Of a DNA stretch of 64,000 bases, positions 1-64,000 are shown piece by piece. Origin of the DNA: Gammaproteobacteria bacterium RIFCSPHIGHO2_12_FULL_63_22 (GTDB lineage: Bacteria; Pseudomonadota; Gammaproteobacteria; Xanthomonadales; Xanthomonadaceae); NCBI GenBank assembly GCA_001801685.1, contig MGYJ01000077.1, positions 1 through 64,000 of the forward strand, given 5' to 3'. Every line of letters begins with the position of its first letter. Position 1 is the stretch's first letter. A program made the translations under genes and the position numbers. The notes beneath the pieces are model-generated. The model saw nothing but the letters and a program-made list of their open reading frames with translations, ran no database searches and was not told where the DNA came from.

Positions 1-72
1 CTCGGAAGTGAAACGCAACCGCGCCGATGGTAGTGTGGCTCAAGCCATGCAAGAGTAGGTCATCGCCAGGGG
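1..72 (+). rRNA. rrf: 5S ribosomal RNA, 3' part only
   Basis: The window opens inside a 5S rRNA. The core GAAGTGAAACGC, then CGCCGATGGTAGTGTGG, a short helix and AGAGTAGG followed by CGCCAGG match the 3' two-thirds of bacterial 5S rRNA. The 5' part and the rest of the rRNA operon lie before base 1. The exact 3' end is uncertain by a few bases because the pairing 5' strand is missing. A strong terminator follows directly. Confidence 0.93.
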
Positions 73-80
73 CTTTATCT

Positions 81-117
81 AAAACGCCGGATCCTTCATT
101 GGATCCGGCGTTTTTCT
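81..117 (+). terminator. Rho-independent terminator of the rRNA operon
   Basis: A perfect 13-bp stem, AAACGCCGGATCC (82-94) with GGATCCGGCGTTT (101-113), has loop TTCATT and continues into a T-rich tail. It lies about 10 bases after the 5S rRNA, where an rRNA operon terminator is expected. Confidence 0.93.
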
Positions 118-144
118 TTGTCTGGACGAAATGCGCGAGCGGCT

Positions 145-537
145 TCAGTGGCCGGCAACCGCCCCGATCGCGGCCAGCCAGATGGCCACCGAGCAAGCCA
201 TCGCGGCCAGCCAGACCAGGCTGCGCAGCATGGCGATGTTGAGCAGGTAGATCACGCCATACAGCAGGCGCAGTCCCACGAACGCGAGCGACAGTTGCAT
301 CACGTGTTGGGCATCGGCGCCGGTGAGGAAAGCGGCCAGCACGGCCGTCCCGAACAGGGGGAATGCCTCGAAACTGTTCAGATGTGCCGCGTTTGCCCGA
401 TAGGGCAAGCCGACCAGCCGCGCCTGCCAGCCGCGTACGTCGGTGTTGTCGTAACGGGGGCCCCTGAACTTGGCGATGCCCGTCCACAGGTAAGGCATCA
501 GCCCGGCAACCAGGACGCAGATCAAAGCGATGTACAC
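145..537 (-). CDS. MAPEG-family small membrane protein
   Basis: A protein of about 130 residues with four predicted membrane helices, the usual size of the MAPEG family (membrane-associated eicosanoid/glutathione metabolism proteins). The segment GPRYDN, the Asn-rich first loop (RANAAHLNSFEAFP) and LLYGVIYLLN near helix 3 resemble this family. The proposed start is a GTG at 537 preceded by GGGGAA; the same frame stays open to 639, but that extension looks non-coding. The gene stands alone, divergent from the ATP synthase operon. Substrate is unknown; glutathione-dependent chemistry is known only for other family members. Confidence 0.75.
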   Translation of the reverse strand: MYIALICVLVAGLMPYLWTGIAKFRGPRYDNTDVRGWQARLVGLPYRANAAHLNSFEAFPLFGTAVLAAFLTGADAQHVMQLSLAFVGLRLLYGVIYLLNIAMLRSLVWLAAMACSVAIWLAAIGAVAGH

Positions 538-618
538 GACGTTTCCCCAAGCGTGAAGGTCTTCACTCAATAGCAAGTCGAAAGCCGCGGCACAAGGGCG
601 AAAACAGCGCCTTTTTGG

Positions 619-648
619 TTGTCCGGGCCCGTGGCCCACTGTTATACT
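619..648 (+). promoter_or_regulatory. Predicted sigma-70 promoter of the atp operon (extended -10)
   Basis: TTGTCC (619-624), 18 bases, then TATACT (643-648), with TG one base upstream of the -10 hexamer (640-641), an extended -10. The -35 match is poor and the -10 match is good. It ends about 57 bases before the proposed atpI start. It is the best promoter candidate in the gap; not experimentally shown. Confidence 0.6.
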
Positions 649-658
649 TTCGGGGCTA

Positions 659-679
659 GGCAGGGACGTTTTCCCTGCC
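659..679 (+). other. Hairpin in the atp operon leader
   Basis: GGCAGGGA (659-666) pairs with TCCCTGCC (672-679) around a five-base loop. It lies just after the predicted transcription start and 26 bases before the atpI start, without a T tract. It could stabilise the leader RNA; function is unproven. Confidence 0.45.
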
Positions 680-705
680 GCCTTTGCAAGACCCGGGTGC
701 TGCGC

Positions 706-1909
<1,204 letters not shown>

Positions 1910-1970
1910 TTTCGCGGCACGCTAGACCGATCCACGTTCGCAGCAAACATTTCGTCTTAAATTTCACTAA

Positions 1971-2267
<297 letters not shown>

Positions 2268-2365
2268 TCCACCTTTAGTGGTTGCCCGCTTCGGCGGGCA
2301 GACGCCTCAGGGGCGCGCAGCCTGTGCGCCCAGCGGTAAACCAAGCTTTGCAAGAGGAAGATGGT

Positions 2366-2836
2366 ATGGATATCGGCATGACTTTGTTGGGTCAGGCGCT
2401 GTCGTTCGCGATCCTGATCTGGTTCACGGTCAAGTTCATCTGGCCGCCGTTGATGGCGGCCATCGAAGAGCGCCAGCAGAAAATCGCTGAAGGCCTGGCG
2501 GCTGCGGATCGCAGCAAGAAGGACCTCGCCCAGGCTGAGGAGAAGGTCAACGACGTGCTGCGCGAAGCGCGCGGCAAGGCGTCGGAGATCATCACCCAGG
2601 CCGAAACGCGTCGTGCGCAGATCATCGACCTGGCCAAGGAAGAGGCCATCGAGGAAGGCAATCGGCAGAAGGCTGCTGCGATGGCGGACATCGCCATGGC
2701 CACGTCCAAGGCTCGCGAAGACCTGCGCAAGCAAGTGTCCGCGTTGGCCATTGCCGGCGCCGAGAAGCTGATCATGCGCGAGATCGACGGCAACGCCCAC
2801 AAGGCGCTGCTGGACGAGCTCGCCGCTGAAATCTGA
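2366..2836 (+). CDS. atpF: F0F1 ATP synthase subunit b
   Basis: Peripheral stalk subunit b, 156 residues: one N-terminal membrane helix (about residues 5-27) followed by a long charged helical coiled-coil rich in Glu, Lys, Arg and Ala that dimerises and binds delta. The start at ATG 2366 is chosen because AAGAGGAAG lies just upstream and because the length matches the family; the open frame extends upstream to 2282, but that stretch is not stalk-like. Co-transcribed with atpE and atpH. Confidence 0.97.
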
Positions 2837-2856
2837 GCAGCGAGAAGACCCCCGCC

Positions 2857-3387
2857 ATGAGCCAGTCCCTCACCATTGCCCGTCCCTACGCCCGCGCTGC
2901 GTTCGCCATCGCGCGTGAGCACGGCCAGCTCGCCCAGTGGTCCAATCACCTGGGCTTCGCCGCCCGTGCGGTTGCCGAACCCGCGGTACATGCCGTGCTC
3001 GGTGATCCGCGCCTCGATGCGCAGTCGCTGGTGGATGTGTTGCTGCCGCCCGGTGACGTCGATCCGATTTTTCGCGAGTTCATCTCGGTGCTGGCTGAAG
3101 GCCGCCGACTTGAAGTACTGCCGGAAATTTCGGGCCTCTTCGACGCGCAGCGGGCCGATGACGAGCATGTGGTGAAGGCGCTGATCACCTCGGCCAATCC
3201 ACTCGATGCCAATGAAGTGGCAAAGCTGCGTGACGCATTGCGCAAGCGCTTTGGCCGCGAAGTCGAAGTCAGCACGGCGGTTGACGCCTCGCTGATCGGC
3301 GGCGCGGTGATCGACGCCGGCGACGTGGTGATCGATGGCTCCCTCCGTACCAAGCTGGCGCGCCTAGGCGCGGCGCTGGCCAACTGA
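2857..3387 (+). CDS. atpH: F0F1 ATP synthase subunit delta
   Basis: Delta subunit (176 residues) linking the peripheral stalk to the F1 head. N-terminal helical domain starts ITIARPYARAAF-like; the C-terminal part carries the conserved segment around SLIGGAVIDAGDVVIDGSLRTKL typical of the OSCP/delta family (shown here only in part). Starts 20 bases after atpF stop. Confidence 0.97.
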   Translation: MSQSLTIARPYARAAFAIAREHGQLAQWSNHLGFAARAVAEPAVHAVLGDPRLDAQSLVDVLLPPGDVDPIFREFISVLAEGRRLEVLPEISGLFDAQRADDEHVVKALITSANPLDANEVAKLRDALRKRFGREVEVSTAVDASLIGGAVIDAGDVVIDGSLRTKLARLGAALAN

Positions 3388-3451
3388 TTCGAAACTTTTT
3401 CTTCTTTGAACCAATCGCCGGTGCAAGCCGGACGACTTCCAGGACAAGACC

Positions 3452-4996
3452 ATGCAGACGCTCAATCCGTCGGAAATCAGCGAACTCATCAAGAGCCGCA
3501 TCGAAAAGGTCAAGCTGACCGCCGAAGCACGCAATGAAGGCACCGTTACCTCGGTGTCCGACGGCATCGTGCGCATCCACGGCCTGGCCGACGCGATGCA
3601 GGGCGAAATGATCGAGCTGCCGAACAACACGTTCGCGCTCGCACTTAACCTGGAGCGCGACTCGGTCGGCGCCGTGGTCCTCGGTGACTACCAGCACCTG
3701 CGCGAAGGCGACGTGGCCAAGACCACCGCCCGCATCCTCGAAGTGCCGGTCGGTCCGGAATTGCTCGGTCGCGTCGTCAACGCGCTCGGCGAGCCGATCG
3801 ATGGCAAGGGCCCGATCAACGCCGCGCTCACCGCTCCGGTGGAAAAAGTCGCCCCGGGCGTCATTTGGCGCAAGTCGGTGTCGCAGCCCGTGCAGACCGG
3901 TTACAAGTCGGTCGACGCCATGATCCCCGTCGGCCGCGGCCAGCGCGAGTTGATCATCGGCGACCGCCAGACCGGCAAGTCGGCGATGGCCATCGACACC
4001 ATCATCAACCAGAAGGGCAGCGGCATTAAGTGCGTGTACGTCGCGATCGGCCAGAAGGCTTCGACCATCGCCAACGTCGTGCGCAAGCTGCAAGACAACG
4101 ATGCGATGGCGCACACCATCGTCGTCGCCGCCAGCGCTTCGGAATCGGCCGCCATGCAGTACATCAGCGCCTACTCGGGCTGCACCATGGGCGAGTACTT
4201 CCGCGACCGCGGCGAAGACGCGCTGATCATCTACGACGATCTGTCCAAGCAGGCCGTGGCCTACCGCCAGATCTCGCTGCTGCTGCGCCGCCCGCCGGGC
4301 CGCGAAGCCTATCCGGGCGACGTGTTCTATTTGCACTCCCGCCTGCTCGAGCGCGCTGCTCGCGTCAACGAAGAGTATGTCGAGAAGTTCACCAACGGCG
4401 CCGTCAAGGGCAAGACCGGCTCGCTCACCGCGCTGCCGATCATCGAAACCCAGGCCGGTGACGTTTCGGCATTCGTGCCGACCAACGTCATCTCCATCAC
4501 CGACGGCCAGATCTTCCTGGAAACCGACTTGTTCAACGCCGGCATCCGCCCGGCCGTGAACGCCGGTATCTCGGTGTCGCGCGTCGGTGGTTCGGCCCAG
4601 ACGACCATCATGAAGAAGCTGTCGGGCGGTATCCGTATCGCGCTCGCGCAGTACCGTGAACTCGCCGCGTTCGCGCAGTTCGCCTCCGACCTCGACGAAG
4701 CCACCCGCAAGCAGCTCGAGCGCGGCCAGCGCGTTACCGAACTGATGAAGCAGAAGCAGTACGCGCCGATGTCGATCGCGCAGATGGCGCTGACCATCTA
4801 CGCGGCCAACGAAGGCTATGTCGACGACATCCCGATGAACAAGATCCTGGCGTTCGAAGAAGGCCTGCACGCGCACATGGCCAACAGCTATGGCGAGCTG
4901 CAGTCCAAGATCGTCGCCACCGGCGCCTGGGACAAGGAAATCGAAGCGCAGTTCAAGACGCTCGTTTCCGAGTTCAAGACCACCGGTAGCTGGTAA
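3452..4996 (+). CDS. atpA: F0F1 ATP synthase subunit alpha
   Basis: Regulatory nucleotide-binding F1 subunit, 514 residues, full length. The P-loop GDRQTGKS is near residue 170, and the downstream signature [13 protein letters not shown] of alpha/beta subunits is present. The N-terminal beta-barrel begins about residue 25. Three copies alternate with beta in the F1 head. It lies 64 bases after atpH; the gap shows no separate promoter of quality. Confidence 0.99.
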
Positions 4997-5064
4997 TCAC
5001 TGACGTAGGCGCGGCCCTGGCCGCGACTGAGGCGCCTCGGCGCCCCTACTGAAAAGGAAGAAAG

Positions 5065-5928
5065 ATGGCAGGCGGCAGGGAAATCAAAACCAAGATCAAG
5101 TCCGTGCAGAACACCCGCAAGGTGACGCGCGCGCTTGAAATGGTCTCGGCCTCGAAGATCCGCAAGGCACAGGAACGCATGAAGGGCTCGCGCCCGTATG
5201 CGCGCCTGATGACCCAACTGATCGGTCACATCGCCAAGGCCAATTCCGAATACACGCATCCGTTCATGGCCGAACACGCGGCAATCAAGCGCGTTGGTTA
5301 TATCGTGGTGTCGAGCGACCGCGGCCTGGCTGGCGGCCTGAACTCGCAGATGTTCCGCAAGATCCTGCTGGACATGCGCGAGTGGCAGTCCAAGGGCGCC
5401 GAGATCGACCTGGTCTGCATCGGCCAGAAGGCGGCGACCTTCTTCCGCCGCCTCAACGTCAACATGCTCGGCTCGGTCACGCACCTCGGCGAAAAGCCGC
5501 GCCTCGACCAGCTGATCGGCGTGGTGAAGGTAATGCTGGACAACTACAGCGCCGGCGCGCTTGACCGCGTATTCCTTTGCTACAACGACTTCATCAACAC
5601 GATGACGCAGAAGCCGCGGCTGGACCAGCTGCTGCCGCTGCCGCCGTCGGAATCGCTGCAGACCCGTTTTGACTGGGACTACATCTACGAGCCGAGCCCC
5701 GAAGTGGTGCTCGACCACGTGATGACCCGCTACGTCGAATCGCTGGTGTACCAGGCATTGCTGGAAAACATCGCGTCCGAACACGCAGCGCGCATGGTGG
5801 CCATGAAGTCCGCTTCCGACAATGCCAACAAGCTGATCGACACGCTGCAGCTGATCTACAACAAGGCGCGGCAGGCCGCGATTACCCAGGAAATCTCCGA
5901 GATCGTCGGCGGCGCCGCGGCGGTTTGA
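5065..5928 (+). CDS. atpG: F0F1 ATP synthase subunit gamma
   Basis: Central rotor shaft, 287 residues. The N-terminal helix ([20 protein letters not shown]) and C-terminal helix ([13 protein letters not shown]) that form the coiled-coil inside the alpha-beta ring are both intact, as is the [11 protein letters not shown] motif. Start at ATG 5065 follows GGAAGAAAG. Normal family length. Confidence 0.99.
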
Positions 5929-5964
5929 CGAAACAAGTTACGCAACGAATTTTTTAAAGGATAG

Positions 5965-7389
<1,425 letters not shown>

Positions 7390-7399
7390 GGACTAACCG

Positions 7400-7825
7400 A
7401 TGACCACCACCATTCGTTGCGACATCGTCAGCGCCGAGGAAGAAATCTTCCACGGCGACGTGGTGATGGTCGTTGCCACCGGCGAGATGGGCGAGCTCGG
7501 CATCGCGCCGCGCCACGCACCGCTGATCACGCGGCTGAAGCCGGGCAAGCTGGTCCTGACCCTGGCCAATGGCGACAAGGTCGACATGGTCGTGTCCGGC
7601 GGCATCCTGGAAGTGCAGCCGCAGGTCATCACGATCCTGGCCGACACCGCCATCCGCGCCGAGAACATCGACGAGCTGGCCGTGGTGAAAGCCAAGGAAG
7701 AGGCCGAGCGCATCCTGGCCAACCGCGGCGAGGCGATGGAAATCGCCGAAGCCCAGGCCAAGCTGGCCGAGGCCATGGCGCAGCTGCAGGCGCTCGAGCG
7801 CCTGCGCAAGAACCTCAAGCACTAA
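7400..7825 (+). CDS. atpC: F0F1 ATP synthase subunit epsilon
   Basis: Epsilon subunit, 141 residues: N-terminal beta-sandwich (about 1-88, with [15 protein letters not shown]) and a C-terminal two-helix hairpin rich in Ala, Glu and Lys that can inhibit ATP hydrolysis. Starts ten bases after atpD stop and is the last gene before a terminator. Confidence 0.98.
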
Positions 7826-7850
7826 GCAGCACCCGTTCCCGCAATTCCAG

Positions 7851-7875
7851 AACGCCGGCCTTGTGCCGGCGTTTT
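7851..7875 (+). terminator. Rho-independent terminator of the atp operon
   Basis: AACGCCGGC (7851-7859) pairs with GCCGGCGTT (7865-7873) around CTTGT, followed by only a short T run (four T including the stem end). It sits 26 bases after atpC and 48 before glmU, so some read-through into glmU is possible. Confidence 0.8.
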
Positions 7876-7922
7876 GCTATCACCGCCATCGCCGCCGATA
7901 CTATGGCCATGGAGAACCCCGC

Positions 7923-9287
7923 ATGAGCCGAGCACTGCATGTCGTGATCCTTGCCGCGGGCGAGGGCAAGCGGATGAAATCGAAGCGGCCCAAGGTGCTG
8001 CAGGCGATTGCCGGCAAGCCGATGCTGGGGCATGTAATCGATGCAGCGCGGGCGCTGGAACCAGACGCAATCCACATCGTGCACGGCCACGCCAGCGACC
8101 AGGTGCAGGCGGCCTTCGCCGCGCAGGCCGATTTGCTATGGGCCGAGCAGGCCAGCCAACTGGGCACCGGCCATGCCGTGCAACAGGCCATGCCGGCTAT
8201 TCCGGATGACCCGCGCGTGCTGGTCCTTTACGGCGACGTGCCCCTGATTCGCAGCGAGAGCCTGCGGATCCTGCTGGAGTCCACCGGCGTGCTGGGTGTG
8301 CTGGCCGCCGAGCTGGCCGATCCGCAGGGTTACGGCCGCTTGCTGCTGGACGCGCAGGGCCGGGTCGCCGCGATCGTCGAACAGAAGGACGCCACGGCCG
8401 AACAAGCCGCTGTACGCCTGGTGAATACCGGCATCATCATCGCCGACGCATCACGTTTGCGCGGATGGCTCGCCGGCTTGCGCAGCGGCAATTCGCAAGG
8501 CGAGTATTACCTCACCGACATCTTCGCGATGGCGGCGGCCGAAGGTCAGGCCGCCAGCGTGGTCCGGATCGCCGATCCGGTAGAGACCGAGGGCGCCAAT
8601 GACGCCTGGCAACTGGCGACGCTCGAGCGTGCGTTCCAGTTGCGCGCGGCGCGGGCTCTGGCATTGCAGGGCGTTCGTTTTGCCGATCCGGCGCGGGTTG
8701 ATATCCGCGGCAACGTCAGCGTGGGGGAAGATGTCGAGATCGATGTCGACGTCATTCTCGAGGGCGACGTTGAACTCGGGGCGGGCACACGGGTTGGTCC
8801 GTTCTGCCGCCTCAGGAATGCGCGACTTGGCGCCGGCACCATCGTGCACGCGCATTGCGACATCGATGGCGCAGTCGCGGGCGCCGATTGCACGATCGGT
8901 CCCTATGCGCGACTGCGCCCCGGCACGGAACTCGCCGAAGGCGTGCATATCGGCAACTTCGTCGAAACCAAGAAGACCCGCCTCGGCAAGGGCTCGAAGG
9001 CGAACCACCTCAGCTACCTGGGCGATGCGCAAATCGGTTCCCGCGTGAACATCGGCGCCGGCACCATCACCTGCAACTACGATGGCGTGAACAAGTCCAC
9101 CACCATCATTGGCGACGGGGCCTTCATCGGTTCCAATTCCGCGTTGGTGGCGCCGGTAACGATCGGCAGCGAAGCGACCATCGGCGCCGGCTCGGTGATT
9201 ACCCATGATGCGCCCGAGGGCGAGCTCACCGTTGCGCGTGGCCGCCAGCACAGCATTCCGGCCTGGAAGCGACCGACGAAAAAATAA
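7923..9287 (+). CDS. glmU: Bifunctional GlmU (N-acetylglucosamine-1-P uridyltransferase / glucosamine-1-P acetyltransferase)
   Basis: Makes UDP-GlcNAc for peptidoglycan and LPS in two steps. The N-terminal uridyltransferase carries the nucleotide-binding motif [11 protein letters not shown] (about residues 9-19); the C-terminal half is a left-handed beta-helix of hexapeptide repeats with the acetyltransferase segment [15 protein letters not shown]. Length 454 residues, normal. ATG 7923 is chosen because the protein starts as in its family; the open frame extends to 7863 inside the terminator. glmS lies about 7.5 kb downstream, so the two amino-sugar genes flank the ABC operon. Confidence 0.98.
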
Positions 9288-9296
9288 TCCGGGGTA

Positions 9297-10616
9297 TCAG
9301 CAAGGCAAGACCATCGCCACCGACAGGCCGCCGCCATCGCGATTGCCCAGGCTGATGCGACCGCCATGCGCTTCGGCGATTTCGCGCGCCAGGGCCAGGC
9401 CCAGGCCGGTGCCGCTGCGCTTGGTCGAATAGAATGGCACCAGCGCATTCGACAACACCGCATCGCTCATGCCGCTGCCGCGGTCCATCACCTCGATACG
9501 CAGCAGGCCGGCGTGCTGGCGCACGCGCAGGCTGACGCCGTCGGGGTTGGAGCCGGACTCGTGGGCATTCTTGAGCAGGTTCAACAGGGCTTGTTCCATC
9601 TGCGCGATGTCGAAATGCGCGGTCTCGGACGGCAGCTCGCCATCCACGGTGAAGGGAATCTGGCTGTGCAGGCGCGCCACGAACTCCGGCCAACGGATCG
9701 CCTCGCTGCGCGGCATGGGCAGCTTGGCGAAGTGGGCGTAGCCGCGGATGAAGCCTTCCAGGTGGCGGGCGCGTTCTTCGATGGTGGCGAAGATGCCCGG
9801 TAGTTTCTCGAACTGGCCGCGTCTTACGAGTTCGCCGCCTGAATGCGCCAGCGATGCCACCGGCGCCAGCGAGTTGTTCAACTCGTGGCTGATCACGCGG
9901 ATCACCTTCTTCCAGGTCTGAACTTCCTGGCGGCGAAGTTCTACAGTGATCTGGCGCAACAGCAACAACTCGTGCGCGCGCCCGTTGAGGCGGAAGCTGC
10001 GCCGGGCGAGATGATAGATTTCTTCTTCATCTTCGCTGCCTACCGAGAACAAGCCGTCGCCGCCGCGGTCGAGTGCATCGCGCAGCGGCGGCGCCGCCTT
10101 GCTCAGGATCGTCTCGAGGTTATGCCCCTCCAGCTTGCGTCCCTGGTTGAGCAATTGCCGCGCCGCGAGGTTGGCGTAAACGATCGGTCCGGACTCGGCG
10201 ACCAGCAGCATCGCCACCGGCGTGTTTTGCACCATGGTGTCGAGCAGCAGTTCGCGCTGTACCAGGCCGAGGCGTTGTTCGCGCAGCACGTCTCCCAACT
10301 CGTTGTGCGCGTGCACCAGGTCGCTCAGCTCATCATTCTTGGGCCAGCGCAGGCCGAAGGAGAAATCACCATCGCGATAACTGCTGACGGTTCCGGTCAG
10401 CGCGCGAAACAGGGACAGCATCGGCTTGAACCGGCTTCGCACCAGCCATAGCGCCAGCGGGAAACAGATCAGCAAGGCCACGCAGCCGACCAATATCGCG
10501 CTGTCCACGAACCAGTGGCTCAGCAACAGCGTCACCAGAACCGTCACGGCTACCAGCAATCCGACCATTGCCGAGAATCGCGCCGCGAGGGAAAAGCTGC
10601 GACCGGAGCCGGCCAT
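9297..10616 (-). CDS. NtrB/NtrY-type sensor histidine kinase
   Basis: Two close N-terminal membrane helices (about residues 15-60) with little periplasmic sequence, a HAMP-like linker, a PAS-like domain (about 125-200), then the kinase core: phospho-accepting His244 in VISHELNNSL, N-box NLLKNAHESG, G1 DRGSGMSD, F/G2 PFYSTKRSGTGLGL. Length 439. Last gene of the efflux operon; it starts two bases after the response regulator stop, so the two proteins are a pair. The near absence of a periplasmic loop suggests it senses a membrane or cytoplasmic signal. The signal is unknown; envelope or antimicrobial stress is an inference from the adjacent transporter. Confidence 0.92.
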   Translation of the reverse strand: MAGSGRSFSLAARFSAMVGLLVAVTVLVTLLLSHWFVDSAILVGCVALLICFPLALWLVRSRFKPMLSLFRALTGTVSSYRDGDFSFGLRWPKNDELSDLVHAHNELGDVLREQRLGLVQRELLLDTMVQNTPVAMLLVAESGPIVYANLAARQLLNQGRKLEGHNLETILSKAAPPLRDALDRGGDGLFSVGSEDEEEIYHLARRSFRLNGRAHELLLLRQITVELRRQEVQTWKKVIRVISHELNNSLAPVASLAHSGGELVRRGQFEKLPGIFATIEERARHLEGFIRGYAHFAKLPMPRSEAIRWPEFVARLHSQIPFTVDGELPSETAHFDIAQMEQALLNLLKNAHESGSNPDGVSLRVRQHAGLLRIEVMDRGSGMSDAVLSNALVPFYSTKRSGTGLGLALAREIAEAHGGRISLGNRDGGGLSVAMVLPC

Positions 10617-10618
10617 GG

Positions 10619-11968
10619 TCAGGGCCGCGAGATGCCGAGTCGGTCCATGCGCCGGTACAGCGCCTGGCGGCTGAGGCCAAGTTCGCTGGCGGCTTGCGAG
10701 ACCACGCCGGCGGCACGCGCGAGCGCGCCTTCGATCGCATCGCGATCGGGTTCGGCTTCGGTGACGGCGGCGAAGGCTGGCGCGGAAGAGGTGGCGGTGG
10801 TCAGGCCCAGGTCGGCGGGCGCAATGACGGGGCCGGGCGACAGCAGGCAGGCGCGCTGCAAGGTGTTCTTCAATTCGCGTACGTTGCCCGGCCAGCCATG
10901 TCGCAACAGTGCCTGGCGCGACGCCTCACTGAGTGACTTGCCTTCGCTCAGGAAATGTTCGGCCAGCGGCAGGATGTCGCCCGGGCGCTCGGCCAGTGGC
11001 GGCAAGCGCAGTTCGATCAGGTTCAAACGGTAATAGAGATCCTCGCGAAACGTACCGGCGCGGATCATCGCGGACAGGTCGGCGTTGGTGGCGCTGATCA
11101 CGCGCACCTTTACTTGCCGCTCGCGATTGGAGCCGAGTCGCTCGAAGCGTCCGGTTTCAAGCACGCGCAGCAACTTCATCTGTCCGGCCGGCGGCAGGTT
11201 GCCGATTTCATCGAGGAACAGCGTACCGCCATCTGCTGCCTCGAATTTTCCTTCGCGCGCCTTGCTCGCACCGGTATACGCACCCGCGTCGGCGCCGAAC
11301 AACTCCGCCTCGATCAATTCCGACGGCAACGCGCCGCAATTGAGCGTGACGAAGGGTCCGTTGCGCACGGCTGAATTGGCCTGGATGATTTCCGCGATGC
11401 GTTCCTTGCCGGCGCCATTGGGGCCGGTGATCAGCACGGGCACGTCGGCGCGCGCCACCTGGCAAGCCAGGCAGAGCACGCGCTCGGTCACCGGGTCGTT
11501 CCAGATGAAGCCACGCAGGTCGAAATTCTTTTCCAGCTCGCGGCGCTGGCGCATGTCGCGCTGCTGGCGAAGGCGGAGCTCGCGATTGGCCTGGCCCAGT
11601 TCGATCAGGTTCTCGACGGCGGCGACCAGCTTGCGGTCGTCCCAGGGCTTGGCCAGGTAGTCTGCGGCGCCGGCCTTGATCAGGTCCACGGCGGCGTCCA
11701 GATGCGTCCATGCCGTCAGCAGGATCACCGGCAGGTCGGGACGGCGCTGGCGGATTTTCCGGAACAGCGCCACGCCTTCTTCGCCCGACGTGGTGTCGGC
11801 GGAAAAATTCATGTCCTGCACGACCAGGTCCACGTCGTTGCGATCCAGCAGGGCCAGGCCCTCGTCCGGCGACAGCGCGCGCAGGGTATTGATGTCTTGC
11901 AGTGACAACAACACCTCGAGCGCGGTGGCGACCGAGGGGTTGTCGTCGATGACGAGCACGGTAGGCAT
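10619..11968 (-). CDS. NtrC-family sigma-54-dependent response regulator
   Basis: 449 residues in three domains. Receiver: acidic pair Asp8-Asp9, phospho-acceptor Asp52, KPW near residue 108. AAA+ domain: Walker A in the variant GPNGAGKE, the sigma-54-contact loop GAYTGA (Tyr replacing Phe, tolerated in the family), Walker B GGTLFLDEIG, and the R-finger segment FREDLYYRLN. C-terminal Fis-type helix-turn-helix (QAASELGLSRQALYRRMDRLG). It is encoded in the same operon as its likely target, behind a sigma-54 promoter with upstream repeats, so autoregulation is likely. Starts 15 bases after the second permease. Confidence 0.95.
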   Translation of the reverse strand: MPTVLVIDDNPSVATALEVLLSLQDINTLRALSPDEGLALLDRNDVDLVVQDMNFSADTTSGEEGVALFRKIRQRRPDLPVILLTAWTHLDAAVDLIKAGAADYLAKPWDDRKLVAAVENLIELGQANRELRLRQQRDMRQRRELEKNFDLRGFIWNDPVTERVLCLACQVARADVPVLITGPNGAGKERIAEIIQANSAVRNGPFVTLNCGALPSELIEAELFGADAGAYTGASKAREGKFEAADGGTLFLDEIGNLPPAGQMKLLRVLETGRFERLGSNRERQVKVRVISATNADLSAMIRAGTFREDLYYRLNLIELRLPPLAERPGDILPLAEHFLSEGKSLSEASRQALLRHGWPGNVRELKNTLQRACLLSPGPVIAPADLGLTTATSSAPAFAAVTEAEPDRDAIEGALARAAGVVSQAASELGLSRQALYRRMDRLGISRP

Positions 11969-11983
11969 ATGCCTAGCGTACCG

Positions 11984-13216
11984 TCAGGCGCTGCGCGTGG
12001 CGATGGCCGGCGAGATGGACGAGGCGCGAAAGGCCGGGCCGTACACCGCCCCGATCCCCACCAGCCACAACGCCAGCGAGCCCACGGCCAGGTAGCCCAG
12101 GGGCAGCTTGGTCAGCTCGAGCTGGCTGACCAGCAACTGGTTCAAGCCGACCGCCAGCAACAGGCCGGCCACGACGCCACCGGTGGTGATGATGAAGTTC
12201 TCGGTGATGAAGTAGCGCAGCACGTCGACCTTGCGTGCGCCCAGGGCGCGGCGCACGCCGATCTGCTTGCGCCGCTGGTTCACCCACAGGGTGGCCATGC
12301 CGACGATGCCGCTACCGGTCACCAGCAATAGCAGGACCGTCACCGTGATCAGCATCCAGGAGATGGCCCGGTCGTTGCGATAGATGTCGTAGCGGTCCTG
12401 GTCCATGGCGGTGTTCTGCACGACCATGTTCCCCGGGATCGATTTGGTGATCAGCGCCTCGGCTTCCTTCATGACGCGGTCGCGCTGGCCGGGCTCGGTG
12501 CGCACGGCAAACATCGAGTAGCCCTGCACCCGGCGGGAAGCCATGATGGTGGACAGCTCGCCGCGCTCGCCCGATTGCGCCCAGGGCGACTGCAGGCGCT
12601 CGACGACGCCCACCACCTCGAACGGCTGCGCATCCGCGCCGACGCCGATGTAGAGGGTCTTGCCGACTACGCTTCCGGTCGGGAACAGCTTCTTGGCCAG
12701 GGCCTGCGACACGATCGCCGCACGGCCCATGCGCTGGGTCTTGTCGGGGTCGATCACCTCGACGTCGTCGGCGGTGAAGTCGCGGCCTTCGATCAACTTC
12801 AGGCCGAAAGTCTTCACCATCGAATCAGGACCGAAATACATCGCGGTATTGGACGAAGACTCGAGCTGCTTGGGTGTAATCGTGACGCCCATGTTCCAGC
12901 CGGATGTGGACAGCGGGGTCTGGTTGGTCCAGGCAATCGAGGTGACGCCGGGCACCGACTTCAGGACTTCGGCATAGCGCTGCTGCATCGCCAGCTTGGC
13001 CTCGGCGGACTCTGGATCCTTCAGCGGCGCGATGCCGATGTGGAACAGGTTGGACTCTTCGGTGACGCCGGTCGGCCGCGCGGTCAAGGCAAGACGGTCG
13101 CGGATGATGTACAGCGCATTGGCGACGATGGCGAGGCTGAGCGCGACCTGCGCGGCGATCAGCAACGCGCCGGTCTTGTTGCGCAGCAAGGAGGAAAAGA
13201 TGGGACGGATAGCCAT
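11984..13216 (-). CDS. MacB/FtsX-type ABC transporter permease (second)
   Basis: 410 residues: N-terminal membrane helix (about 17-37), a large periplasmic domain (MacB_PCD type, about 40-280) and three C-terminal helices of the FtsX domain containing VNQRRKQIGVRRALGARK, the coupling segment of this family. It follows the sister permease by 12 bases. The two form a probable heterodimeric transporter with the ATPase. This type uses mechanotransmission to act on periplasmic substrates with a membrane-fusion protein. Confidence 0.92.
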   Translation of the reverse strand: MAIRPIFSSLLRNKTGALLIAAQVALSLAIVANALYIIRDRLALTARPTGVTEESNLFHIGIAPLKDPESAEAKLAMQQRYAEVLKSVPGVTSIAWTNQTPLSTSGWNMGVTITPKQLESSSNTAMYFGPDSMVKTFGLKLIEGRDFTADDVEVIDPDKTQRMGRAAIVSQALAKKLFPTGSVVGKTLYIGVGADAQPFEVVGVVERLQSPWAQSGERGELSTIMASRRVQGYSMFAVRTEPGQRDRVMKEAEALITKSIPGNMVVQNTAMDQDRYDIYRNDRAISWMLITVTVLLLLVTGSGIVGMATLWVNQRRKQIGVRRALGARKVDVLRYFITENFIITTGGVVAGLLLAVGLNQLLVSQLELTKLPLGYLAVGSLALWLVGIGAVYGPAFRASSISPAIATRSA

Positions 13217-13228
13217 GGCATGGGTTCC

Positions 13229-14548
13229 TTATTGCGTCTTCAGCTGCAGGGCAGGCGTTACCTGGCAGGCGCGCCAGGTGGGCAGCAGGCCGGCAAGGAT
13301 GCTGGCGATGATGGACAGCGAGACAGTGAGCGCCAGCATTGCCCAATCCATCTTTGCGAGGACCGCCATCTCTTCCGATTGCATCGAGATCAGCCACAGG
13401 CCGCCGAAGCTCAGCAGCAAGCCGATCAGACCGCCGACCAGGCCGATAACGGCGGCTTCGGTCAGGAACTGGCGGAAGATTTCATTCTTGGTGGCACCGA
13501 GCGCCCGGCGGACGCCGACCTCGCCGGCACGCGCCGAGAATTTCGCAAGCAACAGGCCCACCGTGTTCACCAGGCACACCAACAGGAAGCCGAACGCCAG
13601 CCAGGTGGACAACTTGGCATCCGCGCTGACCACGCCCAGGTGCTTCATCCACTCCATCACGTTTTCCATGCGCACGTTGACCGGGCGCGGAAAGCGACCG
13701 AGCTTCTTCTGGTCGGTGACGTAGGCGACCAGGAATTCCTTCAATCGGGCCTGGTCGGCAGCAGTCTTGCCTTCGAACCAGAACTGGATCCAGTCGCACT
13801 CGGACTTCAGCCAGCCCTGGTAGCCGGGCTCCTTCGGGCCTTCGCCGCTGCAATTGTTGTTGCCGCTATTACCCATCTCATGGCGCACGGCAGTCTGGAA
13901 CGGCAGGAAGTACTCCTCGCTGCCGGTGAAGCCGCCACCACTGCCATTGATCAGGCGGTAATAACGCGGCAACGGATTCCATTTGTCGGCCACGCCGACA
14001 ATCTGCCATTCGGTGTCTTCGAAGCGAACGGTCTTGCCGACCGGATTGGTGGTGCCGAAGATTTTTTCACTCAGCTCGCGGCTGAGCACGATCACGTCCT
14101 TGCGCGCGGTTTCGTCCGCCACGCTCCAAACCGAGCCATACAGCATCGGCACTTCGAACATGGCGAAGAAGTCGCGGGTCGGCGCAATCCCGTTGGCCAG
14201 GAACGGTGGCAGGTCGGGGCGACCGCTCTCGATGCCGGCATTGGTGCCGTACACCGCGGTGCGACGTATGCCCTGGCCGCTGGCCAGCAGGTTGGTCGCG
14301 TCCTGGTAGGTCATCTGGTCGCTGGGCTCGTCGCCTTCGGCGTAACCCGTGAGCGGAGCGTTGTCGAGGCGCGGCACGAACAGGCGGTCGGACTTGTGCG
14401 GGATCGGGTCGCCCGACATCACGTACAGCACGGTGAAGGTGGCCATGCTCGCGGCCACGCCGACCGCCAATGTGACCACCATCAAAGCGGTCAGCATGGG
14501 ATTGCGGCGCAGGCTGCGGATACCCAGTTGGAAGTAGTAGCGGAACAT
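13229..14548 (-). CDS. MacB/FtsX-type ABC transporter permease (first)
   Basis: 439 residues with the same architecture as the neighbouring permease: N-terminal helix (about 21-41), periplasmic MacB_PCD domain, then a C-terminal FtsX domain with the GEVGVRRALGATKNEIF coupling segment. The periplasmic domain includes a Cys- and Asn-rich insert (NNNCSGEG). Lies 18 bases after the ATPase gene. Substrate cannot be told; macrolides, peptides and siderophores are exported by relatives. Confidence 0.92.
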   Translation of the reverse strand: MFRYYFQLGIRSLRRNPMLTALMVVTLAVGVAASMATFTVLYVMSGDPIPHKSDRLFVPRLDNAPLTGYAEGDEPSDQMTYQDATNLLASGQGIRRTAVYGTNAGIESGRPDLPPFLANGIAPTRDFFAMFEVPMLYGSVWSVADETARKDVIVLSRELSEKIFGTTNPVGKTVRFEDTEWQIVGVADKWNPLPRYYRLINGSGGGFTGSEEYFLPFQTAVRHEMGNSGNNNCSGEGPKEPGYQGWLKSECDWIQFWFEGKTAADQARLKEFLVAYVTDQKKLGRFPRPVNVRMENVMEWMKHLGVVSADAKLSTWLAFGFLLVCLVNTVGLLLAKFSARAGEVGVRRALGATKNEIFRQFLTEAAVIGLVGGLIGLLLSFGGLWLISMQSEEMAVLAKMDWAMLALTVSLSIIASILAGLLPTWRACQVTPALQLKTQ

Positions 14549-14566
14549 GGTCGTGTGCTCCGAAGG

Positions 14567-15304
14567 TCAGGTGTTGTCGGCGTATGCGTTCGCGGCCGAG
14601 GCCGCTCCCACATTGGCGAGCGAGGCAGTCGTCTCCTTCATCAGGTCCGACACCTGGCCGTCGATGATGTGCACGTTGCGTTGCGCGCGCGCGGCGAGTT
14701 CCGGATCGTGGGTCACCATCAGGATGGTGGTGCCTTGTTCGTTGATCTCTTCCAGAAGTTCCATCACGCCGCGGGCCATCTGCGAGTCGAGGTTGCCGGT
14801 CGGTTCGTCGGCGAGCAGCAACTTCGGTGCGCCGGCGAGGGCGCGGGCGATGGCGACGCGCTGCTGCTGGCCGCCGGAAAGTTCGGCCGGGTAGTGGCGG
14901 ATGCGCGACGACAGGCCGACGCGACCCAGGGCTTCCTCGATGCGGCGCTTGCGCTCGGCGGCGTTGAAGCCGCGATAGCGCAGCGGCACGTCCACGTTGT
15001 CGAACAGGTTGAGGTCGGGGATCAGGTTGAAGCCCTGGAAGATGAAGCCGAGCTTTTCGTTGCGCAACTTGCTGCGCGCGTTGTCGTCCATGCCCTTCAC
15101 GTTGACGCCGTCCAGCACGTAGTCGCCACCGGTGAATTCCTCCAGCAGGCCGGCGATGTTGAGGAAGGTGGTCTTGCCCGAGCCGGAGGGACCGGTAACG
15201 GCGACGAATTCGCCCTGGCGCACGTGGATATCGAAGCCACGCAAGGCGTGCGTCTCGATCAGGTGGGTGCGATAGACCTTGCTGAGGTTGGTCATGCGAA
15301 GCAT
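14567..15304 (-). CDS. MacB/LolD-type ABC transporter ATPase
   Basis: 245 residues, a stand-alone nucleotide-binding protein. Walker A GPSGSGKTT near residue 38, Q-loop, signature LSGGQQQRVAIARAL, Walker B LLLADEPTGNLD, and the H-loop in THDPELA. The sequence belongs to the MacB/LolD subfamily that pairs with FtsX-type permeases. Expected to power the two permeases encoded next in the operon. Confidence 0.95.
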   Translation of the reverse strand: MLRMTNLSKVYRTHLIETHALRGFDIHVRQGEFVAVTGPSGSGKTTFLNIAGLLEEFTGGDYVLDGVNVKGMDDNARSKLRNEKLGFIFQGFNLIPDLNLFDNVDVPLRYRGFNAAERKRRIEEALGRVGLSSRIRHYPAELSGGQQQRVAIARALAGAPKLLLADEPTGNLDSQMARGVMELLEEINEQGTTILMVTHDPELAARAQRNVHIIDGQVSDLMKETTASLANVGAASAANAYADNT

Positions 15305-15331
15305 GGGCGTTTCCTTCTTGTGTCGATGAGG

Positions 15332-16600
15332 TTAGTTGTTGACCGAAATCCGCTCGGCGTTCTCAAAACTGTCGGTGCCGGCGATGACGACTTTTTCGCC
15401 CGGCTTCAGGCCGGACAGGATCTCCACGGCGGACACGCTGGTGGCGCCCATCTCGATGGGGCGGCGCACGGCGACGTTGCCGTCCATCACGTAGGCGGCG
15501 CGGCCGCCTTCGTTTTCGACGAACGAGCCACGCGGCAGCATCAGCACGTTCGGCCTTTCCTCGATCAGGATGCGCGCGGTCACGCGCTGGTTCTGGCGCA
15601 GGCCCGGCGGCTGCTTGCCGTCGAAGCGGATGCGCGCCAGCACCTGGTTGCGCACGACTTCCGGCGACAGGGCCGACAGTTTTCCGGTCGCCATGCCGGC
15701 GCCGATGTTCACTTCCGCGGTCATGCCCAGGCCCAGGTCGTCGGCGTAGCTTTCCGGAATTTCCAGTTCGACTTCCAGTTGCGACAGGTCGACCACCGTC
15801 ATCAAGGCGGTATTGGCGGCGACGACGCTGCGATCGGCCACGGACAAGGTGCCGACCACGCCGTCCACCGGCGAGCGCACGTTCAATTCGTCGACCTTGC
15901 GCTGCGTGTCGGCCACGATCAGGCGCTGGCGCTGCAATTCGTTGAGCTTGGTGCTGGTGCCCAGCGCCACGTCCTTGATCTCCAGGCTCGAGGCCTGCGC
16001 GGCTTGCCTGCTGCGGATCTCGGCGGACTTCAGTGCATCCTGCGCGCGCAGGAAATCCACTTCGGCAATCGCACCGGCCTTGTAGCCGCCTTCGGTGCGC
16101 TGCAGGATGCGTTCGGCGCCCAGGCGCGCAACTTCGGCTTCGTCGGCATCGCGGCGCGCGATCAGTTTCTGTTTTTCGGCGAGGATGCGCTGGCGCGCGA
16201 CTTCGGCTTCCAGTTGCGCCAGCGTGCTTTGTTCACGCGCGAGCTGGTTGCTCAGGTCGGGCGAGTCGAGCACGGCGAGCAAGTCGCCCTTGGCGACCTT
16301 GTCGCCGGCGTGGATCTTCAGCGTGACGGTGCTGGCGGCCGGCGCATAAAGGGTCGGGCTGATCGCGGCCACCACGCGGCCGTTCACCGAGGCGTCGCGC
16401 ACCAACGTGCCGCGGGTGACCTCGGCGATCCGGAGGCGGGACACATCCACCGAGCGCGAACTGCCCAGCCAGCCCGACAGCAGGAATGCGATCGCGGCCA
16501 ACCCGACGATGCCGCCACCCAGCAACAGCCAACGGCGGCGGTTGCCGTGCACCGGGGCAATGTGGATGACGCGGTCCTGGCCGGAGGTATCGGGGATCAT
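15332..16600 (-). CDS. HlyD/MacA-type periplasmic membrane-fusion protein
   Basis: First gene of the efflux operon. After a charged N-terminus there is one membrane anchor (about residues 24-44), a lipoyl/barrel-sandwich pair (AGDKVAKGDLLAVLDSPDL and NVRSPVDGVVGTL), a helical hairpin between them, and a beta-barrel domain. Start ATG 16600 is chosen because AGGAG lies 11 bases upstream and because the sigma-54 promoter at 16638-16654 overlaps any longer version of the frame. About 422 residues. It should bridge the permeases to an outer-membrane channel, which is not encoded nearby. Confidence 0.93.
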   Translation of the reverse strand: MIPDTSGQDRVIHIAPVHGNRRRWLLLGGGIVGLAAIAFLLSGWLGSSRSVDVSRLRIAEVTRGTLVRDASVNGRVVAAISPTLYAPAASTVTLKIHAGDKVAKGDLLAVLDSPDLSNQLAREQSTLAQLEAEVARQRILAEKQKLIARRDADEAEVARLGAERILQRTEGGYKAGAIAEVDFLRAQDALKSAEIRSRQAAQASSLEIKDVALGTSTKLNELQRQRLIVADTQRKVDELNVRSPVDGVVGTLSVADRSVVAANTALMTVVDLSQLEVELEIPESYADDLGLGMTAEVNIGAGMATGKLSALSPEVVRNQVLARIRFDGKQPPGLRQNQRVTARILIEERPNVLMLPRGSFVENEGGRAAYVMDGNVAVRRPIEMGATSVSAVEILSGLKPGEKVVIAGTDSFENAERISVNN

Positions 16601-16637
16601 GACGGGGCGGAGCTCCTGGGTTCTCAGGAGCCTCTTC

Positions 16638-16654
16638 AGCAGGAACCGTGCCAA
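16638..16654 (-). promoter_or_regulatory. Predicted sigma-54 (-24/-12) promoter of the ABC efflux operon
   Basis: On the minus strand TTGGCACGGTTCCTGCT matches the sigma-54 consensus: TGGCACG, the invariant GG and GC separated by exactly ten bases, one mismatch in the -12 half. It places transcription near 16627, leaving a leader of about 27 bases before ATG 16600. An NtrC-family activator with the sigma-54-contacting loop is encoded in the same operon. Confidence 0.85.
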
Positions 16655-16688
16655 GCGTCAAAGTGTTGAATTTATTGAAGTTTTCCCG

Positions 16689-16742
16689 CCGTCCGCTGGC
16701 TGCCCGCGTGTCCGCAGGCTGTCCGGTCGGCCACTCGGACAG
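16689..16742. promoter_or_regulatory. Candidate enhancer (upstream activator sites) for the NtrC-family regulator
   Basis: A perfect inverted repeat CTGTCCG (16719-16725) / CGGACAG (16736-16742) with a ten-base spacer is centred about 104 bases upstream of the predicted sigma-54 start. Two more same-direction copies, CCGTCCG (16689-16695) and GTGTCCG (16708-16714), lie on its promoter-proximal side. Position and symmetry fit sites for a dimeric enhancer-binding protein. They lie just upstream of glmS, so an effect on glmS is also possible. Confidence 0.6.
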
Positions 16743-16799
16743 GGCCGAGCCCGTTGCGCTTCGCGCTAAACTTGTGGTCTTGAGAAAGGAATCGTCCCC

Positions 16800-18623
16800 A
16801 TGTGCGGAATCGTCGGCATCAGCGCCCAGCGCCCCATCGTCCACCACCTGATCGCCGGCCTGCAGGCCCTGGAATATCGGGGCTATGACTCGGCCGGTAT
16901 CGCGATGCTCACCGACCATGGCATCGAACGCCTGCGCGCGAAGGGCAAGGTCCGCGACCTGGACGCCCTGCAAAAACAGACCGGCCTGGATGGTTTCAGC
17001 GGCATCGCGCATACGCGCTGGGCCACGCACGGCGTGCCCAGCGAAATGAATGCGCATCCGCACGCGTCGGGCCAGGTCAGCGTGGTGCACAACGGCATCA
17101 TTGAAAACCATGCCGAGCTACGCGCGGAATTGATGGGCGATGGTTTCAAGTTTGATTCGCAGACCGACACCGAAGTGATCGCGCACATGATCGAGCGCGA
17201 CCAGCAGCAGGGCATGACGCTATTTGAATCAGTGAAGAAGACGGTCGCGCGCCTGCATGGCGCCTACGCCATCGTCGCGATTTCCGCGCGCGAGCCCGGC
17301 ACGCTCGCCGGTGCGCGACTCGGTTCGCCGCTGGTGATCGGTTATGGCGAGGGCGAAAACTATTTCGGCTCCGACGTCCATGCCCTTATCCCGCTGACCC
17401 GCAACTTCAGCTACATGGAAGAGGGCGATGTCGCCGAGATCACCCTGCACACGGTGCGCATCTGCAATGCCGCAGGCGAGGACGTGAGTCGCCCGGTGAA
17501 GGTGTCGAGCTTCAACACCGACGCCGCGTCCAAGGGCGACTACGCGCATTACATGCTGAAGGAAATCCACGAACAGCCGCAATCCATTGCCGACACGCTG
17601 GAAGGCCGCATCGCCGGCGGCCGCATCCTGACCCAGATATTCGGCGTGGATGCCGATGCCCTGCTGCGCGCCACCGAATCGGTGCACATCATCGCCTGCG
17701 GCACGAGTTACCACGCCGGCCTGGTCGCGCGATACTGGATCGAGCAGCTTGCCGGCGTGCCCTGCACGGCGGAAATCGCCAGCGAATATCGCTATCGCGA
17801 CCCGGTGGTCAAGAAGGGCACGCTGTTCCTGACCATCTCGCAGTCGGGCGAAACCGCCGACACGCTGGCCGCGTTGAAGCTGGCCAAGCAGCGCGACTAT
17901 TTGACGCAGCTGGCCATCTGCAACGTGCCTGAATCGTCCATCGTCCGCGAGGCCGGCCTGGTGCTAATGACGCGCGCCGGTCCGGAAATTGGTGTTGCCT
18001 CCACCAAGGCTTTCACCACGCAGTTGGCGGCATTGGCCTTGTTCTCGCTGGAGCTGGCGCGCATCAAGGGCGTCGATCCGGAAATCTACCTCGATGGCGT
18101 CAAGCAACTCGAGCACCTGCCGGTGCTGATCGGCGAAGCTCTGAAGCTGGACGGACAAGTGCGCGGACTGGCGGCGAATTTCGCCAGCAAGCAGCACGCC
18201 TTGTTCCTGGGCCGCGGCACGCATTGGCCGGTGGCGATGGAGGGCGCGCTCAAGTTGAAGGAGATCTCCTACATCCACGCCGAGGCTTATGCCGCCGGCG
18301 AGTTGAAGCACGGCCCGCTCGCGCTGGTGGACAAGGAGATGCCGGTGATCGCCGTGGCGCCCAACGATGCGCTGCTCGACAAGCTGAAATCGAACATGGA
18401 AGAAGTTCGCGCGCGCGGCGGCGAGTTGTACCTGTTCGCCGACGAGACGGTGGCCCACGGCATGACCGGCGACCACGTGGTGTCCATGCCCGCGACGGGC
18501 ATCATCGCCGCACCGATCGTGTCGACGATTCCGTTGCAGTTGCTGGCGTACCACATCGCGGTCATGCGCGGCACCGATGTCGACCAGCCGCGTAACCTGG
18601 CCAAGTCGGTTACGGTGGAATAG
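16800..18623 (+). CDS. glmS: Glutamine-fructose-6-phosphate aminotransferase (isomerising)
   Basis: Makes glucosamine-6-phosphate, the first committed step to UDP-GlcNAc. Residues 1-~235 form the Ntn glutamine amidotransferase domain with catalytic Cys2 after Met removal (MCGIVGISA); two SIS sugar-binding domains follow (QSGETADT, and ASTKAFTTQ in between). The C-terminus PRNLAKSVTVE is the conserved end of the enzyme. 607 residues, full length. ATG 16800 follows AGAAAGGA. No glmS ribozyme is seen in the leader. Confidence 0.98.
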   Translation: MCGIVGISAQRPIVHHLIAGLQALEYRGYDSAGIAMLTDHGIERLRAKGKVRDLDALQKQTGLDGFSGIAHTRWATHGVPSEMNAHPHASGQVSVVHNGIIENHAELRAELMGDGFKFDSQTDTEVIAHMIERDQQQGMTLFESVKKTVARLHGAYAIVAISAREPGTLAGARLGSPLVIGYGEGENYFGSDVHALIPLTRNFSYMEEGDVAEITLHTVRICNAAGEDVSRPVKVSSFNTDAASKGDYAHYMLKEIHEQPQSIADTLEGRIAGGRILTQIFGVDADALLRATESVHIIACGTSYHAGLVARYWIEQLAGVPCTAEIASEYRYRDPVVKKGTLFLTISQSGETADTLAALKLAKQRDYLTQLAICNVPESSIVREAGLVLMTRAGPEIGVASTKAFTTQLAALALFSLELARIKGVDPEIYLDGVKQLEHLPVLIGEALKLDGQVRGLAANFASKQHALFLGRGTHWPVAMEGALKLKEISYIHAEAYAAGELKHGPLALVDKEMPVIAVAPNDALLDKLKSNMEEVRARGGELYLFADETVAHGMTGDHVVSMPATGIIAAPIVSTIPLQLLAYHIAVMRGTDVDQPRNLAKSVTVE

Positions 18624-18639
18624 CCTTCGACGAGAGGTG

Positions 18640-19074
18640 CTAACCGCTGCCCTTGTTGACCGCGGATTCAGGCAGGCCGAAAACCTTGTCAAAACCCCAG
18701 GTGAAAACGAGGGCGTAGACGAAGAAGAAGGCAAGCACCCCCAGGTCGGCAATAAAGGCAGCGATGATTGAGGTATCCAGCCAGTGCGCCATTACTGGCA
18801 CCAGCATGAGCACGAGGCCGCCTTCGAAGCCGAGGCCGTGAGCGAAGCGACGCTTCCAGGAGCGCCCCTTGATGACCTGTGCGGATTCCCACCTTTCGAA
18901 CCAGGCGTTGAAAAGGTAGCTCCAGCCCAATGCGAAGGCTGACATGAGTGCAGCAAGCGTGATCGTGGATGGGAGCGGCCGGTCAAACAGGAGAGCCAGT
19001 CCCGGGCCGACGAAGCCGACTGCAATGGCTTCGTACAACACGGCTTGGACGATGCGCCGGGTCGTTGGCTGCAT
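18640..19074 (-). CDS. PACE-family (AceI-like) efflux transporter
   Basis: 144 residues with four predicted helices arranged as two bacterial transmembrane pair (BTP) repeats. Conserved features of AceI-type proteins are visible: LYEAIAV with the key membrane acid at Glu15 (same number as in Acinetobacter AceI), FNAWFERWE at the end of helix 2, RFAHGLGFEGG at the start of repeat 2, and ALVFTWGFD at the end. Family members export chlorhexidine and short-chain diamines by proton exchange. Convergent with glmS, 16 bases apart. Confidence 0.88.
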   Translation of the reverse strand: MQPTTRRIVQAVLYEAIAVGFVGPGLALLFDRPLPSTITLAALMSAFALGWSYLFNAWFERWESAQVIKGRSWKRRFAHGLGFEGGLVLMLVPVMAHWLDTSIIAAFIADLGVLAFFFVYALVFTWGFDKVFGLPESAVNKGSG

Positions 19075-19091
19075 TTGCCTTCCCCGCCAGG

Positions 19092-19310
19092 TCAGGCCCG
19101 GCCGCCCATCTTGCGGATGCCCTCGGTGCTTACAATCTCGCCACCGACGCCCCAGGCGCCGGATGCCACGTCCTCCACGATCACCCAGGTCACCTGGCGC
19201 AAGGCCTCGCCTTCGACAGAAACCACCGCGTCGGTGACACGCTTGATCAGCGTCTGCTTTTCGTCATCGGACAGGTAGCCGGCGACGCCCTTGATCTGCA
19301 CTAGCGGCAT
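19092..19310 (-). CDS. 4-Oxalocrotonate tautomerase-family protein
   Basis: 72 residues beginning MPLVQIKG; the N-terminal Pro1 after Met removal is the catalytic base in this family. A second family mark is the ending WGVGGEIVSTEGIRK. The small size fits a 4-OT subunit working as a hexamer, but the usual Arg11/Arg39 pattern cannot be confirmed, so the substrate is open. Located 17 bases before the PACE gene on the same strand, so the two may be co-transcribed. Confidence 0.85.
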   Translation of the reverse strand: MPLVQIKGVAGYLSDDEKQTLIKRVTDAVVSVEGEALRQVTWVIVEDVASGAWGVGGEIVSTEGIRKMGGRA

Positions 19311-19516
19311 GACAATTTCCTCTTCACGTTGCAGGTGTGGGGCGCCGACGATCCGACGCCCCGGCCGGAGACTTCCGGGCCGGGTGAACTATCGCGCCGG
19401 CGCGGCGCGCCCGGCAGGCCCGATAATCCGGCATGGCTTCCCATTCCTCCGGACCCGAGGGTGGCGATGTGTCTTGATTCCGCAAGGGTAGTAAATTCGC
19501 TTGCATGGAGCTCGCC

Positions 19517-19948
19517 ATGTTTCGCATAAGTACCGACAAATCCGAACTCGACCTCGGACTTATCCACGAATTTCTTTCCGTGCAGACCAGTTGGGCCAGG
19601 GGGATCCCCTTCGACCTGATGCGAAGGTCCATCGAGAATTCGATTTGCTTCGGCGGCTATCTCGGTGACGCCCAGATCGCCTTCGCCCGCGTCATCTCCG
19701 ACTACGCGACGTTTGCCAATCTCGTCGACGTTTTCGTGCTGCCCGAGCATCGGGGCAAGGGTTATAGCAAAGCACTGATGACTTCAGTCCTGGCCCATCC
19801 ACAGTTGCAGGGCTTACGTCGTTTCTCGCTGGCGACCGGCGATGCCCATGGGCTGTACGCCCAATTCGGGTTCACCGCGCCGCTCTATCCGCAGTCCCTG
19901 ATGGAGCGTTACGTCCCGCATCTGTACACGAATCCGGAGGAGTATTGA
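19517..19948 (+). CDS. GNAT-family N-acetyltransferase
   Basis: About 143 residues with a recognisable GNAT core: the acetyl-CoA pyrophosphate loop is in VLPEHRGKGYSKALM (about residues 78-92), preceded by the beta-strand with VDVFV, and followed by LATGDAHGLYAQFGFT. This resembles the YjgM/GNAT subgroup acting on small molecules. The start at ATG 19517 is preferred over ATG 19505 because GGAG lies seven bases upstream. Convergent with the small membrane protein of the arsenosugar operon (13 bases between). Confidence 0.87.
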   Translation: MFRISTDKSELDLGLIHEFLSVQTSWARGIPFDLMRRSIENSICFGGYLGDAQIAFARVISDYATFANLVDVFVLPEHRGKGYSKALMTSVLAHPQLQGLRRFSLATGDAHGLYAQFGFTAPLYPQSLMERYVPHLYTNPEEY

Positions 19949-19961
19949 GGCGGGCTGGGAA

Positions 19962-20348
19962 TCAAACCGGTAGTCGCGCACTTTTTATCCCGACCACGAT
20001 TGCGACGAATACCGCACACGTCAGGACAGCGCTGGCGACTTCCATTGGGACGGGTGAGAACACCAGGACGAAACCCTTACCCTTGATCAACGCGGAGAGG
20101 CTCGATACGCAAAACGGAATCAGCAGAAGCCTGCCCGTCTGCCAGGGGTCCCGACGACCGCCGCTCGGTCGCGCCACGCTAAGCAGCAAGCCAGTGCCGA
20201 CGACAGCGGCGATTCCGATCGCGTTGAGCCAGATGCGCGGGTCCGGGTCGAAGTGATAGGCGACGACGGTCAAGTACCAGATCAGGTAGCACCACAGGGT
20301 GACCTTTCCCGGCGGGATGGATCCGAGATACTGGAGCAGGCGATTCAT
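19962..20348 (-). CDS. Hypothetical membrane protein, last gene of the arsenosugar operon
   Basis: 128 residues with four predicted helices; begins MNRLLQYLGSIPPGKVTLW. I cannot name a family. It starts 21 bases after the glutaredoxin stop on the same strand, so it is likely transcribed with the arsenosugar genes. An involvement in lipid or arsenical handling is only suggested by that position. Confidence 0.72.
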   Translation of the reverse strand: MNRLLQYLGSIPPGKVTLWCYLIWYLTVVAYHFDPDPRIWLNAIGIAAVVGTGLLLSVARPSGGRRDPWQTGRLLLIPFCVSSLSALIKGKGFVLVFSPVPMEVASAVLTCAVFVAIVVGIKSARLPV

Positions 20349-20369
20349 GACTGCAGTACAGCGCGAGGT

Positions 20370-20645
20370 TTAGGCGCCGCCGCAGGTCTGCGCAGCCAAC
20401 AAGGCATCCAGCTGGCCCTCGCGATCCAGTCGCACGAGGTCGTCGTAGCCGCCGACATGCCGATCGCCTATGAAGATCTGCGGCACGGACCGTCGAGCCG
20501 TGATCGCATGCATCTCGGCCAACGCCGAGCGATCCTGGTCCACCATGATCTTGCGGATTCCCGAAACGCCCTTGCGTTGCAGATACTGGTCGGCCCGCAC
20601 GCAAAACGGGCAGGATCCCGTGCTGTACATCGTTACGTTTGACAT
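20370..20645 (-). CDS. grxC: Glutaredoxin (GrxC-type), CPFC active site
   Basis: 91 residues with a glutaredoxin fold: active site Cys12-Pro-Phe-Cys15 (Phe replacing the common Tyr), the cis-Pro segment RSVPQIFIG and the GGYDD glutathione-binding loop. Start at ATG 20645 gives the normal length; the frame upstream is not glutaredoxin-like. It probably reduces disulfides or arsenic-oxidised thiols using glutathione; in this context it may supply reductant to the redoxin, the ArsM methyltransferase or As(V) reduction, which is an inference from the operon. Confidence 0.9.
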   Translation of the reverse strand: MSNVTMYSTGSCPFCVRADQYLQRKGVSGIRKIMVDQDRSALAEMHAITARRSVPQIFIGDRHVGGYDDLVRLDREGQLDALLAAQTCGGA

Positions 20646-20694
20646 CTTGGACTCCAATGGTGGGAAGAAACAGAAGGTGGCGGCGCGTCCGGGA

Positions 20695-21246
20695 TCACGC
20701 GGCCTGGCGTGAGGCGATTCCGCGCGCCAGGAACAACTCGATGCGTTCCATCGGGATGTGGTCGCCGGCATCGGATCCGTAATAGGCCTCGACGATCCGG
20801 CCGTTTTCGTCGATCAGGAAGTCCGCGGGCATCAGGCTGCCAGTTTTCATGCCCGCCAGGCCAACCATGCCCATGCCCTTCATCATTGCCGGAAGGCGAA
20901 TCATCATGGCCTTCAGCTTTCCCCACAGCGAACGCTCGATGCCAAACAGGTTGTGCATATTCGAATCCGGGTCGGCCACCATCAGGAAGGGGCGTGGTTG
21001 TCGCGCAATGAACTGCATCACGTCGGCTTTCGGCGAGCTGAAGACAGCAATCACGTCCAGGCCCAGCGTGCTCAGGCTCTTGTGGTTGTGTGTGAGCTCG
21101 TACACGCGGAAGTTGCAGAACGGGCAATTGGCTTCGCGAAAGAACGACAGCAGCGTCCGTTTTCCGGCACCCGTGATCTCCACCGGCTGGCCGTAGATGT
21201 CGATCATTTGGGCAGGCGGCGCGGTCATTGGGGCTTGCAGTCTCAT
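20695..21246 (-). CDS. AhpC/TSA-like redoxin
   Basis: 183 residues with a thioredoxin fold of the peroxiredoxin type: the active site is in FREANCPFCNFRVYEL, a CPFC pair near residues 41-44, then DFLIDENGRIVEAYYG near the C-terminus. The redox pair resembles a thioredoxin-like motif more than a single-Cys peroxidase. GAGG lies seven bases before ATG 21246. It is co-transcribed between the CMD-like peroxidase gene and glutaredoxin, so the three could form an electron-transfer chain. Confidence 0.83.
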   Translation of the reverse strand: MRLQAPMTAPPAQMIDIYGQPVEITGAGKRTLLSFFREANCPFCNFRVYELTHNHKSLSTLGLDVIAVFSSPKADVMQFIARQPRPFLMVADPDSNMHNLFGIERSLWGKLKAMMIRLPAMMKGMGMVGLAGMKTGSLMPADFLIDENGRIVEAYYGSDAGDHIPMERIELFLARGIASRQAA

Positions 21247-21276
21247 ATCTTGTCCTCGATCGATGAAGGGGTTGGA

Positions 21277-21834
21277 TCAAACCTGGTAGCCGCTGACTTC
21301 CTCGGGGCTTGTCTCGACGCCCAGCCCCAGTGCGACTCGGTTGACGAAGTTGAAATAGGCGGTGATCAGGTTCGCCAGCAGGATCTGCTGGTTGCTGAAG
21401 TGGAACCGCCGAAGCCTCTCCACCGATTCACTGGTGATCGACGAGGGTGCCAGCGTCAGCTGGACGGCGTAGTCCAACAGGGCGACGTCTTCCGGGGAAA
21501 TGTCGGCGCTGTGGTAATCGGCGGTGAACTTTTCCAATTGCTGCGGGTTGCGCATGTATTTCGACAGCGCCTCGGCATGGTGGGCGATGCAGTAGTCGCA
21601 GCGATTGACCTTGGATACCGCCACGGCGATCATTTCGCGCTGCTTGCGCGACAGCTCGCCCGGGGCGAACAACAGGTCCATATACAGCACCAGGTGCGCG
21701 GCCAGCGCCTCGGGCCGCAGGCTGTGCACCTGCAGGATGTTGGCGATCTTGCCGCGCTTGGCTCGCAGTTCGGCGTAGATTTCCTGCAGCCGGCCCTCAG
21801 CGCGTTCCGGCGGAATTTCGGTGATCCAGCTCAT
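21277..21834 (-). CDS. Carboxymuconolactone decarboxylase/peroxidase-like protein of the arsenosugar cluster
   Basis: 184 residues of the AhpD-like fold with the redox motif CDYCIAHH (Cys-x-x-Cys-x-x-x-His). In arsenosugar loci a protein of this type (annotated as peroxidase-like, associated with radical SAM ArsS) is nearly constant. ATG 21834 is used since the frame before it is only intergenic; it begins four bases after the arsS stop, so the two are translationally linked. Exact reaction is unproven. Confidence 0.87.
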   Translation of the reverse strand: MSWITEIPPERAEGRLQEIYAELRAKRGKIANILQVHSLRPEALAAHLVLYMDLLFAPGELSRKQREMIAVAVSKVNRCDYCIAHHAEALSKYMRNPQQLEKFTADYHSADISPEDVALLDYAVQLTLAPSSITSESVERLRRFHFSNQQILLANLITAYFNFVNRVALGLGVETSPEEVSGYQV

Positions 21835-21838
21835 CGAT

Positions 21839-22801
21839 TCATCCTTGGTTGAGGGCGCCGCCGCAGCTCGAGCCCTGGCCTGCGGTGCAGCCATAGCAGT
21901 GCTCGGCCACGGCAATGCGACGGGGCACGTTGCCATCGAGCAGGTCGCGCAGGTGCGAGGCGACCTGTCGGCCGCCGAGCGGGATCTTCAGCATCTGGTT
22001 GAAGTCGCAGTCGTACAGTTCGCCCTGGTAGTCCACGCTGACCAGGCTGCGACACATGACGTTGGCGAGGTTCTCGTTGCGATGTGCGGCCTTGAGGGTG
22101 CCCATGTAGGCGCCGAAGTGCCCTTTGGACAACAGCCACGACCCGTACCGCTGGATCGGCATGTTGGCGATGGCATACAGGCGGTTGAAGCGGATGCCGA
22201 AGTTGTCGCCAAGCAGTTGCTTGTACTGCGCTTCCAGCATGGCCTCGTCCGGCGGCAGGAAGGCGCCGTTCGGGTTGTAGACCAGGTTCAGGGTCAGGCC
22301 GCGTCCCTCGACGCCATAGCCGAGCGCATTGAGCTTCTGTAGTGCGCGCACGGAACTCTCGAAGACGCCGTTGCCGCGTTGTTCGTCGACGTTTTCCTGG
22401 CTGTAGCAGGGCAGCGAGGCTACGGCTTCCACCTGGTAGGCAGCGAGGAATTCGCCGACCCACTCGTAACCAGGCTCTTCCATGATGGTAGGGTTCAAGC
22501 GATCCATCACGTGCAGGCCGCGCGCGCGCGCCTCGTCCACCAGCCAGCGAAAATGCGGATTCATCTCCGGCGAACCACCGGTGAGATCCAGCGAGGAAGC
22601 ACCGCATCGGCCGGCCACCTTCAGCGCGAGCTCCATCGTGTCGCGGTCCATCATTTCCTTGCGGTGCGGGCCGGCGTTCACATGGCAATGGATGCAACTG
22701 AGATTGCACAGGTAGCCAAGATTGAGTTGAAGTGTCTCGATCCGGTCCCTTTCGATGGCCGGAAAGTCACTGACCCGGAGGAGTTGCCAGGTATCACGCA
22801 T
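21839..22801 (-). CDS. arsS: Arsenosugar biosynthesis radical SAM protein ArsS
   Basis: 320 residues. The radical SAM cluster motif CNLSCIHC (Cys32, Cys36, Cys39) is close to the N-terminus, followed by LDLTGGSPEMNPHFRWLV and a Cys-rich C-terminal region (EHCYGCTAGQGSSCGG). This matches the ArsS family, which converts dimethylarsenite plus SAM into a 5'-deoxy-5'-dimethylarsinoyladenosine-type intermediate of arsenosugars. ATG 22801 overlaps the end of the desaturase-like gene by eight bases. Cys, not selenocysteine, is used at the first motif. Confidence 0.93.
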   Translation of the reverse strand: MRDTWQLLRVSDFPAIERDRIETLQLNLGYLCNLSCIHCHVNAGPHRKEMMDRDTMELALKVAGRCGASSLDLTGGSPEMNPHFRWLVDEARARGLHVMDRLNPTIMEEPGYEWVGEFLAAYQVEAVASLPCYSQENVDEQRGNGVFESSVRALQKLNALGYGVEGRGLTLNLVYNPNGAFLPPDEAMLEAQYKQLLGDNFGIRFNRLYAIANMPIQRYGSWLLSKGHFGAYMGTLKAAHRNENLANVMCRSLVSVDYQGELYDCDFNQMLKIPLGGRQVASHLRDLLDGNVPRRIAVAEHCYGCTAGQGSSCGGALNQG

Positions 22802-23630
22802 GGTGGGTGTCTGCCGATGGAGAATGGCTGCAGGCCTTGCCGAAGGGCTGGCGCAACAAGCCGGTGAGGGATTGCGATTGGGAATTCCGGAATTCGTGCA
22901 GGCCGATGCGCATCCGGGCATGGCCGTCACGCGGTTGTTCGCGGCCGGACCGGAACAGTCGATCCCAGACGGAAAGGATGTTCCCGTAGTTGCTGTTGGT
23001 CTCGTCAGCGTGCACCGAGTGGTGGATGCGGTGCCAGTCGGGGGTGACAAAAACGCGGCGAAGCGCAGCATCGACGGCAGTGGGCAGCGCCACGTTGGCG
23101 TGTGTCATCAACGAGAAGCCCAACAGCATCGCCTCGTAAATCAAGATCGCCAACGGCGCGACGCTGAGTGCCGCGACCAAGGCCAGTTTGAAACCCAGCG
23201 AAGGCAGGATTTCCAATGGATGGAAGCGAAGTCCCAGGCTGACGTCGAAACCGATGTCGCTGTGATGGACGCGATGTGCGCGCCACAGGATGGGAATGGC
23301 GTGGAACGCGCGGTGCTGCCAATAGATCGCCAGGTCCAGCAACACGACGGCCGCAACCACTTCAAGCCAGGCGGGGCCTGGCGTCAGGTTGAACATTCCG
23401 AAGCCGGATGCTTGTACCCATGCGGCAAACGCCACGGCGCCGGCGGGCAGAAACAATCGGATCAGTCCGGTAGAGATCGCGATCAGGCCCATGTTGGTGA
23501 ACCAACGATGCGCGGTGCGTTCGTTGCTGCGCCGGGGTAATGCGAGCTGCAGAAGCGACAGCGACGCCAGCAGCAGGATCAGCACTGCCAGCTTCAGCCA
23601 GGCCTCGTGCGCGATCAGCCAGGCGCTCAT
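22794..23630 (-). CDS. Sterol desaturase/fatty acid hydroxylase superfamily protein
   Basis: 278 residues with about four membrane helices and the di-iron His boxes of this superfamily: HRAFH, HRVHHSD and HRIHHSVH. It starts in the 4-base overlap ATGA with the preceding glycosyltransferase gene (23627-23630) and its end overlaps arsS by eight bases. Its fixed place between the sugar-transfer genes and arsS suggests an O2-dependent oxidation of a lipid or arsenolipid tail, which is an inference. Substrate unknown. Confidence 0.9.
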   Translation of the reverse strand: MSAWLIAHEAWLKLAVLILLLASLSLLQLALPRRSNERTAHRWFTNMGLIAISTGLIRLFLPAGAVAFAAWVQASGFGMFNLTPGPAWLEVVAAVVLLDLAIYWQHRAFHAIPILWRAHRVHHSDIGFDVSLGLRFHPLEILPSLGFKLALVAALSVAPLAILIYEAMLLGFSLMTHANVALPTAVDAALRRVFVTPDWHRIHHSVHADETNSNYGNILSVWDRLFRSGREQPRDGHARMRIGLHEFRNSQSQSLTGLLRQPFGKACSHSPSADTHHA

Positions 23631-24313
23631 GGTGTTGCCGCCTTCAGGCTCATCCAGTCTTCCAACCAACCCGCGAGCCGACGTTGCGCCTCGGTGGGCG
23701 AGGGCAGCTGTTGCAGGCTAAGCGTCACCACCGCCAGGTCGGCGCCGCGATCGACATCGGACAGCTCGTCGATTTCCAGCCATTCTCCGCAGCCCTGCAT
23801 CGCGCTGACGAATTCGCCGCGGGTCCGGGCTTGGCTGTAGGTCGGCTGCGTCCACGCCTGGTCGGGTAGTTCGCAGTTGCCACCGAACATCCAGAAGCCG
23901 CCGTCCCGGGCCGGACCGATCACCAGGCGCGGGCCGGGAAGTGACAACCAGTCGATCGCCCGACGCAACATGTCGCAGGTCAGCTGCGGCGCGTCCGCGC
24001 CCAGAAGCAAGGCAAGCCGGTGTTCGCCGCGCAGCGTGCGATACACGTGCGACATGCGTTCGCCCAGACCACCTTCACCCTGGTCCATGCGTGGAAGGTC
24101 AGCCCAGCTGGGACCGATCAGCGCGCGTCTCTCGGCCACGGCCCAGTAAGTAGTGAGCTGCGTGGCCGGCACTTGCAGCGCGACTGACGCAACCGCTTCG
24201 GCCGAGCACAGGTAGAAGGCCTCGGCGCGCAGGCAGCCGACATCGGCGGCTAGTCGCGTCTTCACCGGCGACAGGTCGGGGGTCTTCACCATGATGCCGA
24301 GCCCGCAAGTCAT
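23627..24313 (-). CDS. TIGR04282-type arsenosugar glycosyltransferase
   Basis: 228 residues of the GT-A fold resembling CofC-type nucleotidyltransferases; begins LGIMVKTPDLSPVKTRLA, with LLLGADAPQL and ARDGGFWMFG as acidic metal- and donor-binding segments. The family is repeatedly encoded beside ArsM and ArsS. ATG 24313 overlaps the preceding gene by four bases. Presumably transfers or activates a sugar for the arsenosugar. Confidence 0.86.
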   Translation of the reverse strand: MTCGLGIMVKTPDLSPVKTRLAADVGCLRAEAFYLCSAEAVASVALQVPATQLTTYWAVAERRALIGPSWADLPRMDQGEGGLGERMSHVYRTLRGEHRLALLLGADAPQLTCDMLRRAIDWLSLPGPRLVIGPARDGGFWMFGGNCELPDQAWTQPTYSQARTRGEFVSAMQGCGEWLEIDELSDVDRGADLAVVTLSLQQLPSPTEAQRRLAGWLEDWMSLKAATP

Positions 24314-25011
24314 CGCGGACTTTCGGCGTGTGAAAAGCGACGCGCCTGGCGCCAGGTAAGTTGCAGGTGTTCGCGCGTGGTCTTCCACCAGCCCCGCTCG
24401 GAATACTTGCGGGCGCTGGTATGCAGGTTGGCGTGCAGCGCAAGCAGAGGGATGCCGAGCTTGCGCGCTTGCCAGACCATCGCGTGGTCCTCGCCACCGG
24501 CCAGGCTTTCGTCGAAGCCGCCCAGTCGTTCGAAAATTCGCCGTGGCATCACGAAGCCCTGGTCGCCAAAGGGCAGGCCCAGGTAGCGGCTGCGAATGCC
24601 GGCGCCGAAGGCGTTGATCGCGGTCCAGCGTGGCCCATCGGCCAGGAAACGCAAATTGAAATAGCCGATCGCATCCGGGTCGTCGGCGACCAGTGCCTGC
24701 AGCTTGAGGATGGTGGCCGATTCGAGTCGCGAGTCCGCGTGCAGGAACCACAACCACTGCGCCTCGGTGGAGCGCGCGCCGGCGTTGAGTTGTCGCGCGC
24801 GACCCTGCGCGGACAGCACGACCAGTACGCGTGGGTCGGCCAGCGGCACCGCCTCGCCGGTGTTGTCAGCGGCGAGTACCAGCGCAATCTCGCCAGCCTG
24901 CACGCTTTTGAGTTGCGGCAGCAGCCCGTGCCAGGCCGTGTCGCCCGGTCCGACCGGAACCACGATGGCCAGCGAGGGTTTTTGCACTGTTTCAGCAGCA
25001 GCTGGGCGCAT
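24310..25011 (-). CDS. TIGR04283-type arsenosugar glycosyltransferase (GT2-like)
   Basis: 233 residues, GT-A fold family 2-like: LAIVVPVGPGD at the start, an acidic DXD-like segment WLWFLHADSRLES near residue 95, and the acceptor region GDQGFVMPRRIFERLGGFDE. Family partner of TIGR04282. The gene starts 20 bases inside arsM and ends in a 4-base ATGA overlap, indicating translational coupling. Probably adds the ribose or other sugar. Confidence 0.88.
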   Translation of the reverse strand: MRPAAAETVQKPSLAIVVPVGPGDTAWHGLLPQLKSVQAGEIALVLAADNTGEAVPLADPRVLVVLSAQGRARQLNAGARSTEAQWLWFLHADSRLESATILKLQALVADDPDAIGYFNLRFLADGPRWTAINAFGAGIRSRYLGLPFGDQGFVMPRRIFERLGGFDESLAGGEDHAMVWQARKLGIPLLALHANLHTSARKYSERGWWKTTREHLQLTWRQARRFSHAESPR

Positions 25012-26047
25012 TGCCGGCCCCTGCGTTCGCAGCGGGGGAGGGGCCGCAATCAAACAATCCGAAATGCGTGCTCTTGTCGCCGATGAATCGGAAATGCGGC
25101 GCATAACGTGAGTTCGCCAGCATGTCGAAAGTGTTGCCGCAGACCAGCATCGGCCGTCCCGTTTCCAGGCGATGGTGGTCGTCGAGTACGAAGGCATGCG
25201 CCTGGCCTGGCACGGTGCCCAGGTAGGTGGCGACCTGGCCGTGGTCCTCGCAGCGGTCTTCCAACGCCATCTTGAAGGCACGGATGGTGATGGATGTGAA
25301 GTTCACATTGCCGATCTTCGCCTCGACACTGGCATCGAACAGCGGCACCGGCGATTGCGAGACGACCCGCGTATCGGCACAACCGACGGCTTGCATCATG
25401 CGGCGGAAGTCTTCGACATACAGGGCGCCTCCCAGGCATTCGCCCAGCAACACCGGGTCACGACGCAGCACGTCAGGAATACGGCGGTCGGCGAACACGT
25501 CGGAAAAATACAGCTCGCCACCCGGCTTGAGCACGCGGAATATCTCGGCAAAGACCCGGCCCTTTTCGGGCGAAAGATTCAACACGCAATTGGAAACCAC
25601 CACATCGACGCTTGCGTCGGCGATGCCACAGGCCGCGAGGTCTTCGATGTAACCCTCCACGAAACTGACGTTGGATTGCGCGTAACCGTATCGGTCGGCA
25701 TGCCACTGCTGGTGGCGCCGCGCCACGTCCAGTTGTTCGATGGTCATGTCCACGCCGATCACCCGGCCTCGTTCGCCTACCAGGCGCGACAGCAGGAATG
25801 CATCGCGGCCCGTGCCGCAACCCAGGTCCAGCACGGTCATTGCCTCCAGCGCGGGTGGCAGCGGCGACCCGCAACCGTAGAAGCGCTCGCGGACCTCGGG
25901 ATGCACGTCCGCCAGCATCTCGCGCAATGCATCCGGCATCGCCTCGGCGCTGCAGCACGCGCCTGTCTTAAGGTCTTTGCTCGATTGCAGTACTTCGCCG
26001 TAATAATGGCGGATATCATCAAGGGACGGGTCGAGGATTGCGTGCAT
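24992..26047 (-). CDS. arsM: Arsenite S-adenosylmethionine methyltransferase ArsM (arsenosugar type)
   Basis: 351 residues. SAM-binding motif VLDLGCGTG (about residues 72-80). Conserved Cys sites of ArsM are present: ACC (31-32), YGCGSPLPP (Cys59), SNCVLNL and GECLGGALY. N-terminus DIRHYYGEVLQSSKDLKT matches the arsenosugar-type group, as does the C-terminal extension with GHFR-like FRFIGDKSTHFG. ATG 26047 is chosen: GGAG is seven bases upstream, and the promoter 26096-26126 puts transcription start after ATG 26092. First gene of the arsenosugar operon. Confidence 0.94.
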   Translation of the reverse strand: MHAILDPSLDDIRHYYGEVLQSSKDLKTGACCSAEAMPDALREMLADVHPEVRERFYGCGSPLPPALEAMTVLDLGCGTGRDAFLLSRLVGERGRVIGVDMTIEQLDVARRHQQWHADRYGYAQSNVSFVEGYIEDLAACGIADASVDVVVSNCVLNLSPEKGRVFAEIFRVLKPGGELYFSDVFADRRIPDVLRRDPVLLGECLGGALYVEDFRRMMQAVGCADTRVVSQSPVPLFDASVEAKIGNVNFTSITIRAFKMALEDRCEDHGQVATYLGTVPGQAHAFVLDDHHRLETGRPMLVCGNTFDMLANSRYAPHFRFIGDKSTHFGLFDCGPSPAANAGAGNAPSCC

Positions 26048-26095
26048 GCTGTCTCCGGGGCGCGTTTGCTGGGCTGGAATGAGTGCTGTCATGGA

Positions 26096-26126
26096 ATAGG
26101 AGTCCGCCAGTGCGGAAAAGGATTCG
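26096..26126 (-). promoter_or_regulatory. ECF-type promoter of the arsM operon (shared motif, copy 1)
   Basis: Minus strand: CGAATCC (26126-26120), 16 bases starting TTTTCC, then ACTCCTAT (26103-26096). The same CGAATCC-N17-CTC layout occurs at 30305-30275 and 30925-30955. Expected start near 26090, leaving about 43 bases of leader before arsM. Likely -35 and -10 of the nearby ECF-like sigma factor; not shown experimentally. Confidence 0.72.
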
Positions 26127-26150
26127 AAGTTCCAAGACAGGCCCGAAAAC

Positions 26151-27236
26151 TCAGGCCATGAACGGATAGGCGAGATAGGCCACGCCTGCTGCCAGCGGCA
26201 ATGTTCCCAGCCAGGCCAGCAGGATGTTGCGGATGACCGGCCAGTGGCCGCCGCGGTTCTCAATCGCGATGCCGAACAGCGCGCCTGTGCTGACATGGGT
26301 GGTGGAGACGGGCAGGCCGAAGCGCGAGGCGATGATCACCAGCAACGATGTCACCAGGTTGCCGCCCAGCCCCTCGCTCGCATCCATGGGTGTGATCTTG
26401 TAGGCCAGCGTCTCGGCGACGCGGGCCGAGGCAAGCCAACCGCCGACCGCCATCGGCAGGATCACGAGCGCGGATGCGGAAGCAAGGCTGAACGCGCCCG
26501 TGGCGAACAAAAGCGCGGCGATTTTTGGTGTGTCATTGAGCCCGCGGGCGAAACTTACCGCCATCGCGCTGAGCAAGTGGCCCCGATCCAGCCACGCAGA
26601 CGCTCGAAGGATCCTGATGTCGCGTCCCGCGCCCGGCTGGCAGTTCGCTGATGCTGCGGCGCCGAGGCTAAGTTGCGCCCGGGCCAGCTGCAGGTTGGCG
26701 CTGTCGGGCATGGAATCGGCGGCGCTATCGACGCAGACGCAGGCCGCGGCCGCACGGCGCCGACGCAGCCACGGCACTACCGCCAGCGACAAGGCCATGG
26801 CAACCAGCGGCGACAGCAGCAAGGGCAGCAGCATGGCCTTCGATGCGGCCGCGATGCTCACGCTTGCTGCATTTGCGGCGAGGCCAGCGCCCAGCAATCC
26901 GCCCAGCAGGGCATGGGTTGTGGAGACCGGAAGTCCGAATCGCGTCGCAAGCCAGATGGTGACGCCGGCGGACAAGCCGACGGCCATCAGGAAGGGCAGC
27001 GATGTCGTGAGCTCGGCAGGAACGATGCCCTTGCCACTGAATGCCGCAAGCAGGCCATTGGCCAGGAAGATGGATACCACGCCGCCGAGCGCCGTCGCGA
27101 GGGTGGCGAGCGCCAGCGCCGGTTTCACCCGCACCAGTCCCGAGCCGATCAGCGTTGCTGCGCCCTTCACGTTGTCGTTGGCGCCGTTGGCCGCTGCCAG
27201 CAACAGGGTGATGAACGCGATGAGGAACAAAGTCAT
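26151..27236 (-). CDS. PiT-family inorganic phosphate transporter
   Basis: 361 residues with about nine to ten helices in two related halves: GANDNVKG with GLPVSTTHALLG in the first and GLNDTPKI with GLPVSTTHVSTG in the second, the duplicated PiT signature. Starts in the 4-base ATGA overlap with the DUF547 gene. PiT carriers import phosphate (and can carry arsenate) with a cation; its place in an arsenosugar locus suggests phosphate homeostasis during arsenate stress, an inference. Confidence 0.92.
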   Translation of the reverse strand: MTLFLIAFITLLLAAANGANDNVKGAATLIGSGLVRVKPALALATLATALGGVVSIFLANGLLAAFSGKGIVPAELTTSLPFLMAVGLSAGVTIWLATRFGLPVSTTHALLGGLLGAGLAANAASVSIAAASKAMLLPLLLSPLVAMALSLAVVPWLRRRRAAAACVCVDSAADSMPDSANLQLARAQLSLGAAASANCQPGAGRDIRILRASAWLDRGHLLSAMAVSFARGLNDTPKIAALLFATGAFSLASASALVILPMAVGGWLASARVAETLAYKITPMDASEGLGGNLVTSLLVIIASRFGLPVSTTHVSTGALFGIAIENRGGHWPVIRNILLAWLGTLPLAAGVAYLAYPFMA

Positions 27237-28069
27237 TGGCGGGATACCTTTCTCGGGTTGGTGGGCACGACCTGGTTCAAGGACCAGTCGTAGGTCGTGT
27301 AGGCGATCGGCAACCGACCTCGTTCAAGCCGCTCGATGCTCGCCTTGTCCAATGCCAGTTCGCGCGCATGGCGCGACAGGAAAATAGCAATGCCTGCGGC
27401 ATGCCGGTCGAAGTCCCCGGCGTACCAGTCGAACAGTCTGGATACCCGCAAGACACCGGCACGCGCGTCGTAGCCGTTACGGGTGCGATCGCGAAGGAAT
27501 CGTCGAGTCTGGTCGTCGAGTTGGGACTCCAGCCGATTGCCGGCGTAGGCTTCCGGCCGCAACGCGGGACAGCCGATGGATGCGCAGTTCACGGCAAAAT
27601 GGATGCGCACGTCGCGATAGTCACGGGCACCGCGCAGCAACCGATGTTCGATGTCGTCGAGGCTGCGCTTCTCGCCCAGCAAGGACACGAACGGCCGCGC
27701 CCACGCCGATGAAAACAAGCTGCCCAGTTCCTTGATCGAATCCAGTGCCGGATAGCGTGTCAGCACCAGCTCGATGGTGGCGGCGTTGTAGACGTTGATC
27801 AGGAATGCCTGGCGTTCTGCCAGCGACCAGGCGGTGAATCGGGTCGCGTCGATCCGTGCCGCAGCGGCGAGGAAGGCACGCAGCCTGCCACGATCGTTCT
27901 TGAATCCCTGGTAATCAACGACCGTGGCCGTACCCGCCGGATTCCAGCGCACGTGTTCATGCAGCAGCGCGTCGAAGTCACCTTGCTGGCGGACGAACGC
28001 AGGTGGCGCCGCACTTACCGGCGCGACAAGGGTGAAAGCAAGCAAGGTGCGCAGCAGGAATGCCCGCAT
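27233..28069 (-). CDS. DUF547 domain-containing exported protein
   Basis: 278 residues starting with a Sec signal peptide (MRAFLLRTLLAFTLVAPVSA, cleavage expected near residue 20). DUF547 domain follows, marked by LINVYNAATIELVL and FAVNCASIGCPALRPEAY with two Cys that could bind metal or form a disulfide. DUF547 proteins have no agreed function; they occur next to radical SAM loci. It starts three bases after the reductase stop. Confidence 0.85.
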   Translation of the reverse strand: MRAFLLRTLLAFTLVAPVSAAPPAFVRQQGDFDALLHEHVRWNPAGTATVVDYQGFKNDRGRLRAFLAAAARIDATRFTAWSLAERQAFLINVYNAATIELVLTRYPALDSIKELGSLFSSAWARPFVSLLGEKRSLDDIEHRLLRGARDYRDVRIHFAVNCASIGCPALRPEAYAGNRLESQLDDQTRRFLRDRTRNGYDARAGVLRVSRLFDWYAGDFDRHAAGIAIFLSRHARELALDKASIERLERGRLPIAYTTYDWSLNQVVPTNPRKVSRQ

Positions 28070-28072
28070 CCC

Positions 28073-30223
28073 TCAGCCCCTGCGCCATTCGAAGAAGCGT
28101 TCGGCGATGCGCAGTGCCAACGCGGGCGCGTGGGCGCGTTTCCAGGCGCCGGCGGCGTACTTGTTCGCTTCGCTCATCGTCGGATAGGTATGAATCGTGC
28201 CCAGCAATTTGGACAGGCCCAGACCGTGCTTCATCGCCAGCACGAACTCCGCGAGCAGATCGGCCGCATGGTCGCCCACGATCAACGCGCCGAGGATGCG
28301 ATCACTTCCGGGCGGCGTCAGCACTTTCACGAAGCCGTGGTCGGATGAGTCGGCGATGGCCCGGTCGAGTTCCGACAGTTCGAATCGCGTTACTTCAACC
28401 TTGATGCCTTGCGCACGTGCTTCGTCTTCTGACAGGCCGACGCGCGCCACTTCGGGATCGGTGAAGGTGGCCCAGGGAATGACGCGATAGTCCACCTTGA
28501 AGCTCCAGAACGGCGCGAGCAGCCCGTTCAACGATGCGTACCAGGCCTGGTGCGCGGCGACGTGGGTGAACTGGAAAGGACCGGTGACATCGCCGCAGAC
28601 ATAGACGTTGGGCAGGCTGGTGCGAAGCAGGGAGTCGGCCTGGATCGTGCCGCGGGGCGACAATTGGATGCCCAGCTCCGAAAGCCCGAAGCCCTCGACG
28701 TTGGCCTTGCGTCCCAGCGACACCAGGATCTGGTCGAATTCGTAGCTGCGTTCTTCACCATCCACGTCGCAGACCAGGCGCCCGCCGTCATCCATAGGCT
28801 CCACGCGAATGGCCTTGTGGGCGGTGGCGACGGTGATGCCTTCCGCTGCGAACCGGCGAGTCACCTCTTCGGCGGCGTCGGCATCCTCGCGCGGCAACAA
28901 ACGCGGCGCCATTTCAACCAGCGTGACCTCGCTGCCGAAACGCGCGAAGCACTGGGCCAGCTCGCAACCGATGGGTCCGCCGCCCAACACGACCAGTCGC
29001 TGCGGGGTCGCGCGAAGATTCCACACGGTGTCCGAGGTCAGGAATGCCACTTGGTCCAGGCCCGGGATATCCGGTACCAGTGGCCGCGCACCGCTGGCGA
29101 TGATCACGCTGCGTGCATTGATCCTTCGGCCATCGACGTCCACTTCCCACGGCGATACCAGCGTCGCGTTGCCGGTGATCACGTCAACGCCCAGTCCCGT
29201 GTAGCGTTCAACCGAGTCGTGCGGTTCGACTTTGCCGACCACGGTTTTCACGCGGTCCATCACCTGTGCGAAATCGAACGTCGCTTCCAGTTTGTCGATG
29301 CCGTAGTCACGACTGTTCCGCGCTTCCGACAACAGTCGCGCCGAGCGGATCAGGGCCTTGGAGGGCACGCAGCCTGTGTTGAGGCAATCGCCGCCCATCT
29401 TGTGTCGCTCGACCAGCGCGACCTTCGCCTTGGCCACTGCGGCGATGTAGGACGAGACCAGTCCCGCCGAGCCGGCGCCAATCACGATCAGGTTGTAATC
29501 GAAGGATGCAGGCTTGCGAAATCCGCGGTAGATACGGCGCATGGCGATCCAGCCCGACAGCGCGCGCAACAGGAACGGCGACGCAGCCAGCAGCGTGAAT
29601 GCGAAGACCAGGCCCGGTGACAGCAGGTCGCGCGCTGACTCGATGGTCGCCAGTTGCGTGCCGGCGTAAACATAGACCACGGTGCCCGGCAACATCCCCA
29701 GTTGGCTGACGCCGTAAAAGGTTCGGGTCTTCATTGCCGACAATCCGGCCAGCAGGTTCACCACGAAGAATGGAATGACCGGCACCAGGCGCAGGCTGAA
29801 GAGATAAGCAGCGCCATCCTTCTCGATGCCGCGGTCAAACGCGGCGAGTCGATCGCTGTAGCGCTCGCGCAGCCAGTCGCGCAGGATGAATCGTGATGAA
29901 AGGAAGGCCAGCGTCGCGCCGATGGTGCTGGCGAAGGAGTCGATGACCACGCCGCCGACCAGTCCGAAGATGGCGCCCGAGGCGATGGTGAGCACCGTCG
30001 CGCCAGGCAACGAAACAGCAGTTACCAGCACATACAGAAGGAAGAAGAGTCCTGCCGCCGTCCACGGATGGGCGCCAGTCCAGTGGGTCAGTTCCAGTTG
30101 CCGAGCCTTCAGTGTGGCCAGGTCCAGCATGGCCAGCGCACCTGATTTCCAAAGTGCGAACACAATCACGATGATCGCGAACAGCAGGGCAATACGTAGG
30201 CGGCCCGATTGGATCTGGGTCAT
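28073..30223 (-). CDS. TVP38/TMEM64 - flavin disulfide reductase fusion protein
   Basis: 716 residues. N-terminal half (about 1-230) is a TVP38/TMEM64 (DedA-superfamily) membrane domain with several helices and the motif FFVVNLLAGLSAMKTRTFYG. The rest is a class I pyridine nucleotide-disulfide oxidoreductase: FAD motif LIVIGAGSAG, redox pair CLNTGCVPSK, NAD(P) motif VVLGGGPIG, and dimerisation domain ending HTYPTMSEANKYA. It resembles mercuric reductase but lacks the N-terminal metal-binding domain and C-terminal vicinal Cys pair, so the name merA is not used. ATG 30223 is chosen over 30265. First gene of its operon, behind promoter copy 2. Confidence 0.92.
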   Translation of the reverse strand: MTQIQSGRLRIALLFAIIVIVFALWKSGALAMLDLATLKARQLELTHWTGAHPWTAAGLFFLLYVLVTAVSLPGATVLTIASGAIFGLVGGVVIDSFASTIGATLAFLSSRFILRDWLRERYSDRLAAFDRGIEKDGAAYLFSLRLVPVIPFFVVNLLAGLSAMKTRTFYGVSQLGMLPGTVVYVYAGTQLATIESARDLLSPGLVFAFTLLAASPFLLRALSGWIAMRRIYRGFRKPASFDYNLIVIGAGSAGLVSSYIAAVAKAKVALVERHKMGGDCLNTGCVPSKALIRSARLLSEARNSRDYGIDKLEATFDFAQVMDRVKTVVGKVEPHDSVERYTGLGVDVITGNATLVSPWEVDVDGRRINARSVIIASGARPLVPDIPGLDQVAFLTSDTVWNLRATPQRLVVLGGGPIGCELAQCFARFGSEVTLVEMAPRLLPREDADAAEEVTRRFAAEGITVATAHKAIRVEPMDDGGRLVCDVDGEERSYEFDQILVSLGRKANVEGFGLSELGIQLSPRGTIQADSLLRTSLPNVYVCGDVTGPFQFTHVAAHQAWYASLNGLLAPFWSFKVDYRVIPWATFTDPEVARVGLSEDEARAQGIKVEVTRFELSELDRAIADSSDHGFVKVLTPPGSDRILGALIVGDHAADLLAEFVLAMKHGLGLSKLLGTIHTYPTMSEANKYAAGAWKRAHAPALALRIAERFFEWRRG

Positions 30224-30274
30224 GGAGACGTCCTGGTGGAGGGGGGCGATGACAAAAAGCCGCATCGACCTGGG

Positions 30275-30305
30275 TAGTGAGTCGGCCGAAGGGAAAAAGG
30301 ATTCG
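30275..30305 (-). promoter_or_regulatory. ECF-type promoter of the TVP38-fusion operon (shared motif, copy 2)
   Basis: Minus strand: CGAATCC (30305-30299), 16 bases starting TTTTTCCC, then ACTCACTA (30282-30275). It gives a leader of about 45 bases before ATG 30223, nearly the same distance as copy 1. It lies between the divergent operon and the sigma factor gene. Confidence 0.72.
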
Positions 30306-30343
30306 ATTTGTCGCGCTATCGGGCGGCGAGTAGAGTTGGAGCC

Positions 30344-30910
30344 ATGTCCGCAATAAAACTAAATCCGGATCGAATCGAAGCCGCCCAGGCAGGCGATGCG
30401 AAGGCCCTGAATGAAATCCTGGCGTGCTCGCGGCAGGACCTGCGCCGCTATGCCGAGCACCATTGCGTCGTGAACGATGTCGAGGACGCCGTCCAGGAGA
30501 CCTTGTTCATGGCGTCGCGCCGCATGGGCGACCTGCGCTCGGTCGAGAGCTTTACGTCCTGGCTGTTTCGCATCGTGAAGAATGAATGCAATCGCATGCG
30601 CCGGGGCTGGCGCATGCTGACGAACCAGGAAATCGGCGAGGAAATAGAGCCTGTCGCCACGCCCGAGCCCTTGGCCTGGCGCCTGGACCTGGCTCGCATG
30701 ATGGCGGCCCTTCCGCCGCAGTACCGCGCGATCCTGCTGCTTCGCGACGTGGAAGGACTGTCGCTGGAGGAGTTGGGCGAGCGCCTGAACCTCAGCCTGC
30801 CCGGCACGAAATCCCGGCTCCATCGCGCCCGGATGCTGGCGCGCGCGCGGCTGGCTTCGCCCGACGAGAGCCCGGAGTCCGTCCTGCCGGGTTTCGACGA
30901 CGAGCCATAG
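30344..30910 (+). CDS. ECF-type RNA polymerase sigma factor
   Basis: 188 residues with regions sigma-2 (DAVQETLFMASRRMGDLRSVESFTSWLFRIVKN) shown here only in part, residues about 47-85, and sigma-4 (LPPQYRAILLLRDVEGLSLEEL and a DNA-binding helix LSLPGTKSRLHRARML, shown separately). No sigma-1 or sigma-3, as expected for ECF sigmas. ATG 30344 follows GGAG. No anti-sigma factor gene is evident next to it. It faces the TVP38-fusion operon and is followed by promoter copy 3, so it is the best candidate to read the three related promoters. Confidence 0.92.
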   Translation: MSAIKLNPDRIEAAQAGDAKALNEILACSRQDLRRYAEHHCVVNDVEDAVQETLFMASRRMGDLRSVESFTSWLFRIVKNECNRMRRGWRMLTNQEIGEEIEPVATPEPLAWRLDLARMMAALPPQYRAILLLRDVEGLSLEELGERLNLSLPGTKSRLHRARMLARARLASPDESPESVLPGFDDEP

Positions 30911-30924
30911 CGCAACGAAAGCAG

Positions 30925-30955
30925 CGAATCCTTTTCCGCGATCGGTTCCTCTATC
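30925..30955 (+). promoter_or_regulatory. ECF-type promoter (shared motif, copy 3) before the membrane protein-AraC pair
   Basis: Plus strand: CGAATCC (30925-30931), 16 bases starting TTTTCC, then CCTCTATC (30948-30955). CTC is at the same distance as in the other two copies. It lies just after the sigma gene and about 100 bases before the next start. Confidence 0.65.
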
Positions 30956-31053
30956 CGGAAGTCGGGGCAGGAATTTCGGAGGAATGGGAATTCCGCGGCC
31001 CCCGGCCCCACTGGCAACATCACGAGGCAGGCAAAAGTTCACCGGAGGCGGGT

Positions 31054-31470
31054 GTGGCAATGATGGCTCGACTGTTTGCGACCCTTGCGGTGCTGACGTA
31101 TGCCGCCGCTGTTCCCGTCATGGAGTTGAACGACACGCATGTGTTCAACCCCGGATGGCTCTCCCATGCCCGCCTGCATGAAGTCTGGCAACTGTCCACC
31201 AACTCGGCCATTGGCCTGGTGGCGCTATGGCAGGTCTGGGTGCGCAACGATCTTCGCTGGCAATGCTGCCTGACGCTGCTGGTTACGACCGGATTCTTCC
31301 TGGCTTACGCATTGCAGGACAGTTATGGCGGTTCGATGATGCATACCGACGGCAGCGAGAAAACGATAATGGGCGTCAACATCGGGCTGGTCGGCTTCGG
31401 GATTGCCAGCAGCTTGTCGATGCTCGCGTGGGTCCTGGGTCCCCCAGCGCGTACGTCGAGCCGTCGCTGA
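31054..31470 (+). CDS. Small membrane protein of unknown function (possibly DUF6640-like)
   Basis: About 138 residues with four predicted helices. Distinctive segment MELNDTHVFNPGWLSHARLHEVWQL after helix 1 (positions about 24-48). I believe this resembles the DUF6640 family but cannot confirm. The start is uncertain: GTG 31054 has GGAGG five bases upstream, and ATG 31060 is in frame. Its stop overlaps the AraC start by one base (31470). Confidence 0.7.
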   Translation: MAMMARLFATLAVLTYAAAVPVMELNDTHVFNPGWLSHARLHEVWQLSTNSAIGLVALWQVWVRNDLRWQCCLTLLVTTGFFLAYALQDSYGGSMMHTDGSEKTIMGVNIGLVGFGIASSLSMLAWVLGPPARTSSRR

Positions 31471-32381
31471 TGGCCGAGCAACTGACCACGGACCTGCTGT
31501 CGTCGCTGCTTGCACGCATCAGTTTGCGGGGGCATGTCTATGCGCGGCCAACCGGCTGCGGCGAGTGGCAGATAAATCCGACCGGCCATGCGCGCGCCAC
31601 CTATCACCTGATTACCAGCGGCACGTGTTGGCTCCACCTGCGGAAAGGCCAGCCACCAATCGAATTGCGAACCGGGGACCTGGTTTTTTTCCCGAATGAC
31701 GCGTGGCATGTGATGAGCGCAAGCCCGGAGCTGTCCGGGGAAAGCACGCGCCTGCCGGCGCCCGATGGCGGAGAGCAGACGCAACTGGTTTGCGGCCTGT
31801 ATCGCGCCGATGATCGAGAGCTCGAACGACTGCTGCAGGGACTGCCGCCGCTGGTGCACATTCGTGCCGATGATGCTGATGGCAGGTTGCGCGAGGTCAT
31901 TGCTTTCCTCGGCACGGAGGCCGAGCAGGCCCATCCTGGCAGTTCATTGATCCTCGACTCGTTGTCCGATGTATTGCTGGCGCTTGTCTTGCGCCACTGC
32001 CTTGAGCAAGGCCTGATCAGTCACGGGCTGCTGGCCGCACTGGGCGACCCGAGGTTGGCTGCGGTGCTGGCGGCTGTGCACGCCGACCCGGGCGCACACT
32101 GGGATGTCTCGACATTGGCCAAGCGCGCAGCGCTTTCCAGAAGCACGCTCGCCGACCGATTCCAGAAAGTACTGGGCGCGAGCCCGGGCCACTATCTTGC
32201 GCAACTTCGGATGCAGGAAGCCACCGTGCAGCTTCGCAATGAAGACGCTTCCGTCGCGCAAATCGCTGAGCGGCTTGGCTATGCCACCGAGGCCGCCTTC
32301 CGCCGGGCGTTCAAGCGAACCACCGGCCTTACGCCCGGGGAGGTCCGCCGCCAGCGAACTGCCACCGAAACTCAGGGTTGA
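31470..32381 (+). CDS. AraC-family transcriptional regulator (cupin plus HTH)
   Basis: 303 residues: an N-terminal cupin-type sensor domain (residues about 10-185, with HLRKGQPPIELRTGDLVFFP) and a C-terminal double helix-turn-helix (WDVSTLAKRAALSRSTLADRF and a second helix in VAQIAERLGYATEAAFRRAFKR, given in part). Starts in the TGATG overlap with the upstream membrane protein gene. Likely under the same ECF promoter; target unknown, possibly the convergent CMD/membrane-protein operon (its 3' end overlaps by ten bases). Confidence 0.92.
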   Translation: MAEQLTTDLLSSLLARISLRGHVYARPTGCGEWQINPTGHARATYHLITSGTCWLHLRKGQPPIELRTGDLVFFPNDAWHVMSASPELSGESTRLPAPDGGEQTQLVCGLYRADDRELERLLQGLPPLVHIRADDADGRLREVIAFLGTEAEQAHPGSSLILDSLSDVLLALVLRHCLEQGLISHGLLAALGDPRLAAVLAAVHADPGAHWDVSTLAKRAALSRSTLADRFQKVLGASPGHYLAQLRMQEATVQLRNEDASVAQIAERLGYATEAAFRRAFKRTTGLTPGEVRRQRTATETQG

Positions 32382-32620
32382 CCGCCGCGCGAGGGGTCTT
32401 TTGCTTCCGGAATGTCATTGCAGATCGCGCAATGCTGTCCCCGACGCGACTGGAAGAATCTTGAAACAGTAAAGATGGTGGCGGCGACCACCGACCAGAA
32501 CACGCCCTGCGCGATCGCGTAGCCGATTGACCGGCCGCGCAGAAGTTGTGCGCCGGTGATGACCAGGAAACCAATACCAGCGACAAGCAGGAAACGACGA
32601 ATCCAGAAATGGATGCCCAT
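32372..32620 (-). CDS. Hypothetical small membrane protein
   Basis: 82 residues with two helices (MGIHFWIRRFLLVAGIGF and YAIAQGVFWSVVAATIF) and a short tail with CAIC, a possible metal-binding pair. No family recognised. Last gene of a minus-strand run after the 136-residue protein, and its end overlaps the AraC gene by ten bases, so transcription from both sides could interfere. Confidence 0.62.
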   Translation of the reverse strand: MGIHFWIRRFLLVAGIGFLVITGAQLLRGRSIGYAIAQGVFWSVVAATIFTVSRFFQSRRGQHCAICNDIPEAKDPSRGGQP

Positions 32621-32647
32621 GGGTGTCTTCTTCGTAAAGGGTTGGAA

Positions 32648-33058
32648 TCAGCGGGAGATGCCGAGCACTTCGCGTTGGCCTTTTAGCCAGCGGTATACCT
32701 CGAGGAAGTCGAACATCAGCGAAATGGAGTTGACCACAAGCACCGCAACCGCAAAATGTCGCGTGCTGCCCGGTGGCAGTGGCTCGCTTCCGAACAGGCT
32801 CAGGAACAGGTAAGGCACCAAGGCCAGCCACACGAAATGCGGCACCGAGAGCAATCGGGTCAGCCCCCCCTGGATCACCATCATCGGCAGGTTGAAGGCC
32901 GCAACGACCGCAAATGCGCCTGCCGTCCAGAAACCGACATCCGTGTCGAGGAAGGCGAAAGCCGCCATGTTCGTAGCGAGCAGGATGACCATCCACGCCT
33001 GCACCCACGCGGGGAGGCCTAGCATCGAGGCCAACAGTCGGTGCATGTCGTTTGGCAT
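32648..33058 (-). CDS. Hypothetical membrane protein
   Basis: 136 residues, four predicted helices, with GLPAWVQAWMVILLATNM near the start and LMFDFLEVYRWLKGQ at the end. GGAG lies about nine bases before ATG 33058. It sits between the CMD-family gene and the 82-residue membrane protein on the same strand. Family unknown; seems to be part of a conserved CMD-associated pair, which I infer only from this layout. Confidence 0.72.
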   Translation of the reverse strand: MPNDMHRLLASMLGLPAWVQAWMVILLATNMAAFAFLDTDVGFWTAGAFAVVAAFNLPMMVIQGGLTRLLSVPHFVWLALVPYLFLSLFGSEPLPPGSTRHFAVAVLVVNSISLMFDFLEVYRWLKGQREVLGISR

Positions 33059-33133
33059 TTTCTTTCGCTCCGTTGCAGTGAGGGGATTGAACGGCCCGGC
33101 CGCCGCGCAAGAAGCGACGGCCGGGGCGTTGGC

Positions 33134-33697
33134 TCAGGCCGCGCGGTCTTCCGCTGGCTGCCAACGGGCGCTTTCAAACGCCGCGTCCAATGGTGTTCCG
33201 AGCAGATGGTTGGCGTAGTTGGACAAGGTCTTCTGCGAAATGCCGACCAGTACCTCGAGCACCTGTGCGCGATTGAATCCGGCGCCGAAAAACGCCGCCA
33301 ACTGGTCTTCGGAGATGAATCCACGCTGGTTGACCACCGCGCGGGTGAAGGTAGCCACCGCATCCAGACGGCTGTTGCCAGTTGGCGTGCCGCTGCGAAG
33401 CGCGCTGATCTGGCTGGGTGAAAGCGACTTGCCAGCGAGCACGGAATGCGCCGCAACGCAGTAATCGCAACGATTCTCCGTGCTGGTGGAGATGGAGACA
33501 GCTTGTTGCTCGGCCGGGCTCAGGCTGGTCTTGCCGAACTGCTCGGCGAGGCCGAGATAGGTGTGCAGCGCTACCGGCGAGTTGGCGAGGCCCGACAGCA
33601 GGTTCGGCACGAAGCCGAAGTTCTTGTTGACGGCCGCGAGCGTTTCGCGTGCGGCGACGGGTGCGGTTTCGACGGTGGGGAAGGAAAATCCGTTCAT
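33134..33697 (-). CDS. AhpD-like carboxymuconolactone decarboxylase-family protein
   Basis: 187 residues with the AhpD core: NFGFVPNLLSGLANSP and redox motif RCDYCVAAHS (Cys-x-x-Cys-x-x-x-His). ATG 33697 is set by the family start; the frame further upstream is not similar. Likely a disulfide reductase or alkylperoxidase acting on peroxides or other electrophiles. First gene of a minus-strand run with two membrane proteins, divergent from thioredoxin. Confidence 0.88.
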   Translation of the reverse strand: MNGFSFPTVETAPVAARETLAAVNKNFGFVPNLLSGLANSPVALHTYLGLAEQFGKTSLSPAEQQAVSISTSTENRCDYCVAAHSVLAGKSLSPSQISALRSGTPTGNSRLDAVATFTRAVVNQRGFISEDQLAAFFGAGFNRAQVLEVLVGISQKTLSNYANHLLGTPLDAAFESARWQPAEDRAA

Positions 33698-33972
33698 GGC
33701 GGGTGCCTCGTTGGGGTGGGGTTGGGTGGGCACCGGTACTGCTTGCCCTGTGGCAAAGAGTGAGCCGAAGGCAAGCGGCGAAAAATTGCCGTACGTCCGG
33801 CAGTCGTGTCTGAAAGAACGATCCTTGCCGGAGCCAGTGCCAGCGTCGGCGCCGCGGGCGCCAGTGCATTTGCCGGGCATCGGACGGGCAGGCATGACTT
33901 CGCGACGATCAGGCATTGTTCGAGCTGCCTGTCGGCTCCACGCTTTTGGGCAACCTCGAATGGACCGACCTG
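33698..33972. other. Gap between divergent CMD-family and thioredoxin genes
   Basis: 275 bases without a recognised gene. No clear promoter hexamers, terminator or CGAATCC motif was found; the only notable feature is a G-rich stretch at 33713-33730 just upstream of the CMD-family start. Frames on both strands stay open by chance in this GC-rich DNA. Confidence 0.6.
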
Positions 33973-34311
33973 ATGAGCAGCCCCATCGATCTTCTTGCCC
34001 AGCAGTTCGATACTTTCCTTCGTGCCAATGGCCGCTTCGTGCTGGTGGACTTCTGGGCGCCCTGGTGCGGCCCCTGCAATTCGCTCGCGCCTCGCCTCGC
34101 TGCGCTGGCACAGGAATTTTCCGGGCGGTTGTCGGTGGCCAAGGTCAACGTGGATCAGTCACCCGACCTGGCGCGGCGTTTCGGGATTCGAGGCATCCCC
34201 GCCCTGTTGTTGTTCAAGGACGGAAAATTGGTTGACCAGCGCGTAGGCGCCCAGAACGGTGATCGCCTGGCAGAATGGATCGGCAGCGTGCTCGCACGTG
34301 AAACATCATGA
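33973..34311 (+). CDS. trxA: Thioredoxin
   Basis: 112 residues with the thioredoxin core FVLVDFWAPWCGPCNSLAP (active site WCGPC) and the cis-Pro segment GIRGIPALLLFKDG. ATG 33973 gives the normal size; a longer in-frame version would use TTG 33916 without a binding site. It overlaps the patatin gene in ATGA. Divergent from the CMD-family gene, which could be its redox partner. Confidence 0.92.
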   Translation: MSSPIDLLAQQFDTFLRANGRFVLVDFWAPWCGPCNSLAPRLAALAQEFSGRLSVAKVNVDQSPDLARRFGIRGIPALLLFKDGKLVDQRVGAQNGDRLAEWIGSVLARETS

Positions 34312-35675
34312 AGCTGCTGCACGCCTTGTCATTGGTGTTCGCCGCTACGCTCAGTGGCTGCGCACATCGCGTCTGGAACCTGCCGATAACGGGCGCCGAT
34401 CCCGTTGCGCGCTACGACTTCAGCCATCGTTTGCCCGAAAACTCTGAAGAAATCTTCGTGGTGCTGGCGTTTTCGGGCGGGGGCACGCGCGCCGCCGCCT
34501 TCAACTACGGCGTACTCGAGGCGCTCCGGCACACGACTGTCCGCCTGGAGGGAAAGGGGCGCCGCTTGCTCGACGAGGTGGATGTAATCACTTCAGTATC
34601 GGGGGGCAGTTACACCGCTGCCTACTATGGCTTGTTCGGCGACCGGATATTCACGGATTTCGAGCGGGACTTCCTCTACCACGACTGGCAGGGTGAATTG
34701 CTGCGGCTGGCTCTCCAGCCCGGCGGAGCCGCCGCCATCGGTTCGGGTGATTTCAACCGCAGCGACCTGGTGGCTGTCCATCTTGATCGGACCCTCTTCG
34801 AGCACAAGACCTTCATGGACCTGTCGCGCGAGGGGCGGCCCTTCATCATCATCAACGCCAGCGACTTGAACAACGCAACCACGTTTTCCTTCATCCAGCA
34901 GCAGTTCGATTTCCTGTGTTCCGACCTGTCGACCTATCCGGTTGCCAACGCGGTGATGGCGTCGTCGGCGTTGCCCGGCCCATTCGCAACGATGGCGCTC
35001 CGGAACTATCCCGATTGCCCCGAGCGGCACGCCCCGTGGGTTGCGGAAGCCCTCGCCAGGGACGACGTGCTCGATCGCCGCCGGGTCGTGGCATTGGCGA
35101 TGGAGCGCTATTCCCAACCTGCGCGCATGCCTGTGCTGCGGCTGGTGGATGGCGGAGTCACCGACAATCTCGGCGTGCGAGGTTCGATGATGAGCCCGGT
35201 CGCGCACTACGGAAACGTTCCGGACATGGCTGGGGCATTCACCCCGGAGAAACTCAGGCGCGTGCGCCGCGTGCTGGTGATCGTCGCGAACGCCGAGACG
35301 TATCGCGAAACAAGCTGGTCCCTGTCCGGGCGCGAGCCGCGCTTGCGGGGGACCCTGCAGTCGTCGTTCGATGCGGCGCTGGGGATACTCAATACCGAAA
35401 CCATCTCGCTGGCCAAGCAGGGCTTCGAGATGTGGGAGAGCCACGTCAACGCGTCGCGTTCGCCGGACGAGTCGAAGGTCAGCGTCGACTTTGCAGTGCT
35501 TACCTTCAACCAGATCAGCGATCCGGGAACACGGGCCCGATTCAATGCCATGCCCACAACGTTCCGATTGAACCCCAGCCAGGTGGACGAACTGGTCAGT
35601 CAGTCACGGGTGTTGCTCGAATCGTCGCCGGCGTTCAACCGCTTTTTGAAGCGGGTCGACGAGCCATCGCCCTGA
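34308..35675 (+). CDS. Patatin-like phospholipase lipoprotein
   Basis: 455 residues. N-terminal lipoprotein signal with lipobox LSGC (Cys18). Patatin/cPLA2-type catalytic features: oxyanion motif FSGGGTRAAAF, nucleophile Ser in TSVSGGSYT and the acidic partner in LVDGGVTDNLG. Probably an outer-membrane-facing lipid hydrolase. It starts in a 4-base overlap with thioredoxin. Substrate unknown. Confidence 0.9.
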   Translation: MKLLHALSLVFAATLSGCAHRVWNLPITGADPVARYDFSHRLPENSEEIFVVLAFSGGGTRAAAFNYGVLEALRHTTVRLEGKGRRLLDEVDVITSVSGGSYTAAYYGLFGDRIFTDFERDFLYHDWQGELLRLALQPGGAAAIGSGDFNRSDLVAVHLDRTLFEHKTFMDLSREGRPFIIINASDLNNATTFSFIQQQFDFLCSDLSTYPVANAVMASSALPGPFATMALRNYPDCPERHAPWVAEALARDDVLDRRRVVALAMERYSQPARMPVLRLVDGGVTDNLGVRGSMMSPVAHYGNVPDMAGAFTPEKLRRVRRVLVIVANAETYRETSWSLSGREPRLRGTLQSSFDAALGILNTETISLAKQGFEMWESHVNASRSPDESKVSVDFAVLTFNQISDPGTRARFNAMPTTFRLNPSQVDELVSQSRVLLESSPAFNRFLKRVDEPSP

Positions 35676-35732
35676 AAGGCGAAAGAAGGCGGCTCGAGAT
35701 GCAGGTCGGCCGCCCGGTTCGGAATCCTCCGG

Positions 35733-36632
35733 TCACTGCAGCGCCTTGTTCGACCGAAGTTGCTCCACGGCCAGGTCGACGAAGCTGCGGACTTTGGCAG
35801 AGCCGTGGCGGCCTTCGCGGTGGACCACGTGGACCGGCAACGACGGTTCCTCGTAAGTCCTGAGCACGGCCTTCAGCGTGCCGGCGGCAAGTTCGTTCGC
35901 CACTTGGTATGAAATCAGCCGAGTCAGGCCGAATCCACTCTTGGCCGCCTCCAGCGCACCGTCATTGGTATTCACCACGATTCGTGGGCTGAACCGGACG
36001 CCAATCTTGGCCTTGCCCTTCCTGAAGGTCCACTCCGAATCAGCGCTGATTGACGCAGCCGCGACGATGGTGTGCTTCGCGACGTCTGCGGGCGTCTTCG
36101 GGGTGCCATGCTGCTTCAGGTAGGCAGGCGATGCGCAGACGACGCGGCGCACCGTGCCGACGCGAATGGCACGCAGCGAAGAGTCCGGCAATGAACCGAT
36201 GCGGATGCCGACATCAAGCCCCTCGTCGAGCAGGTTGACGACGCGATCGACGAACAGCGCCGATGTCGTCATTTGCCGGAAGGTCGCGAGGTAGGCCGTA
36301 ATGACCGGCATCACATAGGTCTTCCCGAACAATACCGGCGCCGTGACCGCAAGATGTCCGCGTGGCGTGGCATTGATGCCCGCGGCCGCTTCGTCGGCCT
36401 CGTCCGCCTCTAGCAGGATCCGACGCGCATCTTCCAGATAGCGGGCGCCGGCATCGGTGATCCGCACCAGGCGAGTGGTCCGCGTCAGCAGCCGCACGCC
36501 CAGGCGCTCCTCCAGGAAAGCGATCGCCCGGGTGACTGCCGGAGGAGACATGCGCAGTCGCCTCGCGGCGGCTGCGAAACCCTCTTCTTCGGCAACGGCG
36601 ACGAAGACGGCCATCAGATGGAACCTGTCCAT
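35733..36632 (-). CDS. LysR-family transcriptional regulator
   Basis: 299 residues: N-terminal HTH (FAAAARRLRMSPPAVTRAIAFLEERLG, about residues 17-43, shown here in part) and a periplasmic-binding-like effector domain. Divergent from the CMD-family gene at 36758, with palindromic candidate sites between them, which points to control of that gene. No co-inducer can be named. Confidence 0.93.
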   Translation of the reverse strand: MDRFHLMAVFVAVAEEEGFAAAARRLRMSPPAVTRAIAFLEERLGVRLLTRTTRLVRITDAGARYLEDARRILLEADEADEAAAGINATPRGHLAVTAPVLFGKTYVMPVITAYLATFRQMTTSALFVDRVVNLLDEGLDVGIRIGSLPDSSLRAIRVGTVRRVVCASPAYLKQHGTPKTPADVAKHTIVAAASISADSEWTFRKGKAKIGVRFSPRIVVNTNDGALEAAKSGFGLTRLISYQVANELAAGTLKAVLRTYEEPSLPVHVVHREGRHGSAKVRSFVDLAVEQLRSNKALQ

Positions 36633-36637
36633 TGGCT

Positions 36638-36674
36638 ATTCCAATAAGTGGAATTATCTTTTCCATTATATGGA
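36638..36674. promoter_or_regulatory. Palindromic sites in an AT-rich gap, candidate LysR operator
   Basis: The LysR start and the divergent CMD-family gene are separated by about 125 AT-rich bases, which stands out in this high-GC window. They hold ATTCC (36638-36642) / GGAAT (36650-36654) and TCCAT-TAT-ATGGA (36662-36674). The TTCC/GGAA theme is shared. They fit a LysR-type T-N11-A site region. Confidence 0.6.
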
Positions 36675-36757
36675 TATTCTTCATTTGGATGGAATATGAA
36701 AAAGTGGCCTACGTCGAAACTTCAGCGACGAATCCACTCAATCACAGGAACAACTTC

Positions 36758-37303
36758 ATGGCACGCATCAACCTGGTAACCGACGGCTCCGCCAATCCCG
36801 AACAGAAGGCGCTCTTCGACGCCATCCACGCGCAGTTGGGCATGGTGCCGAATTTCCTCAAGGCATTCGCCAACTCGCCGGCGGCCCTGAAGGCCTTTCT
36901 CGGACTGCACGGCATTGCCAACGACGGTTCGCTCGATCCGCAGACCCGCGAGCGCATCGCCCTCGCGCTCGCCCAGCAGAACACCTGCGAGTATTGCCTG
37001 TCGGCGCACACGGCGATTGGCCGCAAGGCCGGCCTGGATGGCGCCGAGATGGACGCCAACCGCAGCGGTACCAGCCATGACGAAAAGGCCGCGGTCGCCG
37101 TACGATTTGCGCGCTCGCTGGTGACCCACATGGGAGAAATCACCACGGGCGAACTGGTGGAAATGCGCGACGCCGGCTACAGCGAATCCGATATCGTCGA
37201 GGTCATCACCCACGTCGGCATGAACATCCTGACCAACCTGCTGGGCAAGGCCGGACGCATCGACATCGACTTTCCAAAGGTCGAACTGAAGATCGCTGCC
37301 TGA
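36758..37303 (+). CDS. AhpD-like carboxymuconolactone decarboxylase-family protein
   Basis: 181 residues with the CMD/AhpD fold; NFLKAFANSP and the redox motif NTCEYCLSAHT (Cys-x-x-Cys-x-x-x-His). A CAGGA sequence about nine bases before ATG 36758 supports the start; the frame open from 36632 is not coding-like. Probably an alkylperoxidase/disulfide-type redox enzyme under LysR control; substrate unknown. Third paralogue-like protein of this fold in the window. Confidence 0.9.
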   Translation: MARINLVTDGSANPEQKALFDAIHAQLGMVPNFLKAFANSPAALKAFLGLHGIANDGSLDPQTRERIALALAQQNTCEYCLSAHTAIGRKAGLDGAEMDANRSGTSHDEKAAVAVRFARSLVTHMGEITTGELVEMRDAGYSESDIVEVITHVGMNILTNLLGKAGRIDIDFPKVELKIAA

Positions 37304-37312
37304 TTTCGCCTC

Positions 37313-37341
37313 CTGCTGCCGGGGCCGAGCCCCGGCAGCAG
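37313..37341 (+). other. Strong GC hairpin between CMD-family and flavin-fusion genes
   Basis: CTGCTGCCGGGGC (37313-37325) pairs perfectly with GCCCCGGCAGCAG (37329-37341) with triloop CGA. No T tract follows, so it is not a typical terminator. It lies just 10 bases before ATG 37352, where it could cover the ribosome binding site or protect the upstream mRNA end. Confidence 0.6.
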
Positions 37342-37351
37342 CAGACTCGAC

Positions 37352-38641
37352 ATGGCCCGTGCCTTCGCCAAGATTGCCTTTACGCCGGGTGTCCGGGCCG
37401 CGCAGGCGCGGATGGGCAGCCGCGACGCCTATCGCTCCGCAGAAGTGGGTGAGGCGGAGGTGGCGGAGCTTGGCCCGGGTGAGATGGAATTCATCGCTGC
37501 GCGGGACAGCTTTTATCAAGGCACCGTGGGCGAGAACGGCTGGCCTTACGTACAGCATCGCGGCGGGCCGACCGGCTTCCTGAAAGTACTGGGGCCGCAG
37601 ACGATTGGCTACGCCGATTTCTCCGGCAATCGCCAGTACATCTCGGTAGGCAACCTCGACGGCAATGACCGGGTCAGCTTGATCTTGATGGACTATCCGG
37701 CGCAGCGCCGCCTCAAGATATGGGGCCGGGTGCGCCTGGTTGAAGAAGACGCGGAGCCGGCGCTGGTAGCCAGGCTCGAGTCTCCCCACTATCGGGCTCG
37801 CGTGGAGCGTGGGGTGATCATCACGGTCGAAGCATTCGACTGGAACTGCCCGAAATACATCACGCCGCGGTTCACTGAACGCGAAATTGTGGATCGTGAT
37901 CGCGGTAGGCAGCAAGCAAGCTCAGAACCAGCACAGCCTGCGCCTGGCGCGGAGGAAATAGGCAGTGGCGCCTTGAAACTTGTTGTGACCGGCATACGCC
38001 AGCTGACACCAGGCGTGCGGGCCTACGAGTTACGCACGGCAGGCGGAGAAAAGCTGCCCTTCGCCGCGGCAGGCGCACACTTGGCCATGCCAGTGCGTCT
38101 GCCGGACGGCGTCGTGGTAACCCGGCAGTATTCGCTCAGCACACATCCGCGCCGCCGGGACACCTACGAGATTGCGGTACTGCGCGAACCGGAGGGACGC
38201 GGCGGATCAGCGGCCATCCACGCCACGTGGCAAATCGGGACGAGACTCGCAGTCGAGCCGCCCGAGAATCAATTTCTCCTGCATGACGACGAACGTCCCG
38301 CCGTGCTCATCGCCGGTGGCATAGGCATCACGCCAATCAAGGCGATGGCCCAGGAACTCAAGGCCCGTGGCACGCCCCTGGCACTGCACTACAGCGGCGG
38401 CACCGCGGCCGACATGGCGTATCGCGAGGAATTGGTCGCCGAGTTCGGCCGGCAGCTGCAGTTGTATGTCACGCGTGCTGCAGGCGGGCTCCGCATGGAC
38501 CTCCACTCAATCATGCGTGCCGCACCCAGCGACGCGTTGTTCTATATCTGCGGCCCGGGTCGTCTGATCCAGGGTGCGATCGACGCTGCGCGCGAGCTTG
38601 GCGTTCCCGCCGGCCGAGTGCAGTACGAAAGTTTTGAATGA
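37352..38641 (+). CDS. PNPOx-like/flavin reductase fusion protein
   Basis: 429 residues. The first about 190 form a pyridoxamine-phosphate-oxidase-like FMN-binding domain ([28 protein letters not shown], shown here in part). From about 205 there is a ferredoxin-NADP reductase-type module: FAD segment RQYSLST, NAD segment [14 protein letters not shown] and YICGPG. The usual C-terminal [2Fe-2S] domain after YESFE is absent. No good ribosome binding site lies before ATG 37352; Met21 (37412) is an alternative start. Function unknown; possible electron transfer to an oxygenase or to the CMD-family protein. Confidence 0.85.
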
Positions 38642-38651
38642 GGTGATCACC

Positions 38652-39119
38652 ATGGAAACCAGGACTCCCGTACCACCCTTCACCGAAGACTCCGCCCGAC
38701 TTAAAGTGCGCATGGCCGAAGACGCCTGGAACTCGCGAGATGCCGATCGCGTGGCCCAGGTTTATACGGTCGATACCCGCTGGCGAAATCGCGTCGAGTT
38801 TCCCATTGGCCGGGACGAAGTGCGCGAATTCCTGGTTCGAAAATGGCAGCGGGAGCTGGACTATCGGTTGATCAAGGAATTGTGGGCCTGGGCCGACAAC
38901 CGCATCGCCGTGCGCTTTGCCTATGAATGGCATGACGACTCCGGGCAATGGTTTCGCTCCCTGGGCAACGAGAACTGGGAGTTCAACCCGCAGGGATTCA
39001 TGCTGCGTCGCCATGCAAGCATCAACGACCTTCCCATCCAGCATGCCGAACGAAGATTTTCGTGGCCATTGGGTCGGCGTCCTGATGATTACCCGGGCCT
39101 GGGCGAGCTGGGCCTGTAA
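38652..39119 (+). CDS. DUF1348/SnoaL-like (NTF2-fold) protein
   Basis: 155 residues. The NTF2-type fold is suggested by [21 protein letters not shown], the family mark RWRNRVEF and the end [19 protein letters not shown] five bases before ATG 38652 supports the start. Downstream of the flavin fusion (ten bases), likely the same transcript. Function unknown for DUF1348. Confidence 0.87.
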
Positions 39120-39179
39120 TCCGCGACCTCGGATCGCCGATCGTCGCTTTCTGACTCACGCAACGCACCGAAAACAGAA

Positions 39180-39211
39180 GGCGCCGCAGTAGCGAAGGCT
39201 ACTGCGGCGCC
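39180..39211. terminator. Bidirectional terminator-like hairpin between convergent genes
   Basis: A perfect 14-bp stem GGCGCCGCAGTAGC (39180-39193) / GCTACTGCGGCGCC (39198-39211) with loop GAAG. On the minus strand it is followed by TTCTGTTTT, so it best terminates the isochorismatase-like gene; it may also serve the plus-strand DUF1348 gene, 60 bases upstream. Confidence 0.78.
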
Positions 39212-39244
39212 AGATTCCGTCTGCGTTTCAGATCCCGCAGGAAA

Positions 39245-39988
39245 TTACTTGCCCTGCTTGATCGCAGCAACTGCCTGGCCCGTAGTCAGCACGTCGCTGG
39301 CGATGAAGCGGAAGTTGGCCATGGCTGCTGCGTAGCCGTCGCCGTCCGGAATGATGGCGGCCGCCGTTGCGTCGCTTACCACCACGACTTCAAAACCTTG
39401 CTCGACGAGTTCGCGCATGTGCGATTCCGTGCACAGGTTGGCGGACATTCCGGCCAGGATGACGCGACTTATGCCGCGTTTGCGAAGCTGCAAGACCAGG
39501 TCATTGGTCTCCGGGCCATACACCTTGTGCGGGCTGGTGACCACGGTCTTTCCGTCGTTGATGTAGGGCTTGTAGCGGGCCAGCCAGTCAGCGCCGGAGC
39601 CCTCGAAGCCTTCGGTGACCAGCGGTCCGCGTCGATCGAACATGCCGATCTTATGCATCAGCGCCTCGAGCGCGCCCTCGAACTTCCAGCCATGATCCTG
39701 CGGATAGTAGTAGTGCGGGGAAACGAAGACCTCATATTTGTTGGCCTTGGCGGCGGAAAAAAGCGCTTCCAGGTTGGCTACGGTGTTGTTCTTGGTGACG
39801 CTTTCGCCGACCACGCCCCAGGCAACGCCGCTGGGGTTGAGGAAGTCGTTCTGCGGATCGGTGATGACCAGCGCCGTGTTGGCTGACGAAACCGTCATCC
39901 CGGGGCGGGGCAACTGGGCATTGGCGGGTGCAGACAGCGAGACTGCGGCCAACATGGCAAGCGCAGCGATTGCATGCATCGGTTTCAT
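39245..39988 (-). CDS. Exported isochorismatase-family cysteine hydrolase
   Basis: 247 residues with a Sec signal peptide (about the first 25, ending APANAQ), unusual for this mostly cytoplasmic family. Isochorismatase-like triad visible: Asp in LVITDPQNDF, Cys in SANLCTESHMREL, Lys expected in between. GGAGAG precedes ATG 39988, preferred over ATG 40000. Probably hydrolyses an amide or ester in the periplasm; substrate unknown. Divergent from an SDR gene. Confidence 0.87.
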   Translation of the reverse strand: MKPMHAIAALAMLAAVSLSAPANAQLPRPGMTVSSANTALVITDPQNDFLNPSGVAWGVVGESVTKNNTVANLEALFSAAKANKYEVFVSPHYYYPQDHGWKFEGALEALMHKIGMFDRRGPLVTEGFEGSGADWLARYKPYINDGKTVVTSPHKVYGPETNDLVLQLRKRGISRVILAGMSANLCTESHMRELVEQGFEVVVVSDATAAAIIPDGDGYAAAMANFRFIASDVLTTGQAVAAIKQGK

Positions 39989-40217
39989 GACTCTCTCCAT
40001 AAATCATCGTTCGAATTGAACGGCCGCCAATGTAGGTGCGGGCCTCGCCGCGAAATAGTTCTGCGTCACTGGAATTCATGCCCGGTAATCCGGCCCGTCA
40101 TGCGCGGGAAGATCAGGCATGACGTTCGATCAATCGGGCATTCAAGCAACACACGAGTAAACCTAGAGTTGCGGCATCCCGATTCGGGAAACGCTATCAA
40201 CTCAACAGGAGAACATC

Positions 40218-40997
40218 GTGAGCAAGGACTTTGAAGGCAAGAAGCTGATCGTGATCGGCGGCACCAGTGGCATCGGCAGGGCCGTCGCGCGCAAGGTGCT
40301 TGCCGGCGGTGGCACCTCGGTAGTGATTGGTCGACGCCATTCGCAGATCGACGATGCCTGTGCCGAACTTGGCGCGCTGGGCCAGGTATGGGGACTGCAG
40401 GCCGATGTCACCGCCGCCGCCGACAGGCAGCGCGTGCTGGCCGTCCTGCAGTCTGACCATGCGGACGCCGACATGCTTGTGAACGCGGCAGGCGTGTTCC
40501 TGCCCAAGCCGTTTCTTGACCATTCCGAGGCCGACTACGACTTGTACATGGACATCAACAAGGCGCTTTTCTTCATGACGCAGGCCGTCGCCAGGAACAT
40601 GGCAGGTGCGGCACGGGGCGGATCAATCGTCACGATCGGGTCGATGTGGGCCAGGCAAGCGATCCAGGCCACGCCATCCTCGGCCTACTCAATGGCCAAG
40701 GCTGGACTGCATTCAATGACCCAACACCTCGCGATGGAGTTGGCCTCACATCGGATCCGGGTCAACGCCGTGTCACCGGCGGTCGTCGAGACGCCGATCT
40801 ATGAAGGGTTCATGCCGCGCCAGGACGTCCATTCAAATTTGCAGGCGTTCAACGGATTCCACCCAATCGGTCGCATCGGCGTGCCCGATGACGTCGCCGA
40901 AGCGGTGGGGTTCCTGCTGTCGGAACGGGCAAGCTGGGTTACGGGCGCGATTTGGGACGTTGATGGCGGTGTAATGGCGGGACGCAATAGCCAGTGA
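40218..40997 (+). CDS. Short-chain dehydrogenase/reductase (SDR)
   Basis: 259 residues; GTG start at 40218 after AGGAG. Rossmann motif [14 protein letters not shown] in LVNAAGVF, and catalytic Tyr-x-x-x-Lys in SAYSMAKAG, with Ser of the triad in [10 protein letters not shown]-terminus ending in an oxidoreductase-typical DVDGGVMAG. Divergent from the isochorismatase-like gene. Substrate unknown. Confidence 0.93.
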
Positions 40998-41151
40998 CGC
41001 ATACTCGCCGATCGCGATTGCGTGAGCCCCATCGCCTTTATCGACAAGCCCTGCGCCTAGAATCAAGCTGTAATCTGCACAAGATTGCTACGCATGAAGC
41101 GCGCCCCAGAGCGCGTCGCCAGCGTAACCGTTTGGCCGGGGGGCAAAATCG

Positions 41152-42672
41152 GTGCGAGGGACTCGACTCAGTCGTTGGCTGTTGTTGCGCCAGGGCCTCG
41201 TGCTGCTGGTCGCTTCCGCGCTCGTGCTGGCCATCACTTCCGCCGTGGTGGGTCGCGGTTTTTCATGGATCGAACGCGACCGGATGCAGGAACTGCTGAA
41301 CCGGTCCGCCGCGTCCCTGCGCAGTTCGGCGCAAGCGATGCTCACTTCAAACAAGGACTACGCCGGCTGGGACGACAGCTATCGCTTCGTCACCCAGGGC
41401 GATCCCGCTTATCTCCAGACGAACTTCACCTCCGACTCCGCCACCAACCTGGGCGTGGATTGGATCGCGTTCGTAGGCATTGACGGAACCGTGGGTCCGG
41501 CGATGCACATGCGTACCGGTGGCGTGCCCAAGCCGCTGCCACCGAGCCATGAAGAAGCATTGCAGCAATTGCTCGCCGGGCGGGAAATCCATGCCGCGGA
41601 TGCCGGCGACACTGCCTTGCTATGGGTGTCGGGAGTGCCTGTGCTGGTGGCGTACTCAGCGGTCACGGATTCGGCGCACACCCGGCATGCGGGACGTTGG
41701 CTGGTGTTCGGTCGCAGCCTGCGCGCCGGCGGCAAGGTCGAACCTGAGTGGACCATGGGCATGCCGTTCGAGATCCAACCCACGGCCCTGGATGAGCCGG
41801 CTGGCGCGCCCGTGGAGCTTGAAGGTGCGACGATGACCGGCCGACTCGTCCTGTCGCCGTGGCCCGCATCGCTGGTGCTGCGCCAGCCCCCGGCCTACAC
41901 GAAGCAACGCGATGCCGTGCTGATGTGGTTGCTCGCCAGCATGGCCGGGTTGGTGATACTTGCCATCGTCGGCATGGCCGCGCTGATGCGCCACAAGGTA
42001 TTGCTGCGCCTGGAACGATTTGCCGCGCTGGCGGAAGAGTCTTCCACGGTCCAGGGCGGCGCCACGCGCTGGCCGGTGACGGATGACGATGAACTCGACT
42101 CCTTGGCGCGCGCCTTGAACGCGATGATGGAACGGATCGAAGAGCAAGGCGCGTTGCTGGCCCATCTGGCCAGCCACGATCCCCTGACCGAGTTGGGAAA
42201 TCGCCGACAGTTGATGGAAAGCCTTCGGCTCGCCATCGAGCTGCGATCAGCACAGCAAGAATCCACCGCCTGCCTGGTGCTGGTGGACCTTGACCAGTTC
42301 AAGACCATCAACGATTCCATGGGCCATTCGGCGGGCGACCGGGTGCTGGAGACCGTGGCCGAACGCATCATGGAAGCCATCCGGCCAGGCGACGTGGCGG
42401 TCAGGCTGGGCGGTGATGAATTCGCCATCGTGCTGGCCGACACCACGCCAGAACAGGCGCATCATTTTTGCGACCGCTTGCTGATCCGTCTTGCACACTC
42501 GATGCCTTACGAGGACCGGCTGCTGTTCACCACGGTGTCGATCGGCATTGCCTGGATCGATGCCGGGTTGAACGGACACGACCTGTTGCGACGCGCCGAT
42601 CGGGCCATGTATCGCGCAAAGCAGCTCGGGCGCAACCGCGTCGTTACTTACGAGGCAACCGTCGAGGGCTAG
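41152..42672 (+). CDS. Membrane diguanylate cyclase (CHASE4-HAMP-GGDEF)
   Basis: 506 residues; GTG start 41152. N-terminal helix (about 10-32), a CHASE4-like periplasmic domain (with DYAGWDDSYRFV), second helix (about 255-280), HAMP and a C-terminal GGDEF domain. Active-site motif GGDEF at 420-424 is intact, and the inhibitory I-site RPGD (411-414) sits the expected five residues before it, so a product-inhibited active cyclase making c-di-GMP is predicted. Confidence 0.93.
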   Translation: MRGTRLSRWLLLRQGLVLLVASALVLAITSAVVGRGFSWIERDRMQELLNRSAASLRSSAQAMLTSNKDYAGWDDSYRFVTQGDPAYLQTNFTSDSATNLGVDWIAFVGIDGTVGPAMHMRTGGVPKPLPPSHEEALQQLLAGREIHAADAGDTALLWVSGVPVLVAYSAVTDSAHTRHAGRWLVFGRSLRAGGKVEPEWTMGMPFEIQPTALDEPAGAPVELEGATMTGRLVLSPWPASLVLRQPPAYTKQRDAVLMWLLASMAGLVILAIVGMAALMRHKVLLRLERFAALAEESSTVQGGATRWPVTDDDELDSLARALNAMMERIEEQGALLAHLASHDPLTELGNRRQLMESLRLAIELRSAQQESTACLVLVDLDQFKTINDSMGHSAGDRVLETVAERIMEAIRPGDVAVRLGGDEFAIVLADTTPEQAHHFCDRLLIRLAHSMPYEDRLLFTTVSIGIAWIDAGLNGHDLLRRADRAMYRAKQLGRNRVVTYEATVEG

Positions 42673-42749
42673 CGGGCGCGGGCCGGCGGACTGTATTGCG
42701 CGCCGCGCAAGCTGTAGCACAATGGGCTGTCACGAACGGAAGCCTACAC

Positions 42750-43328
42750 ATGCGTATCTGCGTCTATGCCGCGTCCAGCCCCCAGGCGGCGCCCGAATTC
42801 CACGCTGCGGCGCGCGCTCTGGGAGAAACCCTGGCGAGTAATAACTGCACCATCGTTTATGGCGGCGGGTCGCAGGGCCTGATGGGTTCGCTCGCCGATG
42901 GCGCACTGTCGCGGGGCGGCGAAGTGATCGGCATCCTGCCCAAATTCATGGCCGACCTGGAATGGGGCCACCCGGGCCTGACCCACCTCGACCTGGTGGA
43001 AGACATGCGCGAGCGCAAGCACAAGCTGTTGACCGGATCGGATGCCGTGGTTGCGTTGCCGGGTGGTTGCGGCACGCTGGAGGAATTGTTCGAGGCGATC
43101 ACGCTGAAGCGGCTGGGCCTGTATTTCAATCCGATACTGCTGTTGAACACGCGTGATTTCTATTCGCCGCTGCAGTCCTTCCTGCAGCATGTGATAGACG
43201 AGCGCTTCCTCAATCCCGAGCATTCGCAGATGTGGTCGCTGGTGGATGCGCCCGAACAGGTATTGCCTGCCATCGCCGCCACGCCACCGTGGCGCGAAGA
43301 CGCGCGCGACTATGCGATCGTGCGCTAG
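42750..43328 (+). CDS. LOG-family protein (TIGR00730, nucleotide monophosphate phosphoribohydrolase)
   Basis: 192 residues with the LOG signature: GGGSQGLMG near residue 37 and PGGCGTLEELFE (about 108-119). Family enzymes release cytokinin-like bases or AMP ribose from nucleoside monophosphates. ATG 42750 gives the conserved beginning MRICVYAASS. It precedes the DUF3147 gene by three bases, suggesting co-transcription. Confidence 0.92.
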   Translation: MRICVYAASSPQAAPEFHAAARALGETLASNNCTIVYGGGSQGLMGSLADGALSRGGEVIGILPKFMADLEWGHPGLTHLDLVEDMRERKHKLLTGSDAVVALPGGCGTLEELFEAITLKRLGLYFNPILLLNTRDFYSPLQSFLQHVIDERFLNPEHSQMWSLVDAPEQVLPAIAATPPWREDARDYAIVR

Positions 43329-43331
43329 GAC

Positions 43332-43679
43332 ATGACCCAATTCCTCATCAAGGTATTGATCTCGGCGCTGCTGATAGCCGCCGTGTCGGAGATTGCCCGG
43401 CGCAGCTCATTGCTGGGCGCACTGCTGGCCTCCTTGCCGGTAACGTCCCTGCTGGCTTTCATGTGGTTGTATCGCGAGACCGGCGACACCGAAAAAGTGG
43501 CTGCGCTCAGCGCCGATATCTTCTGGCTGGTGCTGCCATCGCTGGTGTTGTTCCTGCTGCTGCCGGTGTTGCTGCGCCATGGCTGGAATTTCTGGGCCAG
43601 CCTGGGCATTTCCAGCGCCGCGACCGCCATCGCCTACGGCGCGATGGTCTTGGCGCTTCGCGCCTGGCGCGTCGCCTAG
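43332..43679 (+). CDS. DUF3147-family small membrane protein
   Basis: 115 residues, four predicted helices; the segment LLASLPVTSLLAFMWLY with the later ETGD matches DUF3147. Follows the LOG gene after three bases and overlaps the end of the convergent MFS gene by four bases. Function unknown. Confidence 0.83.
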   Translation: MTQFLIKVLISALLIAAVSEIARRSSLLGALLASLPVTSLLAFMWLYRETGDTEKVAALSADIFWLVLPSLVLFLLLPVLLRHGWNFWASLGISSAATAIAYGAMVLALRAWRVA

Positions 43680-44905
43680 GGCATCCGCGTTTCCGACATC
43701 CGGAAGGCCACGACCAAACCGGATCCAAACGTCATCGCGGCGACCAGCCACATCGCCGCCGATAGCCCGAACAGGTCGGCGGTGATTCCCGCCAGCAACG
43801 CGCCGACGGCATAACCCAGGTCGCGCCAGAACCGGTACACACCGACCGCGGAAGCGCGCCAGGCCGGATGCGCGACATCTCCGATCGCGGCGAGCAGGGT
43901 CGGATAGACCATCGCCGTGCCGATGCCGAGCAATACCGCGCCCGAAGCAAACACGACGAAGTCATTCCCCATCGTGATGGCGACGATGCCCAGCGCCTGC
44001 ACCCACATGCCCCAGGCGATGAGCCACTTGCGCCCGACCCGGTCCGACCACGCGCCAGTGAATAATTGCCCGATGCCCCAGGTCGCCGGATACAAGGCGG
44101 CCAAGGTGCCGATGCGCGCGAGGTCCATCTGCGCCGCCGCGAACACGATGGGAAACAATCCCCAGGCCATGCCGTCGTTCAAGTTGTTGACCAGTCCGGC
44201 CTGGCTGATGCTGGACAGGTTTCGATCACGCAAGCTGGTGCGCCAGAAGATCTCGCGCTGCGTCGGCAGCGTTTCGGCAGCCATCGCGCCGTGCATCGCT
44301 GCTTCCTGCGCGACATGATGCGATGTTTCGCGAACGGCGAAAATTGAAAGCAGCAAGCCGATGGCGACAAAGGCTACGCCGAGATAAAAAGGTTCGGGGC
44401 GCAAGCCATGCCGCGCCGCGATGTAGCCGGTAGCGAGTGCGCTCAGCGCCACTGCGAAGTAGCCGGCGAACTCGTTCAGGCCCATGGCGAGTCCGCGCTT
44501 GTGCGGACCGGCCAGGTCGATCTTCATGATGACGGTCGTCGACCAGGTCAGTCCCTGGCTGATGCCGAGCAGCGCATTCGCCGCCAACACCCAGTTCCAG
44601 CTAGGCGCCCACATCAAAAGGAACGGCACCGGCGCGGCGACCCACCAACCGGCGATCAACACGTGCCTGCGCCCGAAGCGATCCGACAAGCGGCCGGCCA
44701 GGTAATTGGTGAACGCCTTGGTCAGCCCGAATACGACGATGAAGGAAAGCACCGCCGTCTTCGCGACGAGGTGGAATTCCTGTTCGGCAATGGCGGGAAG
44801 GATCGAACGCTCCATGCCGACCATCGCGCCAACGAAGGCGTTGACCAGCACCAGCAGCGAGAACTGACCGAGGTTTTCGCGCAGGCCGAGTCGTATCTGG
44901 TTCAT
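43676..44905 (-). CDS. MFS transporter
   Basis: 409 residues, about 12 helices, with the MFS inter-helix motif GRLSDRFGRRHVLI between helices 2 and 3 and a second copy-like loop WSDRVGRKWLIAWG. It has the layout of drug/solute exporters, but nothing fixes the substrate. Convergent with DUF3147. Confidence 0.92.
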   Translation of the reverse strand: MNQIRLGLRENLGQFSLLVLVNAFVGAMVGMERSILPAIAEQEFHLVAKTAVLSFIVVFGLTKAFTNYLAGRLSDRFGRRHVLIAGWWVAAPVPFLLMWAPSWNWVLAANALLGISQGLTWSTTVIMKIDLAGPHKRGLAMGLNEFAGYFAVALSALATGYIAARHGLRPEPFYLGVAFVAIGLLLSIFAVRETSHHVAQEAAMHGAMAAETLPTQREIFWRTSLRDRNLSSISQAGLVNNLNDGMAWGLFPIVFAAAQMDLARIGTLAALYPATWGIGQLFTGAWSDRVGRKWLIAWGMWVQALGIVAITMGNDFVVFASGAVLLGIGTAMVYPTLLAAIGDVAHPAWRASAVGVYRFWRDLGYAVGALLAGITADLFGLSAAMWLVAAMTFGSGLVVAFRMSETRMP

Positions 44906-44935
44906 GTCCTCGGCTGCCCGTGTTCGCGCTGCGGC

Positions 44936-45322
44936 TTATTCCTCGCCGGACGAGGTGGACTCTTCGGGTTCGAACGGATCGGCATCGGGCAACGAAGGAT
45001 AATCGTCGTCATTGCGCGTGGTGGTGACCGGCCCCGCGACCGGCATGCGCCGGCCCTTGGGTTGCGGCAGCAAGGCAACGGCGGCGTCTGCTTCCAGGAT
45101 CAGTTCGCTGCGACGGCCATCGGGAATTTCCTGCCAATGGCAATCGAGGATTGCGCCTTCCAGCGCGTACAGCAGGTTGAGGCTGGGCTTGAAGCCAGCG
45201 CGCTTCACGCGGACGAACGCGGCCAGCGAGCCAACGGATTTCAGATCATCCAGGCTGCGTACGCCGGTCTGGCGGAGCCAGGCCATGGACTTGGGCCCGA
45301 TGTTGCGCAGTTTTTCGCTCAT
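44936..45322 (-). CDS. TfoX C-terminal domain protein
   Basis: 128 residues beginning with the TfoX-C/helix-hairpin-helix segment MSEKLRNIGPKSMAWLRQ; the N-terminal TfoX domain is missing and the C-terminus is an acidic disordered tail (DDDYPSLPDADPFEPEES). In full TfoX/Sxy proteins this part helps regulate competence; here it stands alone, so that role is not proven. It shares the 4-base overlap ATGA (45319-45322) with the methionine sulfoxide reductase gene. Confidence 0.85.
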   Translation of the reverse strand: MSEKLRNIGPKSMAWLRQTGVRSLDDLKSVGSLAAFVRVKRAGFKPSLNLLYALEGAILDCHWQEIPDGRRSELILEADAAVALLPQPKGRRMPVAGPVTTTRNDDDYPSLPDADPFEPEESTSSGEE

Positions 45323-45801
45323 CGGATCGACTCCAGGAAAATTCCGGCAATGGTTTCAAGACCGGCTTGATCGTCGGCGTCGAAGCGGTTCGTGATGGGG
45401 CTGTCGAGGTCGAATACGCCCAGCAGGCGCTCGCCGTCGAACAAGGGCACCACCAACTCTGAGCGCGATGCGGAATCGCAGGGGATGTGCCCGGGGAATT
45501 CTTCGACATCGGCCACACGCTGGGTCAGCCGCAGCAGGGCGGCGGTGCCGCACACGCCTTTTCCCAGCGCGATGCGCACGCAGGCGGGGCGGCCCTGGAA
45601 AGGCCCGACCACCAGTTCGGTGCCGTCATAAAAATAGAACCCGACCCAATTAAGCTCGGGCAGTGCGTGGAAAACCAGCGAGGAAAGATTGGCCGCATTC
45701 GCGGTGCGGTCGCGTTCGCCCGCGAGCAGGCCGCGCGCCTGCGCGGCGAGTTCAGCGTATTGCTCGGTCTTGCTGCCAGACAGGGCGGCCGTGTCGAACA
45801 T
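45319..45801 (-). CDS. msrC: Free methionine-(R)-sulfoxide reductase (GAF domain)
   Basis: 160 residues, a single GAF domain. The three catalytic cysteines of fRMsr are present: Cys74 (RPACV), Cys84 (GVCGTAA) and Cys108 (HIPCDSAS). Other family marks are NWVGFYF and SELVVP. It reduces free methionine-R-sulfoxide. ATG 45801 gives the family-typical start. Confidence 0.92.
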   Translation of the reverse strand: MFDTAALSGSKTEQYAELAAQARGLLAGERDRTANAANLSSLVFHALPELNWVGFYFYDGTELVVGPFQGRPACVRIALGKGVCGTAALLRLTQRVADVEEFPGHIPCDSASRSELVVPLFDGERLLGVFDLDSPITNRFDADDQAGLETIAGIFLESIR

Positions 45802-45863
45802 GGGGGGCGGTTTCCGCGGTGGGCCGCCAGTGTACCAGCGCAGGCCGCTGCTAGACTGACGGC

Positions 45864-46553
45864 ATGGACGGCCATGCACGCGGCTATTACCTGACCGGCA
45901 CCGACACCGGCATTGGCAAGACAGTGGCCAGCGTGGCGCTGTTGCACGCCTTCGCGCGCAACGGATTGCGCGCCACGGGCATGAAGCCAGTCGCCAGTGG
46001 CTGCGCGATGACCAGCGAGGGCTGGCGCAACGACGATGCGCTAGCGCTGCAGGCTGCCAGCAAGCCGGCGCACTTCTACGGCCTGCATAACCCGTTCGCG
46101 CTGCCCGAGCCCACGGCGCCGCAGATTGCTGCCGCCAGCGCCGGCATATCCGTCAGCATGCCGCCTATTGCCCTGGCGTACGAACAAATGGCGCCTTCCG
46201 CCGACGCGATGGTCGTGGAAGGTGTCGGTGGCTGGCTGGCGCCGCTCGCCAACGAACTGGAGCAGTCCACGCTCGTCTCGGCGCTGAACCTGTCGGTGAT
46301 CGTTGTGGTCGGATTGCGGCTGGGCTGCCTGAGCCATGCGCGTTTGACTGAACGCGCCATCCTCGCCGACGGCTTGCCGATTTCCGGTTGGATCGGCAAT
46401 GCGGTCGAGGCCGACTTTCCCAAGGCGTCCGAGTACAAGGCCCTGCTGCGTTCATCCCTGGTGTCGCCCTGCCTGGGCTGGTTGCCGTGGAATGCGCATC
46501 CCTTCGATCCTGAACTGGCAGCGCGCCTGGTCTTGCCGGTGGCCCTGGTCTGA
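45864..46553 (+). CDS. bioD: Dethiobiotin synthetase
   Basis: 229 residues. P-loop GTDTGIGKT near residue 12, KPVASG segment and VEGVGGWLAPL of the ATPase fold. Forms the ureido ring of dethiobiotin from DAPA, CO2 and ATP. It lies alone here, without bioA, bioB or bioF in the window. Divergent from msrC by 62 bases. Confidence 0.95.
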   Translation: MDGHARGYYLTGTDTGIGKTVASVALLHAFARNGLRATGMKPVASGCAMTSEGWRNDDALALQAASKPAHFYGLHNPFALPEPTAPQIAAASAGISVSMPPIALAYEQMAPSADAMVVEGVGGWLAPLANELEQSTLVSALNLSVIVVVGLRLGCLSHARLTERAILADGLPISGWIGNAVEADFPKASEYKALLRSSLVSPCLGWLPWNAHPFDPELAARLVLPVALV

Positions 46554-46586
46554 CTTACGGCAGGGTCGGGCGGAGTCGGGAATTAC

Positions 46587-46613
46587 TATACTGACCAGTC
46601 TTTCGGACCGGTC
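46587..46613. promoter_or_regulatory. Palindromic candidate operator before the RND efflux operon
   Basis: A -10-like TATACT (46587-46592) overlaps ACTG-N2-CAGT (46590-46599), followed by GACCGGTC (46606-46613), a perfect palindrome. ACTGACC-type sites at RND operons are typical for TetR-family repressors. No TetR gene lies nearby. Confidence 0.45.
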
Positions 46614-46636
46614 GTCCACCAGCCAAGGGCCTGCGC

Positions 46637-47719
46637 ATGCGTCGATTCATTCCCCTCCTGATCATCGTCGGCGCGTTGCTGTTGGCCGTCGCGGGATATC
46701 TGCTCTTCTTCGCGAAGGGACAGGATGCGCCAGGCGCGGGGCAGGGTGGTCCGCCGGGCGGCATGCCGCCTACCGCCGTCGAGACGGTTCGCGTGCGCAT
46801 GCGCAGCTTGCCCAACCAGTTCGAAACCGTAGCGACGCTGCGCGCCGATGAATCGATCGTGGTCCGCCCCGAAGTGGCGGGCCGCATCCAGAACATCCAT
46901 TTCGCCGAAGGCGAGAATGTGGCGGCGGGCGCGTTGTTGTTCACGCTCGACGATGCGCTGACGCGCGCCGACCTCAACGAGGCGAACGCCAACCTGCAGA
47001 ACAGCAAGCGCGCCTACACCCGCGCCAACGAACTCGCCGGTCGCCAGTTGATCGCCAAGTCCGACCTGGACACCACGCAGGCCGAGCTGGCGGTGAACCA
47101 GGCGCGTTCGGCGTCGGCGCAGACGCGTCTGTCGAAGACGCAGATCCGCGCGCCTTTCTCCGGCGTCACCGGCCTGCGCACTGTCAGCGAAGGCGATTAC
47201 GTCAACGTCGGCCAGGAGCTCGTGCAACTGGTCCGGCTCGATCCGATCGAGCTCGACATGCGTGCGCCCGAAGTCGTGCTGTCGAGCCTGGCCGTCGGGC
47301 AGAAGCTCGACTTCGGTGTGGATGCCTACCGCGATGAAATCTTTTCGGCCACGGTAGTGGCTATCGCGCCCACCGTGGATGCCGGCGGGCGCAGCGTCGC
47401 CTTGCGCGCGCGCCTCGAGAATCCTGATCGCAAGCTGCGGCCGGGCATGTCGGCCCGCGCCCGCATCACGCTGGCCACCAACGCGCGCGCGCTGCTGGTG
47501 CCCGAGCAGGCGATCTGGCCGAGCGGCGAACAGAAGATGCTGTACGTCGTGACCGCTGGCGTTGCCAAACTGGTTCCTGTCACCCTCGGCATTCGCCAGC
47601 CCGGCCTGGTGGAAGTCACCTCCGGCCTCAAGGACGGCGATGAAGTCGTCGTCACCGGCCAGCTCAAGCTGCACGACGGCGCCAACGTCAAGACGCAGCC
47701 CGCCTCGGAAACCAAGTAA
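46637..47719 (+). CDS. RND efflux periplasmic adaptor (membrane-fusion protein)
   Basis: 360 residues; N-terminal membrane anchor or signal (about 5-25), then a barrel-sandwich of two lipoyl halves (VVRPEVAGRIQNIHFAEGENV and IRAPFSGVTGLRTVSEG, each cited in part), a hairpin, and beta-barrel. Contains no lipobox at the start, so it is anchored by the helix. It shares one base with the pump gene. The outer-membrane channel gene is absent from the neighbourhood. Confidence 0.93.
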   Translation: MRRFIPLLIIVGALLLAVAGYLLFFAKGQDAPGAGQGGPPGGMPPTAVETVRVRMRSLPNQFETVATLRADESIVVRPEVAGRIQNIHFAEGENVAAGALLFTLDDALTRADLNEANANLQNSKRAYTRANELAGRQLIAKSDLDTTQAELAVNQARSASAQTRLSKTQIRAPFSGVTGLRTVSEGDYVNVGQELVQLVRLDPIELDMRAPEVVLSSLAVGQKLDFGVDAYRDEIFSATVVAIAPTVDAGGRSVALRARLENPDRKLRPGMSARARITLATNARALLVPEQAIWPSGEQKMLYVVTAGVAKLVPVTLGIRQPGLVEVTSGLKDGDEVVVTGQLKLHDGANVKTQPASETK

Positions 47720-50700
47720 TGGTCCTGTCAGACATGTCGATCCGTCGCCCGGTACTGGCGACGGTGATGAACCTGGTGATCCTGCTGGTCGGCCTGATCT
47801 GCTACGACCGGCTCGCCGTGCGCCTGATTCCGAACGTCGATGTTCCCGTGGTGACCGTCGCCACCGGTTATCCGGGCGCGAATGCACAGGTGATCGAATC
47901 GCAGATCACCAAGCCCATCGAGGATGCGCTGTCGGGCATCGAGGGCATCGACTTCATCCAGTCGGTGAGCCGCGCCGAATCGAGCCAGGTGACAGTGCGT
48001 TTCCGGCTTGACCGCGATGCCGACGCCGCCGCGTCCGACGTGCGCGATCGCGTGGCGCAGGCGCGTGGCGCGCTGCCCGATGAAGCCAACGAGCCGATCG
48101 TCCAGAAGCAGGAAGCCGACGCGCAGCCGATCATCTATCTGGCGTTTTCGTCGGACCGGCATTCGCTGATCGAGATCGCCGACTACGCCAATCGCGTGGT
48201 GAAGGACCGGGTGCAGAACATCCCCGGCGTCGCCCAGGCGCAGGTCTACGGCAATCGCTATGCGATGCGGGTCTGGCTGGATCCGGAAAAGATGGCGGCC
48301 GTGTCGATGACGCCGGCCGAAGTCGAAGCTGCGCTGCGCGCGCAGAATGTGGAAATCCCCGCCGGTCGCGTCGAAAGCCGCCAGCGTGAATTCACCGTGC
48401 TGTCGCAGACCGACCTGCGCACGCCAGCGGAATTCGAGAAGATCATCCTGGCGCGCACCGCCGGTTACCTGGTGCGCCTGGGTGATGTGGCCAAGGTCGA
48501 GCTGGGCGCGGATTCGTCGCGCTTCCGTGCGCGCTTCAACGGCAACAACGCCATTCCGCTCGGCATCGTCAAGCAGGCCGTCGCCAATCCGTTGGAGATT
48601 TCCGAAGCGCTGAAGGTGATGCTGCCGCAACTCACCCGCACGCTGCCCGAGGGCATGAAGGTCGAGATCGCCTACGACTCGACCGTGTTCATTTCCAAAT
48701 CCATCCACGAGGTGTACGTGACGGTTGGCATCGCCGTGGTGCTGGTGGTGCTGGTGATCTTCCTGTTCCTGCGCAGCTGGCGCGCGGTGCTGGTGCCGCT
48801 GGTGACCATCCCGGTGTCGTTGGTCGGCGCGTTCGCGATCATGTACCTGCTCGGCTTCACCATCAACACGCTCAGCCTGCTGGCGATGGTGCTGGCGATC
48901 GGCCTGGTGGTGGACGACGCCATCGTCATGCTGGAAAACATCTACCGCAATGTCGAGAACGGCATGCCGCCGATGGAAGCGGCGTTCAAGGGCAGTCGCG
49001 AAATTGGTTTTGCCATCATCGCCATGACCATGACGCTGGCGGCCGTGTACGTGCCGTTCGCCTTCTCGACCGGTCGCAGCGGCAAGTTGTTCATCGAATT
49101 CGCCTTGACGCTGGCCGGCGCGGTGCTGGTGTCGGGCTTCACGGCCCTGACGCTGTCGCCGATGATGAGTTCGCGCCTGCTGCGGCACGAGAAAAAGCAC
49201 GGCCAGCTGTACGAAATGGGCGAACGCATCCTGCGCGGCCTCGACAACGCCTATTCGAACACGCTGAAAAAGGTCCTGTCGCATGGCGGCATCGTGATCG
49301 GCATGGCGGGCATCGTACTGGTCGGCGTGTTCCTGCTGTGGCGGATGCTGCCCAATGAATTGGCGCCGGCCGAGGACCAGGGCCTGGTGATCGGATTCGC
49401 GACCGCGCCGGAAGGCGCGACCATCGATTACACCGACAAGTATGCGAAGGAGATGGAGGCTGCGTTCCGGAAGATTCCGGAAATGGAGCGCTTCTTCGAG
49501 ATCGTCGGCTTCAACGGCGTGACGTCCGCCATCGGTTTCGTGCGCCTGAAGGACTGGTCGGAACGCGACCGCACGTCGCAGGAAGTGGCAGGCTCCCTGT
49601 TCCCGACCTTCATGGGCATTACCGGCGTGATGGCCTTCCCGATTACGCCGCCGCCGCTGGGCCAGGGTGGCTTCGGCCAGCCGGTGAGCTTCGTGGTGCA
49701 GACCACGGGCAGTTGGGAAGACCTGGATGCGCTGGTCAAGAACATGATGGGCAAGATTGCGGAAAACCCGCGGCTGACCAATCCCGATTCCGACCTGAAG
49801 TTGAACAAGCCCGAGCTGCGCGTCGAGCTCAACCGCGACAAGATCGCCTCCATCGGCACCAACGTGACTGCCGTGGGCCGCACTCTGGAAACGATGCTGG
49901 GTGGCCGGCGCGTCACGCGCTTCAAGAAGGGTTCGGAACAATACGATGTGATCGTGCAGGTAGCCGACGACGCACGTCGCACGCCCGAAGACCTGTCGAA
50001 CATCTTCATCAAGGGAGGCGACGGAAGCATGGTGCAGCTCGACAACGTGGCGACGGTGCGCGAGACCGTTGCGGCGAAGGAGCTCAACCACTTCAACAAG
50101 TTGCGCGCGGCGACCATCAGCGTCGGCCTCGCGCCCGGTTATTCGCAGGGCGAGGCACTGGACTGGATGGAGAATGCCTTGCAGGAAGTGGCGCCGGGCG
50201 CGCAGTACGACCTGGCCGGGCAGTCGCGCGAATTCCGCGAATCCGGTTCCAGCGCGATCGTGATGCTGTTGCTCGCGCTGGCTTTCATCTATCTGGTGCT
50301 GGCGGCGCAGTTCGAGAGTTTCATCGACCCGGTGGTGATCCTGGTGTCGGTGCCGCTGGCGGTGTTCGGTGCGTTCGCCTGCCTGGTGCTGTTGAACATC
50401 GGCGCCGACCTGAAGCTGTGGCACACGGTGGGCTCGTGGAATATCTACACGCAGATTGGCGTGGTGACGCTGATCGGCCTGATTTCCAAGCACGGAATCC
50501 TGATCGTGGAGTTTGCCAATCAGCTGCAGGAGAAAGGCAGGAGCAAGGCGCAGGCTGCGTTGGAAGCGGCTGGATTGCGCTTGCGTCCGATCCTGATGAC
50601 AACCGGCGCGATGGTGCTCGGTTCGGTGCCGTTGGCCCTGGCCGCCGGCGCCGGCGCCGAAGCGCGCCACCAGATCGGCTGGGTGATCGTCGGCGGCATG

Positions 50701-50814
50701 AGCTTCGGCACGCTGCTGACGCTGTTCGTAGTGCCGGTGGTCTATGTATTGATCGCGCGTGACCGCCATGGCGTGTCGGTGGAAGCCGCAGCGGACGCGG
50801 CGGCTTCCACCTGA
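47719..50814 (+). CDS. RND multidrug efflux transporter permease
   Basis: 1031 residues, normal for HAE1-type RND pumps. N-terminal helix and early periplasmic PN1 segment (QITKPIEDALSGIEGIDFI, in part), the proton-relay segment GLVVDDAIVMLENIYR of TM4, and the C-terminal repeat with LIGLISKHGILIVEF. Exports amphipathic compounds by proton exchange. Ends in the one-base overlap TGATG with the following channel gene, so the three genes form one unit. Confidence 0.96.
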   Translation: MVLSDMSIRRPVLATVMNLVILLVGLICYDRLAVRLIPNVDVPVVTVATGYPGANAQVIESQITKPIEDALSGIEGIDFIQSVSRAESSQVTVRFRLDRDADAAASDVRDRVAQARGALPDEANEPIVQKQEADAQPIIYLAFSSDRHSLIEIADYANRVVKDRVQNIPGVAQAQVYGNRYAMRVWLDPEKMAAVSMTPAEVEAALRAQNVEIPAGRVESRQREFTVLSQTDLRTPAEFEKIILARTAGYLVRLGDVAKVELGADSSRFRARFNGNNAIPLGIVKQAVANPLEISEALKVMLPQLTRTLPEGMKVEIAYDSTVFISKSIHEVYVTVGIAVVLVVLVIFLFLRSWRAVLVPLVTIPVSLVGAFAIMYLLGFTINTLSLLAMVLAIGLVVDDAIVMLENIYRNVENGMPPMEAAFKGSREIGFAIIAMTMTLAAVYVPFAFSTGRSGKLFIEFALTLAGAVLVSGFTALTLSPMMSSRLLRHEKKHGQLYEMGERILRGLDNAYSNTLKKVLSHGGIVIGMAGIVLVGVFLLWRMLPNELAPAEDQGLVIGFATAPEGATIDYTDKYAKEMEAAFRKIPEMERFFEIVGFNGVTSAIGFVRLKDWSERDRTSQEVAGSLFPTFMGITGVMAFPITPPPLGQGGFGQPVSFVVQTTGSWEDLDALVKNMMGKIAENPRLTNPDSDLKLNKPELRVELNRDKIASIGTNVTAVGRTLETMLGGRRVTRFKKGSEQYDVIVQVADDARRTPEDLSNIFIKGGDGSMVQLDNVATVRETVAAKELNHFNKLRAATISVGLAPGYSQGEALDWMENALQEVAPGAQYDLAGQSREFRESGSSAIVMLLLALAFIYLVLAAQFESFIDPVVILVSVPLAVFGAFACLVLLNIGADLKLWHTVGSWNIYTQIGVVTLIGLISKHGILIVEFANQLQEKGRSKAQAALEAAGLRLRPILMTTGAMVLGSVPLALAAGAGAEARHQIGWVIVGGMSFGTLLTLFVVPVVYVLIARDRHGVSVEAAADAAAST

Positions 50815-51272
50815 TGAATGACCTGATGTACGGCAACTGGCTGGCCAACGGCGTCGTGGTATTGGCCACGATCGCCGCAGTCTGTCTGTGTGTGCTGGTG
50901 CATTACGAAGGCCTGAGCCTGCTTGGAAGGGGTTTGGCCAAACGCCACGACCATCAGCCGCGCCGCAAGGTGCTCTATGGCATTTTTGCGGTACTCGTCC
51001 TGCACATTATCGAGATCTGGTTGTTTGGCATCACGCATTGGGCGCTGTTGCTATGGCCTGAAACCGGCCATCTCGTTTCAGCGACGACCACCGGCTTCCT
51101 CGACACGATCTACCTGTCGGCGATGACCTATACCACCGTGGGATTCGGCGATCTGGCGCCGGTCGGCCCCATCCGTTTCCTGGCAGGCACCGAAGCATTG
51201 ACCGGGTTCGTGATGATTACCTGGTCGGCGTCCTTCACCTTCCTTGAAATGGAAAGGTTCTGGCGTCGCTGA
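50814..51272 (+). CDS. Two-helix potassium-channel-family protein
   Basis: 152 residues, about four hydrophobic segments, a pore loop and K+-filter-like TTVGFGDL near residue 104. No RCK or cyclic-nucleotide domain. It starts in the pump stop codon, which is a rare linkage of a channel with an RND pump. Possible effect on membrane potential during efflux is inference. Confidence 0.85.
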   Translation: MNDLMYGNWLANGVVVLATIAAVCLCVLVHYEGLSLLGRGLAKRHDHQPRRKVLYGIFAVLVLHIIEIWLFGITHWALLLWPETGHLVSATTTGFLDTIYLSAMTYTTVGFGDLAPVGPIRFLAGTEALTGFVMITWSASFTFLEMERFWRR

Positions 51273-51298
51273 CCGTCGCCTGCACGCGATGTCGCCTT

Positions 51299-51658
51299 TC
51301 AGGCAGGGCCGCTGTAGCGACAGCCAGAGGTACAGGTTTCGTGCACCACCACCGTGGATAGGGCGGGCAGCGTCGGCTTCAGGCGCTCCCAGATCCAGAT
51401 GGCGAGCCGTTCGCTGGTCGGATTCTCGAGGCCTTCGATATCGTTGAGGTAGTGATGGTCCAGCCGGTCGTACAGCGGCTGGAAAGCCTGCTTGACCTCG
51501 GAAAAATCCATCACCCAGCCGGTGTCCGCGCCGGGTTCACCCGATACGACCAGCTCGACGGCGAAGCTGTGCCCATGGAGATTCGCGCACTTGTGTCCCG
51601 CCGGTACGTTGGGCAAGCGGTGCGCGGCTTCGATGCGGAAGATCTTGAAGATGTCCAT
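51299..51658 (-). CDS. queD: 6-Carboxytetrahydropterin synthase
   Basis: 119 residues. Zn-binding His13, His28 and His30 (AAHRLP and NLHGHSF), nearby catalytic Cys24 in [12 protein letters not shown]-terminal ETCTSGCRY segment is conserved. Forms 6-carboxy-tetrahydropterin from dihydroneopterin triphosphate for queuosine. Other que genes are not seen here. Confidence 0.95.
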
Positions 51659-51692
51659 TCGGTCGGCAGTTTAACACCGACGCAGCAAGCGG

Positions 51693-53024
51693 TTAGATGC
51701 CGAACGGATAGGTGTCAGGTACCTCGCGCACCTGCCATTGCGATGGGATGTCCAAAGGTTCGAGTGCGCTGGTTTCATCCAGGTGGAACAGCGCATCGAA
51801 CTGGCCACTCACCGATGCCCGGAAATAGTGGCTGTCCATTTCCGTTTCGGGTCGATAGATGACGCCGATCGCACGTTCGAGCAGCTCGGGCCGCAGCGAC
51901 TGCGCGATGTCCGGCTGCATGGCCAGGTAAAACCGGTCCAGCCCGGTCCGGTAGAACAGGTGCTCGACGCTGTCCGGGTGCGCGGGCCGGACCCAACGGT
52001 GTTCGGCCGGCGCATCCCAGTCCTGCGCGGCGGTCACGTGCCCGGTGTAGGTGGTGAAGCCCACCAGCAACACGTTCGACGGTCCGGCTTGTTCGCGCAG
52101 CAATTGGCCGACATTCCATTCGCCGCGCTCGCCCATCTGCGTGGCGCGGGCATCGCCCAGGTGCGAGTTGTGCGCCCAGACTACGATCCGGCCTTCGCGG
52201 CCGCTGCCGCGCAGGTGTCGCCGCAATGCGAACAGCGTGTCCACCATATGCGAATCGCGCAGGTTCCAGGAATTGACGCGGCCGGTGAACATCATCCGGT
52301 AATAGCGTTCGGCGTTGAGGATGACGCTGGCGTTGCGTTCGGCGAAGAACTGTTCGTCGCGCGCCGCCTCACCATCCTGCAATTGGTAGTCCGGCGCCTT
52401 GCGCACGAGGTCCGAAAGCAAGGCGGCGGCCTGGTCCCGGCAGGGCGGGCGAAGGCCCGATGCTGCTTCGTAGCCGTAGCCTTGCGGATCGCGCACATGG
52501 TCGAGGCCGACGTACAGGCGGCGCGCCATTTCGGCCTGTTCGGGGTCCACGTCCTGCAAGTACTCGATCACCGAGTCGGCGGATCGGTAGAGGCTGTACA
52601 GGTCCATGCCGTAGAAGCCCACGCGCCGGTCGGGCAATGACGCCTGGTTGTGCGCGCGCAGCCAGGCGATGAAGGCACGCACGTCCTGGTTTCTCCACAT
52701 CCAGGTGGGAAATCGCTGGAAGTCGCCGAAGGCCTGGTCGATAGACCCATCGCCACCGCCCAGCACGAACCGGTTCAGCCGATACGCATCGGGCCAGTCG
52801 GCCTCCACCGCCACGGCATCGAAGCCATGCTCGCGGACCAGGCGCTGGGTCAGTTCGGCGCGCATGGCATAGAACTCGTGCGTGCCATGCGTGGCCTCGC
52901 CGAGTAATACGAACTGGCGATCGCCGACAAGCCGGAGCAATGCGTCGTAGTCGCCTGCGCCGCCGCCAAGCGGAACGGCGGCGTGTCGCAGGGCATCGAG
53001 TGTTGATGGATGGCGAATGCTCAT
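51693..53024 (-). CDS. Erythromycin-esterase-family protein
   Basis: 443 residues, with LLGEATHGTHEFY and VAVEADWPDAYRLN early (about 41-85) and AHNSHLGDARA with the key His near residue 285, motifs of the Ere/succinoglycan biosynthesis family. ATG 53024 is chosen for the GAGG upstream. It is divergent from the phosphoribosyltransferase-hydrolase fusion 165 bases away; a repeated pairing of these two families is known to me from other genomes only loosely. Esterase action on macrolides is not implied. Confidence 0.9.
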   Translation of the reverse strand: MSIRHPSTLDALRHAAVPLGGGAGDYDALLRLVGDRQFVLLGEATHGTHEFYAMRAELTQRLVREHGFDAVAVEADWPDAYRLNRFVLGGGDGSIDQAFGDFQRFPTWMWRNQDVRAFIAWLRAHNQASLPDRRVGFYGMDLYSLYRSADSVIEYLQDVDPEQAEMARRLYVGLDHVRDPQGYGYEAASGLRPPCRDQAAALLSDLVRKAPDYQLQDGEAARDEQFFAERNASVILNAERYYRMMFTGRVNSWNLRDSHMVDTLFALRRHLRGSGREGRIVVWAHNSHLGDARATQMGERGEWNVGQLLREQAGPSNVLLVGFTTYTGHVTAAQDWDAPAEHRWVRPAHPDSVEHLFYRTGLDRFYLAMQPDIAQSLRPELLERAIGVIYRPETEMDSHYFRASVSGQFDALFHLDETSALEPLDIPSQWQVREVPDTYPFGI

Positions 53025-53189
53025 GGGCACCTCGCTCGCGACGATTTGGATTCCTGGCCGTGCGCACGAGTCTGCACCCTGGCGACGCGCCGATCTTGAG
53101 CGAGGTCAAGCCGTCCGCCATGGAAGGGCGGATAGTGATGCTGGGGCGCATGCCCGGGTGGGTGTGTCGGCCATTCTGGAGCTGAAGCC

Positions 53190-54515
53190 ATGCTTTCGAT
53201 TCCATTTCGCGATCGCATCGATGCCGCCCGCCAACTGGCCGGGGCGCTGGAAAAATTCCGCGGCTCCCGACCCGTGATCCTGGCAATTCCCCGCGGCGCT
53301 GTCGCCATGGGCCGTGTCATCGCCGACGCGCTGCAAGGCGAACTCGACGTGGTGCTGGTACGCAAGATCGGCGCGCCGGGCAATCCGGAATTCGCGATTG
53401 GCGCGGTGGACGAACAAGGCCGGTTGATGCTCGGTCCGTATGCACAAGAGGTCGGAGCCGACGCCGACTACATCGAAGACGAAGTCGAACGCCAGCTGCA
53501 GTTGATTCGCCGTCGCCGCCAGGCCTACCGGCCCGGCCAGCCGGCAATCGCGTTGGCTGGACGCACGGTGATCGTGGTGGACGACGGACTCGCGACCGGC
53601 TCCACCATGATCGCCGCCTTGCAGGCCGTTCGCGGCCAGCAGCCCGCGCACCTGGTTTGCGCCGTGCCCGTGGCGGCGCGCGACAGCCTGGCGCATGTGG
53701 CGGACTACGCAGATGAAGTGGTCTGCCTTGCAACGCCACGGCCATTCAATTCCGTCGGTCGCTATTACCTGGATTTCACCGGCGTCACTGACGAGGAAGT
53801 GATCGAGCTGCTTGCAGCACCGCCTGCAACGTCCGCGCGCGTCGCGGAAGATTCGCGGGCCGCGACGACTTCGCACGCGGTCGCCTGGCATGCGGCCGTC
53901 CGCATTCCTGCCGGATCGGTTTCGCTCGAAGGCGTTCTGGAAGTTCCGGCTGGTGTGCGGGGGCTGGTGATATTTGCGCATGGCAGCGGCAGCAGCCGGC
54001 ACAGTTCGCGCAACCAATGGGTCGCCGGCGAACTGCGCAAACGCGGCTTCGGCACGTTGCTGTTCGACTTGCTGACGACGGAAGAAGACCGAGACCGCGC
54101 CAATCGCTTCGACGTATCCATGCTGGCCGGGCGACTAAGCGCCGCCATCCGCCATGTGCGAACGCTGCCGGCCTGCGCTGCGCTGCCGATCGGCCTGTTT
54201 GGCGCCAGCACCGGCGCCGCTGCGGCGCTGATCGCGGCGGCCGAAAATCCAGCGAACGTCGCCGCCGTGGTATCGCGCGGTGGCCGACCGGATTTGGCCG
54301 GCTCGCGAACCTGTTCGAAAGTTCGCACGCATACCCTGTTGCTGGTGGGTGGTGCCGATACCGAAGTGCTCGAACTCAATCGGCAGGTCGCGGCCGTGAT
54401 GGGCGAGTGGGCCGAACTGGTGGTGGTGCCGGGTGCGAGCCATTTGTTCGAAGAGCCCGGCACCCTCCAACAAGTGGCCGGGGAGGCTGCGGATTGGTTC
54501 GCTGCCTGGCTGTAG
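53190..54515 (+). CDS. Phosphoribosyltransferase-alpha/beta hydrolase fusion
   Basis: 441 residues. The first about 215 are a phosphoribosyltransferase with the PRPP motif VIVVDDGLATGSTM. The rest is an alpha/beta hydrolase of the dienelactone hydrolase type: GLFGASTGAAAAL with nucleophile Ser, acid in VGGADTEVLEL and His in PGASHLFEEPG. Substrates unknown. Divergent from the erythromycin-esterase-like gene. Confidence 0.92.
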   Translation: MLSIPFRDRIDAARQLAGALEKFRGSRPVILAIPRGAVAMGRVIADALQGELDVVLVRKIGAPGNPEFAIGAVDEQGRLMLGPYAQEVGADADYIEDEVERQLQLIRRRRQAYRPGQPAIALAGRTVIVVDDGLATGSTMIAALQAVRGQQPAHLVCAVPVAARDSLAHVADYADEVVCLATPRPFNSVGRYYLDFTGVTDEEVIELLAAPPATSARVAEDSRAATTSHAVAWHAAVRIPAGSVSLEGVLEVPAGVRGLVIFAHGSGSSRHSSRNQWVAGELRKRGFGTLLFDLLTTEEDRDRANRFDVSMLAGRLSAAIRHVRTLPACAALPIGLFGASTGAAAALIAAAENPANVAAVVSRGGRPDLAGSRTCSKVRTHTLLLVGGADTEVLELNRQVAAVMGEWAELVVVPGASHLFEEPGTLQQVAGEAADWFAAWL

Positions 54516-54555
54516 GCAACGGCATCCAGGCACGGACTAGGTTGGGTGGCTGGTA

Positions 54556-57243
54556 TCAGGCCTGCGCCACCCGCACGGCGGTGACCTTGTATTCCGGCGC
54601 GCCGGTCATGGCATCGCGCGCCGATCCGGTGAGCCGGTTCACGGCCCGATCCGGATCGTGGAAGGTGGCAAACAGTTGTCCCGGCGCCACCGCATCGGTG
54701 ATGCGCAGCGGCAACGTGGCGCTGCCATGGCGACTTTCGACGCGCACGTTGGCGCCGTGCTCCAGGCCGAGTTGCGTCGCATCGTATGGATGCATGTCGA
54801 GGGTATCGGTCGGGCGCAAGGCCTGCTGCGGCGTGCGTCGCGTCATCGTGCCGACGTTGAACTGATGCAGGGTGCGGCCGGTGTTGAGCAGCAACGGATA
54901 ATCGGCGTCGGTCTTTTCTGCGGTCGGGCGATAGCCGATCCGTTCGAGCTTTGCGCGTTTGCCGTGCGAGAACTCGCCGACGTGCAGTACGGGTGTACCC
55001 GGATCGGTTTCGTCCCGGCACGGCCACTGCAAGCCCTGCTGGTCGAGGCGATCGTAGGAAATGCCCGCGACGGCCGGCCACAGTTGCCGGACCTCGTTCC
55101 AGGTGGACTCGGCATCGGCGCGTGCGAATTGCGCATCAAAGCCGAGTGCGCGCGCCAGCCGGCAGGTAATTTCGGAATCATCCAGCGCCTTGCCGCGCGG
55201 CGACAGCGCGCGCCGCACGCGCTGGATGCGACGCTCGGAATTCATGAAGGTGCCGTCTTTTTCGAAACTTGAAACCGCTGGGAAGAATACGTGGCCGAAG
55301 GACGCAGACGTTTCGGTCTGGAACAGGTCCTGCACGATCACCAGTTCGATTCGTGACAGGGCCTCGGCGGTTTCCCGCGCGTTGGCGAGGCTGGCGAACA
55401 GGTCGTAGCCAACCACGTACAGCGCCTTCAGTCGTCCTGCTCGCGCGGCGTCCATCATCTCGAGCAGGTTCAAGCCTGGTGCGCGGGGAAGTTCGACGCC
55501 CCAGGCCGCTTCAAAGCGCTCGCGCGCATCGCGGATGCGCACCGAGCCGGGCAGCGTGCCCGGGTCGCAACCCATCACCGCCGAACCCTGCACATTGTTC
55601 TGGCCGCGAAGCGGATTGATGCCCGCGCCCGGCCGGCCGAGGTTGCCGGTCAGCAGCGCGAGGTTGACCAGGGCCATTACGCCTTCGGTGCCCTGCACAT
55701 GTTCGGTCATGCCCAGGCCGTGCAGGCACATCGCAGATGGCGCCCCGGCATACAGGCGCGCGGCGCGGCGGATGTCGTCCGCGCTGACGCCGCAAATCTC
55801 CGCGGCGCGTTCCGGCGTCCATGGCGCGATGAATGTCTCGAATGCTGCGAAGTCATCCACGCGCTGGGCGATGAAGTCGCGATCGACCAGGCCTTCGGCC
55901 AGCATCACCTGCGCCAATGCGTTGACCAGCGGCAGGTTCGTGCCCGGGCGCAGGGCCAGGTGCACGTCGGCAATCTCCGCGAGCCCGGTCCGGCGGGGAT
56001 CGATGACGACCAGCTTGGCGCCATGCAACACGGCCTGCCGGATCCTCGCGCCGACCACCGGATGGTTCTCCAGTGGGTTGGCGCCGGCAATCAGGAAACA
56101 GCCGGCATTTTCGATATCGTCGAAACTGTTGGTGGCCGCGCCTGCGCCGAGCATGTGCTTGAGTGCCGCGGCACTGGGCGTGTGGCAGACCCGCGCACAG
56201 CAGTCGACATTGTTGCTGCCGATGGCGATGCGCGCGAATTTCTGCACGAGATAGTTTTCTTCGTTGGTCGCGCGTGCCGATCCAAGCACGCCCACCGCAT
56301 CCGGGCCATGTTCGGCGACGATGCGACGCAGGCCGTCCGCGGCAAAGCCGATCGCCTCGTCCCATTCGACATCGTGCCAACCATCGCTGCGGCGCAGTCG
56401 TGGCGACGTCGCGCGGTCGTCGGCATCCACATAGGCGTGCGCGTAGCGACCTTTCACGCACAAGTGGCCCTTGTTCACCGGCGCGGCGAGGAAGGGGCGC
56501 GCGGCGACGATGCGATCGCCGGCCACGCCGATATCGAGTTCGCAACCGACGCCGCAGTAAGGGCAGGTGGTTCGCGTCCAACGCGCCGCGGCCGGTTTCA
56601 TCCAGGCACTGGCGTCGGTCAACGCGGCGGTCGGGCAGGTATCCACGCAGGCGCCGCAACCGACGCACGGACTGTCCGCTAGCGGCAGGTCGCCTTCGGT
56701 GCCGATGCGCAGGTCGTCGCCGCGACCGAACACATGCCAGACCGATTCGCCCTGCAGGTCGTCGCAGATGCGTACGCAGCGCTGGCAGGCAATGCAGCGG
56801 CTCATGTCCACGCGGATGTAGGGGTGCGAAGTGTCGAGGCGGGCAGCTTCCGTATCTGGCGCCCGGCTGGCGATGCCGCGTGCGAGCAGCTCACGATGCA
56901 GCGGCTTGTCGGGAAAGCGCGCCAGGTCGGCCGGGGAGGCGCTGTCTGCGAGTTGTTCGAACAGGTTCTGCCGGAAGGCATCCAGCGCAGGCGACGACGA
57001 CCGGATCTGGCAGCCTTCCACCAGCAGCTCGTGGCAGGCGGTGCGATTGTGGAAGGCCTGGCCGGGGCCAGCGGCGACTTCAACCGCGCAGGACCAGCAC
57101 TGGCCGATCGGCGCGAGTCGCGGGTCGTGGCACAGGGTGGGTGGCGCCGCGCCGCGTGCCTGCAGCGCCTGCAAAACCGATTGCCCCGCAGGGAGCGTCA
57201 GTTCGGCCCCGTCAATCACCACCTTCAGCGTCGCCGCGTCCAT
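54556..57243 (-). CDS. fdhF: Formate dehydrogenase alpha subunit (Mo-bisMGD, Fe-S)
   Basis: 895 residues. N-terminal [2Fe-2S] domain (Cys38, Cys49, Cys52, Cys70), a His-Cys cluster, two 4Fe-4S motifs (CIACQRCVRICDD and CVGCGACVDTCP), then the molybdopterin-binding domain with TCPYCGVGCEL and the active-site Cys (not Sec) in CARVCHTPS near residue 353, and a C-terminal MopB domain. It oxidises formate or reduces CO2. No beta/gamma subunit or fdhD is nearby, so its electron partner is not in this window. The start is taken as ATG 57243. Confidence 0.92.
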   Translation of the reverse strand: MDAATLKVVIDGAELTLPAGQSVLQALQARGAAPPTLCHDPRLAPIGQCWSCAVEVAAGPGQAFHNRTACHELLVEGCQIRSSSPALDAFRQNLFEQLADSASPADLARFPDKPLHRELLARGIASRAPDTEAARLDTSHPYIRVDMSRCIACQRCVRICDDLQGESVWHVFGRGDDLRIGTEGDLPLADSPCVGCGACVDTCPTAALTDASAWMKPAAARWTRTTCPYCGVGCELDIGVAGDRIVAARPFLAAPVNKGHLCVKGRYAHAYVDADDRATSPRLRRSDGWHDVEWDEAIGFAADGLRRIVAEHGPDAVGVLGSARATNEENYLVQKFARIAIGSNNVDCCARVCHTPSAAALKHMLGAGAATNSFDDIENAGCFLIAGANPLENHPVVGARIRQAVLHGAKLVVIDPRRTGLAEIADVHLALRPGTNLPLVNALAQVMLAEGLVDRDFIAQRVDDFAAFETFIAPWTPERAAEICGVSADDIRRAARLYAGAPSAMCLHGLGMTEHVQGTEGVMALVNLALLTGNLGRPGAGINPLRGQNNVQGSAVMGCDPGTLPGSVRIRDARERFEAAWGVELPRAPGLNLLEMMDAARAGRLKALYVVGYDLFASLANARETAEALSRIELVIVQDLFQTETSASFGHVFFPAVSSFEKDGTFMNSERRIQRVRRALSPRGKALDDSEITCRLARALGFDAQFARADAESTWNEVRQLWPAVAGISYDRLDQQGLQWPCRDETDPGTPVLHVGEFSHGKRAKLERIGYRPTAEKTDADYPLLLNTGRTLHQFNVGTMTRRTPQQALRPTDTLDMHPYDATQLGLEHGANVRVESRHGSATLPLRITDAVAPGQLFATFHDPDRAVNRLTGSARDAMTGAPEYKVTAVRVAQA

Positions 57244-57274
57244 GGCCTAGTGTTGCATTACCAGCCGCAGATAC

Positions 57275-57297
57275 AAAAAACCCGCCGGTGGGCGGGT
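57275..57297 (-). terminator. Rho-independent terminator of the tRNA-Met/mini-gene unit
   Basis: ACCCGCC (57297-57291 on the minus strand) pairs with GGCGGGT (57286-57280 region) around CACC, followed by a run of six T. It lies 9 bases after the mini-gene stop and 32 bases before the formate dehydrogenase start, so the unit is closed before that gene. Confidence 0.88.
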
Positions 57298-57306
57298 CTT
57301 TCGGAA

Positions 57307-57384
57307 TTACTTGCCGCTGACGTGGCTGCTGTACTTCTTGCCGCGCAGGCGCGCTACGCGACGTCGTGCTCTTGAACGCTTCAT
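57307..57384 (-). CDS. Arg/Lys-rich mini-protein, 25 residues
   Basis: Starts at ATG 57384, preceded by AAGG eight bases upstream, and encodes 25 residues with about 11 Arg or Lys, beginning MKRSRARRRVARLRGKK and ending in a Ser/His/Lys tail. It sits between tRNA-Met and a strong terminator that starts only nine bases after its stop. I recognise no family; the composition resembles small ribosomal or nucleic-acid-binding proteins. Confidence 0.6.
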   Translation of the reverse strand: MKRSRARRRVARLRGKKYSSHVSGK

Positions 57385-57442
57385 GGCAAAGGCCTTGTAG
57401 TTCGTGGATGAAGACGGGCACGAGTGCCGACGCCGCGAATAG

Positions 57443-57519
57443 TGGTGGCTATAGGTGGACTCGAACCACCGACCTCAGCATTATGAGTGCCGCGCTCTAA
57501 CCGGCTGAGCTACATAGCC
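57443..57519 (-). tRNA. tRNA-Met (CAT), elongator type
   Basis: 77 bases including encoded CCA. Acceptor GGCTATG pairs with TATAGCC (discriminator A), D-arm GCTCAGCCGGTTAGAGC, anticodon loop CTCATAA with CAT at 34-36, T-arm GGTTCGAGTCC. Overall similarity is to elongator tRNA-Met (starts GGCTA.GTAGCTCAG); a lysidine-modified tRNA-Ile is less likely. Confidence 0.97.
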
Positions 57520-57552
57520 ACACGAGCCCGCCAAATGCTGGCGGGGCCGCGA

Positions 57553-57581
57553 ATTCTACCCGGCTGGGCCCCGAGTATCAA
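57553..57581 (-). promoter_or_regulatory. Predicted sigma-70 promoter of tRNA-Met
   Basis: TTGATA (57581-57576), 17 bases, TAGAAT (57558-57553) on the minus strand, then a GC-rich discriminator (TCGCGGCCCCGCC), as expected for a stringently controlled stable RNA promoter. Starts about 33 bases before the tRNA. Confidence 0.85.
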
Positions 57582-57654
57582 ACTAGTGGCGATGCTTGTT
57601 AGCCCGGCCGCGCCTGTGGCAGTCTGGCGTCAGTGATGTCTTTGGAGTCCGATC

Positions 57655-58206
57655 GTGATCGATCCGGACGGTTACCGCCCCAACGTGGGCATCGTGCTCA
57701 TGCGCACGGATGGTCAATTGTTCTGGGCCCGCAGGGTGAACCGGGATGGTTGGCAGTTTCCGCAAGGCGGCATGAATACCGATGAAACCCCGCTTGAGGC
57801 CATGTACCGTGAGTTGCGCGAGGAAGTGGGCCTGGAACCGGAGCACGTGGAAGTGCTCGGGGCCACGCCCGGCTGGCTGCGTTATCGGCTGCCCCAGCGC
57901 TGCGTAAGGCGCGGCTCACGGCCGGCCTGCATCGGCCAGAAGCAGGTCTGGTTCCTGCTGCGCCTGCACGGCCAGGAAAGCGACTTGCGCCTGGACCTGA
58001 CCGACAAGCCCGAGTTCGACAGTTGGCGCTGGGTCGACTTCTGGTACCCCGTGGAAAACGTCGTGACCTTCAAGCGTGAGGTCTATGTCCGGGCTTTGCA
58101 TCATTTGGCGCCTTTTGCCCGGCAGATCGCCGGAGATGACGCCATTTCGGCCGCCAATGCCCCGGCCCTGCCCGAACCCCCGGTGCGCAAGAACGTCGTC
58201 CGCTGA
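57655..58206 (+). CDS. rppH: RNA pyrophosphohydrolase RppH
   Basis: 183 residues; GTG 57655 after GGAG. Nudix box [23 protein letters not shown] (shown here in part, residues 38-60) and the RppH-typical beginning [15 protein letters not shown] with WARR. Removes 5' pyrophosphate from RNA, starting decay. The basic C-terminus ends in RKNVVR. No operon partner. Confidence 0.95.
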
Positions 58207-58224
58207 ACGGCCCGCGGCACGCGG

Positions 58225-58270
58225 TTGACAACCATTCTCATTTGAAGTCAAATGCAAGTGGTTCTCATCC
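58225..58270 (+). promoter_or_regulatory. bfd promoter with Fur-type sites
   Basis: TTGACA (58225-58230), 17 bases, TCAAAT (58248-58253). Overlapping it are two sequences resembling Fur boxes: ACCATTCTCATTT (58231-58243, reverse AAATGAGAATGGT) and GTGGTTCTCATCC (58258-58270). Iron repression of bfd is therefore expected. Confidence 0.78.
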
Positions 58271-58280
58271 GGGTTCTTCC

Positions 58281-58481
58281 ATGTACGTCTGCATCTGCCA
58301 CGGAGTCACCGATCGCGAGATCCGCCAGGCCGCGGCCGATGGCGTGCGCGAAATCCACGTGCTGACCATGCGCACCGGCGCCGGGTCCAACTGCGGCAGC
58401 TGCCTGCCGATGGCGGCCGAGTTGCTCGCCGACGCGGTTGCATCCCAGGCTTTCCCGCTGCAGATCCTGCAAGCCGCCTGA
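58281..58481 (+). CDS. bfd: Bacterioferritin-associated ferredoxin (Bfd)
   Basis: 66 residues with the [2Fe-2S] ligands Cys4 and Cys6 (CIC) and a Cys-x-x-Cys (NCGSC), the BFD-like fold. It donates electrons to bacterioferritin heme to release iron. It sits just after Fur-type sites and 94 bases before bfr. Confidence 0.93.
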   Translation: MYVCICHGVTDREIRQAAADGVREIHVLTMRTGAGSNCGSCLPMAAELLADAVASQAFPLQILQAA

Positions 58482-58491
58482 GCGCTTGCAG

Positions 58492-58509
58492 CGCTCCCCG
58501 ATGGGAGCG
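58492..58509 (+). other. Hairpin between bfd and bfr
   Basis: CGCTCCC (58492-58498) pairs with GGGAGCG (58503-58509), loop CGAT. No T tract; it may mark mRNA processing or attenuate between the two genes. Confidence 0.45.
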
Positions 58510-58575
58510 ATTCCGATTACGGCGTCGTCGCGGGTGCTGCGCTAAAGTGGCGGCTTGCCACGAAGGAGCGTAGCC

Positions 58576-59046
58576 ATGAAAGGCGACATCAAGGTCATCG
58601 AGCATCTCAACAAGGCGCTGTACAACGAGCTGGTCGCCATCAACCAGTATTTCCTGCACGCCCGCATGTACAAGAACTGGGGCCTGAAGGAACTGGCCGA
58701 GCACGAGTACAAGGAATCGATCGACGAGATGAAGCACGCCGATCGCCTGATCGAGCGCATCCTGTTCCTCGATGGCCTGCCCAACCTGCAGAACCTCGGC
58801 AAGCTGATGATCGGCGAGTCGCCGCGCGAAGCGCTGGAATGCGACCTGAAGCTCGAGATGCTGGCGGTGCCCGACCTGAAAGTCGCGATCGCCTATTGCG
58901 AACAAGCCGCCGACTACGTGTCGCGTGATTTGTTCGCGGCGATCCTGGAGTCCGAGGAAGAGCACATCGACTGGATCGAGACGCAGCTGGCGCTGATTGC
59001 GCGCCTGGGCGAAGGCACTTACCTCCAGACCAAGATCGGATCCTGA
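58576..59046 (+). CDS. bfr: Bacterioferritin
   Basis: 156 residues. Heme ligand Met52 (DEMKHAD) and ferroxidase ligands Glu18, Glu51, His54, Glu94, Glu127 and His130-like positions are present. ATG 58576 follows AAGGAG. Stores iron as a 24-mer. Its stop directly abuts the end of the convergent hybrid kinase gene. Confidence 0.95.
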
Positions 59047-61530
59047 TCAGGCGTCAAGCGCGGCCAGGGCCGCCTTGGCGCGACGGAATTCATTCTCCAG
59101 CATCAATACCGCCAGTGACGGCTTGGGCAGCGATTCTGTGCGCGCGCCAAACTCGATGCGCTTGGCCACCGACGACAGGGCCAGTGCACCGAGGTTCGCG
59201 CTCGAAGACTTGAGCGTGTGCGCCGGCGCCACCATGGCCGCGATGTCGTTGCCGGCAGCGGCGGCGCGCAGGCGCTCGATGTGCAGCGGTGCGTCTTCCA
59301 GGAAAAGTTTGACCAGGCCCTGGTATTCGGTGCCCATGATCGAGCGCAGTTCTTCGACCACTTCCATTTCGAGCACCGGTGCGGTCGGACCTGCGGGCGG
59401 GGCGGCGGAGGGTGCGGGCGCGGCTGCGGCGGCGGCGAACCGTGCTGCATTTTGCGCGGCGGCCGGCGCGGCGGGAGCCACTGCCGCGGGAGTTGCGGCA
59501 ACGGGCGCCACCGAAGCCGCCACGGCGACCGGCCGGGAAGCGGCGGGCGCTGCAACGACAGCGGGAGCCTCTGGCGAAGGCGCCGGCAGGGTTGGCCGTG
59601 GCCCGTTCATTCGCCGTGGCGATCGTTGCAACCACAAGGCGAGGCTCGCCTCGAGCAGGCGGCGGTCCACCGGCTTCGACAGATAATCGTCCATGCCCGA
59701 GTCCAGGCATTTCTGGCGGTCGCCGGCCATGGCGTTTGCCGTCATGGCAATGATTGGCAGCGGCGACAGGTTGTTGGCGGCTTCATGCTGTCGCCACTCG
59801 GTGGTGGCGGTGTAGCCATCCTTCACCGGCATCTGGCAATCCATCAGCACCAGGTCGATATCGCCGGCGCGCATCTTCTCGATGGCGATGCCACCGTGGT
59901 CGGCGGTCTCGCAATCGAGCCCGAGCAATTTGATCAGGCTTTGCGCGACCTTCTGGTTGATCGGATTGTCTTCGACCAGCAATACGCGACCCTTCATGGC
60001 CGATGCGGCCACTTCCTTCGCGACCGGTTGTTCAAGGTCGGCGAATTCGGACGACAGGGTGGTGCCGCCGCCGGTGTTGATTCGTGCCGCGGGCGGCGTG
60101 GCGATGAAGGTGCTGATGGCCGTGCGCATTTCCGCCGAGCCCATCGTGCGCGACAGGATCAGTACCTGCTGGCCTTCGCTGAGTTCCGGCGCAGGCGCCT
60201 CCTGGCCCTTGAGGTAAACGACGGGGAGCGATTCGAATTCCGCGGAACGCTGCAGGTTGCGATGCAGGGCGATGGTGGTGCTGCGCACGCTGTTCAAGTC
60301 CACCATCAGCAGGTTGATGGCCCAATTGGCGCCGCGCGATTGCGCCGCGCGCAACTTGGCCAGGGCATCCTGCGTGGTTTCGCAATCGGCCAGCTGCGCG
60401 CCCCAGGCGGGCGCGGCCGACTGCATGCGCTGGCGCAATCCGGCGTCGGCGGTCAGCAGCAGGATGCGGCCGCCATTGAGGTCGGCGCGTTGCCCCTGCA
60501 TGTCGCCCACGGCTTTCAGCAGCGGCACTTCGAACCAGAAGGTCGAACCGCGGCCGGGTTCGGAATCCACGCCGATGGTGCCGCCCATCAGGTCAACGAT
60601 GCGCTTGCAGATGACCAGGCCCAGGCCGGTGCCGCCATACAGGCGCGTGGTGGATGCGTCGGCCTGCGCGAAGGCGCGGAACAGGTTGCCGAGGTTTTCC
60701 TTGCTGATGCCGATGCCGGTATCGCGAACTTCGAAACGCAGTTCGTGTTGCGTGCGGGACTCGCCCTTGCGGGTCACGACCACGGTAATGCCGCCGCGTT
60801 CGGTGAACTTCAGCGCGTTGCTGACGAGGTTGGTCAGGATCTGGCGCAGGCGCACCGGGTCGCCGCGCAGGGCCAGGCGTACGCCCGGGTCCAGCTGCAG
60901 GTTCAGGCGCAGGCCTTTGCTCTCCGCCGGTTTTTCCAGCAGGCGGATGATCGAATCGAGCAGCTCGCGCAGGTTGAAGCTGGTGGTTTCCAGCTGCAGC
61001 TTGTTGGCTTCGAGCTTGGAGAAATCGAGGATGTCGTCAACGATGCGCAGCATCTGCCGCGACGAGGTGTACGCGGTGCGCAGGAAATCCTGCTGGTCCG
61101 GCGCCAGCTTGGAGGTCATCAGCAGGTCCAGCATCGGGATGATGCCGTTCAGTGGGGTGCGGATCTCGTGGCTCATCGTGGCCAGGAACTCGCCCTTGGC
61201 CATCACTGCGGATTCGGCGGCCTGGCGTGCTTCCACCAGTTCGCGTTCCAGGTTGCGGTGGATTTCCAGCTCGCGATGCAACTGCTTCATCACGCGTTGC
61301 TGGTCGTCCGATTCCTGCACCGCTTCGACCAGGGCGCTGGTGCGCGAACTGACCGCGCGCCAGAGTCCGGCGACGGCCGCTGCGGACAGCAGCGCGGCGA
61401 CGAAGGCGACCGTGTTCCAGTAGGAATTGGTCGTGTAGTAGGCGATGGCCTGGGCGACGGCAGCGCCGGCGGCGCCGGCAATCGCCAGCCAACGGGCAAC
61501 GAGGAAGTCATTGGGCTTGAAGTACTTCAT
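59047..61530 (-). CDS. Hybrid sensor histidine kinase with receiver and HPt domains
   Basis: 827 residues. Two N-terminal helices (about 15-60), HisKA with His121 (SHEIRTPLNG), HATPase with N-box NLVSNALKF and G-boxes, a pseudo-receiver (about 375-480, no phospho-Asp evident), a genuine receiver (LLVEDNPINQKV, phospho-Asp in LVLMDCQMP), an Ala/Pro-rich linker, and an HPt domain with phospho-His in PAHTLKSSSANLGA. Directly follows the partial REC-GGDEF-EAL gene without any gap (TGA then ATG), so they are a phosphorelay-like module. Confidence 0.94.
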   Translation of the reverse strand: MKYFKPNDFLVARWLAIAGAAGAAVAQAIAYYTTNSYWNTVAFVAALLSAAAVAGLWRAVSSRTSALVEAVQESDDQQRVMKQLHRELEIHRNLERELVEARQAAESAVMAKGEFLATMSHEIRTPLNGIIPMLDLLMTSKLAPDQQDFLRTAYTSSRQMLRIVDDILDFSKLEANKLQLETTSFNLRELLDSIIRLLEKPAESKGLRLNLQLDPGVRLALRGDPVRLRQILTNLVSNALKFTERGGITVVVTRKGESRTQHELRFEVRDTGIGISKENLGNLFRAFAQADASTTRLYGGTGLGLVICKRIVDLMGGTIGVDSEPGRGSTFWFEVPLLKAVGDMQGQRADLNGGRILLLTADAGLRQRMQSAAPAWGAQLADCETTQDALAKLRAAQSRGANWAINLLMVDLNSVRSTTIALHRNLQRSAEFESLPVVYLKGQEAPAPELSEGQQVLILSRTMGSAEMRTAISTFIATPPAARINTGGGTTLSSEFADLEQPVAKEVAASAMKGRVLLVEDNPINQKVAQSLIKLLGLDCETADHGGIAIEKMRAGDIDLVLMDCQMPVKDGYTATTEWRQHEAANNLSPLPIIAMTANAMAGDRQKCLDSGMDDYLSKPVDRRLLEASLALWLQRSPRRMNGPRPTLPAPSPEAPAVVAAPAASRPVAVAASVAPVAATPAAVAPAAPAAAQNAARFAAAAAAPAPSAAPPAGPTAPVLEMEVVEELRSIMGTEYQGLVKLFLEDAPLHIERLRAAAAGNDIAAMVAPAHTLKSSSANLGALALSSVAKRIEFGARTESLPKPSLAVLMLENEFRRAKAALAALDA

Positions 61531-64000
61531 TCACAACACCGCCTGGTTGAAGTCGAAGTTCATGTCCTGGTCCGCTTGCTGGACCAGGTTGCCCTGGATG
61601 AAATCGATGCCGCTCATCCACAAGGTCGCCGCCGCCTGCGCGTCTTCCACGCCGTGGCCGATGACCTGCAGCTTGCGCCGGTGGGCGCGGGTGATCAGGC
61701 CCTTCACTTCCTCGCGCATGGCCGGGCTCAGGCTGCCCATCGTGTACTTGCGCGCCAGCTTCACGTAGGCCAGCGGCAACTCGTCGATCAGTGCCTCGGC
61801 GTCGGCGCCCGCCTCGAACTGGCTGAGGCAGAACTGCACGTCCACGGGCACCATCGCTTCGCAGAACTGGCGAACCGTCGCGGCATGCACGGCCACGTCT
61901 TCCAGGCGAAGTTCGACCACCAGGCTGCTGCCCGGCACGCCGCAGCCGGCGATTTCCGACTTGAGCCATTCCGCCTGGTCTGCCGCCGCCAGCGTCAGCG
62001 GCGACTGGGTGACGAACAGGCGCAGCAACTGGTTTTCGGCCAGGCGTTCCTTGATGAGCGCGAGCGCCTGCATCATTACCCAGCGATCGATCTCGATGAT
62101 CAGGCTGGTGCGCTCGGCCATCGGGATGATTTCGGCGGCCGATCGCAACTTGCCGCTGGAATCACGCAGGCGCAGCAACACCTGGTACTGCGAGACATCG
62201 CTGCCGGCGACCGCGACCACTGGTTGGTACAACAGCACCAGGCTGTCCTGGTCGATGGCGTCGCGCACCTGCGAAAGCAGTGCGGCTTCCTTCACGGCTT
62301 CGGCGGCGCGCGGCGGCTCGAAGCGGCGCACGCCGCGTTCGTGGGTCCGCGCCTCGCGCGCGACCTTCTCCACCGCATTGATCATTGCACCGGAATCGGT
62401 GAAGGCATGCTTGAAGGCGCACACACCTACCGAAAGGCGCAGGCGCAGCGGATGGCCGAGCGCCTGGAAGGCGTTCTGCATGAGGGTGGCGCGCAGTTCG
62501 GTGGCCAGCGAGTCGAGGCGCAGTTCGTCCAGTTGCTTGTCGAGCAGCAGGTAGCTGCCATCGCCAAAACGCGTGGCGGGCAGGTGGCCTGCGGTGGCGG
62601 TCAGCATCCGGCTGACATCACCGAGCAGGATCTCCAGCGCGGTCAGGCCGATGCGCTCGCGCAACAGGCTCAGGCTTTCCACTTCCAGGAAGATCAGGCC
62701 GCCCGTCTGCTGGCCTTCCTGCAGGCTCTGGTCGAGTTGTTCCAGAAGCGTCTTGCGATAGACCAGGCCGGTGGCGGCGTCCTTGTCGGGACGCTTCACG
62801 CGGCGATTCTCCTGCTGGCGATGCCGGCGCACGCGCGTCTGCACTGCCGAGATCAGGTGTCGCGGGCGAATGGGCTTGCTGAGGAAATCGTCGCCGCCGG
62901 CGTCGATGGCGTCGAACTGCAGGTCTTCGCTGCTTTCGCCCGACAGGAAAACGATGGGCGTGTGCGCAAACGCTTCCTGTTCGCGGATCAGCGCGGTCAG
63001 CTCGATGCCGTTGGCGCCCGGCATGTTCAAATCCATCAGGATCAGGTCGGGGCGGAAGGATTTCAGCGCCGGCATCACGTCCAGTGCATCGATCACCACC
63101 AGCGAGTCCATGCCCGCGTTGCGCAGGATGCCTTCGGCGAACAGGGCCTGGCTGCGGTCGTCTTCCACGATCAGGATGCGGAAGCTTTCTTCGCGCTCGG
63201 GGTCGACCAGCGCCTGCAGTTTGCGCAGTACGTCGTTGGCGTTTTTCGGGTCCACGATCAGCAGATCCACGCCGGCGCGGCGCGCTGACAGGCGCAGTGC
63301 AATATCGTCGGCTTCGGAAATGGCGACCAGGCGCAGCGCCTGCTTGTTGCTTCGCGTCCTCGCCAGGCGCACTGCGGTGCCGGCGCTTTCCAGCAGGTCG
63401 CTGAAGCAGGCATCGATCAGGACGAGGTCAGCCGGCAGCGCGCTGAGCAATTCGTTGAGCTCGTCCACGTCCTCGAGCAGTTCGATTTCCAGGCCCTGCG
63501 CTTCGAAGCGTTGGTCCAGTTCGAGCGACAGGGGGCCGTAACCGGTGAGGTGATAGATGCGGAAGTCCGGCGGTAGCGAGATCGCAGCGTCGTTCTTGCC
63601 CGCAGGAGCGGCCGGTGCTGGCGCGGGAGGCGTAGCGGCAGCGGCAGCCACCTTCGCGGAAGCCGCCGCCGCAACCGCCGCAGTTTCGGCTGGCGTTGGC
63701 GCGGCGGGCTTTGCCGGGGCGGGAGTGATCGGTGCCGTCTTCGTTGTTGCCTTGCGCGGAGCGGCGGTTTTCGCCGGAGGCGGCGAGTCACCGGCCGCTG
63801 GCTTGGCGAATAGCGGCACGCCATCGCCCCAGACATCGAGGTCGTCGGCATCATCGGCGTCGGCCGTCGGTTCGCTGGCTTCGTCGGATACTTCGATGGC
63901 TGAAATCGTCAGCTCGACTTCTTCATAGACCAGCTCGACCCGCATTGCGTCTTCCGCTTCGGGTGCTTCCGCGGGAGGGGGCACGTTTTCGCCGAGTTCG
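61531..64000 (-). CDS. REC-GGDEF-EAL protein, degenerate, 5' end outside the window
   Basis: At least 823 codons; the frame is still open at base 64000, so the N-terminus is cut. Domains seen: an Ala/Pro/Lys-rich linker, a receiver-like domain without its Asp, a REC domain (LIVEDD, LILMDLNMPGANG), GGDEF replaced by FGDGS, and an EAL domain in which EALLR reads YQVLLRL. Both enzyme sites appear lost, so a c-di-GMP-sensing or scaffold role (as in FimX-like proteins) is likely. Confidence 0.88.
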   Translation of the reverse strand, partial: ELGENVPPPAEAPEAEDAMRVELVYEEVELTISAIEVSDEASEPTADADDADDLDVWGDGVPLFAKPAAGDSPPPAKTAAPRKATTKTAPITPAPAKPAAPTPAETAAVAAAASAKVAAAAATPPAPAPAAPAGKNDAAISLPPDFRIYHLTGYGPLSLELDQRFEAQGLEIELLEDVDELNELLSALPADLVLIDACFSDLLESAGTAVRLARTRSNKQALRLVAISEADDIALRLSARRAGVDLLIVDPKNANDVLRKLQALVDPEREESFRILIVEDDRSQALFAEGILRNAGMDSLVVIDALDVMPALKSFRPDLILMDLNMPGANGIELTALIREQEAFAHTPIVFLSGESSEDLQFDAIDAGGDDFLSKPIRPRHLISAVQTRVRRHRQQENRRVKRPDKDAATGLVYRKTLLEQLDQSLQEGQQTGGLIFLEVESLSLLRERIGLTALEILLGDVSRMLTATAGHLPATRFGDGSYLLLDKQLDELRLDSLATELRATLMQNAFQALGHPLRLRLSVGVCAFKHAFTDSGAMINAVEKVAREARTHERGVRRFEPPRAAEAVKEAALLSQVRDAIDQDSLVLLYQPVVAVAGSDVSQYQVLLRLRDSSGKLRSAAEIIPMAERTSLIIEIDRWVMMQALALIKERLAENQLLRLFVTQSPLTLAAADQAEWLKSEIAGCGVPGSSLVVELRLEDVAVHAATVRQFCEAMVPVDVQFCLSQFEAGADAEALIDELPLAYVKLARKYTMGSLSPAMREEVKGLITRAHRRKLQVIGHGVEDAQAAATLWMSGIDFIQGNLVQQADQDMNFDFNQAVL

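Follow-up and report, generated by a model that had tools for sequence, protein, structure and literature searches.

Three shared ECF-type promoter elements and an adjacent sigma factor gene suggest a dedicated regulon for bacterial arsenosugar synthesis

Among described sigma systems, those closest to the one considered here are Caulobacter SigF-NrsF, Sinorhizobium RpoE7 (ECF16) and Cupriavidus RpoQ-RsqA beside gig, which the cited passages present as the sigma and anti-sigma factors of MNIO metallophore operons (PMC3511200, PMC6180224, PMC10304878). For arsM, a passage on Cupriavidus metallidurans reports that expression is not RpoD-dependent (PMC9045368) and, as far as that passage goes, this provides a precedent for a non-housekeeping sigma factor at arsM; unlike the locus described here, no arsenosugar cluster is mentioned in it.

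Within the 64,000-nt stretch of DNA analysed (hereafter the window), a predicted arsenosugar cluster lies near the gene of a stand-alone ECF sigma factor. ArsS scored above its curated cut-off, while ArsM and two glycosyltransferases matched below theirs (the ArsM-like protein also against the AsSugarArsM model NF038099, 114.5 bits, cut-off 400). Of the sigma regions, the sigma factor has just 2 and 4, both matched above cut-off (Sigma70_r2, r4_2), as the ECF definition requires. The features of the locus are:

21277..21834, minus strand: CMD/AhpD-like protein, named by eye
21839..22801, minus strand: arsS, radical SAM arsenosugar protein (TIGR04167, 432.5 bits, above the cut-off of 300)
22794..23633, minus strand: fatty-acid-hydroxylase-family protein (PF04116)
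23627..24313, minus strand: arsenosugar glycosyltransferase, TIGR04282-like (113.7 bits, below the cut-off of 134)
24310..25011, minus strand: arsenosugar glycosyltransferase, TIGR04283-like (170.5 bits, below the cut-off of 182)
24992..26047, minus strand: arsM-like methyltransferase (best match NF008823 arsenite methyltransferase, 187.1 bits, below the cut-off of 263)
26100..26126, minus strand: motif copy 1, exact CGAATCC-N17-CTC, before arsM
26151..27236, minus strand: PiT-type phosphate transporter (PF01384)
27233..28069, minus strand: DUF547 protein (PF04784)
28073..30223, minus strand: VTT (TVP38) domain fused to a pyridine-nucleotide disulfide reductase (PF09335, PF07992, PF02852)
30279..30305, minus strand: motif copy 2, exact CGAATCC-N17-CTC, before the TVP38-reductase/DUF547/PiT run
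30344..30910, plus strand: stand-alone ECF sigma factor, 188 aa (Sigma70_r2, r4_2; TIGR02937, 59.4 bits, cut-off 42.9)
30925..30951, plus strand: motif copy 3, exact CGAATCC-N17-CTC, after the sigma gene and before the membrane protein-AraC pair
31060..31470, plus strand: small membrane protein; its DUF6640 match is weak (E 5e-4, under the cut-off)
31470..32381, plus strand: AraC-family regulator, Cupin_6, RclR-like (NF040475, 127.9 bits, below the cut-off of 400)

The sequence-only reading of this DNA had placed one copy of CGAATCC-N17-CTC before arsM, one before the TVP38-reductase run and one after the sigma gene, and the 64,000-nt window indeed contains exactly three copies, at these places; the core spans 27 nt, so that the ranges first quoted were 4 nt too long. 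TTTT directly follows CGAATCC in all three, as had been described. The spacing to the start codon, given earlier as about 45 bases, is instead 52 nt from CTC to the likely ATG of arsM at 26047 and 55 nt to that of the TVP38 fusion at 30223; for copy 3, 108 nt separate CTC from the start at 31060. An earlier scan by eye had found no other close copies, and among the 76 window matches with up to two mismatches only these three have none. That total lies below the mean of 87 in shuffled sequence, and therefore only the exact copies are informative. Under a second-order Markov model of both strands, 0.20 exact copies are expected in the window, or 0.0096 with TT added and 0.0003 with TTTT added, against three observed. 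When TT was fixed and the spacer varied, 17 nt gave three matches, and 12-16 and 18-22 nt gave none. Across the 4.26-Mb genome there is no further TTTT-bearing copy, and CGAATCCTTTT-N12..16-CTC matched three times, always at the arsenosugar locus (reversed control, 0). The looser CGAATCCTT-N15-CTC, with at most one mismatch, gave 33 matches in this genome against 7 in the reversed control; five were exact, namely the three locus copies plus two others on a contig with phage-like genes, C65. These two, one within a terminase-like frame and the other just beyond a tail-like frame, were taken as chance.

A scan of related genomes recovered the motif at two of the three places where it had been predicted, before TVP38 and after the sigma gene; the copy before arsM was seen only in the window. 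In a Lysobacterales relative (locus L036, genome G076) with a 70% identical sigma factor and the same arsenosugar genes, exact copies occupy both places, the one after the sigma gene preceding CMD-DUF547 in place of the window's membrane protein-AraC pair, and in a second genome (L026, G033; sigma 64% identical) an exact copy precedes TVP38. The motif is thus kept beside orthologous sigma genes, so that the regulon proposal withstood the check on motif conservation set for it in the sequence-only reading. Counterparts of copy 2 occupy the equivalent position in L036, L026 and L101. The window's CMD/AhpD-like protein has a 56% identical relative behind the after-sigma copy of L036. No motif was found before arsM in L036, where arsM directly follows PiT within one gene run, or in G305, whose own site could be served by a sigma candidate only 42% identical. 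The contig of G033 does not include arsM.

Occurrence of the motif follows that of the sigma family. Across 30 TVP38 loci, an exact copy lies upstream in three of the four genomes with a family sigma and in none of the 26 without, one of which has no upstream sequence (one-sided Fisher test, 0.001). Where arsS was also seen, the motif is absent from six of nine TVP38 loci, and the sigma factor is therefore not required for the arsenosugar pathway; in G392, a family sigma sits beside an HvfA-like gene on another contig and the arsenosugar cluster has no motif. In 14 chosen genomes, CGAATCCTT-N15-CTCTW gave eight matches (reversed control, 0), of which seven lie before TVP38, after the sigma gene or before a sister sigma gene, and one is unexplained. 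An exact match in G288 adjoins GGGAATGG-type repeats. The strict TTTT pattern was found, among 61 genomes, only in the window's own, G033 being missed since it has TTTC there. Upstream of the sister sigma genes of clade B (60-160 nt), matches with at most one, two and three mismatches occur at 11, 20 and 33 of 42 loci, against 0, 9 and 85 of 1901 control windows. At 15 more distant loci, the motif lies 306-317 nt before the sigma gene in exact form in six, with one mismatch in one and with an 18-nt spacer in one; the other seven (L131, L134, L137, L139, L144, L146, L148) gave no match with up to two mismatches near the expected place. An exact copy is carried by an Ensifer plasmid (Alphaproteobacteria) and the 18-nt-spacer form by Variovorax (betaproteobacterial). 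Because the motif precedes many sister and six of 15 distant sigma genes, it looks like the specificity of the sigma family.

Taken as a whole, we consider it likely that the adjacent ECF sigma factor, a metal(loid)- or thiol-stress sigma recruited to arsenosugar synthesis, has its promoters at the three sites. For RNA polymerase bound to it, the -35 element would be CGAATCCTTTT and the -10 core CTC, 17 nt apart. Copy 2 would start transcription of TVP38-reductase-DUF547-PiT, copy 1 that of arsM, both glycosyltransferase genes, the hydroxylase gene and arsS, probably with CMD as well, and copy 3 that of the membrane protein-AraC pair. That the sigma factor uses these sites and its target genes are induced together is very probable judging from sequence; the dedicated-sigma regulon first proposed for this DNA gains support from the motif's matching places in relatives and its tie to the sigma family. 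The sigma may respond to redox stress or to a thiol-reactive metal(loid), such as arsenite or perhaps copper, with Cys41 and Cys82 in sigma region 2 as the sensor in place of an anti-sigma factor. This mode of sensing is possible but tentative. The window sigma has His40, and its only cysteines are at 28, 41 and 82; both Cys41 and Cys82 are present in 62 of 62 family members and in none of ten other ECFs, four of which have one of the two alone. The predicted sigma structure was poor (pLDDT 66).

The neighbourhoods of the family differ by clade. An MNIO gene or KCG-repeat peptide lies within the fetched flanks of 38 of 42 clade B sigmas. No MNIO match was found at the three clade A loci, across the whole window or in L036, and no KCG-repeat match at the window sigma locus, L005 or L048. 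A sigma factor of a family more often beside copper-binding peptide genes appears to have taken over arsenosugar genes via copies of its motif. At E 1e-40, a class-wide search for the sigma gave the window's own genome as its sole match (1/369); in the family to which G076 belongs, G076 alone matched (1/10). Neither the motif, in the three clade A sigma genes, nor a sigma-70-like promoter, in a promoter scan of clade A, was found before the sigma gene itself. A Pfam scan of the genes flanking the sigma recognised no anti-sigma factor; a very small one may be present at the locus. Alternatively, the motif could be the promoter of the sigma family with a partner membrane protein acting as anti-sigma factor or sensor, DUF2892-like with CPxC or, in the window, perhaps DUF6640-like. 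Of 17 clade C loci, 16 do have a DUF2892-like gene, directly upstream of the sigma gene in those read, and a small membrane protein lies under copy 3, but DUF2892-like genes are absent from all three clade A and all 42 clade B loci, from the window and from L036, and nothing in L036 matches the DUF6640-like protein. We regard this arrangement as unlikely.

Less probable again is that the sites serve another regulator, such as AraC, or a second family sigma encoded on contig C35 of the same genome, with the adjacent sigma factor a bystander. The AraC gene does lie within the locus, and the C35 paralog is 55% identical to the window sigma, similar sites probably being used by its clade. However, the sites show a -35/-10 form with fixed spacing, they accompany sigma genes where the AraC pair is absent from its place (L036), and no motif was found upstream of the C35 paralog. 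Finally, a chance or dispersed repeat without promoter function, conceivable for a short motif in a GC-rich genome whose two-mismatch pattern is unenriched in the window, was rejected as highly improbable given the exact copies against expectation, the reversed controls, the clade B enrichment over control windows, and the matching places in distant genomes, including those of Ensifer and Variovorax, with just two blocks in common.

A literature search found no paper naming a sigma factor that controls bacterial arsenosugar synthesis. If true, regulation by the adjacent sigma factor would supply a dedicated, testable switch for this pathway, and a linked sigma factor with a clear promoter code would make the inducing signal directly testable. 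The putative regulon would also bring uncharacterised genes (DUF547, VTT-reductase and CMD) under shared control, and would tie arsenosugar synthesis to regulators adjoining copper-binding RiPP genes. The two Cys positions make the family suited to testing metal sensing by a sigma factor itself. More speculatively, and with considerable doubt, the sigma may represent a widespread, unnamed stand-alone ECF family with its own Cys41/Cys82 sensor in region 2 for thiol-loving metals, metalloids and oxidants, to which a single promoter code, CGAATCCTTTT-N13-CTC, has connected separate detoxification pathways: copper-binding HvfA peptides and DUF2892 membrane proteins, as well as arsenosugar synthesis in certain Lysobacterales.

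Compared with known systems, the locus shares with SigF, RpoE7 and RpoQ, as the cited passages describe them, an ECF sigma factor with a small regulon, which is putative here and is linked in those systems to metal stress and DUF692/DUF2063 operons (PMC3511200, PMC6180224, PMC10304878). Yet those systems include a membrane anti-sigma gene, none being recognised for the window sigma, and the SigF motif is GTAACC-N16-CGAA (PMC3511200) as opposed to CGAATCC-N17-CTC. ECF16/NrsF membership was rejected on this promoter difference and on flanking genes that are not NrsF by Pfam scan. CorE and CorE2 of Myxococcus (ECF44/238) are described as metal-dependent ECFs without an anti-sigma factor (PMC8999054), but that text gives CorE a C-terminal domain rich in Cys as well as a linker bearing a CXC motif; the window sigma has neither, its Cys pair lying in region 2, and a CorE-like identity was rejected for lack of a Cys-rich tail. 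OrbS of Burkholderia cenocepacia offers a parallel to the on-board, Cys-based metal sensing suggested here, although its cysteines are reported to be C-terminal and Fe(II) to switch it off (PMC9023288). The HvfA/HvfB/HvfC/HvfX copper-binding RiPP operons resemble the genes adjoining the 38 clade B sigmas, with the families named on L043 and L044. Such operons combine an MNIO enzyme with a KCG-repeat precursor, a pairing not found beside the window sigma; in clade A, arsenosugar genes are linked instead (window, L036). The closest match in gene content is the arsM-arsS cluster with TIGR04282/TIGR04283 glycosyltransferases. A literature search found no report of a linked ECF sigma factor with a promoter motif at an arsenosugar cluster, and to the same genes the window adds both.

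The motif CGAATCC-N17-CTC is conserved beyond the window and associated with relatives of the window's stand-alone ECF sigma factor, hereafter family sigmas. A pattern scan recovered the three copies described in the sequence-only reading, all exact, where that reading had placed them, and each with TTTT directly after CGAATCC. It also found no other exact copy in the window, which holds the motif in this form three times only; under a Markov model, the motif with its TTTT is expected 0.0003 times in the window.

26126-26100, minus strand: motif copy 1, before arsM
30305-30279, minus strand: motif copy 2, before the TVP38 fusion
30344-30910, plus strand: ECF sigma factor gene (188 aa)
30925-30951, plus strand: motif copy 3, after the sigma gene
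Minus-strand gene order: TVP38 (VTT)-flavin reductase fusion, DUF547, PiT transporter, copy 1, arsM-like, glycosyltransferase, glycosyltransferase, fatty-acid-hydroxylase-family protein, arsS, CMD-like
Plus-strand order: sigma, copy 3, membrane protein, AraC

The name "arsenosugar" rests mainly on ArsS, which scores over its NCBIfam cut-off, and on the gene set, because ArsM and both glycosyltransferases score under theirs. Three CMD/AhpD-like genes, recognized by eye, lie inside 16 kb of the window (21277-21834, 33134-33694, and 36632-37303). Across the source genome (4,256,130 bases, 99 contigs), a T-tract pattern with 12-16 bases from TTTT to CTC matched three times, all at the locus (reversed control, 0). 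When one mismatch was allowed, the pattern CGAATCCTT-N15-CTC matched at 33 places vs 7 for the reversed control; five of the 33 are exact, namely the three window copies and two on a contig with phage-like genes (C65), one within a terminase-like frame and the other just beyond a tail-like frame.

Among related genomes, the motif expected before arsM, the TVP38 fusion, and the sigma-adjacent genes was found before TVP38 in three (L036, G033, and G305) and after the sigma gene in L036, but not before arsM in L036. In this Lysobacterales MAG locus (its coordinates coincide with G076:C43, so the two are treated as one), the sigma is 70% identical to that of the window, and one strand carries TVP38, a small membrane protein, PiT, arsM, two glycosyltransferases, the hydroxylase, and arsS in a run; the exact motif occurs before TVP38 and after sigma, ahead of CMD-DUF547, and arsM lies directly behind PiT without a motif of its own. 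G033 (L026) combines a 64% identical sigma with an exact motif before TVP38, on a contig that begins inside DUF547, the arsenosugar genes being beyond its visible stretch. Its TVP38-reductase frame (L026 685-1146) has the first and last protein parts with the middle missing, through deletion or an assembly fault. In G305 (L101), which encodes TVP38, PiT, arsM, two glycosyltransferases, the hydroxylase, and arsS, the exact motif precedes TVP38. Only one sigma match in this genome reached E 1e-12 (42% identical, L116); it is on a different contig, where a Cys-rich peptide gene and a DUF2892-like gene adjoin it and the 3.5-kb locus contains three one-mismatch motifs. That peptide gene (L116 791-1075, minus strand) is of KCGAKCAGKC type, has a one-mismatch motif upstream, and shows no Pfam match.

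Searching 398 genomes of the order for the TVP38 fusion gave matches in 56 at E 1e-150. Of these 56, the best 30 were examined, at one locus per genome and with flanks of 1.5 kb unless the contig ended sooner; 15 extra stretches gave a wider view of 15 of them. Family sigmas (E 1e-30 or better) were present in four of the 30 genomes (own, G076, G305, and G392), and in these best 30 of 56 the exact motif preceded TVP38 in 3/4 genomes with a family sigma vs 0/26 without (one-sided Fisher 0.001). Calculated by hand, the value is 4/3654 = 0.0011 when G107, one of the 26, whose contig ends at TVP38 with the upstream region unseen, is dropped, and 3/378 = 0.008 when the discovery locus is dropped as well. 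The exception is G392, whose family sigma adjoins an HvfA-like gene on another contig and whose TVP38 has no motif upstream. arsS was seen at nine of the 30 loci (own, L036, L101, L102, L104, L105, L108, L114, and L115), three with the motif and six without. An exact match also lies beside GGGAATGG-type repeats in G288 (C46:52368-52396, L124), a genome with no family sigma at E 1e-16 or better.

In a tree of the family, clade A (window, L048, and L005) stands beside all others. Clade B comprises 42 Lysobacterales-type loci, including L070, counted there for its HvfA-like neighbor though the tree places it next to C, and clade C the DUF2892-linked loci. An MNIO gene or KCG-repeat peptide occurs in the fetched flanks of 38/42 B, 0/3 A, and 1/17 C loci, and a DUF2892-like gene in 0/42, 0/3, and 16/17, respectively. 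NCBIfam identifies the clade B neighbors on L043 and L044 as HvfA family, HvfB, HvfC, and HvfX; at these loci, L070, and most other clade B loci, a stand-alone ECF sigma adjoins HvfA/MNIO-type RiPP genes. The source genome holds a second family sigma (G000:C35; L027 7204-7791, L024), 55% identical and of clade B, with a ribonuclease T-like gene behind it. Having neither the motif nor an MNIO or KCG-repeat gene in its fetched flanks, it is an apparent orphan.

When the interval 60-160 nt ahead of the sigma domain was scanned for CGAATCCTT-N15-CTC, the closest match had at most one mismatch in 11/42 clade B loci vs 0/1901 control windows, at most two in 20/42 vs 9/1901, and at most three in 33/42 vs 85/1901. 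Fifteen distant loci were considered (three plasmid records and twelve genome matches, leaving out three rows of already counted B or own sigmas); six carried the exact motif, 306-317 nt ahead of sigma, one had a single mismatch, one (Variovorax) an 18-nt spacer, and seven no match at that place. The Ensifer match is exact, which extends the putative promoter code to alphaproteobacteria and gammaproteobacteria at least. Among the sigma genes of clades B and C, many look autoregulated; those of clade A do not, because nothing motif-like lies ahead of the three. One distant family sigma (L131 4992-5519), on a Klebsiella IncR plasmid, lacks the motif and has genes for CMD and a haloacid dehalogenase beside it; other enterobacterial plasmids were also among the matches listed.

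The window's sigma would use the motif sites directly, the genes behind the copies would be induced jointly, and the inducing signal may be a thiol-reactive metal(loid) or redox stress. That the sigma itself senses this signal is a tentative proposal, favored because the Cys pair in region 2 is invariant: 62/62 family sequences (47 plus 15) have both Cys41 and Cys82, and 51/62 have His40. In a small control of 10 other ECFs from the fetched loci, Cys41 occurred in two, Cys82 in two, and both in none. The chief rival is that a membrane partner protein would take the place of sensing by the sigma itself; no recognized anti-sigma was found among the scanned genes neighboring the window sigma.

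Among the matches listed in the open-licence literature, none dealt with this sigma family or with a sigma factor controlling arsenosugar genes; the current ECF classification may assign the family a group number. Cupriavidus metallidurans arsM is reported not to be RpoD-dependent (PMC9045368), and sigma genes are reported with Buf1, not Buf2 clusters (PMC12452194), a pattern to which clade B loci, with sigma beside KCG-repeat precursors, may be an exception. The closest known systems among the matches listed include RpoQ-RsqA beside gig (PMC10304878), CorE (PMC8999054), OrbS (PMC9023288), and SigF/RpoE7 with NrsF, whose motif differs from that of the window (PMC3511200, PMC6180224).
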